DNA of 64,000 nt. Origin: Anatilimnocola aggregata (GTDB lineage: Bacteria > Planctomycetota > Planctomycetia > Pirellulales > Pirellulaceae). Location of the stretch: the NCBI RefSeq assembly GCF_007747655.1, contig NZ_CP036274.1, positions 1,674,001 to 1,738,000 on the forward strand. Reading direction: 5' to 3'. Numbering within the stretch: the stretch's first letter is position 1; the number at the start of each line of letters is the position of its first letter. Of the stretch, positions 1 through 64,000 are shown in pieces. A program made the position numbers and the translations under genes. The notes under the pieces were generated by a model, which was not told where the DNA came from, searched no databases, and saw only the letters and a list, made by a program, of their open reading frames with translations.

Positions 1-383
1 AGCAGTCCACAAAGTCGCACCAACTCGGTGTTTTGCGCTGGATCAACAACCTTAACATTGCCGAGAATCCCCTTTGCCCACTTTGCAAATGTCAAAATCT
101 CCATGTCCAGATTTGCGCGACCAATAATCTGCTGCGCTGCAAGATCAGCGATATAGCCCCTCAGCGTCCTATTGTATGTGATTACCAGAACGCGAACCGG
201 AGTGGTAATCTGTTCTCGCTCTCGCCGTGCGAGCCAAAACGCAGAAAGCTGCTTGAGGCGCAGCAGGGCAGTGGTTGTTTTTCCGCTGCCCGCGGCACCT
301 CGAATAATCACCACGCCGGGGCGCGTGTTTGTAATCAGAGGCAGCTGTTCGGGAGTTGGTGAAACGCGAGGCAGGGTTCTCAT
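1..383 (-). CDS. UvrD/PcrA-like superfamily 1 helicase, N-terminal part (runs off left edge)
   Basis: Translating the minus strand from the ATG at 383 gives about 127 residues with no stop before the window edge. Residues 9-17 (PTPEQLPLI) fit the Q-motif of superfamily 1 helicases, residues 29-36 (GAAGSGKT) are a Walker A motif, residues 65-74 (VLVITYNRTL) fit motif Ia, and residues 96-103 (ILTFAKWA) fit motif Ic. Proteins of this family are ATP-driven 3'-5' DNA translocases used in repair, recombination and several defence systems. Only the start of the 1A domain is visible, so a C-terminal nuclease or other fusion cannot be judged. It sits in accessory DNA beside phage and defence genes, so a role in mobile-element biology is possible but is inference. 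Confidence 0.8.
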   Translation of the reverse strand, partial: MRTLPRVSPTPEQLPLITNTRPGVVIIRGAAGSGKTTTALLRLKQLSAFWLARREREQITTPVRVLVITYNRTLRGYIADLAAQQIIGRANLDMEILTFAKWAKGILGNVKVVDPAQNTELVRLCGL

Positions 384-498
384 TTCACACCTGGAAAAGG
401 TCGTACCGCAGTTTGAATAGGCGGATTTTAACGGTAGTTTGTTGATCGCGATACGGGCGGCCGCAAAACCGAAATGGGTGCCTGAGCGTGGTACATCC

Positions 499-780
499 AT
501 GCACAAATGGATTCATCAGCAATTGACCTACCTCAACGAACTTGAGGCCCAGCCCGAGTTCTTCCCAAACCAGCACGGCGACGTGCGGGCGATGATCCGC
601 GAAGCCGGCCGCCGGGCTGCACTCGCTGGCCTCCCCGCGGCCGTGGAGGCATGCGACATTCGGGCAGGCGGTCTATCACCATCGGCCGCACGCCAGATTC
701 TAGCAGCTTGCCTCGCTGCGATGCCGTTGAAACGTACGGCACGATTGACGCCGCCGGAGGTCGCCAAGCATTACGGCGTT
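499..780 (+). pseudogene. Truncated helix-turn-helix (excisionase-like) gene
   Basis: Starting at the ATG at 499 the frame reads about 94 residues and reaches an LTPPEVAKHYGV segment. That segment resembles the first helix of the MerR/excisionase-type DNA-binding domains that planctomycete accessory genes often carry after a spacer rich in PPxxxSPxxAxxIL. In such proteins the motif is followed by a second helix (WI..G.L) and a basic wing. Here the reading turns into unrelated sequence after about 780 and stops at 846. I therefore read it as a gene broken in its DNA-binding domain. The break coincides with the break of the opposite-strand fragment at 780-925. The family resemblance is from memory. 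Confidence 0.45.
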
Positions 781-925
781 CCGGCCCGTGCATTCGGCGG
801 ATTGCTTCGATCATCGCAGTGCATTCCCTGCGGTTTGCCTCGCTGAAGCCCGGATCAACCGTCTGTGCTGCCTGCTCGTCGTAGGGACATGGCCCTATCT
901 CCAGTTTCTCCCATCCTTCACGCAT
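780..925 (-). pseudogene. Truncated small conserved gene (N-terminal ~48 residues)
   Basis: The minus strand has an AAGGTG ribosome-binding site just before an ATG at 925. The first 48 residues begin MREGWEKLEIGP and continue with a CPYDEQ stretch, then a run of Arg, Glu and Ala residues ending in EAIRRMHGPE. This resembles the start of small uncharacterised proteins whose pattern is IGP.P.DE..AQ...Y...ECRAYI..LRR..G. In those a VK..PHDFG..EV segment follows, and it is missing here. The frame continues to 533 but only as the antisense of the neighbouring fragment. I infer that the gene is cut at about 780. Function unknown. Confidence 0.4.
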
Positions 926-1018
926 TCACCTTACCTTTCTTTGGTTATTCGCGGTCCGCCCCAAAACGTATCCGGTCGCGGTCCCCCAGAGCATGTCGGA
1001 TAACGGGAAGGTGAAGCT

Positions 1019-1222
1019 ATGAAGTTGAATAAGACTGAGCGTATGGCAATCGCTGTCGTGATCCTTTCACTGTGCGTTCTGCTCATGGCGTACAACGGAA
1101 GCCTGACCTGGATGGGCCTTGGTGTTTTCGCAGCTATCTGCGGCATCCCGGAAGCAAAGCAGCTGGCCAGATGGGCCATGGATCGAGGGCAAGATGATCG
1201 CTGCAATCATCGGAAGGATTAA
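1019..1222 (+). CDS. Small two-helix membrane protein, possible holin-like lysis protein
   Basis: This 67-residue frame starts at ATG 1019 behind a GGGAAGGTGA ribosome-binding site. Two hydrophobic stretches are visible, roughly residues 9-27 (MAIAVVILSLCVLLMAYNG) and 30-44. The tail is short and charged (GQDDRCNHRKD). Its 3' end overlaps the start of the next gene by 29 bases, which suggests translational coupling. The next gene is an Rz-like i-spanin with an embedded Rz1-like gene, and phage holins commonly sit just upstream of spanins, so a holin or antiholin role fits the context. No sequence motif proves it; it could simply be a small phage membrane protein. Confidence 0.5.
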   Translation: MKLNKTERMAIAVVILSLCVLLMAYNGSLTWMGLGVFAAICGIPEAKQLARWAMDRGQDDRCNHRKD

Positions 1223-1634
1223 GCCCTACGGCCTAGTGATCGGGCTTGCTTTGGCATTCGCCGCAGGAGCGGTCGTGAATGGGTGGCGACTCGATGGCGT
1301 GAAGGATGCTGCAGTGAAGGCGAAAGAATCAGAAATGGTTTTGGCCTGCGAGGCCGCTCAGAAACAAACACAGGAGGTGTCCCGTGGTTACCAGAATGAA
1401 CTGGCTAAGCTCAATTCTCGTCTTAGCGCTCTTCGGATGCAGCCAGCCAAGTGCGTGCCTGTATCCACTTCCTCCAGCAGACGTGATGCAGCCTCCATCG
1501 GAGGTGAGCATTCTGGACCGCATGTTGTCTCTGATCTCGCCCTCATCGAGCTTGCCGGAGAAGCGGAGCGGTATCGGCTCCAATTGATTGCGTGTCAGGC
1601 TTTTGCACAATCTTTGCCAAGAGAATCAAACTGA
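1194..1634 (+). CDS. Rz-like inner-membrane spanin (i-spanin)
   Basis: The preferred start is ATG 1194, preceded by GAGGG, giving 146 residues; a TTG at 1119 would add 25 residues without an obvious ribosome-binding site. The protein has one N-terminal membrane segment (about residues 11-26, GLVIGLALAFAAGAVV), then a long charged, probably coiled-coil periplasmic region (KAKESEMVLACEAAQ through LNSRLSALR), then a CVPV segment and an AERYRLQLIACQ helix near the end. This is the layout of the lambda Rz i-spanin, which spans the periplasm and pairs with Rz1 to fuse inner and outer membranes in the last step of phage lysis. A second gene with its own strong ribosome-binding site lies inside it in the +1 frame. 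Its stop overlaps the convergent ABC ATPase gene by 9 bases. Confidence 0.78.
   Translation: MIAAIIGRIKPYGLVIGLALAFAAGAVVNGWRLDGVKDAAVKAKESEMVLACEAAQKQTQEVSRGYQNELAKLNSRLSALRMQPAKCVPVSTSSSRRDAASIGGEHSGPHVVSDLALIELAGEAERYRLQLIACQAFAQSLPRESN
1384..1587 (+). CDS. Embedded Rz1-like outer-membrane lipoprotein spanin (o-spanin)
   Basis: This 67-residue frame lies wholly inside the Rz-like gene, shifted by one base. It starts at GTG 1384 (or ATG 1396), six bases after a perfect AGGAGG at 1372-1377. It encodes a lipoprotein signal (MNWLSSILVLALFGC) with the lipobox ending at the Cys, then a proline-rich mature part (LYPLPPADVMQPPSE) and ISPSSS. Lambda Rz1 has the same order: lipobox Cys, PPPP run, MQPP, then an ISPSE-like end. 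O-spanins are anchored in the outer membrane and complex with the i-spanin C-terminus. Nested Rz/Rz1 genes are a classic phage lysis arrangement. The strong internal ribosome-binding site makes chance unlikely. Confidence 0.78.
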   Translation: MVTRMNWLSSILVLALFGCSQPSACLYPLPPADVMQPPSEVSILDRMLSLISPSSSLPEKRSGIGSN

Positions 1635-3590
1635 TGGGCCTTCTAAAACTGGCTGGTCAGTTTCAGGCGGTTCAGGAGTCTTTGGCTTGGGGCGAAGTAG
1701 TCGCCCGTCGGGCTTACTGAGAACAGCGAAGACGAACGGCATTGTGGTTTCAGGGCGTTTTCCAATACCGGTCGTGAAAATCACTTGGCAAGCTTTGCCA
1801 GCTTTCTCACCATTCTCAATGACCTCAACAAGTCGCGTAATTGAGGCGTTTAGATTTTCCGCGTCGATTCCCGAGGTCTCTGGGGTGTCAATTAGCAAAA
1901 ATCGCGGAAACTTGACGGAATCATCGGTCAAGCTCATTTCAAGCAACGTCGCGTAGTACAGCAATCGCCGAGGTACAGCTAGGCTCTTTTCGGTGTACTT
2001 GCCGCCGTTGACGATTGGCATATACCCATCGTTGATGGACGCAGAATCGCAATCCTGCAGAGTGTTTACCATCATGCGGCTGTAGATATTGGAAAACGTA
2101 ATTCGCTTGGCTTGGATGTCTGCCCGCGCCGCAGCCGCAAGTTCAGCTACCCTGTAGCCGATTTTCTCATGTTTGATCTTGGCTGTGTTGAGTTCGTTTT
2201 GAAGCTTCTCCTTGCGCGTAACGATTTCAAATTCCTGTTCTAGCTCACCGATCCGCTTTCGAACCGATGACAATCGCTCCTCCGCCTCTTCAAACTGCTG
2301 AAGATTGATTTTGCTATCTGTCTCATCAACAGCCGAAGCGATCATCCTCTCAATTCTAAGGGCTTCACTCGCAATCGCCTGTTTTTCTGCACGAAGTGAG
2401 GCTAATTCATCTCTTACTGAGCCGGCCGCTAGATCAACCGTCTGAACGTTTTTCTGCCGCGACTTCAAAATCGAGAGATATTCGGCAGAATCGTAGAAGA
2501 ACTTCTCGTAATCTGCTTCGCCAACATCACTTCCGCAGACACACTTATTGGGAGTTCGTTGAACGTCTTTGAGACAGTATGGACAGGTGTTCGATGAAAA
2601 CAACTTTAGCTCTTCGTGCGCAAACATCATCTTACTGAGTTGCGTTGACTCGGCGACTAACTCCGATTTTAGCTGCTCCAAACGCGAGACTTCTTCGAGC
2701 AGCGAAGCCTCGTTTCGTGCTAGACCGGAAATTTTGATCTGAGTTGCGAGCAACTCTCTCTGCCAAGCAGGAAGATCGACGCCAGGTGCTTGCGGGGGTG
2801 GCGCTTTCGCCAGCTCGCGCCTGAAGTTGAGAAGCTTTGACTGCTGGTCGCGTAGCTCTTCGAGCTTTTTGTTGAGAAAAATGGCATTCAACTCCTCCTC
2901 AGGAGTCGAAAAATCACTTGCCATCGTTTTGAAAAGTTCCAATGCCTTCGCTGCAGCGGACCTGTCTCTCTCCGCATCGCGTAGAGCGGCTAGTTCAGAG
3001 TAGTAATCTTGGTACGATTTACCAACGAGTATTTCAAAGATTGCTTCTCGAAATACCTGCGAATCGGTGACGTAGGATTCTTTGTCTACCGCTTTGAAAA
3101 TCCCAGATGGGTCAGGTGCCTGATCGTGATAGATCAGCCGCATAAAGTCTGTGATGTTTAGCTTGCCTGAGTGCAAGCCGTAGTTTATGGATACGGGCTC
3201 AATTCCGAGCTTTCCAAGCAGCCAATCCGAAAAAACAAACTGCCGGCCTTCACCTCGGGTGATTGGAAAAATCTTTGATTCATCATCGTCAAGGACCGCT
3301 ACGTCATTGGTCCCGATCAACCGCTTCAGCGTGTAGGGTCGGCCATCAATTGTAATCAGCAGCTGAACGTAATTATTCTCATCGCTCGTGATTTCCTCGT
3401 GGCGCTCATTGGAGTTGGCCTTGAACTCGTCTACGCTTCCGCCAAGACAAAAGTAGATCAGGTTCGCAAACGTAGACTTGCCGGTGCCATTCGGCCCTTC
3501 AAGGATATTCAGTCCATCACCGAAAACCGGTGACTCGTACGAGTAGTTTTTGCCTTCGTATGTGAGGCGTCGGATCGCTAAGTATGCCAT
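1626..3590 (-). CDS. Rad50/SMC-like ABC ATPase, probable ATPase of an ABC-3C conflict system
   Basis: The 654-residue protein has a Walker A motif GPNGTGKS (residues 32-39) right after an ILE beta-strand, two long coiled-coil arms, and a central Cys cluster (CPYC near 335-338, CVC near 350) like a Rad50 zinc hook. It has a C-terminal Walker B FLLIDTPE near residues 565-575. This is the layout of SMC/Rad50-type ABC ATPases that act on nucleic acids. It is the last gene of a three-gene operon: its start overlaps the middle gene by 13 bases, and the middle gene starts 2 bases after the first gene. ABC ATPase plus small middle component plus nuclease/CTD protein is the published definition of ABC-three-component systems (Krishnan, Aravind and colleagues). 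DUF3732-type ATPases are a close alternative label. The assignment is by architecture. Confidence 0.72.
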   Translation of the reverse strand: MAYLAIRRLTYEGKNYSYESPVFGDGLNILEGPNGTGKSTFANLIYFCLGGSVDEFKANSNERHEEITSDENNYVQLLITIDGRPYTLKRLIGTNDVAVLDDDESKIFPITRGEGRQFVFSDWLLGKLGIEPVSINYGLHSGKLNITDFMRLIYHDQAPDPSGIFKAVDKESYVTDSQVFREAIFEILVGKSYQDYYSELAALRDAERDRSAAAKALELFKTMASDFSTPEEELNAIFLNKKLEELRDQQSKLLNFRRELAKAPPPQAPGVDLPAWQRELLATQIKISGLARNEASLLEEVSRLEQLKSELVAESTQLSKMMFAHEELKLFSSNTCPYCLKDVQRTPNKCVCGSDVGEADYEKFFYDSAEYLSILKSRQKNVQTVDLAAGSVRDELASLRAEKQAIASEALRIERMIASAVDETDSKINLQQFEEAEERLSSVRKRIGELEQEFEIVTRKEKLQNELNTAKIKHEKIGYRVAELAAAARADIQAKRITFSNIYSRMMVNTLQDCDSASINDGYMPIVNGGKYTEKSLAVPRRLLYYATLLEMSLTDDSVKFPRFLLIDTPETSGIDAENLNASITRLVEVIENGEKAGKACQVIFTTGIGKRPETTMPFVFAVLSKPDGRLLRPKPKTPEPPETDQPVLEGPSV

Positions 3591-4120
3591 AGCCGCACCC
3601 CCTGTTCCCCGAAGAACTTCTCAATGAATGTATCGAAAGTTAGCGTTCGAAGACGGCTGGAGCATTTTCTAAGAAGAACAATGTTGTCACGCTCCGGCGT
3701 ATAGAGTTCGCTCGACAAGAAGGTGGCTGGAATGCTTTCGAGGTTGAGCCAGAGGTCTAGGCCAACGCTCTGCTTTCCTTGACGCACGGAAATCAGGCCT
3801 CGGGTAGCGAGTGAGTGAATCACTCTCGCCACGAAATGCTTGCGGGAAGCGCCGTTGGCGTAGGCCACAGAGAGTGAATGAATGTCACGCTTGTTCAGTC
3901 TTGAGCCGAGTCTGTGATAGCGGTCAATGATTTGCGCAAGGCCGGGAGAGGAGACGAGGTCGATTAGATAGGAAAGCTTCTGGTGGCCTTCGAAAGTGAC
4001 GGATTCCGAATGGCACTTAAACGCATCCAGAACAATTAGCACATTGTAGGTGAGGAAGTTGAAGTCCTCTCCCTTGATGAACATCATCCGTTTTTTAGTG
4101 GCCAGTTCGGTTGCGTTCAC
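3578..4120 (-). CDS. Probable ABC-3C middle component
   Basis: This 180-residue protein begins at GTG 4120, two bases after the stop of the upstream gene; an internal ATG is possible but would break the tight spacing. The first half is helical (FNFLTYNVLIVLDAF, then KLSYLIDLVSSPGLAQIIDRY), followed by a segment (KHFVARVIHSLATRGLISV) that looks like a winged-helix recognition helix and wing. Its C-terminal 13 bases overlap the ATPase start, implying coupled translation and a stoichiometric complex. Middle components of ABC-3C systems are small helical or winged-helix proteins placed between the effector/CTD gene and the ATPase, which matches size and position. No residue motif is diagnostic, so the call rests on context. 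Confidence 0.55.
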   Translation of the reverse strand: MNATELATKKRMMFIKGEDFNFLTYNVLIVLDAFKCHSESVTFEGHQKLSYLIDLVSSPGLAQIIDRYHRLGSRLNKRDIHSLSVAYANGASRKHFVARVIHSLATRGLISVRQGKQSVGLDLWLNLESIPATFLSSELYTPERDNIVLLRKCSSRLRTLTFDTFIEKFFGEQGVRLWHT

Positions 4121-4122
4121 GG

Positions 4123-5439
4123 CTACGTCGCTCCTTCGAAGCTGAGGTAACAGCTATCAAAGAGTTCGTAAACTAGCCCTTCGATCGACGGGTCGCTCGA
4201 CAGCTTGTAGGTGTATTGGGTTTTCAGCTGCCTAAACCTCTCCTTCGCGGTCTCAAGCAGAACCGACATCGCAGCTTCCATTGCGGTTTCGTCGGCAGGT
4301 GGAGTAGCTATGTCCTCGGTTAAGGCCTCTTCGCAGGCGTCGTATATTATCCGCCATTTGAGCGCCAGAGTCCCCTTGTCGCCTGCAAAAGCCCGTTGCT
4401 CATCGAGGCTGCTCGCTGCCCGGCGAGCCCATCGCCCCAACTTCTGCGCGGTAACATCAGGACAAACCGCCACGACCTTATCGGCAATGTTTCGCGTGTC
4501 CGTCGGCGGAGGCAACCGCTCCCAAGCCTGCCAAGTTGGATCTGGAAGGATGACGGTTCCGGTTTCTACATTTTTGAATACAAGCAGAACTTCTGCCACG
4601 TGAATCAGGCGGCGAGTCCGATCAGGCAGGGCTTGCCGTTTGTCAAGTTCATCCAGAAGCACCGCAATGATCAACTGCTCTTTGCCGGCGAGTTGCTGGC
4701 TGTACGCAGGGCTTCGTTGAATGGCAGTGACTATCTCGTCGATAATTTCCTCTGCGTCATCCTCGCCGAATTTCCACTGGATCTGACGAAAGTATTCCTT
4801 CCACCGCTCATCTGACCAACCTTGCAGTATCTCCAAGCGACCGAGGGGACAACTGCTCGGTGTCGAGGTGAGGCCATGACGAGCCGCTTGAGACTCGTAC
4901 TCGCTCAAGACTGCCCGTTTCGCCGAATCGAGTACGTTTGGGCAGTCGAAATCAAGTTCTTTTAGGGATTTGAGCATCGGCCCTGTTGGCCAGGTTATTC
5001 CCAGAGCCTTTGTCCGTTCGGTGTTGCTCTCAGCGGTGTAGTTGTTCGGACTGTAAAACCCGAAGCGGATGCACTTGCTGCAGCCGTGCTCAATCCAGAC
5101 ATCGCAAAAGTTGACGAGCGTGTTGAGAACTTCATTGCTGTTCATCGTAAACGAGACGGTGTCAGCGTAGTTCTTGTCCTCTTCGATGTATTTTTTGGAT
5201 TCCGTCGAGTCTGAGGAGCTTACGGAAACGTCGCCGTGCAATTCAACAGCGGCAAATGTTGTGACATCGGGAAACTCTGCAGTTGCTTCCACCAGCATCA
5301 AGATCGCGCGCAGCTTCTGAAGGCGAGGCCCTTTTGCTTGAGGGCCAACATCGCGTGTGATAGGAGCAGACTTCCGCTTGCGGGCGGGCGAGGGCTGCGC
5401 AGCTTTCGGGGCTGACTTTGCTGATTTTTTCTTCGCCAT
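4123..5439 (-). CDS. Nuclease-like/CTD effector protein of the putative ABC-3C system
   Basis: I take ATG 5439 as the start (438 residues, Lys/Ala-rich first 30 residues MAKKKSAKSAPKAAQ); an upstream ATG at 5538 would add 33 residues. Residues 67-112 contain ELHGDVSVSSSDS, then IEEDKNYADT and LNTLVNFCDVWIE. This parallels the Cap4/DUF4297-type PD-(D/E)xK fold, in which a D in the DV strand (D70) and an E-x-K (E87, K89) are catalytic and a following helix carries LWKTL.NW. The rest is helical and ends in DPSIEGLVYELFDSCYLSF, which could be the C-terminal domain that docks on the ATPase. If correct, it is the DNA-cleaving effector. The fold call is from pattern reading and could be wrong. Confidence 0.5.
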   Translation of the reverse strand: MAKKKSAKSAPKAAQPSPARKRKSAPITRDVGPQAKGPRLQKLRAILMLVEATAEFPDVTTFAAVELHGDVSVSSSDSTESKKYIEEDKNYADTVSFTMNSNEVLNTLVNFCDVWIEHGCSKCIRFGFYSPNNYTAESNTERTKALGITWPTGPMLKSLKELDFDCPNVLDSAKRAVLSEYESQAARHGLTSTPSSCPLGRLEILQGWSDERWKEYFRQIQWKFGEDDAEEIIDEIVTAIQRSPAYSQQLAGKEQLIIAVLLDELDKRQALPDRTRRLIHVAEVLLVFKNVETGTVILPDPTWQAWERLPPPTDTRNIADKVVAVCPDVTAQKLGRWARRAASSLDEQRAFAGDKGTLALKWRIIYDACEEALTEDIATPPADETAMEAAMSVLLETAKERFRQLKTQYTYKLSSDPSIEGLVYELFDSCYLSFEGAT

Positions 5440-5750
5440 TTGGCTTGCCGGGCAGGAAGCTAGAGAACGCAGCATTTCAATGGCAGCAGTGTAGGTAATC
5501 CCATCGGCTGGGGTATAGCAGGTCATGTGTCGAATCATCCGTGCGGGAGAAGAATCCGACTACCCGCTACCGGTCGATCCGATATTTCCGGGAATCAGCG
5601 CAGGGTAAAGTGAGGCCGTGACAAGTCTGGTCACTCTGCGTCAGATCAAGGCAAATTCTCATCCCCAGAGTGTCCAGCGGTGAGACCTTTCCGGGACCTT
5701 TCAGGCGATAAATGGCAGTAAATCATGGAAAACTGCCTGCCCAAGAAACG

Positions 5751-5781
5751 ACAGAACCCCTTGAAAACAAGGGGTTTCTGA
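5751..5781 (-). terminator. Stem-loop downstream of the tRNA-Phe fragment
   Basis: AGAACCCCTTG, AAAA, CAAGGGGTTTCT forms an 11-bp stem with a four-base loop directly after the 3' end of the tRNA-Phe fragment on the minus strand. It looks like a factor-independent terminator stem, although no long T run follows. It may once have ended tRNA-Phe transcription and now shields the ABC-3C operon from the integrase transcript. Confidence 0.5.
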
Positions 5782-5782
5782 G

Positions 5783-5829
5783 TGGTCAGGGCCGGAGTTG
5801 AACCGGCGACACATGGATTTTCAGTCCAT
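5783..5829 (-). other. 3' fragment of tRNA-Phe, candidate attachment site (att)
   Basis: Read on the minus strand, the sequence has an anticodon stem ATGGA/TCCAT around loop CTGAAAA (anticodon GAA, Phe). A GTGTCG variable region, a T-arm GCCGG-TTCAACT-CCGGC and the 3' acceptor strand CCTGACC-A follow. The matching 5' acceptor (GGTCAGG) and a proper D-arm are absent upstream; only a GCTCAG remnant is seen. It is therefore the 3' half of a tRNA gene, not a functional tRNA. Integrases commonly recombine at tRNA 3' halves and leave such a fragment at one end of the element. The integrase stop codon lies 36 bases away, on the truncated side, as expected for an att site. No intact tRNA-Phe is present in the window. 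Confidence 0.75.
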
Positions 5830-5864
5830 CAATCGGCTTTTCTGAGCTTTGTGCGTCGTCACCT

Positions 5865-7439
5865 TCAGGTACTAAAAACTGGAGACAAATATTCCTCAAC
5901 CCGATGGGACGCGGCGAACAGCTTTCCAAACGGCCGAGTGGTGTACACATCTGACAGGTCGTCGCTCGCCACGGGTTGTCCATGGCATAGATAGATGCCA
6001 GCAATCTCTCCATCAGAAAATCGCTTCACTAGGTCGCCGCCAGTTTTCCGAAGCATCTTGAATGGCAACGCAGTGATCTCGTGGTTATCTTCCCGAATGC
6101 GTTTAAGCAGCCGAGCAAAACGATTGGGGATTTGCCGATTCGGATTTCCGCCGCTAGTGGCTTTGTCGAGGTGCCTCCCGTTGGTGTTTACAACAAGCTT
6201 GTCTGTTGGCTTAACCAAGCCAAGCTTCTGGCGTTCGCGGAGTGCCCATTCCAACGACTTGGTGGTTTCAGCAAAGAGAAGAAACTCGCCGTACACCCCC
6301 GACTTTCTGCGGATGCGTTTGATGAAAGAATCGGTGGGCGACAATTCAACTCCCAGCATTTCCTTGTGCCGTTCGGAGTGTGGCGTGCGGATGAAGACTT
6401 CGCCCACCAACAGGCTGGCGGACTCTGCGGCGCCGAAGCCGCAGTTCAGACCAAGCAGAATCAACAACCGATCGAGCGGATCGGCGTACTTCAATAGCAA
6501 TTTGAGCTCGTCCAGCGAGAACACTTGCTCGGGCAGAATCTGCCGGTGTCGCTCGGCGTCCAGCGCCATCACACGCGTCTTGAGATCGTCGAAGTTTTCC
6601 GGCTTGCGCCAGCCAAACGCCGGGCGCGCGTGTAGCCACTTGAAAAAGCTTTTGAGAGCGCTGATGTAGTGGGTCGAAGACTTCTTCGAGACACGTTGCG
6701 TCTTCGAGCCCTTGCGAAGCGGACGTTTCCGCCAATAGGTGATTAGCTGCTCCACCGCCGCGTGATCAATCTTAGCCAGCTTTTCATCGGCATGGTGGTC
6801 GATAAGTGATTCGACTTGACGAATTTGGGTTCGTCCCCAAGCAGTTACGCCATCGTCGGGATTACTGTATTCGCTTTCCAGCCACTTGATGTACTCACGG
6901 AGTGCAGCGTGCAAGTACGGCCCCGTGTCTTGCTCTGGTGCCTTATTCGGCGCCGCTTCAAACTGTCGGCGGAATGCAGCTACTTCGGCAGCGCTCCGGG
7001 CTTCCAGATTAACTTCCGCTTCGGTGAACGCCTTCTCCAGCGTGTTCAGCAATTGAAAGCCAAACGCGCTGCCGTATTCGAGTTCGGGCAGGATCGCGAG
7101 CATCGGAAATGTGCGACGGAGCCGGTTGACTCGCTGCACATAAGGCACGACGCCTTCGTCGAGTGTGCGGCGCAAATGAAAATGGACTGTGCCGCGAGCC
7201 GCCAGCTTCGCGAGTTCTAACGTCTCGTCCGACCAGACCGCTCCGGTACCATCTGCTTCTTCGATGCGGTGCCACATAAGTCGCAACAAATGATCGCGCC
7301 GTTGCGCATCCTTGAGATCGGCACCAAGCCGAAAGCGATGCTGTTCGCGCTTGCCGGTGGCGTTAAGCTTCCAGCCAACGCGGCAATCAAACTGACCATC
7401 GTCGCGTTGTTTCCAGACGGTGCGGGAACGAGTAGGCAT
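5865..7439 (-). CDS. Divergent tyrosine recombinase / integrase
   Basis: From ATG 7439 (a TTG at 7454 is an alternative) the protein has 524 residues. The middle (HAALREYIKWLESEY, then WGRTQIRQVESLIDHH) fits the SAM-like core-binding domain, and the C-terminal third is a catalytic domain. Visible catalytic residues are R464 (in LRKTG), H486 (CHG) and the nucleophile Y499 (DVYTTRPF). Two canonical residues are replaced: the box I Arg (GLNCGFGAAES, where GxRxxE is expected) and the box II His (FKMLR, where HxLR is expected). Similar substitutions occur, as I recall, in a planctomycete integrase group. The gene lies between a tRNA-Phe 3' fragment and an intact tRNA-Ser, with repeats upstream, so it probably drove insertion of an element here. 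Confidence 0.82.
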   Translation of the reverse strand: MPTRSRTVWKQRDDGQFDCRVGWKLNATGKREQHRFRLGADLKDAQRRDHLLRLMWHRIEEADGTGAVWSDETLELAKLAARGTVHFHLRRTLDEGVVPYVQRVNRLRRTFPMLAILPELEYGSAFGFQLLNTLEKAFTEAEVNLEARSAAEVAAFRRQFEAAPNKAPEQDTGPYLHAALREYIKWLESEYSNPDDGVTAWGRTQIRQVESLIDHHADEKLAKIDHAAVEQLITYWRKRPLRKGSKTQRVSKKSSTHYISALKSFFKWLHARPAFGWRKPENFDDLKTRVMALDAERHRQILPEQVFSLDELKLLLKYADPLDRLLILLGLNCGFGAAESASLLVGEVFIRTPHSERHKEMLGVELSPTDSFIKRIRRKSGVYGEFLLFAETTKSLEWALRERQKLGLVKPTDKLVVNTNGRHLDKATSGGNPNRQIPNRFARLLKRIREDNHEITALPFKMLRKTGGDLVKRFSDGEIAGIYLCHGQPVASDDLSDVYTTRPFGKLFAASHRVEEYLSPVFST

Positions 7440-7480
7440 GGGCAGAACCTTCAAACAAAGAGGCCCCTGAAATGAGTGCC

Positions 7481-7535
7481 TAATCGAACGTCCCGAAGGG
7501 TCTTATCGAACGCTTATCGCACGTCTTATCGAACC
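7481..7535. repeat. Four helically phased TWATCGMACS repeats upstream of the integrase
   Basis: TAATCGAACG at 7481, TTATCGAACG at 7503, TTATCGCACG at 7514 and TTATCGAACC at 7526 are spaced 22, 11 and 12 bases apart, close to whole helical turns. They lie 40-100 bases upstream of the integrase start. Such phased direct repeats suit integrase arm-type sites or an autoregulatory operator. Confidence 0.6.
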
Positions 7536-7652
7536 TTTGGGGCTTTCGAGGTCGAGAAACCAAATTCTCGCCAATCCATGTTAGAGACGCAAACCCAAAA
7601 AAGAAGGCCGCTTACGTCATTTGAACGCCAGCGGCTTGGGATGCTGAAGAAG

Positions 7653-7734
7653 CGGAGGGCAAGGGGCTCGAACCCTCAACCCCTTACGGGGCAACTGATT
7701 TCGAATCAGTCTCCTAGCCATTCGGTTACCCTCC
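7653..7734 (-). tRNA. tRNA-Ser(CGA)
   Basis: On the minus strand the acceptor strands GGAGGGT and GCCCTCC pair with discriminator G, and the anticodon stem ACTGA/TCAGT holds the loop TTCGAAA (anticodon CGA, Ser, UCG codons). The long variable arm GCCCCGTAAGGGGT is typical of tRNA-Ser, and the T-arm is GAGGG-TTCGAGC-CCCTT. CCA is not encoded. The gene is complete at 82 bases. It sits at the boundary between accessory DNA and chromosomal genes, and its 3' end faces the integrase. Confidence 0.92.
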
Positions 7735-7948
7735 GGACAGCTTCTATATCTACCTTGGAACGGCGTGCGCGGCAAGATGTTCTGCCGGTGAAAGTTGGTG
7801 GATTGGGACGAGGGATGGTTGGTGGGGGCTTTCCGCAACGGCAGCAATCTATCATCGTGATACAGGCTCAATCTGCTTAGGCCCGCAGGTGTTTGCTAGA
7901 GTTGCTGGCCGCACCGCGTTTTCCGTTCTCTCGCCCAGTTCGCCCGCC

Positions 7949-8665
7949 ATGAAAATCCTGCTGATGATTACCTGCCTGGGGGATGTAATGCGTCCCGGAG
8001 CAGGCATTGCCACGGTCAAATTGCTAAGGCGTTTGGGACACGAAGTGGAGTTTCGGTCAGCACAGACTTGTTGCGGGCAGCCGATGTACAACAGCGGGTA
8101 TGCCGACCTGGCGCGCGAGCAGGCGAAGCATACGATCGACGTGTTCGCTGGCGACGATCCCGTCGTGGTGCCGTCGGGGAGTTGCGCGGCGATGCTGAAA
8201 GTCGAGTATCCGCATCTGCTCGAACATCACGAGCCGCTGCATGCTGCTGCGTTGCAATTGGCAGCGCGCACGTTTGAGCTGAGCGACTTTCTCGTGAACC
8301 AGTTGAAGGTGACCGACGTAGGGGCGAAGTACAACGGCAAAGTCGCCTATCACTTTGCTTGTCACTTACGCATGCTAAAGCAGCAAACGGAAGCTGAAAC
8401 GCTGATCCGCCATGTGCAAGGCGCGGAGTTGATGCCGCTCCATCATCAGGACCAATGCTGTGGCTTTGGCGGATCGTTTGCGGTTCGCTATCCGGCCGTC
8501 AGTGGCAACATGGTCGACGACAAGATGAAATGCGTGCTCGACACCGGGGCCGATTGTCTCGTTTCGACCGATGCGGGCTGCTTGATGAACATCGGTGGGC
8601 GCTTGCACCGCGAAGGGAAGACAATTGAAGTGCTGCACCTGGCTGAGTTGTTGGAGCGGCGATAA
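7949..8665 (+). CDS. lutA: LutA-like (Fe-S)-binding CCG-domain protein
   Basis: ATG 7949 gives 238 residues, the usual LutA/YkgE length. Two CCG motifs are present: TCCGQP at about residues 45-50 and QCCGFGG at about 172-178, each with the upstream Cys needed for the cysteine-rich (heterodisulfide reductase-type) domain (TCLGD near residue 9, FACHLR near 138). In Bacillus LutA acts with LutB and LutC in oxidising L-lactate to pyruvate, probably in electron transfer. Here no lutB or lutC gene lies next to it, so it may work with distant partners. It is the first gene on the chromosomal side of tRNA-Ser. Confidence in the family is high; confidence in lactate as substrate is moderate. Confidence 0.82.
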   Translation: MKILLMITCLGDVMRPGAGIATVKLLRRLGHEVEFRSAQTCCGQPMYNSGYADLAREQAKHTIDVFAGDDPVVVPSGSCAAMLKVEYPHLLEHHEPLHAAALQLAARTFELSDFLVNQLKVTDVGAKYNGKVAYHFACHLRMLKQQTEAETLIRHVQGAELMPLHHQDQCCGFGGSFAVRYPAVSGNMVDDKMKCVLDTGADCLVSTDAGCLMNIGGRLHREGKTIEVLHLAELLERR

Positions 8666-8891
8666 CTAGCAGCCTATTGCGGCTATCAGCGCAGCGATAG
8701 CAATGCTGCTGTCTCAATCTGTGCGGCTGAAAGATTACGGTCTGTAGCGATGCTGCTTGATCTGACGATGTGGCCGGTAGCCCACCGCTTCGCCGCCATC
8801 CCAATCGCATTTCTTCGGACCTAGCACTTCGCTTTCTCATGTGCGAGAGCGCTGCGTTCGTACCCGCCCAGAATTTCCCCCGGAGTTTGTA

Positions 8892-10283
8892 GTGAAACTC
8901 AATCAACTTGGGAGACAACTGGTTGGCCTGTTAGCAAAAGCAGCGCCGTTGCTGCTTGTGGCAGGGAGCAGTTTTGTCGCTCCTCAGTTGCTGCTTGCCC
9001 AACAGCCCACGCAGTTTCAAACTGCCGCGCACTTCCGACAGTCGGCATTAGTGCAGGCCGAAGCCATTCCTTCACCACCGGGCATTTCTCAAGATGTGCC
9101 GCAACCTCAGCCTTCGCTATCGCTGGCGAATTTGGAAGAGTTAGCGCTGTGCAGTAATCCCTCGCTCGCGCGAGCGCAGGCGCAGGTGCAAATGGCGCGC
9201 GGCAATTGGATTCAGGTTGGTTTGCCGCCAAATCCTTCCGTGGGCTATTCCGGCCAGCAATTGGGGAGCGGTGGCCTGGCAGAGCAGCACGGCATCTATG
9301 TAACGCAGGAGATTGTCCGTGGCGGAAAGTTGAACCTCAATCGACAAGCGGCTGCTCACGAAGTTGCGCAGGCTGAACAGAATGTTATCGCGCAACAGTT
9401 TCGCGTGTTGACCGACGTACGAATGGCCTTTTACCAGGTGTTGATTGCCCAGCGGCAGATTGATGTGGCACACGTCATTGCCGGCAATTACACCAAGGCA
9501 GTCGAAACGACCGATCGCTTGTTTCAGGCTCAGGAGATCAGCAAGCTGGAAGTGCTGCAAGCCAAATTCGAATACGAAACTGCTCAAGTGACTCTGCGAA
9601 ACGCGCAGCATCGGCATGCCGCAGCCTGGCAATCGTTGACCGCAGTTGTTGGTCAGCCACACCTCGCGCCGCAAGCCTTGGCTGGCGATGCCGCCATGGC
9701 TCCCAAGCCATTCGACTATCAGCAAACGCTTCAACACATTCTGTCGGCAAGTCCCGAGATTGCCGCGGCGGTCAGCAATATCGAGCGGGCCCGTTGGGCC
9801 TATCAGCGAGCGCTCGTCGAAAAGAAGGGGAACGTCAACGTTCAAGGTTTGTATAATTGGCAAGACAACGGCATTGGCGGACAGCCCGATGGCTCGTTGG
9901 TGGTCGATATGCCGATTCCCATTTGGAACAAGAATCAAGGTGGTATCGTGCGGGCGCAAGGCGAAGTCGCAGTCGCCGAGCGAGCGCTGCAACAAGTCGA
10001 ACTTGACCTGCAGCAGCGGTTGGCTCCGGTCTATGAACGCTATCAAAATGCCCGTAACCAGGTCGAGCGATACGAAAAAACGATCCTCACTCTTGCCAAA
10101 GAATCGTCCGATCTGTCGCGTAAGGCTTTTCAGGCAGGGGAACTGAATTATCTCAGCCTGCTGCTCGCTGAACGAAGCTTCGCAACAGCGAATCTCGCCT
10201 ACCTCGACGCCCTGCGTGATCTACGACTGGCCGAAGCTGAAATGGATGGATTCTTGTTGCAGAACAGTTTATCGGCGAGGTGA
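8892..10283 (+). CDS. TolC/CzcC-type outer-membrane efflux protein
   Basis: I choose GTG 8892 behind CGGAG, giving 463 residues; the longer frame from 8841 has no obvious ribosome-binding site. A signal peptide-like stretch (LLAKAAPLLLVAGSSFVAP) precedes a Gln/Pro-rich linker. The body shows the two-fold helical repeats of the outer membrane efflux family: LSLANLEELALCSNPSLARA, then VRMAFYQVLIAQRQIDVA and LEVLQAKFEYETAQV, and in the second half LVVDMPIPIWNKNQGG and LSRKAFQAGELNYLSLLLAE. These match CzcC-like metal or drug efflux subunits forming the outer-membrane channel of RND or ABC tripartite pumps. No pump or adaptor gene is adjacent, so substrate and partners are unknown. Confidence 0.85.
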   Translation: MKLNQLGRQLVGLLAKAAPLLLVAGSSFVAPQLLLAQQPTQFQTAAHFRQSALVQAEAIPSPPGISQDVPQPQPSLSLANLEELALCSNPSLARAQAQVQMARGNWIQVGLPPNPSVGYSGQQLGSGGLAEQHGIYVTQEIVRGGKLNLNRQAAAHEVAQAEQNVIAQQFRVLTDVRMAFYQVLIAQRQIDVAHVIAGNYTKAVETTDRLFQAQEISKLEVLQAKFEYETAQVTLRNAQHRHAAAWQSLTAVVGQPHLAPQALAGDAAMAPKPFDYQQTLQHILSASPEIAAAVSNIERARWAYQRALVEKKGNVNVQGLYNWQDNGIGGQPDGSLVVDMPIPIWNKNQGGIVRAQGEVAVAERALQQVELDLQQRLAPVYERYQNARNQVERYEKTILTLAKESSDLSRKAFQAGELNYLSLLLAERSFATANLAYLDALRDLRLAEAEMDGFLLQNSLSAR

Positions 10284-10464
10284 GCAGGGCATTACGATCG
10301 CTTAAGCTCCTGTTGACAAGGGCCGGCCGAACTCCCCGGCACCGTTTGACAACTGCCCTGGCTCAGCCAATACTTGGCACCACCGTTAGCTACCGGTGCC
10401 GAGCCAAAAGCACACAAGCGCAGGGATCGGTCTGTCCGCAGACAATGCGCGCAAGGAGTTGGGA

Positions 10465-12327
10465 ATGGCGAAGAAAGAGCGCTGGGCTTCGCGCCTGGGG
10501 TTGGTGTTGGCGATGGCTGGGAATGCCGTCGGCCTGGGAAATTTTTTGCGATTCCCGGCACAAGCCGCTGCCAATGGCGGCGGTGCCTTCTTAATTCCTT
10601 ACCTCGTCGCACTCCTGGTGATGGGAGTACCACTGATCTGGGTCGAATGGGCCATGGGGCGCTACGGCGGACAGTTCGGGCACCACTCGACGCCGGGCAT
10701 TTTCGATAGCATCGGTCGGCGACCATACTGGAAGTACATCGGCGTGTTCGGGCTCTGGTCGAACCTGATTATCGCGGCATTTTATCTGTACATCGAATCG
10801 TGGACGCTGGCTTACGCCGGCTATTCGCTGCTCGGCGGCTTTGAAACGACATCCGCTGGTGCTTTCTTCGACCGCATCACCGGTAACTTCCCCAACAGCA
10901 TCTGGGCCTTCAGTGTCCCGGGATTGGTGATGTTCGCGCTCTGCATTATTATCAACATCTTCATCCTCTCGCGCGGTCTCGCCGCGGGGATCGAGCTCGT
11001 CTCCAAGATCGGCATGCCACTGCTGATTGTGTTTGCCATTATCATCGCGATTCGCGGGCTGCTGATTGTGCCCGGCGTCGAACCAATTACCGACCAGGCC
11101 CGCGCGGCAGCAGGCTTCGGCATCATCGATCCGCAAGCGGTCGCCAGCCCGTTTGAGGGGCTAAGATTCTTGTGGGAGCCCAAGTTCGATAGCCTCGCCA
11201 ATCCGGCTGTCTGGCTGGCCGCAGCGGGGCAGATTTTTTTCACCCTGTCGATCGGCATGGGTTCGATTCATTGCTACGCCTCCTATTTGCGTGAGCAAGA
11301 TGACATCGCCCTCACCGGTTCGACTGCTGCCTGGACGAACGAATTTTGCGAAGTGATTCTCGGCGGCAGCATCCTGCTCCCGATTGCGGTGGCCTATCTG
11401 GGGTTGTCCCAGGTTCAAGAGATGACCGCCGGTGGCAGCGGTTTTGGCATTGGCTTCATGACCTTTCCCACACTCTTTCAGAAGTGGGGCGTGCTCGCTC
11501 CCGTCGCAGGTTTCTTATGGTTTGGTCTCCTCTTCTTTGCAGCCATCACCAGTTCACTAGCGATGGGCCAGCCGATCATGTCCTTCTTTCAGACCGAGTT
11601 CGGTCTGTCGCGTTCGAAGAGTGCCCTCGCCTTTGGTGCGATGCTGTTGCCGTTTGCTGCTCCGGTTGCCTTTCTGGCGCAAGGTTCGTTCTTTGACGAG
11701 TTCGATTATTGGGCTGGTACCTTTGCCCTCGTGGTCCTGGCCACCGCAGAGGCAGTCCTCTTCGCTTGGATCTTCGGCATGGATCGCGCTTGGGCAGAAA
11801 TCGGCAAAGGTGCCGAAATGCGCGTGCCACGCCCGTTCTACTACATCATCAAATATGTCACTCCGACCTTCCTGATCCTGATCTTGGTTGCGTATACGTT
11901 TCAGCCAGCCGGCCGGATGGAAGTCACCGATGGCGTTACGCTGCAGAAGAAGCTGGTCGAAAAAGGCTGGACGCCGTACATCACCGGCTGGTTCGGCAAA
12001 GAGCCGATTCCGAAGTGGGAATGGTCGCCGTCGGGCATGATTGGCAAGCTGTTGTATCGCGACTTGGCCTTGCAAAAGCAGGATCTGCAGTTGCAGTTGA
12101 TGGCGGTGGGCATCACGCCCGAACAGCACCAAGCGACACGCGACAAAATCGACTTTCTACCCAAGCTGCAAATGCTGCGTCAGCTTGATCGGGGGGCGAT
12201 GATCTTCGCCTTCCTGTTCTTCTGTGGATTGGTCTGGTATGCCTGGCGCAAGCGGGCTGCTGCTACCGATACTCTCCCCGCGAAGTCAACCGGCAGCAAA
12301 CCTGCTGCGAAGGAACCCAAACGATGA
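10465..12327 (+). CDS. Sodium-dependent transporter, neurotransmitter:sodium symporter (NSS/SNF) family
   Basis: ATG 10465 follows AAGGAG and yields 620 residues. The N-terminus carries the NSS signature SRLGLVLAMAGNAVGLGNFLRFP, with the unwound TM1 sodium site (GNAVGLGN). About twelve hydrophobic segments follow, including WNKFCEV-like TM6 features (GQIFFTLSIGMGSIHCYASY). The family couples sodium entry to uptake of amino acids or related compounds; LeuT and MetP are members. The C-terminus has an extra hydrophilic stretch before a last helix (about residues 575-600). The stop codon overlaps the ATG of a 42-residue gene that looks like the MetS small subunit, supporting a MetPS-like two-part transporter. 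Substrate is not predictable from sequence alone. Confidence 0.9.
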   Translation: MAKKERWASRLGLVLAMAGNAVGLGNFLRFPAQAAANGGGAFLIPYLVALLVMGVPLIWVEWAMGRYGGQFGHHSTPGIFDSIGRRPYWKYIGVFGLWSNLIIAAFYLYIESWTLAYAGYSLLGGFETTSAGAFFDRITGNFPNSIWAFSVPGLVMFALCIIINIFILSRGLAAGIELVSKIGMPLLIVFAIIIAIRGLLIVPGVEPITDQARAAAGFGIIDPQAVASPFEGLRFLWEPKFDSLANPAVWLAAAGQIFFTLSIGMGSIHCYASYLREQDDIALTGSTAAWTNEFCEVILGGSILLPIAVAYLGLSQVQEMTAGGSGFGIGFMTFPTLFQKWGVLAPVAGFLWFGLLFFAAITSSLAMGQPIMSFFQTEFGLSRSKSALAFGAMLLPFAAPVAFLAQGSFFDEFDYWAGTFALVVLATAEAVLFAWIFGMDRAWAEIGKGAEMRVPRPFYYIIKYVTPTFLILILVAYTFQPAGRMEVTDGVTLQKKLVEKGWTPYITGWFGKEPIPKWEWSPSGMIGKLLYRDLALQKQDLQLQLMAVGITPEQHQATRDKIDFLPKLQMLRQLDRGAMIFAFLFFCGLVWYAWRKRAAATDTLPAKSTGSKPAAKEPKR

Positions 12328-12452
12328 GCCACATGTCGACATCTTCGGTCATCATGCTCGTCGCAGTCTGGGGCGTGATCTTGGCGAATATGCTGTATTG
12401 CTTCTTTCGCCTGCTTACGTCGCAGCGCAGCTTCGGTGGCGAAGACGAATAG
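12324..12452 (+). CDS. MetS-type small subunit of NSS transporter
   Basis: This 42-residue gene overlaps the transporter stop as ATGA, so translation is coupled. It reads MSHMSTSSVIMLVAVWGVILANMLYCFFRLL and ends in GGEDE: one transmembrane helix followed by a short polar tail. Corynebacterium MetP requires a similar tiny one-helix partner, MetS, and MetS-like genes are known directly downstream of many bacterial NSS transporters. Size, topology and position all fit. It is shorter than most gene-finder cutoffs. The role is inferred from the MetPS precedent. Confidence 0.8.
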   Translation: MSHMSTSSVIMLVAVWGVILANMLYCFFRLLTSQRSFGGEDE

Positions 12453-12483
12453 ATTTCTGCTGGCCAAGGTTCGCACAGCAACC

Positions 12484-13620
12484 CTACGAAGTTCCCAGCA
12501 CACGCATCATTTCAGCTGGTGACGTGAGTCCTTGCTCAACGAGCGTTTGCACTCTCACCTTGATGGGAACCATGCCCGCTGCTTCGACCAGTCGTTGCAA
12601 CTCGGCTGCATCGGCATGGCGCAACACGGCTGCAGTGAGTTCGCTGTTTAGGGGTGGAAGCAGTTCGGCAACAGCGATTCGTCCGGAGTAACCGCTCCGT
12701 TGGCAACGGTCGCAACCCGCGCTGCCGCAAGTGCAGAGTTTTCGGAGCAACCGCTGATGCAGCAGTAGTGACAACCCGCTGCGGAGCAAGTACGGCTCGA
12801 TTCCCATTTCGGCCAGTCGGGAGATTGCTTCGCATACGCTGCCGGCATGAAAGGTGGAAATGACCAATTGCCCGGTGAGCGCCGCTTGAAACAGAGCTGC
12901 CGCCGTGGGCTGATCGCGCACTTCGCCGAGCAGTACCACCTCGGGATCTTGTCGCAGGAGTGCGCGCAGGCCACTCGCCAAGTCGAAGCCGGCAGCAGGA
13001 TTCACCTGCGATTGCGAGACGCCCGTGAGCGCCACTTCAATCGGATCTTCGAGCGAGACAATGCTCCGCGCTCCATGCGTCGATTGCACCACGTGCCGCA
13101 GGCAGGCGTAAGCAGTCGTCGTCTTGCCACCCCCAGCGGGGCCGGTGAGCAACACCGCGCCGCTGGTTCGCTGCACGGCATTTTGCAATGCGGTGGTGAT
13201 TTCAGCGGGAAGTCCGAGATCGACTAACTGCAATAGTTCCTGCGGCGCTACGAACAGCCGGATCACGACCCGCTCGCCATACAGTGACGGAAATGTACTC
13301 ACGCGCATCTCAGCCCGCGCGTCGGCAGCTGGAATTCGCCCTTCTTGTGGAATGTCGGTGCGATAGGTGAGAAGCCGTGCCAGAACTTTCAGCCGCGCGG
13401 CGATATCGGTCCCCTCACCGCGCGAAAACGTCCCCACACTCAAAAGTACGCCATCCAGCCGCCAACGAACTTCAATACCAGCTGTTGTTGGTTGCAGGTG
13501 AATGTCGCTCGCCCGAGCTTCCGCCGCCGCCGCTAGCAATTGGTCGGCAAAGTGCGTCGCATAGTTCAGATCGCGCGGATCAAGCTGTTGCAGTCGCGCG
13601 GCGAGCGAAGTTGCTGGCAT
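12484..13620 (-). CDS. GspE/PilB-type secretion ATPase, short form
   Basis: The 378-residue protein has an ASDIHLQP motif at the N-domain, a Walker A (GPAGGGKTTT, about residues 160-169), an Asp box (IVSLEDPIE), a Walker B (VVLLGEVRD) and a His box (VISTFHAGS). A zinc-binding cluster CTCGSAGCDRC follows near residue 310. These define the ATPases that power type II secretion and type IV pilus assembly. The protein starts almost directly at the GspE N2 domain and lacks the N-terminal MshEN/N1 region of full-length GspE (about 500-570 residues). No other gsp or pil gene is nearby. It could be a standalone paralogue. It runs convergent to the transporter pair. Confidence 0.88.
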   Translation of the reverse strand: MPATSLAARLQQLDPRDLNYATHFADQLLAAAAEARASDIHLQPTTAGIEVRWRLDGVLLSVGTFSRGEGTDIAARLKVLARLLTYRTDIPQEGRIPAADARAEMRVSTFPSLYGERVVIRLFVAPQELLQLVDLGLPAEITTALQNAVQRTSGAVLLTGPAGGGKTTTAYACLRHVVQSTHGARSIVSLEDPIEVALTGVSQSQVNPAAGFDLASGLRALLRQDPEVVLLGEVRDQPTAAALFQAALTGQLVISTFHAGSVCEAISRLAEMGIEPYLLRSGLSLLLHQRLLRKLCTCGSAGCDRCQRSGYSGRIAVAELLPPLNSELTAAVLRHADAAELQRLVEAAGMVPIKVRVQTLVEQGLTSPAEMMRVLGTS

Positions 13621-13881
13621 GAAAGAAGCTTGCTTTCAAAGTTGGACTTTTCAGGCGACTGGCTGGGGAGTAATTACTGCATCTACATCAACGGCGACTG
13701 AACACGATCGACAAACTGCTAGCGACCACAAAATCGATTTAACCGGTAAATCTTCTCAACTCTGCCCAGGCTATGAACCGAAAACAGCATGCGAGGCACC
13801 GCGCGCCGAAATCTCGCCCTGGTATGTCCAGGCGCGAAGCGGTCGGTCTCCAGCAATTGTGAGTAAGCAGAAGACCCCATC

Positions 13882-14751
13882 ATGGCTACCGATTCATCCC
13901 TTTCGCAATCCCCGCCTAACGGTCAGCAGACAACTGCTGTGGGCGATGCGCTGGCCGACTGGGGTGGCGTGGTGGTCGATGGCGTGAGCACGGTCGGCGA
14001 TATCACGATCTTTCTCTTTCGCACGCTCGCCTGGCTGTTCTTCCGCGCCCCGAAGTGGGAAACACTGCTACCGAACTTTTATCAGGTGGGCGTGCTGAGC
14101 CTCCCGGTGATCGCCCTGACCGGCACGTTCATCGGCATGGTGCTCTCGATGCAGAGCTATTTTCTGTTCAAAGACCTGAATCTGGAATCGTACCTCGGCG
14201 CGGTGATTAATAAGACGCTCCTCCGCGAATTGGGCCCTGTGCTGGCAGCTACGATGCTCGCCGGACGCGTCGGCTGCGCGATGTCGGCAGAACTGGGCAC
14301 GATGCGCGTGACCGAACAAATCGACGCCCTCGAAAGCATGGGTGCCGATCCGATTCATTACCTGGTGGTGCCGCGATTCCTCGCCTGCATCTTCCTGATC
14401 CCCACGCTCACGATCATGGCCGATTACATGGGCGTGGTCGGTGGCTACTTCCATGCGGTCGTCATTCTCGATGTCGACAAGCACTACTTTTGGTTTCACA
14501 CCGAGCGGTTCGTCAACGTGTTTGATTTGCTGAGTGGCGTCCTCAAGAGCGTGTTCTTTGGTGCGGCAATTGCCATTGTCAGCTGTCATCGCGGGTTCAA
14601 TTGCACGCCGGGAGCTGAAGGGGTGGGACGCGCAGCAACGGCGTCGTTCGTCTACTCGTTCGTGCTGATTCTCATCATTGACCTCGTGCTCGGCCAGATG
14701 CTCTACACCGCTTACTATCGCATGTACCCCGAGTCGGAGTCGTTGTTCTAA
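13882..14751 (+). CDS. mlaE: MlaE-family lipid ABC transporter permease
   Basis: ATG 13882 gives 289 residues, near the family norm of about 260 plus a short N-terminal extension. The membrane body includes GVLSLPVIALTGTFIGMVLSMQSYF, then ELGPVLAATMLAGRVGCAMSAELGTMRVTEQIDAL, which is the hallmark MlaE/permease segment (GR.G...AELGTM...EQIDAL). It is followed by DP..YLVVPRFLA. It is the inner-membrane permease of the Mla phospholipid transport complex (with MlaF ATPase and MlaD MCE protein), which moves lipids between inner and outer membranes. The ATPase gene follows after about 86 bases and the MCE gene next, in the canonical order. MlaB and MlaC partners are not seen. Confidence 0.92.
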   Translation: MATDSSLSQSPPNGQQTTAVGDALADWGGVVVDGVSTVGDITIFLFRTLAWLFFRAPKWETLLPNFYQVGVLSLPVIALTGTFIGMVLSMQSYFLFKDLNLESYLGAVINKTLLRELGPVLAATMLAGRVGCAMSAELGTMRVTEQIDALESMGADPIHYLVVPRFLACIFLIPTLTIMADYMGVVGGYFHAVVILDVDKHYFWFHTERFVNVFDLLSGVLKSVFFGAAIAIVSCHRGFNCTPGAEGVGRAATASFVYSFVLILIIDLVLGQMLYTAYYRMYPESESLF

Positions 14752-14837
14752 TACGTGAAACGCGGACTAAAACGCGTTGAATAAAAGCCAACTTGACCTT
14801 GGCCAAAACACTTCAGAAAGATTTGAAACTAGTTCCG

Positions 14838-15674
14838 ATGGCAATGCCCGTTTCCAACCTGCCGAATGTCCTCGAGATCCGCAAGCTGAGCGTGCAGTTT
14901 GGGCGGCAGGGAGTGCTGCGCAATATCGATTTGAATGTGCCGCGCGGGCAGACGTTGGCGGTCATCGGCGAAAGTGGTTGCGGCAAGACAGTGCTGCTGA
15001 AGACACTCATCGGGCTGATTAAGCCGACACAAGGCGAAGTGCAGTTTGACGGGCGAGACTTCACCAAGCTCAACGATCGCGAACTGGTCACCCAGCGGAT
15101 TCGCTTTGGCTATTTGTTTCAAAACGCGGCGCTGTTCGACAGCATGACCGTCGGCCAGAACGTCGCCTTTCCTTTGCGGCAGCATCGCAAGCCCAGCGAA
15201 CTCGAAGTCAAGCGGCTCGTGCTCGATCGACTCGCTGAAGTCGGGTTGCCCGATTCAGTCGTCGTAAAAAAGCCCGCCGAGCTATCGGGCGGCATGCGGA
15301 AACGAGTTGGCATGGCCCGCGCATTGATACTGAATCCAGAAATGATGCTCTACGACGAACCGACGACTGGTCTCGACCCGATTATGAGCGACGTCATCAA
15401 CGAACTGATGATGCGCACCCGGCGGCAGCATCAAGTGACGAGTCTGGTCGTGACGCACGACATGCGAACCGCTCGAAAAGTGGCCGATCGCGTGATTATG
15501 CTCTATCCGCTCACCCGCTTGCGCGGCGACGAATCGCAAATCATTTTCGACGGTCCTCCCAGTGAACTCGAAAACTATCCCGATCAACGTGTGCGGCAAT
15601 TCGTGCGCGGCGAAGCAGGCCAACGCCTGATGGAACTGCGCGAAGCCCGCGGCATTGTGAATGAAGACCTGTGA
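14838..15674 (+). CDS. mlaF: MlaF-like ABC transporter ATPase
   Basis: ATG 14838 (278 residues) is chosen over a TTG at 14793; ribosome-binding sites are weak for both, and a second ATG at 14844 is possible. The protein shows Walker A GESGCGKT (residues 44-51), a Q-loop LFQNAALFD typical of MlaF, the ABC signature LSGGMRKRVGMARAL, a Walker B MMLYDEPTTGLDP and an H-loop VVTHDM. It hydrolyses ATP to drive lipid movement by MlaE/MlaD. It lies between the permease and MCE genes, and co-transcription is likely. A 20-base inverted repeat follows its stop, before the MCE gene. Confidence 0.92.
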   Translation: MAMPVSNLPNVLEIRKLSVQFGRQGVLRNIDLNVPRGQTLAVIGESGCGKTVLLKTLIGLIKPTQGEVQFDGRDFTKLNDRELVTQRIRFGYLFQNAALFDSMTVGQNVAFPLRQHRKPSELEVKRLVLDRLAEVGLPDSVVVKKPAELSGGMRKRVGMARALILNPEMMLYDEPTTGLDPIMSDVINELMMRTRRQHQVTSLVVTHDMRTARKVADRVIMLYPLTRLRGDESQIIFDGPPSELENYPDQRVRQFVRGEAGQRLMELREARGIVNEDL

Positions 15675-15689
15675 GAAACGAAGAACGTA

Positions 15690-15747
15690 GAAGGCAGACC
15701 GCAGAATGAGAAACTATTGATCCGCTTTCATTCTGCGTTCTGCCTTC
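15690..15747. repeat. 20-bp near-perfect inverted repeat between mlaF and the MCE gene
   Basis: Arms at 15690-15709 and 15728-15747 match at 19 of 20 positions around an 18-base loop. A further partial copy of the ATTCTGC unit follows at 15751-15757. A CCCCTAGTCCTTAGCTCCTAG stretch (15766-15786) resembles the repeat at 32731-32813. It could attenuate transcription between the operon genes, or be a dispersed intergenic repeat. Confidence 0.7.
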
Positions 15748-15795
15748 TCCATTCTGCATTTACCAGCCCCTAGTCCTTAGCTCCTAGCCCCTTCC

Positions 15796-17019
15796 ATGGA
15801 CGAACGAACCTTACGATTACGCGTCGGCGTCGTGGTCCTGGCTGCGATCCTGGTCACCGGCATCCTCGTGATGCTAATGGGTGACATGCCCTTTCCGGGT
15901 TCGCAGAAGAAGGTCATCTATGTGCTGTTTCCTGAAGCGCCCGGCGTTTCGGTTGGCACTCCCGTGCGCAAAAGTGGCATCACTATCGGCCGCGTCACGC
16001 GAGTCGAGCTGCTGAAGCCGCAGGGTGTGCGCGTGACGACCGACATCGACTCGCAATACACGTTGCTCGATAGCGAGTACTGCCGCGTTGGGACGACGTC
16101 GTTGCTCGGCGATGCCTTGCTGGAATTCGTCCCTGGCGTGGAGTCGAGGAATGCTCGGCCGCTGGAGAACGGTGCGGAGATTCAGAACGGCGTCGTTGCG
16201 GGCAACCCCATGAGCGTCTTCGTCAATCTGGAACCCGATATCAAAATGGTGTTGCAGTCGCTCCGCGATGCGGGGAGTGAAGTGCAACGCGCCGCCAGCA
16301 CGCTGAACTCGGCGGTGGCCAACAACGACGATCAAATCCCCCGCATCATGCAAAAATCGGAGCGGGCTCTCGATCAGTTCAACGCCACGATGGCCACCAT
16401 GAACGATCTGTTTGGCGATCCCGAACTGCGTAACGGCCTCAAGCAAACGATGCGCGACGTGCCGCAACTGTTCGCCGAAGCCCGCGATACGCTACAAAAA
16501 GCCAATGAAGGTTTCGCGGGCATGAAGTCGGTCACCGATCGGGCTTCGAAGAATCTCGAAAACCTTGAGAACTTCACTCGCCCGCTGGGCGAACGTGGCC
16601 CGCAGTTGGTAGCAAATCTCGATGGCAGTTTATCGAACGTGAATGCCTTGCTCGAACAGCTGGTCGAGTTCACCGACAACTTGAACAGCAAGCAAGGAAC
16701 CCTGGGTCGATTGATGAACGATGAAGAGCTGTATCAACGGCTGAATCGTTCGCTGGCGAATATCGAAGACATCACGTTCAAGGTGAAGCCGATTCTCGAC
16801 AACGTAACGATCTTCACCGACAAGATCGCTCGCGATCCTCGCCAACTCGGCGTCAAGGGTGCGCTCGATGGTCGACCACTCGGCGTAGGTGCCAAGCAGG
16901 CATCCTACGGTGGCGATTCGTTCATACAAGGGAACGGCTACGAGTACGGCGAAGAAGAATACTGCCCGCCGTCGCAGCTGAACTCGTCGCGCCCTGCGAT
17001 GCCAATTTTGAAGCGGTAA
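15796..17019 (+). CDS. MlaD-like MCE-domain lipid transport protein
   Basis: The 407-residue protein has an N-terminal membrane anchor (LRVGVVVLAAILVTGILVMLMG, about residues 7-28). One MCE domain follows: KVIYVLFPEAPGVSVGTPVRKSGITIGRV, then TDIDSQYTLLDSEYCRVGTTSLLGDALLEFVPG. A long helical region (about 140-340) contains repeated Asn/Leu/Glu segments such as ERALDQFNATMATMNDLF. MCE proteins form periplasmic hexameric rings that carry lipids, and the C-terminal helices may form a tube to the outer membrane. It completes the permease-ATPase-MCE set. The tail (YEYGEEEYCPPSQ) is probably disordered. Confidence 0.9.
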   Translation: MDERTLRLRVGVVVLAAILVTGILVMLMGDMPFPGSQKKVIYVLFPEAPGVSVGTPVRKSGITIGRVTRVELLKPQGVRVTTDIDSQYTLLDSEYCRVGTTSLLGDALLEFVPGVESRNARPLENGAEIQNGVVAGNPMSVFVNLEPDIKMVLQSLRDAGSEVQRAASTLNSAVANNDDQIPRIMQKSERALDQFNATMATMNDLFGDPELRNGLKQTMRDVPQLFAEARDTLQKANEGFAGMKSVTDRASKNLENLENFTRPLGERGPQLVANLDGSLSNVNALLEQLVEFTDNLNSKQGTLGRLMNDEELYQRLNRSLANIEDITFKVKPILDNVTIFTDKIARDPRQLGVKGALDGRPLGVGAKQASYGGDSFIQGNGYEYGEEEYCPPSQLNSSRPAMPILKR

Positions 17020-17063
17020 GTTGCCGATCGCAAATTACCGCTTGCGGACGAGCGCGACCTGAC

Positions 17064-18266
17064 TTAGTGCTTTGCCACTTCCGGCTTAGGTATGCCTAGG
17101 AACGTACCGTTGCCGGCTTCGCAGGCTGTGCCGTTCGTCTCGGCGCCGGGAATGTAGCTCCACGGGGCTGCCTTGTTGTCGTCGCCAAAGCAAATGCCCA
17201 GAGCACGCGCGGCTTGAACTGCCGAACAGGCAGGATTCACGGCGGAGAGCTTGATGGCGTCGAGCAGCGAGACGGTGCCCATGTCTGGCGGCCAATAAGT
17301 GACCATTTGCCCAAACTTGCGCTCGATAATCAGCCGCACGGCATGTGCGCCGTATTGAGTCGCGAGCACGCGATCGAACGTGGTGGGGGCACCACCTCGT
17401 TGCAAGTGACCCAGCACCACGGTGCGGGTTTCTTTGCCCAACCGCTTCTCAATTTCGGCACCAACAATATTGCCAATACCGCCGAGGCGAACTTGCTTCT
17501 GCTCGCCGCGACGTTCTTGCGTCACCAGCGCGCCGCTGGGGAGTTCTGCCCCTTCGGCAACAACGATCAGTGTGAACTTCTTGCCCCGCTGTTCGCGAGT
17601 GATGACAGCCTGGCAAACCGTTTCAAACGTCCACGGAATTTCGGGGATCAGAATCACATCGCCGCCGCCAGCAACACCAGCGTAGAGAGCGATCCAGCCG
17701 GCATGCCGTCCCATCACTTCCAGCACCATCACCCGCTCGTGACTGGCAGCGGTCGTGTGCAGGCGGTCGAGAGCATCGGTGGCACAGAATACGGCACTGA
17801 AGAAACCGAACGTGAAAGCTGTGCTCGACAAGTCGTTGTCGATTGTCTTGGGGACGCCGACTACCGGAATTCCCTGTTCGTGAAATTGCTGCGCCACTGC
17901 CAGCGAGCCATCGCCGCCAATGCAGATCAAGCCACTGATGTTCAGGTGCTCCATCGTGGTCTTCACGCCAGCAATCAACTCGGGGTCGAGCTCGAGCCGG
18001 TCGTTCACACCCACGGTCGCGGCGAAGCGGCCCTTGTTCGTGGAACCCAAAATCGTACCACCCTGGCCGAGAATGCCGGTGGTGTTCTTGTTCGTGAGGG
18101 GAATGTAGCTGACGGGGTCGACGAGTCCTTCATAACCCTTGAGAAACCCGACTACTTCGTAGCCGTGAGTCCCGGCGCTTTTTACTACGCCGCGGATGAC
18201 CGCATTCAAACCGGGGCAATCGCCGCCAGCCGTCAATACGCCGATTCGTTTCGGACCATCTGCCAT
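17064..18266 (-). CDS. pfkA: 6-phosphofructokinase (probably ATP-dependent, group III type)
   Basis: ATG 18266 follows AGGAGAG and gives 400 residues. Visible active-site motifs are GGDCPGLN (residues 14-21), GGDGS (117-121), PKTIDNDL (139-146) with the catalytic Asp, and MGRHAGW for fructose 6-phosphate binding. The enzyme phosphorylates fructose 6-phosphate to the 1,6-bisphosphate in glycolysis. The Gly in GGDGS points to ATP as phosphate donor (PPi enzymes have Asp), while the Lys in PKTIDND is the residue shared by PPi-dependent and group III enzymes, so donor choice should be treated with some care. It stands alone, convergent with the MCE gene. Confidence 0.93.
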   Translation of the reverse strand: MADGPKRIGVLTAGGDCPGLNAVIRGVVKSAGTHGYEVVGFLKGYEGLVDPVSYIPLTNKNTTGILGQGGTILGSTNKGRFAATVGVNDRLELDPELIAGVKTTMEHLNISGLICIGGDGSLAVAQQFHEQGIPVVGVPKTIDNDLSSTAFTFGFFSAVFCATDALDRLHTTAASHERVMVLEVMGRHAGWIALYAGVAGGGDVILIPEIPWTFETVCQAVITREQRGKKFTLIVVAEGAELPSGALVTQERRGEQKQVRLGGIGNIVGAEIEKRLGKETRTVVLGHLQRGGAPTTFDRVLATQYGAHAVRLIIERKFGQMVTYWPPDMGTVSLLDAIKLSAVNPACSAVQAARALGICFGDDNKAAPWSYIPGAETNGTACEAGNGTFLGIPKPEVAKH

Positions 18267-18554
18267 GCTACTCTCTCCTGTAGATCGCACCGCTGGTTAA
18301 ATTATAGCGATTATGCGTATTGTCAGCCCGCGTAGCGCAGGAGGAAAGCCATGCGCCGCAAAACTGTAGTTTATCGGCAGATACCAAGACCCACCTTAGC
18401 TTGCGAAGCCAGACAGAAACGCCGAACATGGAGAGGTTTATGTAGTCTGGCTACCCACCCGTTCGGACGCAAGTAGCTGCTGAATTTTTCGGGCGCCGCA
18501 GTTCGCGCCAATCCAATCATTCACAATCAATCACACCTCTTGAGGAACTCTCCC

Positions 18555-19637
18555 ATGAAACAACTGCTGCTTCTCGCTGCGGTTTTGATCCCGTCCTTTC
18601 CCCTCGCAGCTGCAGAATTGCCGGAAGCGGTCGTGTTTAAGGCCGGCGTAGGGGGCTATCACACCTATCGAATTCCAGCGCTGCTCGTTTCACCTAAAGG
18701 ATCACTGCTGGCATTTTGCGAAGGGCGAAAAACGGGTCGTGGCGATCATGGCGATATCGACCTGATGCTGAAGCGGAGCAGTGACGGCGGCAAAACTTGG
18801 AGCGAACAACAATTGGTTCTCGAAGAAGGTGACACGCAGAAAGTCACCATCGGCAATCCCTGCCCGGTGGTCGATCAAGAGACCGGCGTAATTTGGCTGC
18901 CTCTAACGCGCGACAACGACGACGTGCTGATGCTCTCTTCGGCCGATGATGGGGTAACCTGGTCGAAGCCGGTCGACATTACCAAGAGCGTGAAGCGGGA
19001 TGAATGGTCGTGGTATGCCACCGGCCCCGGAAATGGCATTCAACTGCAACACGGCAAGTTCCGCGGCCGGCTGGTGATTCCCTGCGATCATAAAGTGAAG
19101 AACGAAAAAGATAAGAACCTGGGCTTTCGTTCGCATGTGATCTATTCGGACGATCACGGCAAAACTTGGCAACTGGGCGGTGTGCTCGATCCCACAACCA
19201 ACGAGTGTGCTGTGGCGGAACTGGACGATGGGACGTTGCTCATCAACATGCGGACCTATCGTGGCAAGTCGCAACGAACCACCAGTCGCAGCACCGACGG
19301 GGGCCTCACCTGGTCGCCGATTGTGGACGAGCCCACTCTCGTCGAGCCCGTTTGCCAGGGTAGTCTCATTCGCATTCCTGCGACCAAGAGCGAACCAAGC
19401 TTGCTCGCGTTCAGCAATCCGGCCAATCCCAAGCAGCGACAAAACCTGACGATCCGCCTCAGCCGCGATGGCGGCAAGACCTGGCCGGCCAGCCGAGTGC
19501 TATGCGCGGGCTCTTCGATCTATTCATCGTTGGCGGCCTTGCCTGACGGCGATATCGGCGTGCTGTTTGAACGCGACAATTACAAAGAGCTTGTCTTCAC
19601 TCGCCTGTCGCCAGCCCAGATTGAGTCGTCCAAATAG
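18555..19637 (+). CDS. Secreted exo-sialidase (BNR/Asp-box, GH33-like)
   Basis: ATG 18555 follows GAGGAACTC and gives 360 residues, beginning with a signal peptide (MKQLLLLAAVLIPSFPLAAAE). The YHTYRIPALL segment holds the RIP motif whose Arg begins the sialidase arginine triad. Five Asp-box repeats are visible (SSDGGKTW, SADDGVTW, SDDHGKTW, STDGGLTW, SRDGGKTW), marking a six-bladed propeller. The enzyme should release terminal sialic acids or related sugars from glycans outside the cytoplasm. It is directly followed, two bases later, by ribD, which is probably a chance polycistron rather than a pathway link. Confidence 0.9.
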   Translation: MKQLLLLAAVLIPSFPLAAAELPEAVVFKAGVGGYHTYRIPALLVSPKGSLLAFCEGRKTGRGDHGDIDLMLKRSSDGGKTWSEQQLVLEEGDTQKVTIGNPCPVVDQETGVIWLPLTRDNDDVLMLSSADDGVTWSKPVDITKSVKRDEWSWYATGPGNGIQLQHGKFRGRLVIPCDHKVKNEKDKNLGFRSHVIYSDDHGKTWQLGGVLDPTTNECAVAELDDGTLLINMRTYRGKSQRTTSRSTDGGLTWSPIVDEPTLVEPVCQGSLIRIPATKSEPSLLAFSNPANPKQRQNLTIRLSRDGGKTWPASRVLCAGSSIYSSLAALPDGDIGVLFERDNYKELVFTRLSPAQIESSK

Positions 19638-19639
19638 TC

Positions 19640-20770
19640 ATGCCACCGGAACCAAGCCCCGAGCAAGATCGCCAGTTCATGCACCGCGCGCTGGAGTTGG
19701 CCGCGCGCGGACGAGGTTGGGTCGAGCCCAATCCGCTGGTGGGCTGCGTGATCGTGCGCGACGGCAAGATTGTCGGCGAAGGCTTTCATCAACGTTATGG
19801 TGGCCCTCATGCAGAAGTAGAAGCTTTGCGTGTTGCCGGTGAAGCCGCTCGTGGCAGCACACTCTACGTCACACTCGAGCCCTGTTGCCATTTTGGTAAG
19901 ACACCTCCTTGCACGCAGGCAGTAGTCAAGGCGGGCGTGGCGCGAGTCGTTGCTGCCATGCGCGACCCCTTTCCGCAAGTCAGCGGGCAAGGAGCCGCCG
20001 AACTGCAGCAGGCTGGCGTACAAATCGACTTGGGACTGCTCGCAGCCGAAGCGCACGAGTTGAATGCACCGTATTTGAAATTGCTCACCAGCGGACAGCC
20101 CTGGTTAATTGCCAAGTGGGCTATGACTCTCGACGGCAAGATTGCGACCCGCACCGGAGCGAGCAAATGGATCTCGGGGCCCGAATCGCGAGAACTGGTT
20201 CAGCAACTGCGCGGGCGAGTCGATGGAATTCTGATTGGGCGAAGAACCGCGGAACTCGACGATCCACTCCTTACGGCCCGAATTGCCTCCGGCGAAAAAC
20301 CGCCCCGTGTCGCTACGCGCATCGTCCTCGACTCGCAAGCTTCGCTCAACTTACAGAGCCAGTTGGTGCAAACCGCCCGCGAGGTGCCACTCCTGGTAGT
20401 CGCAGCGAACACAGCCAGTGCCGCGAACGTTGCCGCATTACAAAAGACCGGGGTGGAGGTATTGCAACTACCAGGCAAAACGCCTGATGAGCGACTCACC
20501 CAGTTGCTCGCAGAATTAGGCAGCCGGCGATTAACCAACGTCCTGTGCGAAGGGGGCGGTCAGTTGTTGGGCTCACTCTTCGACGCAAGCCTGGTCGACG
20601 AAGTTCACTGCTTCATTGCCCCCAAGATATTCGGAGGGGCTCAGGCCGCTGGCCCCATTGCAGGGGCAGGAGTTGAATTACCCTCGCTGGCAACCACGCT
20701 TAGCAAGCCTAACTGGCAACAAGTGGGGGACGATCTCTACGTGCGAGGCCGAGTAAAAACTCAGGCCTGA
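19640..20770 (+). CDS. ribD: Bifunctional riboflavin biosynthesis deaminase/reductase RibD
   Basis: The 376-residue protein has an N-terminal cytidine-deaminase-type zinc domain, with HAEVEAL and PCCHFGKTPPC as zinc ligands and the Glu of HAE as catalytic residue. A C-terminal reductase domain (from about residue 155) follows, with WLIAKWAMTLDGKIATRTGASKWIS and ILIGRRTAELDDPLLTAR, and an LCEGGGQLLGSL nucleotide-binding turn. It deaminates and then reduces the pyrimidine intermediate derived from GTP in riboflavin synthesis. Length and both domains are complete. Other rib genes are not present in the window, and no FMN riboswitch was seen upstream, where the sialidase gene ends two bases away. 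Confidence 0.94.
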   Translation: MPPEPSPEQDRQFMHRALELAARGRGWVEPNPLVGCVIVRDGKIVGEGFHQRYGGPHAEVEALRVAGEAARGSTLYVTLEPCCHFGKTPPCTQAVVKAGVARVVAAMRDPFPQVSGQGAAELQQAGVQIDLGLLAAEAHELNAPYLKLLTSGQPWLIAKWAMTLDGKIATRTGASKWISGPESRELVQQLRGRVDGILIGRRTAELDDPLLTARIASGEKPPRVATRIVLDSQASLNLQSQLVQTAREVPLLVVAANTASAANVAALQKTGVEVLQLPGKTPDERLTQLLAELGSRRLTNVLCEGGGQLLGSLFDASLVDEVHCFIAPKIFGGAQAAGPIAGAGVELPSLATTLSKPNWQQVGDDLYVRGRVKTQA

Positions 20771-20866
20771 TGCTCATTCGCGCCGTTATTGACCGGCGAT
20801 GTCGACGTCCGCAGAATGCGGATCGATGCTTCCAGCCCTCCGCGTTTAAGTGCTAAGATCGCGGAC

Positions 20867-22108
20867 ATGAATACGCCCTCTTCCGATTCGCTGACGCTTG
20901 CCGATATTCAAGCCGCGCGCGAGCGCATTCGCGACGGCATCGCACTCACTCCCTGCCCGCCGAGCGTTCCCCTGGCCGAAGTCGCGGGCTGCGAAGTCTT
21001 CTGCAAGCTTGAGTTCCTGCAGCGAACCGGTTCGTTCAAAGAACGCGGCGCGCGGAACGCCCTGATCTTGCTGAGTGATGACGCCAAGCAAAAAGGGGTG
21101 ATCGCCGCCAGCGCTGGCAATCACGCTCTGGCCCTGGCCTATCACGGCAGTTCACTCGGCATTCCGGTGACCGTGGTCATGCCCACCTATGCTCCGCTCA
21201 TCAAGCAGACTAACTGCCGCAAGTTGGGCGCGAAGGTGGAAGTGCAGGGAACTAGCTTTGCCGAAGCAAAACAAAGGGCTGGAGAAATCGCGGCCCAGCA
21301 GGGGCTGACGTATGTCGATGGCTACAACGACCCGGGCGTGATTGCCGGAGCCGGTACGCTGGGGCTAGAAGTATTGGAACAGGTGCCCGATCTAGCTGCG
21401 GTAATCGTTCCGCTGGGCGGAGGTGGACTCGTGGCCGGAGTCGCGCTCGCAATCAAATCGCTTCGTCCCCAGACCGACGTCATCGGCGTGCAAGCAGCCA
21501 ACGCTACCGCGTTTTCAGCTGCCATCGAGGCGGGTTCGCCGGTCGACGTGACCACACAACCTACGTTGGCCGATGGTTTGGCCGTCTCGCGCGCCGGCTC
21601 TCTGGCTTTGGAGATTGCAAGGCAGCGTATCGATAAGATTGTGACGGTGACCGAGGCCGACATCGCCCTGGCCGTCGTACGTTTGATGGAACTGGAGAAG
21701 AGTGTCGTCGAAGGAGCCGGTGCCGCCTCGCTGGCAGCACTGCTCAGCGGTAAGTTGCCGGAACTAGCGGGAAAAAAAGTGGTGTTGCTCCTCTGTGGCG
21801 GCAATATCGACCTGACCATTCTCAGCCGCTTGATTGATGCAGCGCTGGTGGCCGATGGTCGCCTCGCGCGTTTCACGGCTGAGATCAGCGATCGTCCTGG
21901 CGGGCTCGCAAACTTCGCGACGATCCTCACCCAGCTCGGCGTGAGTGTGAAAGACATCGTGCACGATCGAACCTTCTGTGCGCCGAATGTGGCAGCAGTG
22001 AATGTGCTCTGCACAGTGGAGACTCGCGACGCGGCGCAGATCGCGGAACTCTATCGATGTCTGACCTCGGCGGGCATTCGTCACTTCGCGCATGTCGGAC
22101 GCGAGTGA
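20867..22108 (+). CDS. ilvA: Threonine ammonia-lyase (biosynthetic/catabolic type with ACT domain)
   Basis: ATG 20867 gives 413 residues. The PLP lysine is K58 in RTGSFKERGARNAL, the substrate loop ASAGNHALALA follows, and GGGGLVAG binds the PLP phosphate. A C-terminal ACT-like domain of about 75 residues begins near FTAEISDRPGGLANFATILTQLG and may bind an allosteric effector. The enzyme converts threonine to 2-oxobutanoate, the entry to isoleucine synthesis, and some members also use serine. At about 410 residues it is the short form with a single ACT domain, seen in many bacteria, rather than the 514-residue E. coli IlvA. The ilvA name is by reaction. Confidence 0.9.
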   Translation: MNTPSSDSLTLADIQAARERIRDGIALTPCPPSVPLAEVAGCEVFCKLEFLQRTGSFKERGARNALILLSDDAKQKGVIAASAGNHALALAYHGSSLGIPVTVVMPTYAPLIKQTNCRKLGAKVEVQGTSFAEAKQRAGEIAAQQGLTYVDGYNDPGVIAGAGTLGLEVLEQVPDLAAVIVPLGGGGLVAGVALAIKSLRPQTDVIGVQAANATAFSAAIEAGSPVDVTTQPTLADGLAVSRAGSLALEIARQRIDKIVTVTEADIALAVVRLMELEKSVVEGAGAASLAALLSGKLPELAGKKVVLLLCGGNIDLTILSRLIDAALVADGRLARFTAEISDRPGGLANFATILTQLGVSVKDIVHDRTFCAPNVAAVNVLCTVETRDAAQIAELYRCLTSAGIRHFAHVGRE

Positions 22109-22387
22109 GCCCGCTGCGCGCTGATCGTGCGCTCAGCGCGCACTCTGCGCATCGTTCAACAGTCACTTCACCACGCGCTAGCGCTCAACGATCGCGCACC
22201 ACATGCGCGCAGAAAAGATTTGAAATCTTGCGCGCGAAGTCAGGTTAGCAATTGCAATTGCGTGGGGTCGTCGATTACTTTGAACAGTGCAGTGAGTTGA
22301 GCGCATCGTTTTCACTTGTCTGCATCACGAGCGAGAGTTGGACTTCTTGCTCAAACGATGTGCTCTGATCCTTGTCGAGTTGCATTT

Positions 22388-22993
22388 ATGTTTCAGGAGT
22401 TCGCTCGCTTTCTCACGTTGCCGTCACGAGCAACGTACCTCGCCGCGCGGCGTGCGTGGTTGCAGCTGAACGTCGAGCCATTGACTCCCGCCGATCTGCA
22501 AGGTGTCGCGGAGTTGCTAGCCGCGGGCGAAGCGACCGCCGTCATCGAGCGCGTGCATGGTTGGCAATCGCGAGCGGCCTTGTCGCCGCGGGCCCATTAC
22601 TTCGCTGCCGAAGCTCACGAGAGCCTGGGTGAGAGTGAACCAGCTGAAATGGAACGCTGGGTGTTCAGCGCTTGCCTGCAGGGAATCCTGGCGACTGGCG
22701 ATGGAACGCGCCGCAAGCCCTACATCGTCTCGCAGCTGTCGGATGAGTACGACGTGCTCAAATTACTCGGCCTGCGCAGCGAAAAACAGCAACTTGTGCA
22801 GCGCGGCCGCCGCTCGTGCGACGTACTCACATGCCACGATGGCAGCCATTTGTGGTTCAACGTTAGCGACCTCATTGCGGTGCCGGAAGAGGCAATTTCG
22901 CAGGCGCCACTGGTCGAAATCAAGCGAACGGAAAAGGGGGTTATTCGAACGACACGTCGAATTTCCGATCCGCTAAGAGCCGTTCCTCGCTGA
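22388..22993 (+). CDS. Conserved hypothetical protein, DUF4919-like C-terminal part
   Basis: ATG 22388 gives 201 residues (a TTG at 22316 would add 24). The C-terminal half carries ILATGDGTRRKPYIVSQLSDEYDVL, then a LGLRSEKQQLVQRG segment and DGSHLWFNVSD. This resembles DUF4919 proteins, where a GDG.....A..V....EYDVL..LG motif is followed by Q.L....G...DV and a LYFD strand. The N-terminal half is helical with a repeat-like LAAGEATAVIERV segment. No catalytic motif is evident and the protein appears soluble. Its last 53 bases overlap the convergent zinc-ribbon gene. Function unknown. Confidence 0.65.
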   Translation: MFQEFARFLTLPSRATYLAARRAWLQLNVEPLTPADLQGVAELLAAGEATAVIERVHGWQSRAALSPRAHYFAAEAHESLGESEPAEMERWVFSACLQGILATGDGTRRKPYIVSQLSDEYDVLKLLGLRSEKQQLVQRGRRSCDVLTCHDGSHLWFNVSDLIAVPEEAISQAPLVEIKRTEKGVIRTTRRISDPLRAVPR

Positions 22994-23852
22994 ACTGATA
23001 CTTCTGACCGCCGATGAGTTCGGTCGCATTCTCAAAGAAGCGGGCTATCTTGCGCAGGTCGAGCGAATCGACCTCTCCAGCTTTGCCCGCTTTGGCCCGC
23101 GAGATCACCAGCACAAAATATTTTCCCTGCCGCGGTACGCGCACTTCGTATTTGCCTGTACGATCGGCCTTCGCATAGGCACCTCCGATCGTTCGCAAGA
23201 TCGACAAACCGCGATGTGTCTCATCGGGCGGCGCGTCCTTCGGCCGCAGACCTTCCACAGGTGAGCGCTCGTCGAGCTTCTGCACATCGAACGGTAGTAC
23301 AACGACCACAGCTCCCTCGTCCCCCTTCTTCACCACACCTTGCGTCACTTCGACAAATCCGCTGATCGTGCACGGCTTGGCCACGATGGGAACGTCGGGC
23401 TGGCCGCGAAAGAAGGCGGAGCCCATCAGCGCGCCGAGTGTGAAACAAACGATGGCGACGCCAGCGACTAAGCCCGCCTGGGCATATAGCACATAGCGCG
23501 GAAAGCTGACGAGGTTGTAGTCGGTTCGCTCGGCGACCTGGCTCTCGTGGCCGGCCTTCTCTTCGTAACTGGTCGACGGGCCGGTATCGAAGACCAGTTC
23601 CGATGTTTCGAGTGGCGACTCGGACGGCTCGTTCTGTCCTCCCACCAGCGGCGGCGCGATGGGCTCATCGAGTGGTTCTGGTTTGCCAGCCATCACCAGC
23701 ATCGACTGCGCCGTAACACGTTCTTGCCTGGCAGCGACACCAGGGACGCGCACCGCTTCTTTGCAACGCGGGCAGTTCGCCTTCGTTCCTGCCTTTTGCG
23801 AGCCCACGCTCAGCTTTTGGTCGCAATGTTGACAGGCGAAACGAATGGGCAT
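22941..23852 (-). CDS. Zinc-ribbon, single-pass membrane protein of planctomycete type
   Basis: The 303-residue protein starts MPIRFACQHCDQKL with CxxC at residues 7-10, and CPRC at 27-30 completes a zinc ribbon, a common N-terminal module in planctomycete membrane proteins. A Pro/Glu/Ser-rich linker follows, then a membrane helix at about residues 121-147 (YVLYAQAGLVAGVAIVCFTLGALMG). The exterior part contains an ISGFVEVTQGVVKKGDEGAVVVVLP beta segment and a GKYEVRVPRQGKYFVLV segment, like a carboxypeptidase-regulatory or Ig-like beta sandwich. A role at the cell envelope is likely, but no enzymatic motif is seen. Confidence 0.7.
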   Translation of the reverse strand: MPIRFACQHCDQKLSVGSQKAGTKANCPRCKEAVRVPGVAARQERVTAQSMLVMAGKPEPLDEPIAPPLVGGQNEPSESPLETSELVFDTGPSTSYEEKAGHESQVAERTDYNLVSFPRYVLYAQAGLVAGVAIVCFTLGALMGSAFFRGQPDVPIVAKPCTISGFVEVTQGVVKKGDEGAVVVVLPFDVQKLDERSPVEGLRPKDAPPDETHRGLSILRTIGGAYAKADRTGKYEVRVPRQGKYFVLVISRAKAGKAGEVDSLDLRKIARFFENATELIGGQKYQFSEERLLADRKFDVSFE

Positions 23853-23962
23853 GAGGAAAACAATCGATGCGGCGGAACGAAGGTGGGAAGCGAGAGGAGC
23901 GAATCGCGTCCATCCAGATTAACTACCCAGTTGGCGATTGCCCAGCATTCCCGGGCTGCGGC

Positions 23963-25105
23963 TTACAAATAGGTCCGAAACCATTCCTCGATTCGCTCTT
24001 CGGCAATCGGTGGCACCGCATGCCCCTGACGGTGATTGAACTGGCCAAGGCGGGCCGTCGGGTCAGATAAGTGATAGGCCGGTAACGCAGCAGCTATATA
24101 GGGCCAGCCGCGGTCTCCATCGGCACTTTCGCCCCCCACCAGCAAAAACGGCCGCGGCGCAACGCAAGCCAGAAGTTCGTGATGGTCATGTGGAAAGCCC
24201 GGCTCGTCGATGGCCGTCCCCAAGTACCAGGGCGCGTTCCAATTCGAAAACTTCAAGCCGACGCCGCCTTCACTGCTGACGGTCACTTTGATCCGCTCAT
24301 CGAAGGCGGCTAGATAGAGAACTTCCTTGGCCCCCAGCGAATGGCCAACGGCACCAAGTCGCTCGGGATCGACGCCCGGCAGTTTGGCGAGGATGTCGAC
24401 GGCCACCAGCGAGTCGTAGAGCATCTTCGCCATGCCCAAACTCTTGGGGACGCGAGCCAGATACTTGCGAGTCTCTTCTTGCACGGCCATTTTGTCGTTC
24501 GCGGGCCAGGCAAAACAGCGCGGCGAGAAAACGATTCGCCCCTGCTGTGCGAACTTCAGTCCGAAGGCCTTTTGCACATCCTTGCCCAGACCAGCGGGCT
24601 GACGAATGGAATGCTCGACTGTCGAATGAAAACAAACGACACCGGAGGTAGTGCCTGTTAACTCAGTTGGTCGGCAGATATAAGCTTCGGTAACCAACCC
24701 CGGTTCCACTTCATACTCCACGCGCTGGCGCGTGACATTGCCGACAGTGTCCGCTTCCAGCACTTTCACTTGCGGCGGCTTGCTCGGATCTCGCTTCGCC
24801 GGCATCGCTCCCAAGAATTCTTGCCATTGGGCGAGCAATTCCTTCCGCCGCTCTTGCCAAGCAGCGACCGTGCGAATGGGCTGGCCCGCTTTGTCGACCA
24901 GCAAACTTGGGAACGACTTTGCATCAGCAGGGAGCTTTTCGGGCCGCTGCTGAGTCTCGGCCAGCCAAGAGACCTCCTTGTTGGCTGAACCCTCTGCCCA
25001 AGTGCTTGGGGCAAAGACAGACACACAACCGACCGCGCTCGCAGCAGTCAAAAACTGCCGACGATCAGGGTGCCTTGAAATCGAACGAGCAACCGAGCGA
25101 GCCAT
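23963..25105 (-). CDS. Tat-exported alpha/beta hydrolase (acetyl-xylan-esterase-like)
   Basis: The 380-residue protein has an N-terminal RHPDRRQFLTAASAVG segment, a Tat-type signal (RRxFL), so it is probably exported folded. The hydrolase core shows VCFHSTVEHS as oxyanion strand, GAVGHSLGAKEVLYLAAFD with the nucleophile Ser in GHSLG, and a late HDHHELLACVAPRPFLLVGG segment carrying the acidic region. A catalytic His candidate is in NHRQGHAVP. This fits esterases of the dienelactone hydrolase/AXE1 kind common in planctomycetes. It is the last gene of a minus-strand run after the propeller and HEAT genes. Substrate unknown. Confidence 0.78.
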   Translation of the reverse strand: MARSVARSISRHPDRRQFLTAASAVGCVSVFAPSTWAEGSANKEVSWLAETQQRPEKLPADAKSFPSLLVDKAGQPIRTVAAWQERRKELLAQWQEFLGAMPAKRDPSKPPQVKVLEADTVGNVTRQRVEYEVEPGLVTEAYICRPTELTGTTSGVVCFHSTVEHSIRQPAGLGKDVQKAFGLKFAQQGRIVFSPRCFAWPANDKMAVQEETRKYLARVPKSLGMAKMLYDSLVAVDILAKLPGVDPERLGAVGHSLGAKEVLYLAAFDERIKVTVSSEGGVGLKFSNWNAPWYLGTAIDEPGFPHDHHELLACVAPRPFLLVGGESADGDRGWPYIAAALPAYHLSDPTARLGQFNHRQGHAVPPIAEERIEEWFRTYL

Positions 25106-25131
25106 TGTTCACCTGCGCAAGTGGTAACGAT

Positions 25132-25845
25132 TTATTTCTCTTTGTCAGCGCCCATCAAGCCCTTGCGCGGATCGACCTTCTTCAGGGCAACTTTTGCCAG
25201 GCTCCGAATCGTCTCGTCTTCATTCGTGTCGTTGAGCAACTTCATGAGCCTGGTGGTCGCACTCGCACCGGCTTTCTCGGTTGCCGAAATACCGAGCAAG
25301 GCCGCCTTCCGAATATCGTATTCCTTGTCGTCGAGCAGTTTGATCAACTTGTCGACACTCGCCTTGTCGGCTGGCTTGATCCGTCCCAAGCTTTCGATGG
25401 CCTTCACCCGCAGCTGTTGGGGCGAACTGTCGATCGCGGCGAGCACCGCCGGCCGACCTACTGGCCCCATCTTGCTGAGCACGCGGCAAGCAGTCATGCG
25501 GATGGCCAAGTCTTCGCTGGTATCTTCGACGCGCGCAGTCAGTTCCGGAACGATCGCATCGCCGCGGCGAATGAGCCAGGCTTCGGTCTTCAGCAGCACT
25601 TGCCCGGCCTTAGAGTCTTTGGAATCGACCCAGCGCTTCACATCGGCGAGTGCGGCCGCGGGGCTGTCGTAGAGATCTTCGGGAACATCAATCTTGGTTG
25701 CCGGCTGCGGAATATTCTTGGCCAGCGGCCGCTTCTTCTTGACGCTTTTCGCGCCGCTGTCGGCAGTGGCAACGGGGCGTTCGCCACAGCCGACAACAAG
25801 AAACAGAGAAGGCAACAGCAGAAGCACCCATACCAAAGTTCGCAT
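25132..25845 (-). CDS. HEAT-repeat lipoprotein
   Basis: I place the start at ATG 25845, where MRTLVWVLLLLPSLFLVVGC gives a clear lipoprotein signal with lipobox VVGC; the frame upstream to 26049 is antisense to the propeller gene. The 237-residue protein then has a Lys-rich linker and about four HEAT-like helical pairs (IRMTACRVLSKMGPVGRPAVLAAI, LRVKAIESLGRIKPADKASVDKLI, IRKAALLGISATEKAGASATTRLM, IRSLAKVALKKVDP). HEAT repeats make protein-binding solenoids. It is probably anchored at the outer membrane. It sits 26 bases upstream of the hydrolase and may share its transcript. Confidence 0.82.
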   Translation of the reverse strand: MRTLVWVLLLLPSLFLVVGCGERPVATADSGAKSVKKKRPLAKNIPQPATKIDVPEDLYDSPAAALADVKRWVDSKDSKAGQVLLKTEAWLIRRGDAIVPELTARVEDTSEDLAIRMTACRVLSKMGPVGRPAVLAAIDSSPQQLRVKAIESLGRIKPADKASVDKLIKLLDDKEYDIRKAALLGISATEKAGASATTRLMKLLNDTNEDETIRSLAKVALKKVDPRKGLMGADKEK

Positions 25846-25931
25846 CGCCCACTCCACTACAGCTGGTCTCGCCCGGAAAGCACCTAGTCTGATGGTCCAT
25901 CGCACAAGGTGCAAGTAAGCGCAGTGCGTCG

Positions 25932-27020
25932 CTAACTCAGCTTCTTCAACTTTGAAACGCGTCCCGTTCCGACCCATTCGGCAACAAAGATGCTGCCATC
26001 GGCCCCGAAGCAGGCATCGTGCGGATGCACAAAGCGACCGGGCTGCCACTGCGAACTATCCCCACGAATCTTGCCGCCGTCCTTGCCGGTCACGCGGGCC
26101 ACGTCGTCACCGAGTCGGGCGACGACTTCATTCTTCTCGTTCAGCAGCGTCACGCGGGCTTTGAGTTCGGGAACGACGAGCAGGTTCTGCCAGGTTTCGG
26201 CATTTGCGGGCAGACCGTAGCCGGCCAGCGTTTCGAGATATTTGCCGTCCATGTCGAAATACTGGAGCGTACCGTTCGCGCGATCGCACACAACGATTGC
26301 CGGAGTGCGCCCGGCCCGCTTATCGATCCAGATGCCGTGCGGCGTATTGAACTTCCCTTCTCCCTTGCCGACCCCACCAAAACAAGAGAGCCATTTCCCA
26401 TCTTTGTCGAAGCGGTGAACGTAGTACGCTCCGTAGCCATCGACGAGCAGAAAGCCGCCGTCATTTAGAAAGGCGAAGTTGGTCGGCAGAAAGCGATCGC
26501 GACCCCAGACCTTGGCGGGCTTGGTGTCTTCTTCGGCTGCGTAAACGCCCGACTCCATCGGCGCGTACTTTTGCCAGACCTTTTCGCCCGTGAGCGTAAG
26601 CTTGGCGAACGTTTTGAGTGCTTGATAGGCACAGACATACAGAAACTCTTCGCCCCCTTCAGAGCGAATCTCGATGCCGTGGCCGCCACCTTGAAACTGC
26701 TGGCCGAAAGCGCGGATGAACTTCCCTTCGGCATCGAACACAAAGATCGACGGATGATCCTTGAGGTTCTCGCGCCCCTCGTGAATCACGTACAAGTTGC
26801 CCGCCTTGTCGACCGCCACATTGTGCGTTGTCTGCCACGAGTATTGGCTCGGCAACTGCGGCCACTCATGCTGCACTTCAAACACGTGCTCCTTCTCGCC
26901 CACCACGAGCGGCTTGGCTGCCTTGGCCGTGGTCCACAGCGCGGGGACCGATGACACCGCAGCCACGGCCGCCGACGTCTTCAAAAACTTGCGACGCGAA
27001 ACGCGCGAAGGACGACTCAT
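25932..27020 (-). CDS. Tat-exported NHL/6-bladed beta-propeller protein
   Basis: The 362-residue protein begins MSRPSRVSRRKFLKTSAAVAAVS, a textbook Tat signal (SRRKFLK) ending at about WTTAKA. The mature part has repeated blades with NHL-like DKAGNLYVIHEGRENL, GEEFLYVCAYQALKTF, DGGFLLVDGYGAYYVHRFDKDGK and DACFGADGSIFVAEWVGTGRVSKL. Such propellers occur in planctomycete secreted proteins resembling peptidylglycine-lyase-like or SMP-30-type folds, but no catalytic residues are recognised. It is the first gene of the minus-strand run followed by the HEAT lipoprotein and esterase. Confidence 0.82.
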   Translation of the reverse strand: MSRPSRVSRRKFLKTSAAVAAVSSVPALWTTAKAAKPLVVGEKEHVFEVQHEWPQLPSQYSWQTTHNVAVDKAGNLYVIHEGRENLKDHPSIFVFDAEGKFIRAFGQQFQGGGHGIEIRSEGGEEFLYVCAYQALKTFAKLTLTGEKVWQKYAPMESGVYAAEEDTKPAKVWGRDRFLPTNFAFLNDGGFLLVDGYGAYYVHRFDKDGKWLSCFGGVGKGEGKFNTPHGIWIDKRAGRTPAIVVCDRANGTLQYFDMDGKYLETLAGYGLPANAETWQNLLVVPELKARVTLLNEKNEVVARLGDDVARVTGKDGGKIRGDSSQWQPGRFVHPHDACFGADGSIFVAEWVGTGRVSKLKKLS

Positions 27021-27205
27021 GGAATGTTCCTGGGAGAGGTTGGGGGATTATCAATCCTGAGAGCAACTGATTAGTCCCCGCTATGATGCCTGCTCAACCG
27101 GCGTGGGGCAAACATCACGGCTGGGCAAAATGCGACTCGGCCCGTGTGAAGGTTTACTTCAAACGGGCCGAGTTGGCGTTTCCCGTTGATCAATCGCAGC
27201 AGACT

Positions 27206-27682
27206 TTATTCGACGTGTTCCAACTCTTGGCGGAAATGTTCGATCGCCTGCTCGGGGTTCAAGTTGAAGATGGCCCGTCCATCGGTGCTCCAGGCCTCGC
27301 CGTTCAGGTTGAAGACGGCGGTCGCGGCACGGCGGTTATGTACGTTGGGATTATCTTCCATGCCGCCCCCTTCGATGGCTTCGAACGAAATCGTCACACC
27401 GACGAATGCTCGCAACCGACCGGTGTTGCGATCGCGAGCAAACGAAACGGCATCGTCGAAGTCGCAGTCGGCCCAGTGAAGACCGCGAGGTTTGCCACTC
27501 TGGCTGGCGATGGTCAAGAAATGTGCTTCGAGCCATTCTCGCCGCAGTTGAAACTGCCGGCGGGCTTGGGGCAGGTCGACTTTCACTTCGCGACGTTGCA
27601 GCCACTTCCAGGCCACGAGCCCCACGATGGCTGCCAAACCAAGACCAATCAGCCCAAGTTCGAGCCAGACATTGCCAAACAT
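27206..27682 (-). CDS. Hypothetical membrane-anchored protein
   Basis: ATG 27682 (158 residues) is preferred to ATG 27739, because it places a membrane helix at the very N-terminus (MFGNVWLELGLIGLGLAAIVGLVAW). A basic stop-transfer (KWLQRREVK) follows. The rest is a soluble domain with HWADCDFDDAVSFARDRNTGRLRAFVGVTISFEAIEGGGMED, NVHNRRAATAVFNLNG and a final NPEQAIEHFRQELE helix. Similar small proteins occur in planctomycetes, to my recollection without assigned function. It stands alone, minus strand. Confidence 0.65.
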   Translation of the reverse strand: MFGNVWLELGLIGLGLAAIVGLVAWKWLQRREVKVDLPQARRQFQLRREWLEAHFLTIASQSGKPRGLHWADCDFDDAVSFARDRNTGRLRAFVGVTISFEAIEGGGMEDNPNVHNRRAATAVFNLNGEAWSTDGRAIFNLNPEQAIEHFRQELEHVE

Positions 27683-27829
27683 AGCCCACGCATCCCGCCA
27701 GTTGGCTGGCAGCACCGACCGCGAATCGCCGCACCCCACGCGACTGCATTTTATAGCAGCGCGGGAAGCGGCGGCAAGTTATTCGCGGAAACCCGTCAAA
27801 ACCAGCTAATTTCAACACATTTGCGCCAC

Positions 27830-28312
27830 TTACTCCTTAGTGGGTTTCTTCTCTCTGGGGGATTCTTTCGCGGCCGGTTTTCCTGCGGGCTTCTTTTCCG
27901 GCTTGTTATTAGTGTTGTTTTCGACCTTCTTTTCCGGCTTTTTCTCGGCACCTTGCTTGGCCTGTTCGCTGTTTTTCTGGACAGCCTTCTTTTCGCCCGG
28001 CTTTTTTGCGGCGGCTTCCTTGGCGTCGGGTTTTTTGGCTGGCTTCTTTTCTCGCTTCTTTTGCTCAGCACCGGGTTTCTTTAATGCGTCTTCCTTTCGG
28101 ACCGGCTTTTTCTGGTTAGCCTCAGCTTTCGCGGCCTTATCTGCGGGCTTGGGCAACGCTGACGAGAATTCTTCCAGAGACAGCTGACCATTGCCGTCAG
28201 CATCGAATTTTTTGAACAGGGCTTCAGCGGACTGCTTTTGCGCGAAGGCAGAAGCGCCCATCAGGACCACACATGCAGCCGCCGCTGCTGCCAGAAAGAA
28301 CGATTTGTTCAT
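27830..28312 (-). CDS. Secreted EF-hand protein with Lys/Pro/Glu-rich tail
   Basis: ATG 28312 gives 160 residues with a signal peptide (MNKSFFLAAAAAACVVLMGASAFAQ). Residues about 29-55 form one EF-hand, with calcium loop DADGNGQLSLEE after the KFD helix end. From about residue 60 to the end the sequence is low complexity, built of KK, KP, EKK and AAKKP units, strongly basic and probably disordered. Planctomycete EF-hand proteins are often exported. The tail could bind nucleic acid, polyanionic polysaccharide or the cell wall. Function unknown; the EF-hand and signal peptide are clear. Confidence 0.8.
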   Translation of the reverse strand: MNKSFFLAAAAAACVVLMGASAFAQKQSAEALFKKFDADGNGQLSLEEFSSALPKPADKAAKAEANQKKPVRKEDALKKPGAEQKKREKKPAKKPDAKEAAAKKPGEKKAVQKNSEQAKQGAEKKPEKKVENNTNNKPEKKPAGKPAAKESPREKKPTKE

Positions 28313-28582
28313 CTTTCGACTCCTTGTTGATGCCAAGAGGGAATTAATTGGGGAGCGACTTCACTTCGGCAAAAGACCCCATGACGTCGATGCGTTCGCC
28401 AGCTGGTTTATTCGTGCCACTTTTCGCCAATGTTGAAATGTCGTGGAGCTTCGAACACCCAACCACTCAACCAAAAACGCTAGCTCCCGGTCAGCGCCCT
28501 CGCTAAACTAGCCGCGACCGCACCCGGTTCGCCGGTCAACTGCAAGCTTTAGTCAACACTGGTTTTTCAGCAAGGTCGTGGC

Positions 28583-30778
28583 ATGAATCGCACTCTTTTT
28601 CTCCTCGTGGCGATGGTAGTAGGCGCTGGCCTCGGGCGTGAAGTCGCTGCTGCCGATGTTCGCGCGCTGCCCGCAGGAAAGTTGCCGAACGATGTGCGAC
28701 TGCTCGACCCCAAAGATCTCGATGGCTATTTCCCCTTCACGCCGCCAGCCAGTCGCGAAGCGTGGGCTCCGCGGGCCGAAGCGGTGAAACGGCAGATTCT
28801 CGCCTCGCAAGGTTTATGGCCGATGCCGGAGAAGACTCCGCTGCGGGCAGTGGTGCATGGTCTGCTTGACCAAGGGGACTACACGGTCGAGAAGGCCTAC
28901 TTCGAAAGCTTTCCCGGCTGTTTCGTCTCGGGGAGTTTGTATCGGCCTAAGGGAAAGTCAGGGCCTTATCCGGCGGTTCTCTGCCCGCATGGTCACTGGG
29001 CCGACGGTCGCTTTCATGATGCCGGCGTTCCCGCTACTCGCAAGCAGATTGTGATTGGGGCCGAACGGTTCGAGAACGGCGGTCGCAGTCCGCTGCAAGC
29101 ACGGTGCGTGCAACTGGCGCGGATGGGCTGCCTGGTCTTTCACTACGACATGATCGGATACGCCGATTGCACGCAACTGTCGTTTGAATTGGGGCATCGC
29201 TTTGCCAAGCAACGGCCGGAAATGAATCATCCAGAGAACTGGGGCTTCTACAGTCCGCAAGCCGAAGCTCGGCTGCAGTCGATCATGGGGCTGCAAACCT
29301 GGAACTCGGTACGCGCGCTGGATTTTGTGTCGGCGCTGCCCGAAGTCGATCCTAAGCGAATTGCCGTGACTGGAGCGAGTGGCGGTGGCACGCAAACATT
29401 CTTGCTGGCAGCTGTTGATCCGCGAATTGCCGTTTCGTTTCCGGCCGTGATGGTCTCGACGGCCATGCAAGGAGGTTGCACTTGCGAGAATGCCAGTTGC
29501 CTCCGCGTGGGCACTGGAAATATCGAATTCGCCGCACTGTTTGCGCCCAAGCCGCAAGGGATGACCGGTGCCGATGACTGGACGCGCGAGATGTCGACCA
29601 AAGGTTTTCCCGAAATCAAACAGCATTACGCACTAATGGGCGCGCCCGATAACGTGATGCTCGTTCCCAACTATCACTTCAAACATAACTACAACTATGT
29701 TTCGCGGGCGGCGATGTACTCGTGGTTGAACAAGCACTTCAAGCTGGGCTTGGAAGAGCCGATTGTCGAAGAAGATTATCCGCGCCTGGAACGGGCTCAG
29801 CTAACGGTGTGGGACGCCGAACATCCACAACCTGCGGGAGGCGATGCCTTCGAACGTCAATTAACTCGCCACTGGCATGCCGACGCCGAAGCTCAACTAA
29901 AAAAGCTGACACCCACCGATGCTGCATCGCTGGCAAAGTGGCGCGAAGTCATTGGGGGCGGCATGCAGGCGATTCTGCACCGCGAATTGCCAGCAGCAGC
30001 AGATATCGATTATCAGCGAGTCTCGGAAGATGATCTCGGCAGCTATACGCAGTACACCGGCCTGGTGCGCAATAAGCGGGCCAGTGAAGAGTTGCCCGGA
30101 CTCTTTTTGCTCCCCAAGAATTGGAACAAGCGGGTCGTCATCTGGATTGCTGAAGAAGGGAAGTCGTCACTGTTGCAGCAGAACGGCAAGCCAACGACAG
30201 AAGTCGAGCGACTGCTGAAGGCGGGTACGACCGTAGTTGGTGTAGACCTGTTTTCTCAAGGGGAGTTCCTGGCTGATGGCAAACCAGTGACACAGAATCG
30301 CAAAGTAAAGAACGAGCGGGAATTCGCCGGCTATACCTACGGCTACAATCACGCGCTAATCGCGCAGCGCGTGCACGACGTGCTGACGATGATCTCGTTC
30401 GCCAAGCATCACCCCGATAAGCCCGAGCGGATCGATCTCGTTGCTCTCGACTCGACGGCACCGATTGCCGCCATCGCTCGCGCACTCTCCGGCGATGCCG
30501 TGCATACCGCCGCGTTGCAAACGTCGGGCTTTCGCTTTGTCGCAGTTGACGACTATCGTGACGTCCGTTTTCTGCCCGGAGGTGCCAAGTATGGCGACAT
30601 TCCCGCTCTGATTGGCTTGAGCGCCCCCCAGACCACTTGGGTTGGCGGTGAAAGTGACGAAGCCCTGAAACTTGCTGCCGCCGCCTATCGCGCGGCGGGT
30701 GAAGAGACGAAGCTAGTCATTGCCAAAGAGCCTGCAGCTGCGGCCACTCAAGCCGCGGTGACGTTTTTGCTGAAGTGA
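28583..30778 (+). CDS. Secreted tandem alpha/beta hydrolase, second domain apparently inactive
   Basis: The 731-residue protein starts with a signal peptide (MNRTLFLLVAMVVGAGLGREVAA). The first domain is an acetyl-xylan-esterase/dienelactone-hydrolase-like fold: YPAVLCPHGHW is the oxyanion strand, VFHYDMIGYADC follows, and the nucleophile Ser is in GASGGGTQTF near residue 265. The second half (from about 490) repeats the fold order, with TTVVGVDLFSQGEF, a VHDVLTMISFAK helix and an elbow position LVALDSTAP where a GxSxG motif is expected. A non-catalytic second domain is likely. It is probably periplasmic and may act on plant or algal polymer esters. The methyltransferase gene follows 38 bases downstream. 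Confidence 0.8.
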   Translation: MNRTLFLLVAMVVGAGLGREVAAADVRALPAGKLPNDVRLLDPKDLDGYFPFTPPASREAWAPRAEAVKRQILASQGLWPMPEKTPLRAVVHGLLDQGDYTVEKAYFESFPGCFVSGSLYRPKGKSGPYPAVLCPHGHWADGRFHDAGVPATRKQIVIGAERFENGGRSPLQARCVQLARMGCLVFHYDMIGYADCTQLSFELGHRFAKQRPEMNHPENWGFYSPQAEARLQSIMGLQTWNSVRALDFVSALPEVDPKRIAVTGASGGGTQTFLLAAVDPRIAVSFPAVMVSTAMQGGCTCENASCLRVGTGNIEFAALFAPKPQGMTGADDWTREMSTKGFPEIKQHYALMGAPDNVMLVPNYHFKHNYNYVSRAAMYSWLNKHFKLGLEEPIVEEDYPRLERAQLTVWDAEHPQPAGGDAFERQLTRHWHADAEAQLKKLTPTDAASLAKWREVIGGGMQAILHRELPAAADIDYQRVSEDDLGSYTQYTGLVRNKRASEELPGLFLLPKNWNKRVVIWIAEEGKSSLLQQNGKPTTEVERLLKAGTTVVGVDLFSQGEFLADGKPVTQNRKVKNEREFAGYTYGYNHALIAQRVHDVLTMISFAKHHPDKPERIDLVALDSTAPIAAIARALSGDAVHTAALQTSGFRFVAVDDYRDVRFLPGGAKYGDIPALIGLSAPQTTWVGGESDEALKLAAAAYRAAGEETKLVIAKEPAAAATQAAVTFLLK

Positions 30779-30816
30779 GTCGCTGAAATTAACTGCGCCT
30801 TTTCGGAGAGTTCGTG

Positions 30817-31545
30817 ATGCGCATCGCTTTCGCACTATGTTTATTCGCGATTTTGTCTTCACTGGCTGCCGCTCAAGAGCGCGAGCCAGCAGCAGCACGC
30901 AGACCCCAGCAGCCCCCGGCACTCACCGAGTACAAAGGTCGGGTCATTGCCCAGACGATGCACTACGCCGGTGCGCCGTGGTTGGTGCGCGACAATCGCG
31001 AGCAGGAGGAACGCTGCTCGCTGATGCTCACCAACCTGGGCGTGAAGCCGGGTATGAACATCTGCGATATGGGCTGCGGCAATGGCTTCTACACGCTGCA
31101 ACTGGCCAAGATGGTCGGCGAGCGCGGCCATCTATATGCCGTCGACATTCAGCCCGAAATGCTCAAGCTGCTGAAGGAACGGGCCAGTAAACAGGGGGTG
31201 AAGAACTATTCGCCCATCCTCGGCACGTTCACCGATCCCAAGTTGCCAAAAGAGAAGATTGATCTAATCCTGCTCGTCGACGTTTATCACGAGTTCTCGC
31301 ATCCCGAGCAAATGCTCGCAGCCATGCGCGAGTCACTTGCTCCCGGCGGCCTGATCGCCCTCGTCGAATATCGGGCCGAAGATCCCGAAGTGCCGATCAA
31401 GCCCGAGCACAAAATGACGAAGGAGCAGATCCTGAAAGAACTCCCCGCCAACGGCTTCAAACTGGCCAAAGAGTTCGATCGGCTCCCCTGGCAGCATTTG
31501 ATGTTCTTCGGCCGCGACGAAGAGTGGAAACCGGCCAAAGAGTAA
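30817..31545 (+). CDS. Class I SAM-dependent methyltransferase with signal peptide
   Basis: ATG 30817 (GTG 30814 also possible) gives 242 residues after a GGAGAG site. The N-terminus MRIAFALCLFAILSSLAAAQ is a signal peptide. The body is a Rossmann methyltransferase: CDMGCGNGFYTLQLA is motif I, LYAVDIQPEMLK is motif II, IDLILLVDVYHEFSHPEQML is motif IV, and LAPGGLIALVEYRAED follows. Export of a SAM-dependent enzyme is unusual because SAM is cytoplasmic; either it is anchored facing an unexpected side, or the periplasmic-type planctomycete compartment holds SAM. It follows the tandem hydrolase closely. Substrate unknown. Confidence 0.82.
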   Translation: MRIAFALCLFAILSSLAAAQEREPAAARRPQQPPALTEYKGRVIAQTMHYAGAPWLVRDNREQEERCSLMLTNLGVKPGMNICDMGCGNGFYTLQLAKMVGERGHLYAVDIQPEMLKLLKERASKQGVKNYSPILGTFTDPKLPKEKIDLILLVDVYHEFSHPEQMLAAMRESLAPGGLIALVEYRAEDPEVPIKPEHKMTKEQILKELPANGFKLAKEFDRLPWQHLMFFGRDEEWKPAKE

Positions 31546-31577
31546 TTGCTGGATTACCCAACCCCGAACAAGTTGCG

Positions 31578-32606
31578 CTACTGCTGCGGCTTCAGCCCAA
31601 AGATGGGCGGAATGGTGGGAAACTTGAACGCGCCGAAGGGCGAGACCGGCGCAGGGGAAGCTCCCGTCGTTGCCGAGGCTGCAGCAGGCGGGGCTGCGCC
31701 GGGCACTGTCGTGCTCGGTTGCGTCACTTCTTCTGTAGGAGTTGCCACAGGCTCCTCCGGTTTGGTCGCGACCATTGCCGGCGGAGGATCGATATTCGGG
31801 CCGAGCCCGATTTTCTCAGGCGCTGCTTCGAACAGGGCCATCGCTTCGGGCACGAGCGCGGCGAGATCAGCCGCCCGGTTCTTATCGCTCGGGTGGGTCG
31901 ACATGAACTCCAGCTGCTGCTGACCCTGCTTGGCTTCGCCAAAGCGAGTCCAGAAGCGCGGCGCTTCGCGTGGATCGTAACCAGCCTTTGCCAACAGGAT
32001 CAGACCGATGTGATCGGCCTCCGACTCATGCTTGCGACTGTACGGCAGCAGCACACCATATTGCGAGCTCACGCCGTAGGCTTGCATGACAATATCTTTG
32101 CGGATCTGATCCTGGTTCTGCATGACGTACGACACCGCTTGCTTCACACCGTCGACGGCCATGTTCTGGCTCATCCGTTCGCCACCATGCCGCGCGAGCG
32201 CGTGGGCAATTTCGTGCGACATGACCACCGCCAGGCCCGCTTCGGTTGCACAGACGGGAATGATCCCCTCGTACACTGCGACTTTGCCGCCGGGCAAGCA
32301 GAAGGCGTTCTGCTGATCGGACTCAATGACCTTGAATTCCCATTTATAGTCGGGCTTGTCCGCGACCGCCGCAATCCGTTTGCCGACGCGTTCGACCAGA
32401 TCGATGTATGTCGTGTTTTGCGATGGCGGCTCTTTCTCGGTCACGTCGTTGAACGCGGTCAGCCCCATGCTCACTTCTTGCGACTCGGGCATCAGCAGCA
32501 TTTGTTTGCGGCCCGTCAGCGGGGCGCTCTGGCAGCCGACGGCAGTCAGACCGGCGGCCAGCAGTAACAGGGTGAAACGAACTCGCGCAAACATCATCGC
32601 AGCCAT
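31578..32606 (-). CDS. M48-family metalloprotease lipoprotein (BepA/LoiP-like)
   Basis: ATG 32606 gives 342 residues; the lipobox is LTAVGC with Cys25. The protease signature HEIAH is at about residues 131-135 in VVMSHEIAHALARHGGER, and the third zinc ligand is the Glu of ESEADHIGLILLAKAG. The PLTGRKQMLLMPESQEVSMG opening is typical of M48 LoiP/BepA proteins that act at the outer membrane in quality control. A Pro/Ala-rich tail of about 100 residues (from PEAMALFEAAPEK) is extra to the family core. It is divergent to the oxidoreductase gene at 32896. Confidence 0.88.
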   Translation of the reverse strand: MAAMMFARVRFTLLLLAAGLTAVGCQSAPLTGRKQMLLMPESQEVSMGLTAFNDVTEKEPPSQNTTYIDLVERVGKRIAAVADKPDYKWEFKVIESDQQNAFCLPGGKVAVYEGIIPVCATEAGLAVVMSHEIAHALARHGGERMSQNMAVDGVKQAVSYVMQNQDQIRKDIVMQAYGVSSQYGVLLPYSRKHESEADHIGLILLAKAGYDPREAPRFWTRFGEAKQGQQQLEFMSTHPSDKNRAADLAALVPEAMALFEAAPEKIGLGPNIDPPPAMVATKPEEPVATPTEEVTQPSTTVPGAAPPAAASATTGASPAPVSPFGAFKFPTIPPIFGLKPQQ

Positions 32607-32730
32607 CCGTAGCGGTGGAACAAGAGCATCTTCCTCGATCAATCAATTTCGGCTGGAATGATCGCAGAAGTCCAGTCTCAGGGAAGAGCAGTTGCTGCTG
32701 CGATAGCGATGCAAGTGAGCACAAAGGTGC

Positions 32731-32813
32731 TAGGAACTACGGACTGGGGGCTAGGGCGGGGGGGTAAAATATAGAGCTGAGGGCATTTCCTGGTCCCTAG
32801 CCCCTAGTTCCTA
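32731..32813. repeat. Imperfect inverted repeat of the CCCTAGCCCCTAGTTCCTAG type
   Basis: A left arm at 32731-32755 and a right arm at 32794-32813 pair imperfectly around a loop of about 38 bases. The same unit, CCCCTAGTCCTTAGCTCCTAG, occurs at 15766-15786 downstream of mlaF. The two sites suggest a dispersed intergenic repeat family in this genome. The left arm is the reverse complement form. Confidence 0.6.
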
Positions 32814-32895
32814 GCCCCCGGGGCCACGTAAACTGGTCGATCCTTCGAGAAACCGCAAGAAGTCCATCTCACCTCCCCCTGGAGCATGTCCTGCA

Positions 32896-34032
32896 ATGGC
32901 ACCCAAACCTCTAAACATTGGCATGATCGGCTACGGATTCATGGGCCGGGCTCACACCAACGGCTACAAGCGGGTCAACGACTTCTTCGACCTTCCCTAT
33001 CGCCCCGTGCTGAAGGCTGTCTGTGCCCGCGACGAAGCCAAGGCCAAAGCCTTCGCCGAACAATGGGGTTATGAGTCGATCGAAACCGATTGGAAGAAGC
33101 TCCTCGCCCGCAAAGATATCGACGCTGTCGATATCTGCACGCCCAACAACCTGCACAAAGAGATTTCGATTGCCGCCGCCCAAGCCGGCAAGATGATTCT
33201 GTGCGAAAAGCCGCTGGCCATGAACACGGCCGAAGGCGAGGAGATGTGCGCGGCGGTCGAGAAAGCCGGTGTCGCCAACATCGTCTGGTACAACTACCGC
33301 CGCATTCCTGCCGTCACATATGCCAAGCAAATCATCGATAGCGGCAAACTTGGCCGCATCTTTCACTATCGCGCTAACTTTTTGCAGGACTGGACGATCA
33401 ATGCCGACCTTCCACAAGGTGGTGCTGCGTTGTGGCGACTCGATGCAGCAGCAGCTGGCAGCGGTGTGACGGGAGACTTGCTCGCCCACTGCATCGATAC
33501 TGCTCTCTGGCTCAACGGCAGCATCAGCGATGTCACCGCCATGACCGAGACCTTCATTAAAGAACGAAAGCATCAGCTCACCGGCAAGTCGGAGAAGGTG
33601 ACGATTGATGACGCGTGCGCGTTCCTCTGCCACTTTGCCAACGGTTCGCTCGGGCTATTCGAATCGACTCGCTATGCCCGCGGTCACAAGGCGCTGTATA
33701 CGTTCGAAGTGAACGGCGAAAACGGTTCGCTAAAGTGGGATCTACACGACCTGCACCGCTTGCAGTGGTTCGACTATCGCGTCGAAGGTCCGCTACGCGG
33801 CTGGGCCAGCATTCACGTCACCGACGGCGATCATCCCTACATGGGCAAGTGGTGGGTACCGGGCCTGGCCATCGGTTACGAGCACAGCTTCGTCCATCAG
33901 GTAAAAGACTTCCTCGAAGGTCTGGGAAGCGGCAAGCCTGCTGGGCCGACCTTCCGCGATGCACTCGAAACGCAAAAGGTTTGCGATGCCGTGCTCGACA
34001 GTGCCAAGAGTGGCAGCTGGAAGAAGGTCTAA
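32896..34032 (+). CDS. Gfo/Idh/MocA-family NAD(P)-dependent oxidoreductase
   Basis: The 378-residue protein begins with a Rossmann fold: [18 protein letters not shown] is the dinucleotide-binding turn. The family motif [14 protein letters not shown] (Lys in EKP is catalytic) follows, then the [32 protein letters not shown] segment with the catalytic-domain Asp/His. These enzymes oxidise or reduce sugar and polyol carbons with NAD(P). No secretion signal is seen, unlike many planctomycete members. It is probably cytosolic. Substrate cannot be named. It ends 19 bases before a large inverted repeat. Confidence 0.9.
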
Positions 34033-34050
34033 CAGAAATTACTCGTGTCA

Positions 34051-34134
34051 ACTGAGCCGGAAGCGTCAGCGCCCGGAGAGCACCGAAGTTGTTGCTGCGG
34101 GAAATTTTCCGGGCGCTGACGCTTCCGGCTCAGT
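34051..34134. repeat. Perfect 27-bp inverted repeat between two genes
   Basis: Arms at 34051-34077 and 34108-34134 match without error around a 30-base loop. The arms are GC-rich, built around GAGCCGGAAGCGTCAGCGCC, and lie just after the oxidoreductase stop. A hairpin this long could terminate transcription. The same core unit is, to my recollection, a recurrent intergenic repeat in planctomycetes; that is unverified. Confidence 0.85.
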
Positions 34135-34158
34135 CAATTGACGTCGAACGGATTCATC

Positions 34159-35118
34159 ATGCACCTGCTCATCGGCACTGACGAAGCTGGTTACGGTCCC
34201 AACCTGGGGCCGCTAGTCGTAGCTGCGAGTGCCTGGCAAGTGCCACAGAACATTGGCCCTGCAGATCTTTACGAGCATTTGCAGGAGTTGATTGCAGTCG
34301 AGTGTGGGAAGCACGAAACTCGAATGGCGATTGCCGATTCCAAGGCACTCTATTCACCCGGGAGTGGCCTCGCCGCGCTCGAGTGCGGTGTACTCAGTTG
34401 CCTGGCTCTGCTGGGCGAACAACCTCGTTCGACGACCAGCTTGTGGAACTCGCTCGCCGCGCACTGCCAGTCCGAGCGGGCTTCACTGGCCTGGCATGTG
34501 GCCGAAGACGAACAGCTGCCGATTGACGCCTGCCCACAGCGAATTGGCCACTGCACCGAGTCGCTCGGCGCGGGCCTCCAAAGCCTCGATGTGAGCCTGA
34601 AGTCGATTCGCGCAGCAGCGGTCTTTCCGGAAAAGTTTAATGCCGAGGTCGAGCGGCACGAGAACAAGGCGACGGTTCTCTCCCTTGTCACCTTGGAACT
34701 GATTAGGGGACTGCTCGACGATCTGCCGGGAACACCGGTCATCGTCACTTGCGATAAGCATGGCGGCCGCGACCGCTATGCTCACTTGATTCAGCATGTC
34801 TTCGGCGATGAGCCGGTTCGCGTGCTGCGTGAATCGAAAGCCGCCAGCGCCTATCGCCTGCACTATGCCGGCCGGCAAATCGAATTGCAGTTCCTCGCTA
34901 AAGGAGAACGGATGCTGGCCGCAGCGCTTGCCTCGATGACGGCCAAATACCTGCGCGAAATCTCGCTCCGGCCGTTCAATCGTTTCTGGCAGCAGCACGT
35001 CCCTGGCCTCAAGCCCACGGCCGGCTATCCCAACGATGCTCGCCGCTTCAAGGCTGAAATATTGGCCGTTCAACAACAGCTTGGGATTACAGATCGCATT
35101 CTTTGGCGCTGCCGCTAA
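34159..35118 (+). CDS. Divergent RNase HII-like protein
   Basis: ATG 34159 gives 319 residues. The N-terminus LLIGTDEAGYGPNLGPLVVAA matches the RNase HII active-site strand (GIDEAGRGPLAGPVVAA), with D8 and E9. DSKAL at 60-64 matches the DSKKL motif. D199 lies in VIVTCDKHGGRD. The segment at 248-267 (KGER, then ASMTAKYLRE) aligns with KGD..ASILAKVTRD, where the fourth carboxylate is Glu (E267) instead of Asp. The active site would thus read D-E-D-E, as in RNase HIII. A long insertion (about 70-190) is unusual. The predicted role is cleavage of RNA in RNA-DNA hybrids or another RNase H-fold reaction. Substrate specificity is inferred. Confidence 0.8.
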   Translation: MHLLIGTDEAGYGPNLGPLVVAASAWQVPQNIGPADLYEHLQELIAVECGKHETRMAIADSKALYSPGSGLAALECGVLSCLALLGEQPRSTTSLWNSLAAHCQSERASLAWHVAEDEQLPIDACPQRIGHCTESLGAGLQSLDVSLKSIRAAAVFPEKFNAEVERHENKATVLSLVTLELIRGLLDDLPGTPVIVTCDKHGGRDRYAHLIQHVFGDEPVRVLRESKAASAYRLHYAGRQIELQFLAKGERMLAAALASMTAKYLREISLRPFNRFWQQHVPGLKPTAGYPNDARRFKAEILAVQQQLGITDRILWRCR

Positions 35119-35135
35119 GCCTCGCCCTGCAATCC

Positions 35136-36131
<996 letters not shown>

Positions 36132-36282
36132 GGCGAGAGAGAAATCCGGAGAGCCGTTGGGAAGAAAGGAAAACCGAACGGCACACGAGGGGAGAGTTCG
36201 CGTGACTCTCGCTATGGTAAACGATTTGCCGCAAGATGAGTAATACTAGGCGGGAAAAAAGCACATGCATGCCAGGCAGCGA

Positions 36283-38451
36283 TTACTGTCCGATCGCGCT
36301 GGTGGCCATGCGGTTCAGATCGCGAATCTTGAGGGCTTCGATCCGGACGACGTTGCCAGCCGTAACGAGCACGGGCTTCTTCAAGGCAGGCAGGTTCGTC
36401 GAAACCACTTCGGGCAACTTGTCGGGACTTCCCTTCCAGTCGAGCCAAGGCTGACCATCGACGGTCACATCGAGCGAAGCCAGGTCCTTTAATAGCCGCA
36501 CTTTCACTTCCACGCGTGCGGTTCGTCCCTGTGGCAGCGAATGCTCGCTTTCCATAGAACCAGTTCCGGTCATCGGCTGACCACCCATATCTTGCAGCGC
36601 CGTCTTCTGCTCGCCACCACTCTTGCCGAGCACCACCGATACCGGCCGCTTGGCGATGGGCAAGGTCATCTTCAGCGGGCCATCTCCTTCGACCCAGTTC
36701 ACGTCGACCAGCAGGTCGTAATTTTTCAGATCATCGGGGCCGAAACCAAACCAGGCATCGGCGACGGCTTCGCTTTCCCAACTGTCGTCGACAATTTGCC
36801 AATTCCCCGCTCCGGCGAACCGCGTTGGGTCGAGATCGTCGGCCATCAGATTGTCCCACATCAGCCCAGCGTCACGGCGGGCATACAGGGTTTGATATTG
36901 GCCGGCACTACGCACCACTTCAAAGTCGGCCAGCGCGTGATCGGTGATGGCCAGGCCGCAGATCAGCCCGCGCCAAACGTTCTTTCCACCGGCATCGGAA
37001 CCCAAACTCAGGGCACCAGTGTTCCACGTCGCCAGACCGCTGCGAATGTTATCTAGTTCGCTGGTCGCCACGCCATTCAGGTAACCGACCAGTTTGTGGC
37101 CGTCGTAGGCAATGGCCACATGCACCGCGCGGTCGGGCTTCACTTCGCCCAGCTTCAATTCCTGTGGTTCCTTGGAGCCATCGGTCCAGAGCTTGAAGAT
37201 CAAGTCGTTGTTGCGCTGCAGCAGTTGAAAATTGGCCATCTCGCCATCGTCGCCGAGGGCGAGAATGCGCGCGTTCTTCACGCGATAGACCGAGTCGGGA
37301 ATCACGATCGTCTCGATGGTGAACGCACCTTTGCCGCGAATATTGGCAACCAGGTCTTCGCCCGCTTCGGGCGAATAATAGCTGCCACCATCAAAGGCGT
37401 AGACTTCGCCAGCATGAATCGTGCGGACAGGCCCGCGCTCTTCGAGAGGCGTTTCGCGCGGGTTGCCCGTTTCGGGATTGCGCACGTGAGGGATGCCGCT
37501 GTCGTGAAACGTGAATAGCAATCGGTCTTCGGAATCGGGCCACTGCAGGCTACGGAGCACCAGCCCCGTTTGATTTGCCACGCCGGACTGATGCGCCGCG
37601 ACACGCAGGGGCGAGCCACCGGCCAATCGTTCAAAGTCGACTTGCCCTTCGGTGACGTCGAGTCGCGTTTGCTCGGGCTCGATGATGAGCCGCAGTTCCG
37701 TCCCCACGACGATCGCGCGGGCATGCGGGGTGTTAAAGACCATCGGCCCTAAGTCGCGCTGCGGCATCACGTGAGCGACAACTTCTCCTTGGTCGACCTG
37801 CACCAGTTTGGCCTGGCTCTTACGATCGGCCACCAATTGAAACTTCGTGCCGCTACCAAATTCGACGGTCGTCTTATCTCGAAACTCGATGCGGACGTGT
37901 GCGCCGCGCACCACTTCGTAGAGAATGCCAGTCGAAACCGAATCTCCCGTACGGACCAGCGACCGCTGCTCACCTTTGACGGTAAACACATCCCCGTGAA
38001 CATCGCGGACTTCGGCCATCGTGCGGGGTGCAACGGGCCAATACTGCGGCGCGAGAAACGCCAGGGTCGCGAGCGTTACCGCCAGCACAGCGACAATGGC
38101 CATTGTCCAGCGACTGCTCTGCGCGTGCTGGGGCTTCTCGACCAGTTCCGCTTCTGCCAAGGCGCGCAGTTCGGAAACCTGGCTATAGATTTCTTCTTCC
38201 CCTTGTTCGAAATCGCCAATGCGCTGGCCAACCTGCGCCAGAAAATTGCGGCGGTCGAAGGCCAGCTTTTGTGCGAGCAGGTCATCGAGCAGCAATTGCG
38301 TGCGCAGTTCAATTGCCAAGGCAGGCTGAGCGCGCAACGCTTCGATCAACTGGTCGAGTTCTTCGGCCGATAGGCTCAGCCGGTCTTCGACATATTGCTT
38401 GATCAACCGGTCGGTCTGGCCGCGGTCAGGATTGGGGGCTGGCTCACTCAT
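36283..38451 (-). CDS. FecR-domain and LamG-domain membrane protein, partner of ECF sigma factor
   Basis: The 722-residue protein has a cytosolic N-terminal part of about 115 residues with RLSLSAEELDQLIEALR. A membrane helix follows (about 120-142, MAIVAVLAVTLATLAFL), then a FecR-type domain (VEFGSGTKFQLVADRKSQAK, PHARAIVVGTELRLIIEPEQTRLDVTEGQV). A LamG/concanavalin-like domain (about 390-540, VAIAYDGHKLVGYLNGVAT, GLICGLAITDHALADFEVV) and a further beta-rich C-terminus come last. FecR-type proteins control a sigma factor in response to outside signals. The start codon overlaps the sigma gene stop by one base (TGATG), so the two are co-translated. The ligand is unknown, possibly a carbohydrate through LamG. 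Confidence 0.88.
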   Translation of the reverse strand: MSEPAPNPDRGQTDRLIKQYVEDRLSLSAEELDQLIEALRAQPALAIELRTQLLLDDLLAQKLAFDRRNFLAQVGQRIGDFEQGEEEIYSQVSELRALAEAELVEKPQHAQSSRWTMAIVAVLAVTLATLAFLAPQYWPVAPRTMAEVRDVHGDVFTVKGEQRSLVRTGDSVSTGILYEVVRGAHVRIEFRDKTTVEFGSGTKFQLVADRKSQAKLVQVDQGEVVAHVMPQRDLGPMVFNTPHARAIVVGTELRLIIEPEQTRLDVTEGQVDFERLAGGSPLRVAAHQSGVANQTGLVLRSLQWPDSEDRLLFTFHDSGIPHVRNPETGNPRETPLEERGPVRTIHAGEVYAFDGGSYYSPEAGEDLVANIRGKGAFTIETIVIPDSVYRVKNARILALGDDGEMANFQLLQRNNDLIFKLWTDGSKEPQELKLGEVKPDRAVHVAIAYDGHKLVGYLNGVATSELDNIRSGLATWNTGALSLGSDAGGKNVWRGLICGLAITDHALADFEVVRSAGQYQTLYARRDAGLMWDNLMADDLDPTRFAGAGNWQIVDDSWESEAVADAWFGFGPDDLKNYDLLVDVNWVEGDGPLKMTLPIAKRPVSVVLGKSGGEQKTALQDMGGQPMTGTGSMESEHSLPQGRTARVEVKVRLLKDLASLDVTVDGQPWLDWKGSPDKLPEVVSTNLPALKKPVLVTAGNVVRIEALKIRDLNRMATSAIGQ

Positions 38452-39059
38452 CAGGTTCCCTCAGCAGCCAGGCTGCTGGCGATGCATTGTTTCAAACCAT
38501 TGCGGATACGGAACAGGGCGACGCGAATCGCCTCGGCGGTACTGCTGAGCATCTCGGCAATGGTTTGGCTGGGTAATTCTCGTTCGTAGCGTAGTTGGAG
38601 TAGTTGGCGACTTTCGTCGGGCAATTGTTCATAGCAGCCATCGAGGGCTCGCCGAATGGGCCCTTCGGCCAGGCTCGGCGGTCCTTCTTGTTCGGCTCGG
38701 ATCAAAATCTCGACCAAGGCCTCGCGCTGCAACCGTTGCCGGCGACCCTGCCGCCGGAAGTAGTTAAGGCACAAGTTCCGGGCGATTCCCTTCAGCCATT
38801 GCTTGGGGTGCACACCCAGGGGAATCCGATCCGAAAACCGATACAACTCGACGTACACATCCTGAGCGACATCGTCGACATCGTGCCGTGGCACCCCCAT
38901 CCCCGCGATGTACGCGCGAATGTGTGGATGGGTTTCGCGGACGACCTCGTCGAAATCGAACTCGACGCTAGCGGTATCGGCCGACTCCCCCGGGCCATCC
39001 GACGCGGACTTGCCGACAAGGGACGACGTCTCCTCGTCTGCCGGTCGTTGTTCCGCCAT
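38451..39059 (-). CDS. ECF-type RNA polymerase sigma factor
   Basis: The 202-residue protein has a sigma-70 region 2 (HPHIRAYIAGMGVPRHDVDDVAQDVYVELYRF with the DVAQDVY core motif). The WLKGIARNLCLNYFRRQGRR segment follows, then region 4 near the C-terminus (QLLQLRYERELPSQTIAEMLSSTAEAIRVALFRIRNGL), which contacts the -35 element. Such extracytoplasmic-function sigma factors direct small regulons. It is the upstream gene of a coupled pair with the FecR/LamG protein, suggesting surface-signalling control. Planctomycetes have many of these pairs. Its target promoter is not known; the 420-base region upstream may contain an autoregulated promoter. Confidence 0.92.
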   Translation of the reverse strand: MAEQRPADEETSSLVGKSASDGPGESADTASVEFDFDEVVRETHPHIRAYIAGMGVPRHDVDDVAQDVYVELYRFSDRIPLGVHPKQWLKGIARNLCLNYFRRQGRRQRLQREALVEILIRAEQEGPPSLAEGPIRRALDGCYEQLPDESRQLLQLRYERELPSQTIAEMLSSTAEAIRVALFRIRNGLKQCIASSLAAEGT

Positions 39060-39481
39060 ATCTCTGCCCTTTTGACGCTCAAGGCCTGCTATCAGTAAGT
39101 GGTCCCAGCAGTTACGTCATGTTACATCGCCGGTAGACATTTTGGCGGGGAGAGGACGTTCCGCAGTCGAATCCTGACTCAGGCAATTCCGCTGAGGATC
39201 GCCGTAAGCTAAGACACGGAAGTCACTTAAAGCTTCCTCGTGCAAGCAACGGCTATTTTCGGCGATTGCCCCGACTTCTTGCGCGCTCCAAATCTTAGAC
39301 CGAGTTGCTAGCGATTTTCGTTAACTTCGAACTCAAAACTCTTAACCCCAAACTTGCCGCATCTCGGGTTCGCCTTGTTCCAAACCGAACACCCGGACTA
39401 GAATCGTTTGCTGTCATTTCAGCCGTTACGGCGGGGGCCGGTCACGCAGGCCCGTCGCTCTTGATAGACGCAGGAAGCTGC
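39060..39481. other. Divergent intergenic region between sigma factor and RND exporter genes
   Basis: This 422-base region separates two divergently transcribed genes, so it must hold promoters for both. I see no tRNA, long repeat or convincing small gene. An in-frame extension of the exporter reading frame reaches back to 39305 but lacks a ribosome-binding site and family resemblance. Confidence 0.5.
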
Positions 39482-42400
39482 ATGAACGCGGAACGGAATC
39501 CGCCCGGAGAGACTTCGCTTCTCTCGCGACCGCTTGAACTGTTGACCGCCTGGTCGCTCAAGGCCCCGGCCTGGGTTGTGGCTGCCGCCGTAGGTCTGAC
39601 GCTGGTCTCGCTGCTGGTCACCTGCAATGGACTGGAGTTCAAGACCAGCCGCCTCGATTTGCTGAACGCTAAGAGCGCGTATAACCAGCGCTGGCTGGCC
39701 TATCTCGATGAATTCGGCGACCGGGACGATGCGGTGGTCGTCGTCCAAAGTGCCGATCCGCAGTTGCTGCGCAAAGTGCTTGACGACGTATCCGAACAAC
39801 TTCGGATGCGCGGCAAGTTGTTTCAATCGGTCATGGACCGGCAGAATTTGTCTTTGCTCCGCGGCAAGGCACTCCACTATCTGCCCGATCAAGAACTGAA
39901 TCAGCTGCAGCATCATACCGAGCAGGCTCGCCGGCTGTTGCCCCGCGATGCTAAGCACGCTGATCCCGGTCTCATGCTCGCCCAGCTTAACGACACCTTA
40001 GAGAAAGTTCGCGCGGCCAGCCCCGAGGCGCAACAGCAGTTGCAAGCACGTTACGGCGAAGTTGCCAACGCGCTGATGCTCTCGCTAAACCCCGAACAGA
40101 TGCAGCAAAAGCCGCCGGATTGGTCGCAGCTGAACGACAAGTTCGACAGCAAGTATTTGCTCAGCGAGCACGGGCACATGGGCTTTGTGCTCTGCAAGTT
40201 AAAGATTGACGAAAGTGAGTTGGCCCGTGGCAGCCAGGCCATCGCGGCGCTGCGGCAGATGCTCGTCGACACTCGCTCGCGCTACCCCGAAGCCTGGATC
40301 GGACTAACCGGCATGCCGATCATCGAGTTCGATGAAATGCAGTCGAGCCAGGCCGATATGCTGTGGACTGGCATTCTCAGCATGGTCTTTGTTTCGATCT
40401 TGTTCATTGCCGGCTACGGCGGCCTGCGTCACGCGCTGATGGCGTGCGTTGTGCTGCAACTGGGCATGGCCTGGTCGTTCGGCTTCGTCACGCTGGCCAT
40501 TGGCCATCTCAACATTCTCAGTTCAGCATTTGGCGTGGTGGTGATCGGCCAGGGGATCGATTTCAGCATCCACTACGTGGCCAGCTATCTCAAACTACGT
40601 CGCCTGGGGCACAATACGGCCACTGCGCTGATTTACACCGCCCGCGATGTTGGGCCCGGTGTCTTCACGGGTGCCATCTCGACCGCGGCAGCTTTCTTCG
40701 CAGCTGGACTGACGGAGTTCACGGGCATTGCTGAACTGGGGATCATCGGCGGCGCAGGAATTTTGCTCTGCGTGCTGGCCACGGCAATTGTCCTCCCCTC
40801 GCTCATCTATCTGGTCGATCACAGCCGCGAGAACTTGCCCCTGCCAATCATTCTGCCCGCAGCAAGTTGGGTTCGCCCGCTCACACGGCACCCTTCGCTG
40901 ACCATTGCAAGTACGCTGGCGATTACGCTCGTGCTGACGGCCGGTGTGGCGTGGGTGCGGTACGACCACAACCTGCTCAACCTGCAACCTGCCCATTTGG
41001 AGAGTTCCGAAATCGAGCGCGAGTTGTTCAGTCAACTCGACGACAGCGTATGGTTTGCCGTATCGATGTGCGATTCGAAAGAAGAGCTAGCGCAGCGGAA
41101 AGCAGCTTTCGAGAAGTTGCCGCAGGTTGCCAAGACCGAAGAGATCGGCTCGCTGCTGCCACGTTCGACCGCCCGCAAGCAGCAACAAATTGCCCAGATC
41201 CACGATTTGCTCGTCGATCTGCCACAGCGTCCCCTGCCGGTAACCATTCAAGCCGGCCGTCTGAAGCATGAAGTCGTGCGGGCTAGGCAACTGCTTGAGC
41301 GCGATACTCCCTACGACACTCCGCTGCAGCGTCAATTCGAAGCGCTCGCGCAGCAGATGAACTATCAAAGCGACGAACAACTGGCGGCCCGGCTAACAAT
41401 GACATCCGCCGCCTTAGCCACCAATGCCCTCGCACCACTGCGGGCCCTGCGCGAGTTCAGCGACCCATCGCCACCGGTGCTAAACGATCTGCCGACCGAA
41501 CTGACCGACCGTTATATCGGCAAGTCGCAGCGATATCTGATCAAGGTCTATGCCCGCGGCAACATCTGGGATCTCGATCGGCTGAGCAAATTCGTGGAAC
41601 AAGTCGAATCGGTCGATCCCCACGTTACCGGCCATCCGGTGCAAACGTTCTACGCCTCGCAGCACATGCAGCAGAGTTATATCTATTCCGGCTGCTATGC
41701 CCTCATTGCCGTGTTCGTGCTGCTAATGCTCGACTTTCGCAATCTCTGGCATTCGCTCCTCGCCATGACTCCGCTGGGGCTCGGCTTCGTGCAAATGTGC
41801 GGGCTCATCGGCTGGTTCAATATTCCGTTCAACCCGGCGAATATGATCGGCCTGCCACTCATTATTGGAATCGGTCTCGACGAGGGATCTCATCTCGTTC
41901 ACGAGATGCGCCGCCAGCGCGGCCGTTTCAAGCTCGAAGATTCGACCGTCATCGCTGTCATTCTAACTTCGGTCACCACCATGGCCGGCTTCGGCACGCT
42001 GATCCTCTCCCGACATCAAGGGCTCCGCAGCATGGGGCAACTCCTCACGCTGGGAGTTGGTCTCTGCCTCGCTTGCACCGTTCTGTTTCTCCCATCGCTA
42101 TTGACCATTCTCACGCGCGACCGCAAACCGGAGCACGAAGAGGACGAAGAAGAAGCGATAGCACAATCGTTACCCACAGAAGAACTTCACGCCGTACCGA
42201 TGCAGGTCGCTTCGCAGTCTGTGGTTGTTCCCGTGTTTGCAGAACCGGCAGCGGCAGAACCGACTTACGAAGACCACGTAGTTGATGAAGAAGATGAGTT
42301 CGCTCCCGACGAATACGAATCGACTGCAACCAATACCTTCGCTCCGATAGAATTGCCCGTAGCTGAGTCACCTGCTCTCGAGCCGGCGTCACCAGAACCA

Positions 42401-42712
42401 CAAGTCTCGTATTATCGATTTGAGTTGCCAGTCGCCCCCGTTCCGCGACGCCACGACGACATTCTCACGCTCGAAATGCTCCGCGAGCGACTCCTGAACC
42501 CTCAGCAGCCAGCGGACGTGGTCGATCAGGCTGCGACTCCGCTGCCACCCACAAGCAGCGAGACCACTCGCATTGATCCTCCAACTGCGGAATTCTCGCC
42601 GCTGGTGTTTGGGCCGGTAACAACGCTCGTTCCCCGCCGCCGAGCCCTGCCGCGGCGAGTTGAACCGGTGGAAAACGGCCCTGTGGAATCGCAGTCCGAT
42701 CAAGTAAACTAA
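39482..42712 (+). CDS. RND/MMPL-superfamily exporter, HpnN-like, with long C-terminal tail
   Basis: ATG 39482 follows an AGGAAG site and gives 1076 residues. Two six-helix bundles are visible, each preceded by a large periplasmic loop. The first has HLNILSSAFGVVVIGQGIDFSIHYVASY, with the Asp typical of the MMPL/HpnN proton relay. The second has IPFNPANMIGLPLIIGIGLDEGSHLVHEMR. These match hopanoid-type or lipid RND exporters (HpnN/MmpL-like), which move lipids across the envelope. From about residue 875 to the end the protein has an acidic, Glu/Ala/Pro-rich cytosolic tail (EEDEEEAI and repeats of EP and PPT), absent from typical family members. No hopanoid genes are nearby. Substrate unknown. 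Confidence 0.85.
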   Translation: MNAERNPPGETSLLSRPLELLTAWSLKAPAWVVAAAVGLTLVSLLVTCNGLEFKTSRLDLLNAKSAYNQRWLAYLDEFGDRDDAVVVVQSADPQLLRKVLDDVSEQLRMRGKLFQSVMDRQNLSLLRGKALHYLPDQELNQLQHHTEQARRLLPRDAKHADPGLMLAQLNDTLEKVRAASPEAQQQLQARYGEVANALMLSLNPEQMQQKPPDWSQLNDKFDSKYLLSEHGHMGFVLCKLKIDESELARGSQAIAALRQMLVDTRSRYPEAWIGLTGMPIIEFDEMQSSQADMLWTGILSMVFVSILFIAGYGGLRHALMACVVLQLGMAWSFGFVTLAIGHLNILSSAFGVVVIGQGIDFSIHYVASYLKLRRLGHNTATALIYTARDVGPGVFTGAISTAAAFFAAGLTEFTGIAELGIIGGAGILLCVLATAIVLPSLIYLVDHSRENLPLPIILPAASWVRPLTRHPSLTIASTLAITLVLTAGVAWVRYDHNLLNLQPAHLESSEIERELFSQLDDSVWFAVSMCDSKEELAQRKAAFEKLPQVAKTEEIGSLLPRSTARKQQQIAQIHDLLVDLPQRPLPVTIQAGRLKHEVVRARQLLERDTPYDTPLQRQFEALAQQMNYQSDEQLAARLTMTSAALATNALAPLRALREFSDPSPPVLNDLPTELTDRYIGKSQRYLIKVYARGNIWDLDRLSKFVEQVESVDPHVTGHPVQTFYASQHMQQSYIYSGCYALIAVFVLLMLDFRNLWHSLLAMTPLGLGFVQMCGLIGWFNIPFNPANMIGLPLIIGIGLDEGSHLVHEMRRQRGRFKLEDSTVIAVILTSVTTMAGFGTLILSRHQGLRSMGQLLTLGVGLCLACTVLFLPSLLTILTRDRKPEHEEDEEEAIAQSLPTEELHAVPMQVASQSVVVPVFAEPAAAEPTYEDHVVDEEDEFAPDEYESTATNTFAPIELPVAESPALEPASPEPQVSYYRFELPVAPVPRRHDDILTLEMLRERLLNPQQPADVVDQAATPLPPTSSETTRIDPPTAEFSPLVFGPVTTLVPRRRALPRRVEPVENGPVESQSDQVN

Positions 42713-42736
42713 ACCCTTCCCGAGGATTTGCCTGCT

Positions 42737-42946
42737 ATGCCGAACATGCAAACTTCGGATTGGGTGTTGCTTGCCATTGGGGCGTATATCGCCGTGTTCG
42801 CCCTCCTGCGGTTAATGCGGCAGCATCGCGATCAGGTTCTGGCACAGCTGACTGAGCAAGCAGCCGCGGAACAGCAACGCCAACGATTGGCCAAGCAACT
42901 CGAGAAGCAACGGAAAGCCAAAGCGGCAAAATCGAAAGCAGCCTGA
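42737..42946 (+). CDS. Small membrane protein with basic coiled-coil tail
   Basis: ATG 42737 follows GAGGAT and gives 69 residues; a TTG at 42728 would add three. There is one membrane helix at about residues 10-27 (LLAIGAYIAVFALLRLM). A Gln/Ala/Lys-rich helix follows (QVLAQLTEQAAAEQQRQRLAKQLEKQRKAKAAKS). It is 24 bases after the exporter gene and 79 before miaB and might be an accessory subunit of the exporter. Otherwise unrecognised. Confidence 0.6.
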   Translation: MPNMQTSDWVLLAIGAYIAVFALLRLMRQHRDQVLAQLTEQAAAEQQRQRLAKQLEKQRKAKAAKSKAA

Positions 42947-43025
42947 CAGAATCCATCATGCTCCGCGTGATGCGAATTCCTCACCAGTCAGGGTGAGGGA
43001 AGTTTGAAATGCGAAACGTGATTGT

Positions 43026-44468
43026 ATGACCAAGCGACTTTACATCGAGACCGTCGGCTGCCAGATGAACGTGCTGGACAGCGAGATGGTCGTGGCCAGC
43101 CTGCGTCGTCGCGGCTTCGAACTGAGCCGCGACCTCGACTCAGCCGACGTCCTCCTCTTCAACACTTGCAGCGTCCGCGAACAGGCCGAAAACAAGACCT
43201 ACAGCGCGCTTGGTCGCCTCCGTTCGTTCAAGCAGAAGAACCCCGACAAGATCATCGGCGTGATGGGCTGCATGGCCCAGAAAGATCAGAAGCTGGTCTT
43301 TGATCGTGCGCCGTTTGTCGACCTGGTTGTCGGTCCCGGGCAACTTGCCAAGATTCCCGACCTGCTCGAAGAGATCGCTGCCGGCAAAGGCAAGCAGCTC
43401 GCCGTGGGCCTTGGTCGCACCGCCGGCTCGGCCGATGAGATTCGCCGCAGTCACGAAACGTTCGATCCACTCCGCGATCCGTCGATGCGGCCGACTCCGT
43501 TTCAGGCTTATCTGCGCATTCAGATTGGCTGCGATAAGTTCTGCACCTACTGCGTTGTGCCGAATACTCGCGGCCCGGAACAAGGTCGGCCGCCAGAGCA
43601 GATTATCGAAGAAGCCCGCCTGCTCGCCGACCAAGGTTGCAAAGAAATCATCCTGCTCGGACAGACGGTCAACAGCTACAAGTATCGCGACCCCAGCGGC
43701 AAGACCACACGGTTGAGCGACCTGCTCGCGCAGTTGCACGAGATCGCAGGTCTCAAGCGGCTGAAGTTCGTCACGAACTATCCCAAGGATATGACCGACG
43801 ACTTGTTGCAGGCCGTCCGCGACTTGCCCAAGTGTTCGCCCTATCTGCACGTGCCCGCCCAAAGTGGCAGCAACACGATGCTGAAGCGGATGAAGCGGGG
43901 CTACACGATTGAAGAGTATCGCGAAATGTTTGGCCGCATCAAAGCGACGCTTCCCGATGCTGCTGTGACCAGCGACTTCATCGTCGGCTTCTGCGGCGAG
44001 ACGGACGAAGATTTTCAGCTCACCTACGACCTGGTTGCTGAGTGCCGCTTCAAGAACAGCTTCATCTTCAAGTACAGCGAGCGCCCGGGCACGAAGGCTG
44101 CGGACCTGATGCCGGACGACGTCCCGCACGACGTCAAGCAGTGGCGTAACAACGAACTGCTGGAATTGCAGAATCGCATCAGCGAAGAAGAGAACCAGCG
44201 GTTGCTTGGCCAGCGAGTCGAAGTTCTCGTCGAAGGCCCTAGCGAACATGCGAAGAAAGAACATGGCGAAGCTTTGCTGGAACAAAGCAATCCCGTGCAA
44301 CTCGTCGGTCGCACGCCCTGCGATCGCATCGTCGTGTTCGATGGTAACCCGCGCTTGACCGGCGAAATCGTGCCTCTGGCTATTTACGAAATCGCCCCCC
44401 ACACGCTCTTTGGCGCGGTGGTGACGGGCTATGTTGGCCCTGCATCACTCTCCGTGCTGGGCGCGTAG
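43026..44468 (+). CDS. miaB: tRNA-2-methylthio-N6-dimethylallyladenosine synthase MiaB
   Basis: The 480-residue protein has the N-terminal UPF0004 domain (ETVGCQMNVLDSE, with Cys12 and two more Cys, CSVREQA and GCMAQ, binding the auxiliary 4Fe-4S cluster). The radical SAM motif CDKFCTYC has Cys169, Cys173 and Cys176, and a C-terminal TRAM-like domain follows. It adds the 2-methylthio group to N6-isopentenyladenosine at position 37 of tRNAs that read UNN codons. Length and motifs are complete. It ends just before an orphan methyltransferase gene on the same strand. Confidence 0.95.
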   Translation: MTKRLYIETVGCQMNVLDSEMVVASLRRRGFELSRDLDSADVLLFNTCSVREQAENKTYSALGRLRSFKQKNPDKIIGVMGCMAQKDQKLVFDRAPFVDLVVGPGQLAKIPDLLEEIAAGKGKQLAVGLGRTAGSADEIRRSHETFDPLRDPSMRPTPFQAYLRIQIGCDKFCTYCVVPNTRGPEQGRPPEQIIEEARLLADQGCKEIILLGQTVNSYKYRDPSGKTTRLSDLLAQLHEIAGLKRLKFVTNYPKDMTDDLLQAVRDLPKCSPYLHVPAQSGSNTMLKRMKRGYTIEEYREMFGRIKATLPDAAVTSDFIVGFCGETDEDFQLTYDLVAECRFKNSFIFKYSERPGTKAADLMPDDVPHDVKQWRNNELLELQNRISEEENQRLLGQRVEVLVEGPSEHAKKEHGEALLEQSNPVQLVGRTPCDRIVVFDGNPRLTGEIVPLAIYEIAPHTLFGAVVTGYVGPASLSVLGA

Positions 44469-44472
44469 TCGC

Positions 44473-46896
44473 GTGCGGACCAAGCCCTTCAGCTTGCTCA
44501 AGCATCAGCGATTACTGACCGCGAGCTTGGTCAAGGATTTTCATAGGTTTAGCGGTGGCAGTGCAGACTCAGACGACGCTTCGTCTGCCGCGGATTCACT
44601 TGCTGGAGCGCTTGCTTGTGCTACGGTTGTCGTAGGCCGCTATCACGAGCAACTCGAACCGTGCTGGCCTTGGTTGCTGCATGGGGCGGATGGCTGGACT
44701 CGCGATGTTTTAACGAGACTGCAAGACGTGCGATCCGATCGGCCAGCCTCGGATCCGAACTCAAGCAATGCAGACGACTCTCTCACCTGGCACGTCTACG
44801 AACTGCTGCTGCAGGGATTGGCGAAACAATCGCGGCGCTCGACCGGTACGTTCTATACGCCGCCAAGCATCGCTCGCTTTTGTGTTGCCGCCTTAGACCA
44901 TCAGCTGAAGCAAGCGTTCGGCCTGTCAGCGGGTTTGGGAGATGCCACGACCTGGGAGCAGCTACTGCGAAGTCATCCGAAGTTAGTTGAGGCCGGCAAA
45001 CCGCTCGATCGCCCCTTTGTCCAAATCTTGGAACCAGCCTGCGGCAGCGGTGTGTTTCTGGCCGCTGCGATTGAACACGTCTTGAAGCAAAGCAAGTCGG
45101 CCATCGACGCTGCCGCTCGTTTGCTGCCACGACTCATCGGCATCGATATCGGCCGCGTCCCGCTGTTGATCGCACGTTTGCGAATCGCCGTTCAACTTGC
45201 CGAGCACGGAATTGTGCCGGATGCTGATTTTCCGCAGCCGCGATTACAACTCGGTAATGCGCTCGACGGACCTGAGAACTTGGCAATCCTAAGCGAACCG
45301 AATACCGTGATCCTCGGCAACCCACCATTCTCGTATCTATCGCGCAACGAGCAGCCGTGGATTCAAGATTTGATACGCGGAAGTAACGGCGTGGCGGGTT
45401 ACTTCGCCATCGACGATCAGCAGTTGGGCGAACGAAAGACCTGGTTGCACGACGACTACGTCAAGTTTCTGCGGCTGTCGCAGTGGTGCATCGAACAAGC
45501 TGGGGCCGGCGTCATTTCGTTGGTCACCAATCATGGTTGGCTCGATAACGCCACGTTCCGCATTGCCCGGCAGCAGTTGCTCCGCGCGCTACCGCAGATC
45601 GACGTCGTCGATTTGCACGGCAACTTCAAGCGACAGGAAACATCGCCGCACGCCGAGCGCGATGAAAACGTCTTTGGCCTCAGCCAGGGAATAGCCATTG
45701 TGACGGCTGTGAAGAGCCTGCAACACTCGCCACCGCAAGTAACGTACGCCGAACTTTGGGGCTCGCGCGCTGGCAAACTCGCGCGGTTGTGTCCTGCGGA
45801 TGAAAACGCCGATCTGAGTCCGCAACTTTGCGAGCCGCGGTTGCCTTGGTTCACGTTCGTCCCGCAGCGCGAACAAGTTCCCGCGGAATACGCGAGCGCG
45901 CCACTCCTCACGGAACTGATGCCAGTGCACTCGACAGTCCCGGTCACTGCCCGAGATCACTTCGTCGTCGCCCGCACTCGCGAAGAATTGCTGCAACGGA
46001 TTGAGAGGTTCGTCGATCCCACCATTGATGATGCCGCGATCCGTCAGGAGTACTTCAGCCGCACTCGTTCGACCCGTTACTTGCCCGGCGACACCCGCAG
46101 TTGGAAATTGTCCGCCGCCCGCCAATTGATTCGCGACTCTGGCGACCCGCAGCAGTTTATTCGCCGCTGCCTGTATCGACCATTCGTCTGGCGCTACATT
46201 TTCTGGCATCCCGCCATGATCGATTGGCCGCGGCCCGAGTTCACACGTCATCTGTCTGAAGGCAATCTGACCCTCCTCGCGCGGCGGCAATCACTGGCTG
46301 GCAAGGAGTGCAACTTCTTTTGGATCACCGACTCGCTGCCGCTCGATGGAGTCATCCGCAGCGACAACCGCGGCAGCGAATCGTTCTTCCCACTCTGGCT
46401 GCAGTCACACGATTCGAGCACTCTCGCTCCTAACTTTAGCGCCGCACAACTTGCTACCTATCCACCGCAAGAATTGCTCGCCTATGTCTATGCACTCTTT
46501 CACTCGGCCACTTATCGCACGCGTTACTCGGCGGGACTGGCGATGGAGTTCCCGCGAGTCCTCTTTCCCGCGAGCGATCAATTATTCGCTTCACTGGCGT
46601 CGCTTGGTAAGCGATTGATCCAGTTGCACCTCACCGAACCTCACTTGGAGCACACTGCGCCGAGCACTCCGCCTGCAGTGGACCACACCGAGACTCATCT
46701 GCTCGATCGTATCGAAGCCTTTCAAGTCGGTACCTATCGAGTCTGCCGCAAATGGCTGGAAGCAGAACAGGCCACTCGCGAATCCGCATCGTTTGGCCGG
46801 CTTCAACAGTTAATTGCAATGACACTCGTTGCGCAGGATGAAATCGAAATCGCCATTCAAGCTGCCGGTGGCTTTCCCGCTGCATTTCAAATGTAG
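44473..46896 (+). CDS. Orphan N6-adenine DNA methyltransferase of type ISP/IIG kind
   Basis: I prefer GTG 44473 (807 residues), five bases after the miaB stop; a TTG at 44431 lies inside miaB. Motif I is EPACGSGVF (about residues 187-195), the catalytic motif IV is NPPF (283-286), and STGTFYTPPSIARF (about 123-136) matches the Eco57I/N12 methylase entry helix. A large C-terminal target-recognition region follows, with RPFVWRYIFWHPAMIDWPRPE as in type ISP and DISARM/IIG methylases. There is no N-terminal nuclease or helicase and no neighbouring restriction gene, so it may act alone as an epigenetic or protective modifier. It predicts an m6A modification at an asymmetric site. Confidence 0.8.
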   Translation: MRTKPFSLLKHQRLLTASLVKDFHRFSGGSADSDDASSAADSLAGALACATVVVGRYHEQLEPCWPWLLHGADGWTRDVLTRLQDVRSDRPASDPNSSNADDSLTWHVYELLLQGLAKQSRRSTGTFYTPPSIARFCVAALDHQLKQAFGLSAGLGDATTWEQLLRSHPKLVEAGKPLDRPFVQILEPACGSGVFLAAAIEHVLKQSKSAIDAAARLLPRLIGIDIGRVPLLIARLRIAVQLAEHGIVPDADFPQPRLQLGNALDGPENLAILSEPNTVILGNPPFSYLSRNEQPWIQDLIRGSNGVAGYFAIDDQQLGERKTWLHDDYVKFLRLSQWCIEQAGAGVISLVTNHGWLDNATFRIARQQLLRALPQIDVVDLHGNFKRQETSPHAERDENVFGLSQGIAIVTAVKSLQHSPPQVTYAELWGSRAGKLARLCPADENADLSPQLCEPRLPWFTFVPQREQVPAEYASAPLLTELMPVHSTVPVTARDHFVVARTREELLQRIERFVDPTIDDAAIRQEYFSRTRSTRYLPGDTRSWKLSAARQLIRDSGDPQQFIRRCLYRPFVWRYIFWHPAMIDWPRPEFTRHLSEGNLTLLARRQSLAGKECNFFWITDSLPLDGVIRSDNRGSESFFPLWLQSHDSSTLAPNFSAAQLATYPPQELLAYVYALFHSATYRTRYSAGLAMEFPRVLFPASDQLFASLASLGKRLIQLHLTEPHLEHTAPSTPPAVDHTETHLLDRIEAFQVGTYRVCRKWLEAEQATRESASFGRLQQLIAMTLVAQDEIEIAIQAAGGFPAAFQM

Positions 46897-46920
46897 TCAT
46901 CTCGCTCCGCGAGATGATAA

Positions 46921-47634
46921 CTAAGACACACCATAATCTTGCCACAGCGGCGGCAGCGGAGCATTGATGTCAATCGGCTCGCGTGTCATGGGATGCTTTA
47001 GTTTCAGGTTGCGAGCGTGCAGCGAAATGAATCGTTCCCGCTCATCGTTGCTCCACGGACCAAAGGTGGCGGGACTGCCATAGAGCGTGTCGCCCAGTAG
47101 AGGCAAACCGCGCGAGGAGCACTGCACGCGAATCTGATGTGTGCGCCCCGTTTCGAGCTCGATCTCCAGCAGAGTGCCGTGCGGCAGGACTTGTATCACG
47201 CGGTAATGCAAGATCGCGAGCTTGCCGCCGACATCATGCTCGTCGACGATAACCGTCCGCGGCTCGCCGTCGATCTTCTTCAAGAAGTCGGTCCAAGTTC
47301 CTTGCGGCTCGGCCACTTGCCCACCGACGAGTGCCCAATAGGTTTTCGAAACCGTTCGCCCTTCGAACTGCTCCGAGATTTTCCTGGCCGCGCGCACGTG
47401 ACGGGCAAAGACGATGGCACCGGACACAGGCCGATCGAGCCGATGGGGCACGCCGAGATAAATCTCGCCGGTCTTCCCTTCACACTGCTTGATGAATCGC
47501 TTCACACGCAGTTCGAGGCTATCGATCCCCAGCGGCGCTTGCGTCAGTAGGCCGGCTGGCTTGTTCACGACCAGGCACGGTCCTTCGTCATAAAGAACCG
47601 TGAAGCCTAAGTCGCTTGGATATTCGGTGGGCAT
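46921..47634 (-). CDS. RluA-family RNA pseudouridine synthase
   Basis: The 237-residue protein has the catalytic motif HRLDRPVSGAIVFAR with Asp67, plus VNKPAGLLTQ and LETGRTHQIRVQ, all classic RluA-family motifs. It lacks an N-terminal S4 domain, like RluA, RluC-short or TruC-type members. It isomerises a uridine to pseudouridine in rRNA or tRNA; the exact target cannot be predicted. Its ATG directly abuts the stop of the upstream gene (47635-48819), with no spacer, so the pair is likely co-transcribed. Confidence 0.92.
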   Translation of the reverse strand: MPTEYPSDLGFTVLYDEGPCLVVNKPAGLLTQAPLGIDSLELRVKRFIKQCEGKTGEIYLGVPHRLDRPVSGAIVFARHVRAARKISEQFEGRTVSKTYWALVGGQVAEPQGTWTDFLKKIDGEPRTVIVDEHDVGGKLAILHYRVIQVLPHGTLLEIELETGRTHQIRVQCSSRGLPLLGDTLYGSPATFGPWSNDERERFISLHARNLKLKHPMTREPIDINAPLPPLWQDYGVS

Positions 47635-48819
47635 TTACTTCGGATCAATCTTCAGCTTCACGCGATACTCGCCAGGAAACTGATAACCATCGCCCGCGTA
47701 GTCGCCCTGCATGCCGATCGCCAATTGCAGCACGCCCGATGTCTTGGCCACCACACTGTGCTGCTTGCCAACCTTATATATGGTCCCCTTCTCGCCGATG
47801 CGGGCGACGAGCGCGCCGCCGGCAATCTGGTTGGGAATGTACCAGCCATAGTTCGGCGCTCCATCGGGCCCGCTGCTGGCATTGCTCCCCCAAGGAGACA
47901 TCACGATGCTCCCCTCGGCCTTGATCGTGATCCGATCGCCGGCTTGCACGCGAATGCCGGTGCTCTTGAACGATCGTTGGGCCAAGTTCTCGCCTTGCAC
48001 CGTCACGCTCTTGCGAAACGATTCCTTCGCGCCCGCTTCACGTTCAGCGCGGCGAACATCGGCCAGTTTAACGTTGAGTTCACCATACTTGCTGTTGATT
48101 TTGAACTCCGCGGGCGAGACCTTGCCCACCACGGTAAAGTCGCTGGTGACGACCGTATCCTGCCGAATCCAAGCTTGCTCGACGGGCGATTCCTCATCGT
48201 CCCCTTGCTCTTCGGCCGCTTCTTCAAACTCCTTGAGAATCTCGCCGACGTGCCGCTTGATCTCGGCGTTCTCGTCGCTGACAAACTTTTCGAGTTCCTT
48301 CTGCACCTTCACGCCCATCGCAGCCAAATCTTTGTGGGCCTGTTCGCGCGTCTTGTAATCGTCGCTCCCCAGCTTCTTAATCGTGTCGACTATCTTCGCC
48401 GAAAGTTCCGGAAAACTATCGAGCCCAGGCGAGAAGCTGCGAATCCTCTCGACCGGCACCACCAGCTTGCCGAAGGGCGTGTCGACGTTGATCTCGGCAA
48501 TCGACAGGTCACCGGTGATCACGCTGCCGTCGAACAAATGAAGCTTGAGATAGCGCGGGCCATACGTCACCGCTGCCGTGCGTGGCACGTCGACGGTCGG
48601 TTCGTCTTTGGCCTTCGGTTTCTTATCATCCGCGGGCTTGTCTTCAATCACACCTGGGATCGCGGCCTTGATCCGTTCGAGAATCTGCACCTCCGCCTTC
48701 GGCACTTCTTCTTCCTCGGCTCGCACGCTGCCAGGCGAAAGGCCGAGCGTGAGACCAGCGACCGCGCTTGTCCAAAAGAACGCGCAAAAGACCGAGCGAT
48801 ACTTACTCATGTTGTTCAT
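47635..48819 (-). CDS. Secreted multi-domain protein with SH3/LSm-like, HEAT-like and PA-IL-like parts
   Basis: ATG 48819 or 48810 gives about 394 residues with a signal peptide (YRSVFCAFFWTSAVAGLTLGLSPGSVRA). After a Lys/Glu-rich linker a beta segment (LKLHLFDGSVITGDLSIAEINVDTPFGKLVVPVERIRSF) resembles small SH3/Sm-type barrels seen in planctomycete proteins. The segment KLGSDDYKTREQAHKDLAAMG and its neighbours are HEAT-like helices. A second beta barrel of the same kind follows (TVVGKVSPAEFKINSKYGELNVKLADVR). The C-terminal part (GIRVQAGDRITIKAEGSIVMSPWG, ALVARIGEKGTIYKVG, LQLAIGMQGDYAGDGYQFPGEYRVKLKI) resembles the galactose-binding PA-IL lectin domain. Probably periplasmic sugar-binding; function unknown. 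Confidence 0.72.
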   Translation of the reverse strand: MNNMSKYRSVFCAFFWTSAVAGLTLGLSPGSVRAEEEEVPKAEVQILERIKAAIPGVIEDKPADDKKPKAKDEPTVDVPRTAAVTYGPRYLKLHLFDGSVITGDLSIAEINVDTPFGKLVVPVERIRSFSPGLDSFPELSAKIVDTIKKLGSDDYKTREQAHKDLAAMGVKVQKELEKFVSDENAEIKRHVGEILKEFEEAAEEQGDDEESPVEQAWIRQDTVVTSDFTVVGKVSPAEFKINSKYGELNVKLADVRRAEREAGAKESFRKSVTVQGENLAQRSFKSTGIRVQAGDRITIKAEGSIVMSPWGSNASSGPDGAPNYGWYIPNQIAGGALVARIGEKGTIYKVGKQHSVVAKTSGVLQLAIGMQGDYAGDGYQFPGEYRVKLKIDPK

Positions 48820-50022
48820 TCCTGGCAAAGATAAGATGTTCCCATTGTGGCTGACGGCCTTCCGAATTTCCACTCAGGTAACGACGAACCAGCAGGAACA
48901 ACCGTTTCAGTCGGAATGTACGGCAGCAACTCTCGCACGCAACTCACTCCCCAAATCTCACACCGTTGTCTGCCGGCCGATTCTACGTAGCAGCGAGCAC
49001 CAATCGTTTCGCGCTCTTTCCTGACTCAAAACCTTGCTCCTCGCCGTTTCGAACCTTCGGCACCGCAAAGCCATTTGCTCCGTCCCACTCATCGATCCTA
49101 TTAGAAATGTCACAACGCCTCGCGCGCGGAATTCATTTCCGATCCGCTTTTTCACTCTCCTCGCTGACACTTCGCGCTTACCTAAAAAACAGGCTGGCGT
49201 GAATGGGTTCGAATTCCGGCAAGCGTTCACGGCAGCATGTTGTCGGGGGAACTGACACTCAGTTGCGCCGCAATTCAGGAAACCCGAAGCGCGTGCTGAT
49301 CGCGGTTAAGTGGCGTCGCGAACGGTTAGGAGCTTTTTCGAGCCGTGACCAGACGTGTCAAATGAGGAGTGTTTAATGGCAGATGTTTAACGGGTGACCA
49401 GAAGGGAGGAGCAGCGGATGAGACGCGCGGACCAGCGATTGGTACACCCCCTGGATAGGTACTATTCAGGCAAGTTGACTGAACAGGGGATTTCGGCAAT
49501 TTTTCGCGCTTGCTGGAACGCCATAAGTTATTTCAAGGAAAGAAATTATGTTCGTTCTGGATGTGTGTGCAGATTGCGCAACTTTCGCAATTATCAACTG
49601 TTCAAAGGGCAATTCAGCGGCTGTTCAACCATCTTTAGCGATCAGGAACTGGAGGCAACGAAGCAGTATTGCGGGTTCCCGCAATCAGAATGGCGTACTC
49701 CGCAGCCGCAAATGCTTAGTGGGATTGCGGATAGCGGTGACTGATAGGGGAGTTGGGCTCGCTGCACCCACCCAAAAGTGCCGTTTGTGAAGTTCAGATG
49801 TTACTGACGTGGAGAATACGGGCAGGTAAGATAGACCTCTTCGGATGGCAGTTCTGCGGCAACGTGGGGCCAGTCATCCACGCGTTATGGTCGCAGGAAT
49901 GGAGTGCCGGCGACAAGGATAACGTGCTTTCCGAAACGGGTATGGCCGGTCTGCCGAAGCGAACTCGAGACTTTGTTAGCCAGTTGCTAGCACAACGTCT
50001 GTCGCGTGGTAGTCCGGAGGAT
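48820..50022. other. 1.2-kb region without a convincing gene
   Basis: Reading both strands I find only short frames without family motifs. A possible 80-residue frame at 49548-49790 has an AAGGAAAG site but a cysteine-rich, low-likeness translation, and the open frame running into the rpe gene from 49753 has no start site of its own. The stretch 49370-49780 contains several short repeats of GCAATC and GCGGGTTCC type. The region could hold promoters, a regulatory RNA or decayed DNA; nothing recognisable (RNase P RNA, tmRNA, SRP RNA, 6S) was seen. Confidence 0.4.
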
Positions 50023-50724
50023 ATGTCTGCTAGTCAGTCCATCGATTCCTTACGCGGGGCGACGCCATTGGTGCTGCCGTCGCTGCTGCAGTGCGATTTC
50101 GCCAATCTCGAGCGCGAAGTCCGTACGTTGGAGGATGCTGGCATTCGTGCTTTGCACCTGGATGTCATGGATGGCAACTTCGTCCCGAATCTGTCTTATG
50201 GCATGCCGATCGTTGCTGCACTGCGTAAAGTGACGAAACTTCCGCTCGATGTTCACCTGATGATCGAGAAGCCTGAGCGGTATTTGAAGCAGTTCGCCGA
50301 AGCGGGCTCGGACCTGATTACCTTCCACGTCGAAGCCGTTGCTGATGCGCAGCCGCTGGTCAACGAAATTCACTCCCTGGGAGTGAAAGCGGGAATCGCA
50401 CTGAATCCCGCGACTCCTCTTGGCACGCTGGATGCATACTTGGGGGCTGTCGACCTAATTCTTGTCATGAGCGTGCCAGCCGGTTTTGGCGGGCAGAAGT
50501 TTCACGACGTGGCACTCGACAAATTGCAGACGTTGAATACGCAAAAACAAACGGGCCAACTTCGGCCCGAAGTGATTTTAGAGGTGGATGGCGGCGTCAA
50601 CACGTCGACCATTGGCCGATGTGCGCAGGCAGGAGCGCAGTGGTTCGTAGTTGGGTCAGCGATCTTCGGGCAGGCGAGCTATCGGCCGGCTGTCGAACAA
50701 CTTACTCAACTGGCACGTCTTTAA
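50023..50724 (+). CDS. rpe: Ribulose-phosphate 3-epimerase
   Basis: ATG 50023 follows GGAGG and gives 233 residues, the normal length. The TIM-barrel motifs are clear: LVLPSLLQCDFANLE, LHLDVMDGNFVPNLSYG (metal and catalytic Asp), DVHLMIEKPERYL, LVMSVPAGFGGQKFH (usually MSVNPGFGGQ) and LEVDGGVN with the second catalytic Asp. It interconverts ribulose 5-phosphate and xylulose 5-phosphate in the pentose phosphate pathway. The substitution NPGFGG to PAGFGG at the phosphate loop is a minor deviation. It is followed 21 bases later by the phosphatase-fold gene. Confidence 0.93.
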   Translation: MSASQSIDSLRGATPLVLPSLLQCDFANLEREVRTLEDAGIRALHLDVMDGNFVPNLSYGMPIVAALRKVTKLPLDVHLMIEKPERYLKQFAEAGSDLITFHVEAVADAQPLVNEIHSLGVKAGIALNPATPLGTLDAYLGAVDLILVMSVPAGFGGQKFHDVALDKLQTLNTQKQTGQLRPEVILEVDGGVNTSTIGRCAQAGAQWFVVGSAIFGQASYRPAVEQLTQLARL

Positions 50725-50745
50725 GGAGGTCAAGTTCGATCCTGT

Positions 50746-51375
50746 ATGGTTCGTATTCTGCTGATTCGTTCTGCTGCGACTGATTTCGACGAACAAGGTC
50801 GCATCAAGGGAACTCTCGATTTGCCGCTCAGCGATGTCGGCACCGCCCAAGCGGTTCGCCTGGTCGCTGAATTGCAGCAAGTCGATATCGACTACTTCTA
50901 CAGTTCCACTTGCCGTTGTGCGGTCGAAACGGCCACGCAACTCGCCAACAGCCGCCGGCTGAAGGTGCGGCAACTGGCCGATTTTCAGAACGTCGATCAC
51001 GGCCTGTGGCACGGCAAACTCGTCGACGAGTTGAAACACACCCAGCCCCGGGTCTATCGTCAACTGCAAGACCACCCGGAAACCGTCTGCCCACCGGAAG
51101 GTGAACCGGTCGGCATGGCCCAGGCCCGCGTGCGGGTTGGTGTCGACCGACTTTTACGCAAGCATCGGACGGGGACGATTGCCCTGGTATTGCCTGAACC
51201 ACTCTTCAGCCTGGTCCGCAACGTCATCACTCCCGGTGAACTTGGCGACCTGTGGAAGGCCGAGTGCCAATGTGGCGGCTGGCAGTTGCTCGATCTGGGG
51301 AACGACGACGTTCGCCGCGTGGTGCTAGCACATACTTCGGCCGCTGTACTCCCTGTTGCAGGGGGCGCTGCCTAG
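50746..51375 (+). CDS. Histidine-phosphatase-fold protein lacking the catalytic histidines
   Basis: The 209-residue protein aligns with the phosphoglycerate-mutase-like histidine phosphatase fold: MVRILLIRSAATDFDEQGRIKGTLDLPLSDVGTAQAVRL matches LIRHGET...GR..G..D.PL...G..QA. The RHG catalytic triplet is RSA here, so the phospho-accepting His is Ser, and the second-site HGG segment (VVSHGG expected) reads LVLPEPLF, with His replaced by Pro. The core Arg/Cys segment (YSSTCRCAVETATQLA) is retained. It is therefore probably a regulatory or scaffolding pseudoenzyme, not a phosphatase. It lies between rpe and accD on the same strand and may be in one transcript with rpe. Confidence 0.8.
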   Translation: MVRILLIRSAATDFDEQGRIKGTLDLPLSDVGTAQAVRLVAELQQVDIDYFYSSTCRCAVETATQLANSRRLKVRQLADFQNVDHGLWHGKLVDELKHTQPRVYRQLQDHPETVCPPEGEPVGMAQARVRVGVDRLLRKHRTGTIALVLPEPLFSLVRNVITPGELGDLWKAECQCGGWQLLDLGNDDVRRVVLAHTSAAVLPVAGGAA

Positions 51376-51557
51376 TAAAGGCGGAATAACTGCGCCGGCC
51401 AATGGCCGGCAACCGATACCCTAATGGATAGGCCTGCCGCAATCGCGAGACAATTGACCCCCTGCCGACAGCCCGCATTTTTGTAGAATCAAAAGCCGGA
51501 ATTTGCTTGCATGACCCCGGCAACCTAGCGCATAGTCGCCCTGGATTGGAGCATGTC

Positions 51558-52436
51558 ATGGGAGCCCTCCCTACAGCCTCGATATCATCCTCCTCCCCCA
51601 TGTCTATCGTGACTACGCCATCCAACATCAAACGGCCTAAACGTGGCGTCCCCGAAGGGCTCTGGCTGCGCTGTCCAGGCTGCAGTGCCTCGATCTTCAA
51701 AAAGGAAGCCGAGAAACAGCACAACGTCTGCCCGCAGTGCGAGTATCACTTTTACGTCTCTGCCCCCGAGCGAATCGCCCAGCTGCTGGACGAAGGTACG
51801 TTTGAGGAGTGGGACGCAAACCTGCTGCCAACCGACCCGCTGCAGTTTGCCGATTCGAAACCGTACAAAGAGCGTCTAATTGCCGAACAGAAGCGAACCG
51901 GCATGACCGACGCTGCCGTGACGGGCTGTGGCATGATTCGCGCTCGCCGCGTCGCGGTGGGTGTGACCGACTCGGCCTTCATCATGGGGAGCATGGGTTC
52001 GGTGGTAGGCGAACGACTGGCCCGGTTAGTCGAACGTGCCACTGCCGAGAATTTGCCCCTCATCATAGTCAGCGGTTCGGGCGGTGGCGCCCGCATGCAC
52101 GAAGGGATCTTGTCGCTGATGCAAATGGCCAAGGTCTCGGCAGCTCTGGCTCGCTACGACTCGGCTGGCGGCTTGTTCATCTCGGTGCTGACGAATCCCA
52201 CGATGGGTGGCGTCGCGGCCAGCTTTGCTTCGCTGGGTGATCTGGTCTTTGCGGAACCGAAGGCGCTGATTGGCTTCGCCGGCCCACGCACGATTAAAGC
52301 CACGATTCGCCTGGAACTCCCCAAGGGATTTCAAACCAGCGAGTTTCTGCTGCAGCACGGCTTCATCGACCGCATCGTCAGCCGCTCGCGATTGAAGAGC
52401 GAAATCGCCCGCGCGATCGACTACTGCGGTAAGTAG
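51558..52436 (+). CDS. accD: Acetyl-CoA carboxylase carboxyltransferase subunit beta
   Basis: ATG 51558 (GGAG upstream) gives 292 residues; ATG 51600 is an alternative. A four-cysteine zinc finger (CPGC at 39-42, CPQC at 58-61) precedes the crotonase-like carboxyltransferase domain. That domain shows [35 protein letters not shown] (oxyanion Gly-Gly), [17 protein letters not shown] and [13 protein letters not shown]. It forms a tetramer with AccA and moves the carboxyl group from biotin to acetyl-CoA in fatty-acid synthesis. accA is not adjacent. The gene follows the phosphatase-fold gene after 182 bases. Confidence 0.95.
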
Positions 52437-52488
52437 GCCAACACAGGCCGTTGCGGCGGAGCGTGACGAGTTCTATGCAGAGGTCTTT

Positions 52489-53025
52489 TTAGTCGCGCTG
52501 GATCAGTCCCGCGTACTTCGCGCGGACCTTGCATACCTTTGGGATGGCTGCCCCTTGAATGTAGGGCTGATCGAGATGCTGCTGGGCATAGTCCTGGTGG
52601 TAATCTTCTGCCGGGAAGAACTCGACGAGCGGTTCGAGACTCGTGACGATTGGCTGCGCGAAGGCCCGCTTCTCGGTTAGCTCCTTAATTTTCGCGGCCG
52701 CGGCCTCTTTCTGGGCATCGTCGGCATAGAAGATGGCCGAGCGATATTGCGTCCCCTGGTCTGCTCCCTGGCGATTCAGCGTTGTGGGATCGTGAGCATC
52801 GAAGAACACACTCAAGAGTGTGTCGAGCGAAATCTGCTCTGGGTCGTAGGTCACGCGAATCACTTCGGCATGGCCCGTATTCCCGTCACACACGCGGCGG
52901 TAATTGGCGCTTTCCTTCGTCCCGCCGGCATAACCGCTCGTGACATCGCTGACACCCTTTAACTGCTCGAAGGCCGCCTCGGTACACCAGAAACAACCCC
53001 CGGCAAGCACGATGGTAGTGGTCAT
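52489..53025 (-). CDS. msrA: Peptide-methionine (S)-S-oxide reductase MsrA
   Basis: The 178-residue protein has the catalytic GCFWCTEAAF (Cys11 nucleophile). TSGYAGG, NYRRVCDGNTGHAEVIRV and QYRSAIFYADDAQK are all typical of MsrA. It repairs methionine sulfoxide in proteins, using thioredoxin. No MsrB domain is fused. Length is complete. Confidence 0.95.
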   Translation of the reverse strand: MTTTIVLAGGCFWCTEAAFEQLKGVSDVTSGYAGGTKESANYRRVCDGNTGHAEVIRVTYDPEQISLDTLLSVFFDAHDPTTLNRQGADQGTQYRSAIFYADDAQKEAAAAKIKELTEKRAFAQPIVTSLEPLVEFFPAEDYHQDYAQQHLDQPYIQGAAIPKVCKVRAKYAGLIQRD

Positions 53026-53146
53026 GGTTTTCGATCTCCCCAGCAGCAGAATGTCTTCCTTGCGATAGATAGTGCATTCTTAGCAACTGTCCCCGTCAGG
53101 GCAATCGCCTTGCTAAGGTGGAGTATCGCTTGCCTCGGGACAGCTG

Positions 53147-54232
53147 TTAATCCCCGAACCGCATCAGTTCGCGGCCACCTTCAATTTGTCGGATGATGCC
53201 ACCATAGCTGCCGACCATGAACGCGCTGCTATCGGGATTGAAGCTGAAGCGAGCGGGGTCTTTCTCGGGGCGAAAGGTGTCGTCAGCACCCCGAGTGAGA
53301 TAGGTGCGGAAGGTTCCCTTCTCGAACGTAAAGCGGCCCGCTTCTTCGCCACTGGGCAACTTCCAGATGACGACGTCGCCATTGTCCTGGCAACCCGCGG
53401 CGAGGTACTTGCCGTCGGGCGAGAAGAACGGATGAGCAATCCCCTTCACGCCTGTTTGCAAACGCGTTTGGGGTGTGAGATTGACCAGATCCCAGATCAG
53501 CACATTGCCGCCATCGTGGCCGGTGGCGAGGTGGACAGTATCCGGGGCAATCGCCACTCGAAAAAAGGGCTGAGTCAATGGCTGCGAGGTTTGGACTAAC
53601 TTGCCGGTCGCGATTTCACATTTGCGAATCAGGTATTGGTCTGGCCCCTCTTTCTGCGTTTCGCGGCAGACGCCAATGAGGGACGTGCCATCGAGCGGGA
53701 ACGCCACGCTGACGCAGCCGCCGAGGGGTTTGATCTGGTGCTCTTTGCTCCAGTCGTTCCGGTCGTAGATCACACACTTGCTGCGACTGACGACGGCCAG
53801 TTTTTCGCCGTCGGCCGAAAACTCGAAGGCATGGCAGCGGTCGAGCACTTTCACCACTCGGCCGCTGGTGGCGTCCCACAAGCGAACCTCGTGCATCGGC
53901 ACTCCATCGGGAGTGGCGAACAAGCGGGCAGCAGCGAGCAAGGTGCCATCGGGCGAAAAGGCGAGTTGGGTCAGGTCGCCAAACATTTCCATGCGAGCGA
54001 GGCGCTTGCCCGTTCCCACATCCCAAATGGCGACGACCGCGCACTTGCGAACATCGGGGTGAGGCCGCGGCGGAAAGCTGCCATCGGACATGCCGGAGCA
54101 ACCAGTGGCCACGACGGTGCCACTGGGCGAAAACGCGACCGTTTGCGGGTCGCGCACCGGCACGAACGGGGCTGCGAATACTTGGAGTGTAGTACAGCCA
54201 AGTAAGGCAACAGAGAGAAGTATGGTTCGCAT
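53147..54232 (-). CDS. Exported WD40-repeat protein
   Basis: ATG 54232 gives 361 residues; the longer frame to 54385 is not supported. The start MRTILLSVALLGCTTLQVFAA is a signal peptide, with a Cys in a lipobox-like ALLGC that could make it a lipoprotein. At least seven WD40-like units follow, such as VAFSPSGTVVATGCS, LAFSPDGTLLAAARLFATP, FEFSADGEKLAVVSR, VAIAPDTVHLATGHDGGNVLIWDL, PFFSPDGKYLAAGCQDNGDVVIWKL and FSFNPDSSAFMVGS. It is probably a periplasmic protein-interaction platform. Confidence 0.85.
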   Translation of the reverse strand: MRTILLSVALLGCTTLQVFAAPFVPVRDPQTVAFSPSGTVVATGCSGMSDGSFPPRPHPDVRKCAVVAIWDVGTGKRLARMEMFGDLTQLAFSPDGTLLAAARLFATPDGVPMHEVRLWDATSGRVVKVLDRCHAFEFSADGEKLAVVSRSKCVIYDRNDWSKEHQIKPLGGCVSVAFPLDGTSLIGVCRETQKEGPDQYLIRKCEIATGKLVQTSQPLTQPFFRVAIAPDTVHLATGHDGGNVLIWDLVNLTPQTRLQTGVKGIAHPFFSPDGKYLAAGCQDNGDVVIWKLPSGEEAGRFTFEKGTFRTYLTRGADDTFRPEKDPARFSFNPDSSAFMVGSYGGIIRQIEGGRELMRFGD

Positions 54233-54579
54233 GGCGCGAGATGCCTGGCGGTGTTGGCTATGGAGGAAGGAACCGAACCGAATCGGCAACTCCCAGAATA
54301 CCGTAACGGGCCGGTGATGACGAACAGTTTCCGGCGGATGCGTGCGGAGAAGTTGGGTTGTTTGAGGTTGACTAGGCGGATCCATTCAGCCCAGGTGCTG
54401 CGGTTGGGTGGGCCTCACCTCAACTACTTCCAGCGAGACTGGGGAGCCGATCGTGCGATTCGCCCCACTCTACCCACGAATGATCGCCGCCAGTGCGCGC
54501 GTGAACGATTCCATCGCGCGCCAAGGTGTGACCTAAACTTGCCGGGAACAGGTCTGCATGCCTGCGCAACGTAGCGATT
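54233..54579. other. Divergent intergenic region
   Basis: A 347-base region separates the WD40 gene (minus) from the gene at 54580 (plus). It must carry both promoters. It has GC-rich short repeats (CAACTAC, GGTGGGCCTCACC), but no tRNA, long palindrome or convincing gene. Confidence 0.4.
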
Positions 54580-55236
54580 ATGTCGATTACAACCAAGCCA
54601 ACGACGACCGACTTTCAAGCTGCCGATCGCAGCTTGCAGAACCGGCGCGTGCTGATCGCGCCCCTCTGCCTTTGCCTGGTTGCCGCGCTGCATGGGTACC
54701 GCGTGATGACGCTTGGCCAAACGCCCTGGAAAGGGGGCGGCTTCGGCATGTTCTCGACCATCGATGGCGAGAATGCCCGCTCTGTCCGCTGCTGGCTGGT
54801 CACCGAGCAAGGCGAGCGGGCCCTGGAGTTGCCCGCCGAACTGACCAAGCGGGCCGACGAACTGCGCGCCGCGCCGAGTCAGGATTCCCTGCAATACCTG
54901 GCCACTCGGCTGAGCAAGCGGCAATGGATCGATCCCGTTCTGGCCCACGAGCAACTGGCTGCCCTCCTGCAAGCTGAGCCACCCGGCCAACCACTGACGG
55001 CCATCCGCCTGCACGAACTGCGGCAACAGAAACTGGCCGTCATCGACTTGGCCACAAAATCAGCCCGCACAACTCCGCTCACTTCTCTGCCACGCGGCGC
55101 AGAAAGTTCATCGGCAGTTCCCTTCAGGGCGGTGCGCGTCGAGTTGTGGAAGTACAGCATGCCCGCAGGAACCAACAATCTCGAAAACAAGCTGCTCCTT
55201 TCGGCCACAAAATTCCTCGAGGAGCCAGCCCAATGA
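54580..55236 (+). CDS. Hypothetical protein with N-terminal membrane helix
   Basis: The 218-residue protein has a hydrophobic segment at about residues 24-41 (VLIAPLCLCLVAALHGYRV). A soluble part follows, with GQTPWKGGGFGMFSTIDGENARSVRCWLV and a Leu/Ala-rich helical middle. No known motif was recognised; WKGGGFGMFSTID looks conserved and functional. Its stop overlaps the next start as ATGA, so the two form a coupled pair, probably with a joint envelope role. Transcribed divergently from the WD40 gene. Confidence 0.65.
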   Translation: MSITTKPTTTDFQAADRSLQNRRVLIAPLCLCLVAALHGYRVMTLGQTPWKGGGFGMFSTIDGENARSVRCWLVTEQGERALELPAELTKRADELRAAPSQDSLQYLATRLSKRQWIDPVLAHEQLAALLQAEPPGQPLTAIRLHELRQQKLAVIDLATKSARTTPLTSLPRGAESSSAVPFRAVRVELWKYSMPAGTNNLENKLLLSATKFLEEPAQ

Positions 55237-56156
55237 TCGCTGTCTCTCCGCCGACCATTTCGCAATCAGGCTTCGCTTCGCTCTCGCAGCGGCGCTGGCT
55301 GGCGCTCGATCCGCTGGTGATTCTGCCTCCGCTCACGATCTTGCACTTGCTCGTTCACGCGCCGCAGGCCTGGTACCTGAGCGTGTTGCTGGTTCCCCTC
55401 TTCGCGCTCGGGCTGATCTTTCGTCGCTGGTTGCATGCCCCGGCGTTTTGGTACGTTACCGCGATGCTGCTGGGGGCCACGGTCTATTTCAATTGGGAAT
55501 CGGCCGACAATCACAAGTATCTGTTCGTCTATTGGACACTGGCCCTCTGCTGCACGTTCTCGCTCCCCAAATCAGAATGGGGCGAGTCGCTCGCCCGCAC
55601 TAGCCGACTCCTCATTGCCTTGTGCATGATCCTGGCAACTGTTTGGAAAATCACCACGCCCCAATACATCGACGCGCGGTTCTTTACGTTCGAACTCCTA
55701 GTCGATGAGCGGTTCGCCCATTTCACGTCGTGGACCACTGGAGTTCCGCTCTCCACACTCGCCGAGAATCGCGACCTGCGCGAACAACTGATCCGCGGCC
55801 ACTTCCCAGGTCTCACGCAAGTGACGCTCGCTGGCGGCGCGCAAGTCGCGCCCCTGGCCATGTTTCTCACTTGGTGGACGGTGCTGATCGAAGGACTGCT
55901 CGGCATTCTCTTCTTTTTGCCCAAATCCAATCGGATTAAGCACACGCGCAACGCGCTGCTGATTCTGTTCGCCGTGACAACCTACAGCGTCGCGCCGGTG
56001 CGGGGCTTTGGCTGGATGCTGATGCTGCTCGGCCTGGCGCAGTGCGAATACGAAGATCGCACCTACCGCTGGGGCTACCTCGCCGCGCTGCTACTAATTC
56101 AGGCCTACACCATTCCCATCGGGCAACTGATCGGCATCTTCAGCGGCTCGCCGTAG
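55233..56156 (+). CDS. Polytopic membrane protein of unknown function (weak HTTM-like)
   Basis: ATG 55233 overlaps the previous stop. The 307-residue protein has about eight hydrophobic segments (LVILPPLTILHLLVH, YLSVLLVPLFALGLIF, YVTAMLLGATVYFNW, YLFVYWTLALCCTF, LIALCMILATVWKI, LAMFLTWWTVLIEGLLGILFFL, ALLILFAVTTYSVAP, WGYLAALLLIQAYTIP). Features such as NWESADNHKYLFVYW and ITTPQYIDARFFTF resemble, weakly, horizontally transferred transmembrane (HTTM)/vitamin-K-carboxylase-like proteins. It is coupled to the upstream WKGGGFGMF protein. Function not known. Confidence 0.65.
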   Translation: MIAVSPPTISQSGFASLSQRRWLALDPLVILPPLTILHLLVHAPQAWYLSVLLVPLFALGLIFRRWLHAPAFWYVTAMLLGATVYFNWESADNHKYLFVYWTLALCCTFSLPKSEWGESLARTSRLLIALCMILATVWKITTPQYIDARFFTFELLVDERFAHFTSWTTGVPLSTLAENRDLREQLIRGHFPGLTQVTLAGGAQVAPLAMFLTWWTVLIEGLLGILFFLPKSNRIKHTRNALLILFAVTTYSVAPVRGFGWMLMLLGLAQCEYEDRTYRWGYLAALLLIQAYTIPIGQLIGIFSGSP

Positions 56157-56173
56157 CAGAGTGATTTTCGGCG

Positions 56174-57457
56174 TTAGCTCTTCTTGCTGATGTCGTAGCA
56201 GAAGATCTTGTCCTGCTCGCGCAGGTAGAGTTTGCCATCGACGATCACGGGGTGCGACCAACTGGGGCGCTCACCGCCGCCGGGAATCTTAAAGCTGCTG
56301 ACTTCGATGTAGTCTTCGGGAGTAGCCTTGGCCAAGACCATCGTGCCGTCGGCAAAGCGAATGTAGAGCCGGTCATCGGCTGCTACGAACGAAGCCGACT
56401 TCTTACCGCTGCCCCGCTTCTTCCACTTGATTTCGCCAGTCATCAGGTCGGCACACCAGGGAATTCCTTGATCGTCGGAATCGCCGTACAGATATTCGCC
56501 GACGAGAACGATACCGCCGTGCTTGTTGGCGAGGGCCGAATTGATCGGGAAGATCTCTTCGACTTCTACCTTCCCGTCACCGACTGCTTTTTGTTTGAGC
56601 AGAGCACCACCGCGCTTGTATCCCGCGGCGAAGAAGACGAGATCACCGCGAACGATTGGCGTGGGAATGACGGCAGTTGTTTTGTCGATTGGGTAGTGCC
56701 AGAGCTTTTCGCCATCGCTGGCGCGCGCACCCAAGGCACCGCTAGCCGTTGTTTGCACATAGACCTTCGTGCCACCGATCTCGGCGATCACAATCGAGGC
56801 GTGCCCCGCTCCGCGATCGTCGGCCAAGGGGGACTTCCAAATCGTCTCGCCGGTTTTCTTATCGAGGGCGACCATCGTCGCGCTGCTGCCGCCGGGTGTG
56901 CAGATCAAGCGGTCGCCGTCGATCAGCACCGATTCGCTATAGCCCCAGTTGTCTCCCTTCTTCCCGCCAAAGTCGCTCTTGAGATTCTTCCGCCACAGTT
57001 CATGGCCGTCGTTCGCGTCGCAGGCAATCAAATCGGCATGAGCAGTGAGAATATAGACCGACGAGCCATCGACGGTCGGTGTGCTGCGCGAGCTTTGCCA
57101 ATTCTCTTGGCCGTTCGTCCAGGCCTTGCCCGTTTTGGTCTTCCACAAGGGCTTGCCATCGGCCTGATTAAAGCAAAGGAGATATTCGTCCTTATCTTCG
57201 GCGGTCGATGGACCGTCGCCGAGCGTATAGATCTTGCCGCCGGCAATCGCCAGGCTCGAGTAGCCACGACCAGCGCCGCTGGCTTCCCAGGCCAGCGCGG
57301 GCCCTGCACTGGGCCACTCTTGCAGCAGCGACTTCTCCGGCGATACAGCCGTGCGTCCCGACCCGCGAAATGTGGGCCAAGAATCAGCAGCGGGACAAAC
57401 AGTCGTTAGTAAAGTGAAAGCAGCCAAGAGGCTGCTGGCGAACAAGCGAATGCTCAT
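56174..57457 (-). CDS. PQQ-type beta-propeller protein (BamB/quinoprotein-like), exported
   Basis: ATG 57457 gives 427 residues, with a signal peptide (MSIRLFASSLLAAFTLLTTVCPAADSW). Propeller blades are visible: WPTFRGSGRTAVSPE, GGKIYTLGDG, ADGKPLWKTKTGKAW, SSVYILTAHADLIACDANDGHELWR, GETIWKSPL, GEKLWHY, GDLVFFAAGYKRGG and GKLYLREQDKIFCYD. Such proteins resemble PQQ-dependent quinoprotein or BamB-like folds, abundant in planctomycetes; catalytic PQQ ligands were not identified, so an enzymatic role is uncertain. Minus strand, convergent with the membrane-protein pair. Confidence 0.82.
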   Translation of the reverse strand: MSIRLFASSLLAAFTLLTTVCPAADSWPTFRGSGRTAVSPEKSLLQEWPSAGPALAWEASGAGRGYSSLAIAGGKIYTLGDGPSTAEDKDEYLLCFNQADGKPLWKTKTGKAWTNGQENWQSSRSTPTVDGSSVYILTAHADLIACDANDGHELWRKNLKSDFGGKKGDNWGYSESVLIDGDRLICTPGGSSATMVALDKKTGETIWKSPLADDRGAGHASIVIAEIGGTKVYVQTTASGALGARASDGEKLWHYPIDKTTAVIPTPIVRGDLVFFAAGYKRGGALLKQKAVGDGKVEVEEIFPINSALANKHGGIVLVGEYLYGDSDDQGIPWCADLMTGEIKWKKRGSGKKSASFVAADDRLYIRFADGTMVLAKATPEDYIEVSSFKIPGGGERPSWSHPVIVDGKLYLREQDKIFCYDISKKS

Positions 57458-57601
57458 GGATCGAAGTACCTGCGGCGGAGCGGGATAAACAAAGGCTGTG
57501 ACCAAGATGCACAACCAGCCCTGATTATGCGCTGCAGCCACTGCGGCGGGGGAGGCAGCTGGGAAGAAGTTGCGGCGATTTCGTCCGCCCGAGGACTCGA
57601 A

Positions 57602-58525
57602 CTATTCCCGCTGGCCGCGAACCGACCAGAAGCGCTCAGAGGGCATGACCATGGAAGTAATTCGCAGGCCGAACTTTTCGCCGACCTTCACTGCTTCGCC
57701 CACCGCGAACTCGTGCTCGCCCACAGCCAGCGACAACGGCTGTTCGCACGATTGATCGAACTGAATGATCGACCCCGGGCCGATTTCCAAAATCCGACCG
57801 ACGGGTAGCTGGGTTGTGGCCAGTGAAGCCACAATCGGCACCTTAATCTTCAGCAAGCTGCGGGTGTAGGAAGGGAGTGCCGGAATGCCGTCTTCAAAAT
57901 CCTGACTAACGGGTGCTGCGGGCGCGCGTAGTACATTGGCAAAACGTCCCCCCGCAGGTGTGGCCACTGCAGCCGCGGGCACAAAGACCGGTTCGCTGAT
58001 TGCCGGAGCGGCTGCAGCCGGAGCTCCGGCAGAGAGGAGGAGTTGATGATCGGCCACGCCAATCAAGACCGCGGGCAGGCTCTTGCTTCCGAATTGAATT
58101 GTGAGCGGCAGAACTTCGGGCGCTGCCGTCGCCTGGCAACGAAGTAGCGCTTCTTGCAGGTTCTCGAGGCGGGCCGTTTGATCGCTAGTGGGCATGAGTG
58201 CTTCGGGAAGCAGGATCATGCCGAACTCTTGCGAGAGCGTGGCGAGTTTGCTTTTGCCCGTGGCATCTGGCGCGGCGATCCACCCCGGCAGCGCGCCTTC
58301 GCCATCGGCCACTAACAGGGCATAAGCCCCGGCAGCCTGATTGAGCACGACCGCGAGTCCCGCGTGATTCCAGGCATCCTGAGCAACGAGAGTCAGCAGG
58401 TCCGCTTTTTCACCGAGCGTGAATTCGCACTTCTCGCCGAAGGCCCGTTGCCACGCTTCGGCAGCTTCGCCCGCGCCATTGCGACAGGCCGTAACGATCT
58501 CGGCAGTGATGAGTGGCGACGACAT
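57602..58525 (-). CDS. FliN/FliM-like SPOA-domain protein
   Basis: The 307-residue protein ends with a SPOA (surface presentation of antigens) domain at about residues 222-297: LKIKVPIVASLATTQLPVGRILEIGPGSIIQFDQSCEQPLSLAVGEHEFAVGEAVKVGEKFGLRITSM. It matches the FliN/FliM C-terminus (V.V.LG....I..IL.L..G.VI.L....P...V.....GE.V..G..G..I). The N-terminal two thirds are Ala-rich, with LTLVAQDAWNHAGLAVVLNQAAGAYALLVADGEG, like a FliY/CheC-type region, but no CheC phosphatase motif was seen. No flagellar or type III secretion genes are in the window. It may serve a switch complex encoded elsewhere. Confidence 0.72.
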   Translation of the reverse strand: MSSPLITAEIVTACRNGAGEAAEAWQRAFGEKCEFTLGEKADLLTLVAQDAWNHAGLAVVLNQAAGAYALLVADGEGALPGWIAAPDATGKSKLATLSQEFGMILLPEALMPTSDQTARLENLQEALLRCQATAAPEVLPLTIQFGSKSLPAVLIGVADHQLLLSAGAPAAAAPAISEPVFVPAAAVATPAGGRFANVLRAPAAPVSQDFEDGIPALPSYTRSLLKIKVPIVASLATTQLPVGRILEIGPGSIIQFDQSCEQPLSLAVGEHEFAVGEAVKVGEKFGLRITSMVMPSERFWSVRGQRE

Positions 58526-58805
58526 ACGACAGCTGAACGCGGAGTGAGCGAACTCGACTAGCAGACGACGTGACTTCTTCTCTGCATATCGGCAGTCGAG
58601 CCGGCAAACTTCGCCCGGTCGTTAAAGTGCGTCCGTTCTGCCCGCTTCACGCTAGCGATGCTGGCAATTGCACGACCGAACTTACCCCGAATTTCGGCAC
58701 AAACGATTTTGCGGGTGTATTCGTTAAGGTCATTCTGCCGAAAGAAAGAAAACGGCGCGCGGGAAATGCGCCGCTTGGGACGACTCTATTGCAAGGTGTT
58801 CGAAC

Positions 58806-60278
58806 ATGGTCGTGCGAACTTCCCTCACTTCGCTTGTGATCTTCGCGGCAGCGATTGCTTCGGCAGTTGCCCAGGATCAGATGCCTTGGGTCGAAGAGTT
58901 TCCGCAGGCTTGCCAACAGGCAAGTGCCGAAGGGAAGCTCGTGCTGCTCCACTTCTATTCCGACGACTGCCCGCCCTGCGTCAAAGTCGAGAAGAACGTG
59001 TTCAGCCGGCAAGATGTCGCAGCAACCGTCGGCAAAAACTACGTGCCGATGAAGATTCATGCTCGCAAGAATCCGGAACTTGCCACCAAGTACAACGTGC
59101 GTCAGTGGCCGACCGATGTTTTCGTGACTCCAAGCGGCCAGGAAGTGTTTCGCACCGTCAGCCCACAGACCCCGCTCGAATACACCAACTTGATGAACAG
59201 CGTAGCTGCCCAGACCGGTGTTGGTCTTGGTCGCAATGGTAACAATCTGCCGCCGCACCAGCAGATCGCTGCCAATCAAGCTGCCCCGAATCAACCCGGA
59301 GCGATTCCTGGAGCCCCGGCCCCGAATGGTCCGTGGGTGATGCCTGCTCCGCGTGACGCCATTGCCCAGGTAAGCGCTCAAGCCAATTCGCAGGCTCAAT
59401 GGGTGACGAACGGCGCTTCTTCGGCCGCTCAGCAATATGCGCAGCAAACTCAGCAGAACGTGCAACAAGCCCAGCAAAACCTGCAGCAGTCGGGCCAACA
59501 GTCGTGGCAATTTGCCCAGGCTCAAGCCGGCGCAGCGGTGAATCAAACGACTCAGGCCCTGGATCAAACCTATCAAGCCACGCAACAGGCTGCTCAACAA
59601 GCGGCCCAAGCGACGCACGATTCGACACAAGCCGCGGCCAACAACGCCAAAGAAGTATTGAACCGCTACACTACGCCGATGACGGCACCACCTGCCGCGG
59701 TCGCCGGCAATCCGGCTGGCTTTGCCCCGTGGCAACCCGCGGCTGCTCCGCCGCAACAGCCCGCCGTTCAACCTGTTTCGGCTCAGGCCTATCAGCCTGT
59801 CTCGCCAACCCAAACCTTGGCTCCGAATGCCGTCGGCACTGCTTCGCCTTACGAATCGAATCCCGCGCTCGCACCGCCCCCTGCCGCGGCCTTGGCCAGT
59901 GGCACCTATCCCATCGTGATGGAAGGCTTCTGCCCTGTCACGCTGCTTAGCAAGAAAGAATGGAAGAAGGGGCAGCCTGAGTTCGGCGCGGTCCATCGCC
60001 GTCGCACGTTCCTGTTCGCTTCGGCCGAAGCTCAGCAAACGTTCCTCGCCGACCCCGATCGCTACAGCCCCGTGATGGTCGGCTACGATCCCGTCAAGTT
60101 CATGCAAACCGGCGAACTGATCGACGGTCGCGCTACGTTCGGTCTGACCTATCGCAAGCAGATTTATCTCTTTAGCGACGATGCCTCGCTCAAGACCTTC
60201 TGGCAAAATCCTCGCCAGTTCACCGACGGCCTACGACAAGCCATGACGCAGAACGAACGGGGCACCACCATTCGCTAG
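58806..60278 (+). CDS. Exported thioredoxin-fold protein with Gln-rich linker and YHS-like C-terminus
   Basis: The 490-residue protein has a signal peptide (MVVRTSLTSLVIFAAAIASAVA). A thioredoxin domain follows, with CPPC at residues 55-58 (HFYSDDCPPCVKVEKNVF) and the cis-Pro in VRQWPTDVFV. Residues 135-365 are Gln/Ala/Pro-rich and repetitive (QQTQQNVQQAQQNLQQ, TQQAAQQAAQAT). The C-terminal 110 residues (GFCPVTLLSKKEWKKGQ, GAVHRRRTFLFASAEAQQTFLADPDRYSPVM and a second copy-like GYDPVKFMQTGELIDGRATFGLTYRKQIYLFSDDASLKTF) resemble YHS domains. This suggests thiol-disulfide or metal chemistry in the envelope. Confidence 0.8.
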   Translation: MVVRTSLTSLVIFAAAIASAVAQDQMPWVEEFPQACQQASAEGKLVLLHFYSDDCPPCVKVEKNVFSRQDVAATVGKNYVPMKIHARKNPELATKYNVRQWPTDVFVTPSGQEVFRTVSPQTPLEYTNLMNSVAAQTGVGLGRNGNNLPPHQQIAANQAAPNQPGAIPGAPAPNGPWVMPAPRDAIAQVSAQANSQAQWVTNGASSAAQQYAQQTQQNVQQAQQNLQQSGQQSWQFAQAQAGAAVNQTTQALDQTYQATQQAAQQAAQATHDSTQAAANNAKEVLNRYTTPMTAPPAAVAGNPAGFAPWQPAAAPPQQPAVQPVSAQAYQPVSPTQTLAPNAVGTASPYESNPALAPPPAAALASGTYPIVMEGFCPVTLLSKKEWKKGQPEFGAVHRRRTFLFASAEAQQTFLADPDRYSPVMVGYDPVKFMQTGELIDGRATFGLTYRKQIYLFSDDASLKTFWQNPRQFTDGLRQAMTQNERGTTIR

Positions 60279-60528
60279 GCTTTGGTCCGACGGCTGAGAT
60301 ATTCCTTCAGTAGTCCGTTTGTGCGGCTTGTATCGGCCGCGCGCTATCTGACAATCGTTCAGCGCTAGTCGTTACCAGCGTTGTCCCTTTCCTGCTCAGC
60401 AGATTCTCGCTGACGCGCGCAATTTATGTGGCACATTACAAGTGAGCTACATCGATTGCTGACGGGCGGTTGGCCGTGTTGCGCGCGTTTGCGCGTGATC
60501 GCCCCGCCCGGAAAGGAAGCCTTCCGCC

Positions 60529-63500
60529 GTGCCAGCCGTCCTCCGCAAAGCGTCTGAACCTATTCCGGGCTACCGCCTCGTCCAACGCGTCGGCGCGGGT
60601 GGCTATGGCGAAGTCTGGACGGCAGAAGCGCCGGGCGGACTCATCAAGGCGATCAAGTTCGTCTACGGACTGCTCGACGAAGACCGCGGCTCGCGCGAAA
60701 TGAAGGCCCTGCAGCGCATCAAGGGCGTGCGACATCCGTTCTTGCTCTCAATCGAGCGGATCGAGATTATCGACGGTCAGTTGATCTTCGTCACCGAGCT
60801 TGCAGACAACAGCCTGAAGGATCGCTTCGACCAATGCCGCAAGGAAGGCCGGCCCGGCATCCCGCGCGACGAATTGTTGCAACACCTGCGCGATACGGCC
60901 GATGCGCTCGACTACATGAACGAGCATCACACGTTGCAGCATCTCGATGTGAAGCCGGAAAATCTGCTGCTTGTTGGTGGACGCGTCAAGGTGGCCGACT
61001 TCGGGCTCGTTAAGGATCTGCACGAAGCGGCCGCGTCGATGATGGGCGGCCTGACGCCCATTTACGCGCCGCCTGAAGTCTTCGAAGGACGACCGACCAA
61101 GTTCAGCGATCAATACAGCCTGGCGATTGTCTATCAAGAGATGCTCAGTGGAGTGTTGCCATTTCCCGGCAAGACAGCTGCGCAACTGGCAGCTCAGCAC
61201 TTGAACGCGCGCCCGCGGATGGCGGCGCTCCCCGAGGCCGACCAACAAGTGATAGGCCGCAGCCTATCGAAAAATCCCAATGAGCGGTTCGCAAATTGCC
61301 GCGAGATGGTAGCTGCCCTCAACAAGGCCACGCAGCAGATTGTCGCCGCGCGCATGACACATGCCCGCAGCGAACTGATGAACGAAATGGGGAGGCACAT
61401 CACTCAAGGCGCGACGCAGGCGCATAATGCGGCCCCAGCGACTCATCAGCCAGCAGCGCCCGAAACGCCGTTGCCACCTCTTTCTTATGCCACCGAAGCT
61501 GCCCGCACTCCCGACCAGATGCTCGCTAGCCTGGACGAAGCCTCGCAGCAGGCCGACTCGATTCAAGAAGACAATCGGCTCGTGGCGTCGGCCGACGATC
61601 TGCACGTTGATCTGAAGCAGCGATTGCAAACCACCGATGTTCCGCCCCCGGAGTTCGACGTCCTCAATTGGTCCCCTCAGCCCACCTTGCTGATCGGCCT
61701 GGGGGGCATTGGCGGCAAAGTCCTCGGCCGGCTGAAGCAGATCTTTGCCGAGACGCCGCACGGCGCGCCATTGCAGACCTTGGTGCTCGATTCCGATCGC
61801 CGCGAATCACTCGAAAACTGTCCATCATCCCCTGGCACTACATTCCGGCCCGATGATTTCATGCACTTGCCGCTGCGCCGCAGCAGCGACTATCGGGACG
61901 ACTCGCGCCGCATGCTCGAGTGGCTCGGTCGTCGTTGGCTATACAACATTCCCCGCTCGCAGCAGACCGAAGGTCTGCGTCCGCTGGGTCGCCTGGCAAT
62001 GGTCGATCATGCAGACGAAATTTGGAAGTCGTTCCGCACATCGCTACAACGTTTAGCCCGCCCGATTCCGGGAAGTGACCAACCACAAACGCCCCGGGTC
62101 ATTGTCGTGGCCGGTTCGGGCGGCGGTACCGGCAGCGGCATGGTCATCGATATTGTCGTTGGGCTGCAGCAGTTGTTCGACGAATTAAAACTCAATGCCA
62201 GTGACCTGAGTGTAGTCTTGGCCCACACCACGCCGCGCACCGCCGCGGGAGTGCAATTGGCCACGGCCAACACCTGCGCCTTGCTCGCCGAATGGCAGCA
62301 TCAACTTCGCGCGGGTGGACAATTCCCCGGCGACCCGGCTTGCGGATTGACGCCGCGGACGATCGATCGTCCGCCGCGCACGCGCCTGATTCACATGGGA
62401 GAAGAACTCTCCAACGAAGATTTCGACACGGCCTGCGATTCGTTAGCCGATCTGATTGCACTCGAAGTTTCGACTCCTGTCGATAACTTTTTCCGCGCGA
62501 CCGCAGCTGCCGATCTCGTAAAGAGTTCCGCTTCGACCCAGGCACAATTTCGTACATCGGGACTGGTGCGAGTAGGTTTCACGCGCGATGACCTTGCCGC
62601 CCGTGCGGTTCGCCACCTCTGCTTCTCGCTCGTCGAACGTTGGTTGGGAAAGCCGAAATCGCAAGAATCGATTCGTGCAAGCAGTGCCGCGAAATCGACG
62701 AATATCTTGCCCTCGCGGCAGACGCAATCAGGCACCGATTGCCGTATGAAAGAGGCGTTTCTCGATCTACAAGCCCAGAAGCAGGCAACTGCCTGGGGAC
62801 TAGATACCGAAACGCTGATTAAACAATTGATCGAGTTTGCCGGCAGCCAGTTGGGTGGTAACCCCGACAGCTTCTTTCAAGAGTTGACGCAAACGCTGGC
62901 GAAAGAAGCAGGGACCGCCTCGCCCGTGCAACGCTGGCTGGCGACCACGACGGAACTGTTTGGCCCACGCACTTCGGAAGCAGTCGCCCCGGGACAAGAG
63001 AAAGGTGTTCCGGCCCTAGTGCAAGCCACCGAAGCTGCGTTGAAAGAACGAATCAACGCACTGAGCGCCACCCTTAAGGCTTGGCTGCTGCATTATCTGG
63101 ATGATCCCCAGCATCGCCTCTACGCCTCGCAAAAATCTCTTGGCTGGTTTCAAGCCCACTGCCGCAGCATGCTCGATCAGCTGCGCGATGTGCGCCGCCG
63201 CATCGCGCAGGAAACTGGCTCGCTTGAGCAGTACCTCGTCGCGCTGCCAACCGATTGGAAGAAGGCCAAGGCCAGCGTAAAAAAAGCTCAAGGGCCGGAT
63301 CCCGACCACGCTTTTCAACAGTTCTGCCGCCTTCGACTGCAAGACTTCGCTGCTCAACTGGCTGGTAAAATCGTTCAAGCGATGCAAGGGACGCTCAGCA
63401 GCGCCGGCGATCTGCTGGTCGATCTGCACCGCGAACTGCAGTTCCTCGCCTCCGTCTTCGATGACCAGGAAGAGTCCGGAGCAGTTCCTGCTACTCCCGC

Positions 63501-64000
63501 CTTACTCGGACAATTGCGCAAGCTGGTCTCCGATCAATTGAAAGCAGCCGATGCGGAACAATCGACAGCGCTCGACGATCAATTGACACGCACGGTATTG
63601 CTACCTGCCGGTGGCATGCTCTCTGCTTTAATTGGTGGTGGCGATGGCCGGACGCGATTACTCGCGCAGTTGGAACGCGACAGTCGCACGCTGGTGCTAC
63701 GACAACTCGAATCGCTCGATATCGCCGCGGTGCTTGCCGAAGGGGCCGCCATCGATCCGCAACTTGCAGCCGATTGGCGAACGCTCGTCGAACAAGCGCA
63801 GCCTCGTTGGCAAGGGACTGCGGCTGAACGTCGGTTCCTTTGCGTGTTACCCGAGCGCTCACAAGCCTCGCGCGATCCGCAGCTGTGGCAGAAGAGTCTG
63901 CAATCGACTTCGTTCCGCGAAGCACCTGCGCTTGTCGATGCACCGGGAGCCGATCTATTGTTGTGTTTCGATCTCGGTCCTCTTACCACCAACGATGTCC
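60529..64000 (+). CDS. Ser/Thr protein kinase fused to a tubulin/FtsZ-like domain (open at right edge)
   Basis: From GTG 60529 (AAGGAAG upstream) the frame is open to the window end, at least 1157 residues. The kinase (about 14-275) has a Gly loop VGAGGYGEV (21-29), Lys43 in AIKF, catalytic HLD (138-140, Arg of HRD replaced by Leu), DVKPEN and DFG (157-159). A Pro/Ala-rich linker leads to a domain beginning PTLLIGLGGIGGKVLGRL (about 385-402). That matches the Tubulin-like family (Pfam Tubulin_2), with the GTP-binding GSGGGTGSG at about 529-537. The rest is helical. The protein combines kinase signalling with a putative GTP-dependent cytoskeletal domain. The C-terminus is not visible. Confidence 0.85.
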   Translation, partial: MPAVLRKASEPIPGYRLVQRVGAGGYGEVWTAEAPGGLIKAIKFVYGLLDEDRGSREMKALQRIKGVRHPFLLSIERIEIIDGQLIFVTELADNSLKDRFDQCRKEGRPGIPRDELLQHLRDTADALDYMNEHHTLQHLDVKPENLLLVGGRVKVADFGLVKDLHEAAASMMGGLTPIYAPPEVFEGRPTKFSDQYSLAIVYQEMLSGVLPFPGKTAAQLAAQHLNARPRMAALPEADQQVIGRSLSKNPNERFANCREMVAALNKATQQIVAARMTHARSELMNEMGRHITQGATQAHNAAPATHQPAAPETPLPPLSYATEAARTPDQMLASLDEASQQADSIQEDNRLVASADDLHVDLKQRLQTTDVPPPEFDVLNWSPQPTLLIGLGGIGGKVLGRLKQIFAETPHGAPLQTLVLDSDRRESLENCPSSPGTTFRPDDFMHLPLRRSSDYRDDSRRMLEWLGRRWLYNIPRSQQTEGLRPLGRLAMVDHADEIWKSFRTSLQRLARPIPGSDQPQTPRVIVVAGSGGGTGSGMVIDIVVGLQQLFDELKLNASDLSVVLAHTTPRTAAGVQLATANTCALLAEWQHQLRAGGQFPGDPACGLTPRTIDRPPRTRLIHMGEELSNEDFDTACDSLADLIALEVSTPVDNFFRATAAADLVKSSASTQAQFRTSGLVRVGFTRDDLAARAVRHLCFSLVERWLGKPKSQESIRASSAAKSTNILPSRQTQSGTDCRMKEAFLDLQAQKQATAWGLDTETLIKQLIEFAGSQLGGNPDSFFQELTQTLAKEAGTASPVQRWLATTTELFGPRTSEAVAPGQEKGVPALVQATEAALKERINALSATLKAWLLHYLDDPQHRLYASQKSLGWFQAHCRSMLDQLRDVRRRIAQETGSLEQYLVALPTDWKKAKASVKKAQGPDPDHAFQQFCRLRLQDFAAQLAGKIVQAMQGTLSSAGDLLVDLHRELQFLASVFDDQEESGAVPATPALLGQLRKLVSDQLKAADAEQSTALDDQLTRTVLLPAGGMLSALIGGGDGRTRLLAQLERDSRTLVLRQLESLDIAAVLAEGAAIDPQLAADWRTLVEQAQPRWQGTAAERRFLCVLPERSQASRDPQLWQKSLQSTSFREAPALVDAPGADLLLCFDLGPLTTNDV

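Follow-up and report, generated by a model that had tools for sequence, protein, structure and literature searches.

Fusion of a Ser/Thr kinase with a divergent FtsZl1-family tubulin-like domain, and its conserved partner genes in planctomycetes

The gene at the right-hand end of the window (the whole 64,000-nucleotide stretch of Anatilimnocola aggregata DNA that was analysed) is identified from its sequence as encoding one chain in which a Ser/Thr kinase is followed by a divergent member of the tubulin superfamily, belonging to the FtsZl1 (Tubulin_2) family. The fusion is not new: Makarova and Koonin (2010) named the FtsZl1 family and pointed to four of its planctomycete members that carry a kinase at the N-terminus, so that the kinase-tubulin architecture was already known in Planctomycetes (PMC2875224). 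The new element here, identified by comparing gene content and gene neighbourhoods, is a set of conserved partners of the kinase-FtsZl1 fusion, namely an FHA-EAL protein, an AAA+ ATPase and a REC/GGDEF/CBS protein. The family has been known since 2010, and no experiments or biochemistry on it were found in the open-licence literature searched; through the partner set it gains a function open to testing and a minimal gene group. The domains, the conserved kinase residues, the predicted fold and the conserved partners described below were all established by sequence-based analysis.

The ORF list of the window gives the gene as 60529..63999 on the forward strand, with a GTG start and an end left open by the window, or 1157 amino acids. 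The earlier note regarded these visible residues as incomplete, and the C-terminus has now been obtained: the frame reaches its stop 98 bp outside the window (60529 to 64098, equivalent to L002:10529-14098), and the full-length protein has 1189 amino acids. Relatives matching over the whole length were found in many genomes, and the fusion is therefore not a chance product. The features are listed in Table 1. The long helical region that the earlier note placed behind the tubulin-like domain agrees with the DSSP assignment of the model, in which residues 688-1090 are mostly helical, and its length differs among the aligned relatives.

Table 1. Features of the fusion gene, with positions in the window and residues of the encoded protein
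Feature	Position in window	Strand	Basis
Kinase-FtsZl1 fusion gene	60529..64000 within window	+	ORF and full-length homologues
Ser/Thr protein kinase domain (Pkinase), residues 15-255	60571..61293	+	Pfam and residue conservation
HLD motif of kinase domain	60940-60948	+	Residue conservation
Linker, probably disordered, residues 278-363	61360..61617	+	AlphaFold pLDDT <50
Tubulin_2 (PF13809) tubulin-like GTP-binding domain, residues 387-697	61687..62619	+	Pfam and predicted fold
T1-like loop GLGGIGG, residues 390-396	61696..61716	+	Translation and conservation
T4 (tubulin signature) loop GSGGGTGSG, residues 529-537	62113..62139	+	Translation and conservation
Long, mostly helical region, about residues 707-1095	62647..63813	+	DSSP of model
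C-terminal alpha/beta element, residues 1100-1153	63826..63987	+	Alignment and models
Conserved RLHTRxDxxW motif, residues 1174-1183	just past window end	+	Alignment

The claim that one chain holds both a kinase and a tubulin/FtsZ-like domain is borne out by Pfam, which matched Pkinase with an E value of 1.7e-27 and Tubulin_2 (PF13809) with an E value of 6.5e-28 (98.4 bits, with the cut-off at 27), while the match to PF00091 Tubulin stayed under its cut-off (13.4 against 33 bits). The HLD that was pointed out in place of HRD is indeed present, and is the norm across the kinase-FtsZl1 family. The VAIK Lys, the alphaC Glu, the catalytic Asp, the Asn, the DFG motif and the APE Glu are found in every row of alignment A6 that has letters at these positions (62 or 63 of 63), and in alignment A4 the kinase catalytic residues are kept in 34 of 35 rows, the exception being L051, which has HLN. 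The kinase domain of the fusion has its catalytic residues intact. Its fold and residues are those of PknB-like bacterial Ser/Thr kinases, and PknB (1mru) was the best PDB fold match among the matches listed; the fusion differs from such kinases in having HLD for HRD, in the attached tubulin-like domain, and in that no PASTA domain was found by Pfam.

When the full-length model was searched with Foldseek, the kinase occupied all 50 rows listed, and a second model was therefore made without the kinase. This model of the post-kinase part of a relative had a pLDDT of 91.1 and a pTM of 0.86 (AlphaFold), and 49 of the 50 PDB rows listed for it had FtsZ, CetZ, TubZ, tubulin or microtubules in their titles, the remaining one being 12dl, an egg cytoplasmic lattice. 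The best PDB fold matches among those listed were to CetZ (3zid, E 1.8e-6; 4b45, E 2.3e-6). These models support a confidently predicted tubulin-type fold for the post-kinase part, and the absence of such a fold, which the earlier note had named as grounds for refutation, did not occur. At the sequence level, a PDB search with the tubulin part of the window protein alone gave no match, and the family profile gave 36 matches, each weak (best E 0.29) and every one named FtsZ, TubZ or tubulin/FtsZ. The fusion thus shares the predicted fold of its GTPase part with FtsZ, tubulin, CetZ and TubZ, but differs from them in its sub-threshold PF00091 score, in an identity of about 9-15% in the listed fold matches, and in carrying a kinase and a long helical region.

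The window protein has both stretches that had been read as the tubulin/FtsZ signature, GLGGIGG (written GLGGIGGK in the earlier note) and GSGGGTGSG, the latter fitting the GGGTG[ST]G signature of the FtsZl1 family. G392, G532 and G537 are invariant in all 63 rows of alignment A6, and other positions of the two loops vary; the T4 Thr is retained in just 35 of the 63 rows, and some relatives may therefore not bind GTP. The planctomycete FtsZl1 members and the fusion described here share one layout: the kinase comes first, then the tubulin-like domain and its GTP-binding loops, then the long helical region and finally the C-terminal domain. The 2010 study could not confidently position the elements that follow H5, whereas the present models predict strands and helices there. 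The order of the elements in the models suggests that strands 673-682 and 1100-1153 might form one tubulin C-terminal sheet split by the helical region.

The earlier note envisaged a protein joining signalling to a possible cytoskeletal filament, in a phylum where cells often divide without FtsZ. Of this, the joining of a kinase, a tubulin-like GTP-binding domain with a predicted tubulin-type fold and a helical region in one chain is upheld, and a part in division without FtsZ is not supported. No conserved pattern of the T7 NxDxxD synergy loop, a further difference from FtsZ, tubulin, CetZ and TubZ, was seen in residues 612 to 711 of the 63 rows, and a dynamic FtsZ-like filament is thus not indicated. 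It could still be argued that the fusion forms a division or shape filament which stands in for FtsZ in these planctomycetes under the control of the kinase, given the tubulin-like fold and a search for FtsZ, carried out in the window genome only, in which no PF00091 match rose over the cut-off. However, PF13809 is present in just 14 of the 214 genomes sampled across the phylum and in 37 of the 60 genomes of the closest set (the window genome included), so that related species do without it and it cannot be a general FtsZ substitute; the acidic residues of T7 are not conserved; and the partners of the fusion are signalling-type proteins. We consider this explanation very unlikely, and the patchy distribution together with the missing T7 motif ruled it out as the main reading. 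For the field of planctomycete division, the fusion protein occurs too sporadically to qualify as the missing FtsZ.

The neighbourhood of the fusion gene was compared in 119 loci, of which 2 had no focal match over the threshold and 10 were duplicates, leaving 107 distinct loci, 86 of which have 5.5 kb or more of upstream sequence. In the interval from -6.5 to +3 kb around the fusion, the FHA-EAL gene was found in 69 of these 86 loci, the AAA+ gene in 63 and the REC/GGDEF/CBS gene in 28; at least one of the three was present anywhere in the locus in 82 of 86, in several gene orders, with partner profiles that were built from neighbours of the fusion gene and are biased toward such copies. At L166-L168, genes for a protein with an intact GGDEF domain, FHA-EAL, AAA+ and the fusion are consecutive on one strand. 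In the window genome the partners are present but unlinked, at distant loci, and in its congener they likewise do not adjoin the fusion gene. An operon with the window neighbours was rejected: the thioredoxin-like gene recurs in 1 other of 39 loci, and ThuA and FliMN_C in none.

The partners also follow the fusion between genomes, in counts that come from related genomes and are not independent. In the close set, the AAA+ subgroup scoring above 700 bits was found in 31 of 37 PF13809-positive genomes and in none of the 23 negative ones, and across the phylum it occurs in exactly 9 of 214 genomes, the same 9 that were shown to carry the kinase fusion. In G009, G021 and G035 only fragments of the AAA+ gene at contig edges were seen, which may belong to this subgroup or to another. 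FHA-EAL is present in all 33 genomes of the close set that have an intact kinase fusion and is missing from the 4 other PF13809-positive genomes, including G005, where the catalytic Asp is changed to Asn, and G040, where the kinase is absent; it also occurs in 2 of the 23 PF13809-negative genomes (G013 and G017).

Within the FHA-EAL proteins, 7 of the 8 FHA sites checked are invariant wherever letters exist (88 or 89 of 90 proteins) and the eighth has one exception, whereas all eight EAL catalytic residues are kept in only 52 of 90 domains. The two FHA-EAL copies of the window genome lie at G000:C1:7221588-7222661 and 6539039-6540172. For one of them, and in some other lineages, both the EAL domain and its partner GGDEF domain have lost catalytic residues. 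Kinases paired with a dedicated FHA reader are known from PknB with GarA/OdhI and from the type VI PpkA-Fha pathway, and these pairs serve as a working analogy; here, unlike there, the FHA domain is joined to EAL, the kinase is joined to a tubulin-like domain, and the binding is putative. The linkers were also examined for a candidate phosphothreonine motif of FHA type, chosen only after inspection: 30 of 97 linkers have it against a mean of 13.8 in shuffles, the window protein does not, and a control motif in which Pro replaces Thr was overrepresented as well (27 versus 17.5). Weak against shuffles, the motif was dropped.

Of the readings considered, we take as the likeliest that the fusion is a nucleotide-switched assembling scaffold, with a kinase output read by FHA-EAL and a hub reset by AAA+, and we place the likelihood of this a little short of even. 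GTP binding would cause the tubulin-like parts to associate and gather the kinase domains, the gathered kinases would phosphorylate themselves or clients on threonine, and the dedicated FHA-EAL protein would bind the phosphothreonine. In many lineages the EAL domain appears competent to break down c-di-GMP, and the hub would thereby be tied to the level of this messenger; where the EAL and its partner GGDEF have decayed, as in one copy of the window genome, these domains may act as binding modules. The dedicated AAA+ ATPase would probably remodel or disassemble the hub, which is presumably cytoplasmic. The wider claim of a tubulin-family phospho-signalling hub, in which the kinase writes, FHA-EAL reads and tunes c-di-GMP, AAA+ resets, and the reader remains strictly constrained in lineages where EAL and GGDEF have both decayed, is offered tentatively and is somewhat doubtful. 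If true, one system would bring together a cytoskeletal-type protein, Ser/Thr phosphorylation and c-di-GMP, and no description of such a system was found in the literature searched; the available portions of PMC10936438 and PMC7159879 share terms with it and do not describe the kinase-tubulin and partner gene set.

One could also envisage a biological-conflict (defence) system like the tubulin and GTPase systems of Kaur et al. (2020), whose GTPase-centred conflict systems of Firmicutes and Actinobacteria include, according to the portion available, tubulin-domain proteins (PMC7159879). The kinase part does match PADLOC kinase models, PD-T4-6 and mad6 among them; however, the PADLOC matches of the fusion are confined to the kinase and the linker behind it, those of the genome's AAA+ proteins are weak (best 2.6e-8), and its FHA-EAL and REC/GGDEF/CBS proteins match none. 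Among the recurring clusters read by eye no effector family was seen, and neither linked GTPases, vWA or HSP70 proteins nor variable effectors. We hold a defence function to be highly improbable, and rejected it because the kinase region accounts for the fusion's PADLOC matches.

At the level of the FtsZl1 family, membrane remodelling was proposed on the grounds of neighbouring genes for vWA, GTPase and OmpA proteins (Makarova and Koonin 2010; PMC2875224), and the fusion might accordingly be a membrane-remodelling machine with phosphorylation as its control and the AAA+ ATPase, a constant partner in this branch, as its motor. We judge this unlikely. In contrast to the neighbours of the 2010 description, those which recur across the planctomycete branch are FHA-EAL, AAA+ and REC/GGDEF/CBS, together with families that on visual inspection look widespread in planctomycetes; reading the recurring ORF clusters of 39 loci by eye revealed no vWA, OmpA or GTPase neighbour, although diverse proteins such as vWA and OmpA may escape clustering. 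Near the gene of the congener, visual inspection showed one vWA-like ORF (L057:1308-2885).

The gene beginning with GTG at 60529 (+), directly preceded by GGAAAGGAAG, has a reading frame still open at the window end, and an earlier note had described its product as an incomplete chain of 1157 residues. The C-terminus was read from adjoining DNA of the window genome, a single contig of 9.0 Mb: the stop lies at window-equivalent position 64098, and the full protein has 1189 residues. Pfam matched Pkinase to residues 15-255 (1.7e-27) and Tubulin_2/PF13809 to residues 387-697 (6.5e-28), and PF00091 stayed below cut-off in this protein. The fusion of a kinase with a tubulin-like domain had therefore been rightly spotted, and it belongs to a published family. 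FtsZl1 was defined by Makarova and Koonin in 2010 (PMC2875224), who found an N-terminal kinase in four planctomycete members and could not confidently place the elements after H5, and a reviewer remarked there on a diguanylate phosphodiesterase alongside the Pirellula staleyi gene. PMC9871819 restates the planctomycete kinase fusion, PMC11032199 reports that purely cytoplasmic planctomycete kinases carry the tubulin-like domain more often than any other additional domain, and PMC4672568 lists FtsZl1 of Gemmata massiliana; the kinase-FtsZl1 fusion was thus already known. One passage of PMC5147048, which reviews division in this superphylum, makes no mention of the family.

The window genome encodes one PF13809 protein and has no PF00091 match over cut-off, so that no FtsZ is recognisable in it; PF00091 was matched in 13 of 14 control genomes. 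A division role of the fusion is unlikely. Two genes upstream, the protein of 57605-58525 (-) carries a FliMN_C domain (flagellar C-ring, FliN-type; 1.4e-17) at its C-terminal end, the remainder having no Pfam match. The protein of 58806-60275 (+) has a thioredoxin-like domain, a long Gln/Ala-rich stretch, and a terminal part that matches YHS and FAP206 weakly, under cut-off in each case.

The window protein was aligned with 62 relatives. The kinase catalytic residues, including the HLD that the earlier note had pointed out, were kept in all rows having letters at those positions. In the tubulin-like part, G392, G532, G537 and D541 were present in 63/63 rows and the T4 Thr in only 35/63. No NxDxxD-type pattern was conserved around H7, T7 and H8 among these relatives; the best acidic columns there were 641 (89%) and 656 (74%), the latter being Arg in the window protein. 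A model of the 1157 residues had pLDDT 85.1 and pTM 0.66, and one of the 809-residue post-kinase part of L078, a relative with a complete C-terminus, had 91.1 and 0.86. The fold predicted for this part of L078 was tubulin-like: Foldseek returned 126 PDB matches at E <= 0.001, and in 49 of the best 50 the title of the entry, by which chains were classed, names FtsZ, CetZ, TubZ, tubulin or microtubules. The best of the 50 matches listed was CetZ 3zid (E 1.8e-6), and the three CetZ chains gave TM by target of 0.47-0.50. A viral library yielded five matches at E <= 0.001, with phage FtsZ at the top, PhuZ third and three unnamed. After H7 the model runs strand, helix, long helical region, strand, helix, strand, strand, helix, an order that may reflect a tubulin C-terminal domain with a helical insertion inside it.

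ORFs flanking the gene at 39 loci were grouped into clusters, with no families chosen beforehand. Beyond families judged by eye to be common in planctomycetes, three recurred near the fusion gene: an FHA-EAL protein (27 loci), an AAA+ ATPase in which Walker-type motifs are conserved (20) and a REC-GGDEF-CBS protein (16). Profiles built from these neighbours were run on 119 loci, of which 107 were left after removal of two without a focal hit over threshold and ten duplicates. In the 86 of these distinct loci with at least 5.5 kb upstream, the three families were found at -6.5 to +3 kb in 69, 63 and 28 loci, respectively, and 82/86 had one or more partners somewhere in the locus. No partner was present at the other four: the window itself, the congener locus L057, L046 (lacking a kinase) and L051 (kinase probably inactive); L078, closely related in the tree, had none either within the 3.1 kb of upstream DNA covered. 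Gene order varies among loci and the genes remain grouped; at L166-L168 an intact-GGDEF protein, FHA-EAL, AAA+ and fusion are consecutive on one strand. A vWA-like ORF (metal-site DxSxS-type, by eye) lies at 1308-2885 of L057, some kilobases upstream of the fusion.

The set occurs in two forms. Seven of eight FHA sites were invariant where letters exist (88 or 89 of 90 proteins) and the eighth had one exception; the full set of eight EAL catalytic residues was kept in only 52/90. EAL was degenerate at 30/30 loci with a REC-GGDEF-CBS protein scoring > 280, and such a protein was present at 0/52 intact-EAL loci, lower-scoring GGDEF neighbours (as at L063) falling outside this count. The GGDEF motif was lost in 31/32 aligned REC-GGDEF-CBS proteins, including that of the window genome. 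In a tree of 105 fusion proteins the types cluster, though not each as one clade (7 and 10 changes versus shuffled means of 34 and 26); the window fusion groups with a REC-GGDEF-CBS-type relative (support 99).

Partner genes also tracked the fusion across genomes. PF13809 occurred in 37/60 genomes of the close set, the window's own included. The AAA+ family splits by score into paralogues at about 630 bits or less, which are widespread, and a separate group > 700 bits, the latter in 31/37 PF13809-positive versus 0/23 negative genomes (Fisher p 2e-11, relatedness ignored); the positive genomes G009, G021 and G035 had contig-edge fragments only. In the window genome, paralogues lie at 6810015-6811280 (628 bits) and 5524943-5526202 (551 bits), of a type that most of the 60 genomes have, with or without PF13809. 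Full-length FHA-EAL was found in 33/37 versus 2/23 genomes. Of the four positives lacking it, G022 and G055 had no fusion profile match over threshold; G040 has no kinase in its PF13809 ORF and retains the AAA+ gene; and G005, which also lacks the AAA+ group, has a fusion (L051, 8029-11379) whose kinase motif reads HLN rather than HLD and whose glycine loop is altered. Because FHA-EAL was present in 33/33 genomes with an intact kinase fusion and missing in G005 and G040, the occurrence of the FHA protein tracks that of the kinase, which would fit a reader of the kinase's product, with the caveats that the profiles derive from neighbours of the gene and that each of the two telling losses is a single genome.

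In the window genome the partner genes lie far from the fusion, and in the congener the same genes are likewise unlinked; linkage, not the partner genes, was lost in the window genus.

Positions of the fusion and its partner families in the window genome
Feature	Position	Remark
Fusion	1.735 Mb	
AAA+ partner	3.266 Mb	far from fusion
Intact FHA-EAL	7.222 Mb	far from fusion
Degenerate FHA-EAL beside degenerate REC-GGDEF-CBS	6.537-6.540 Mb	far from fusion

The new part of the finding, and the testable one, is the conserved set of kinase, FHA, AAA+ and c-di-GMP-type genes; no description of it was found in the open-licence literature searched, one may exist elsewhere, and the 2010 supplementary tables may list some partners.

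Across the phylum (214 genomes, completeness >= 90), PF13809 was found in 14: nine with the kinase fusion, four without a kinase in the same ORF, and G086, whose gene is cut at the contig start. With the seven best candidates per genome scored, the AAA+ group > 700 bits occurred in exactly 9/214, the nine in which the fusion was seen. A scan of named species gave 182 relatives, of which 80 were kept; their titles name 76 planctomycetes, three "bacterium" only, and one Candidatus Nealsonbacteria. The last, L086, is a short contig with a planctomycete-type kinase-FtsZl1 fusion, and its title is probably a binning error. A distant planctomycete (G119) has a tandem pair of PF13809 genes without kinase (L174, 7693-13555), and L046 (8726-11920) encodes a second PF13809 protein of G009, without kinase or any of the three partner families; G009 also has a fused copy.
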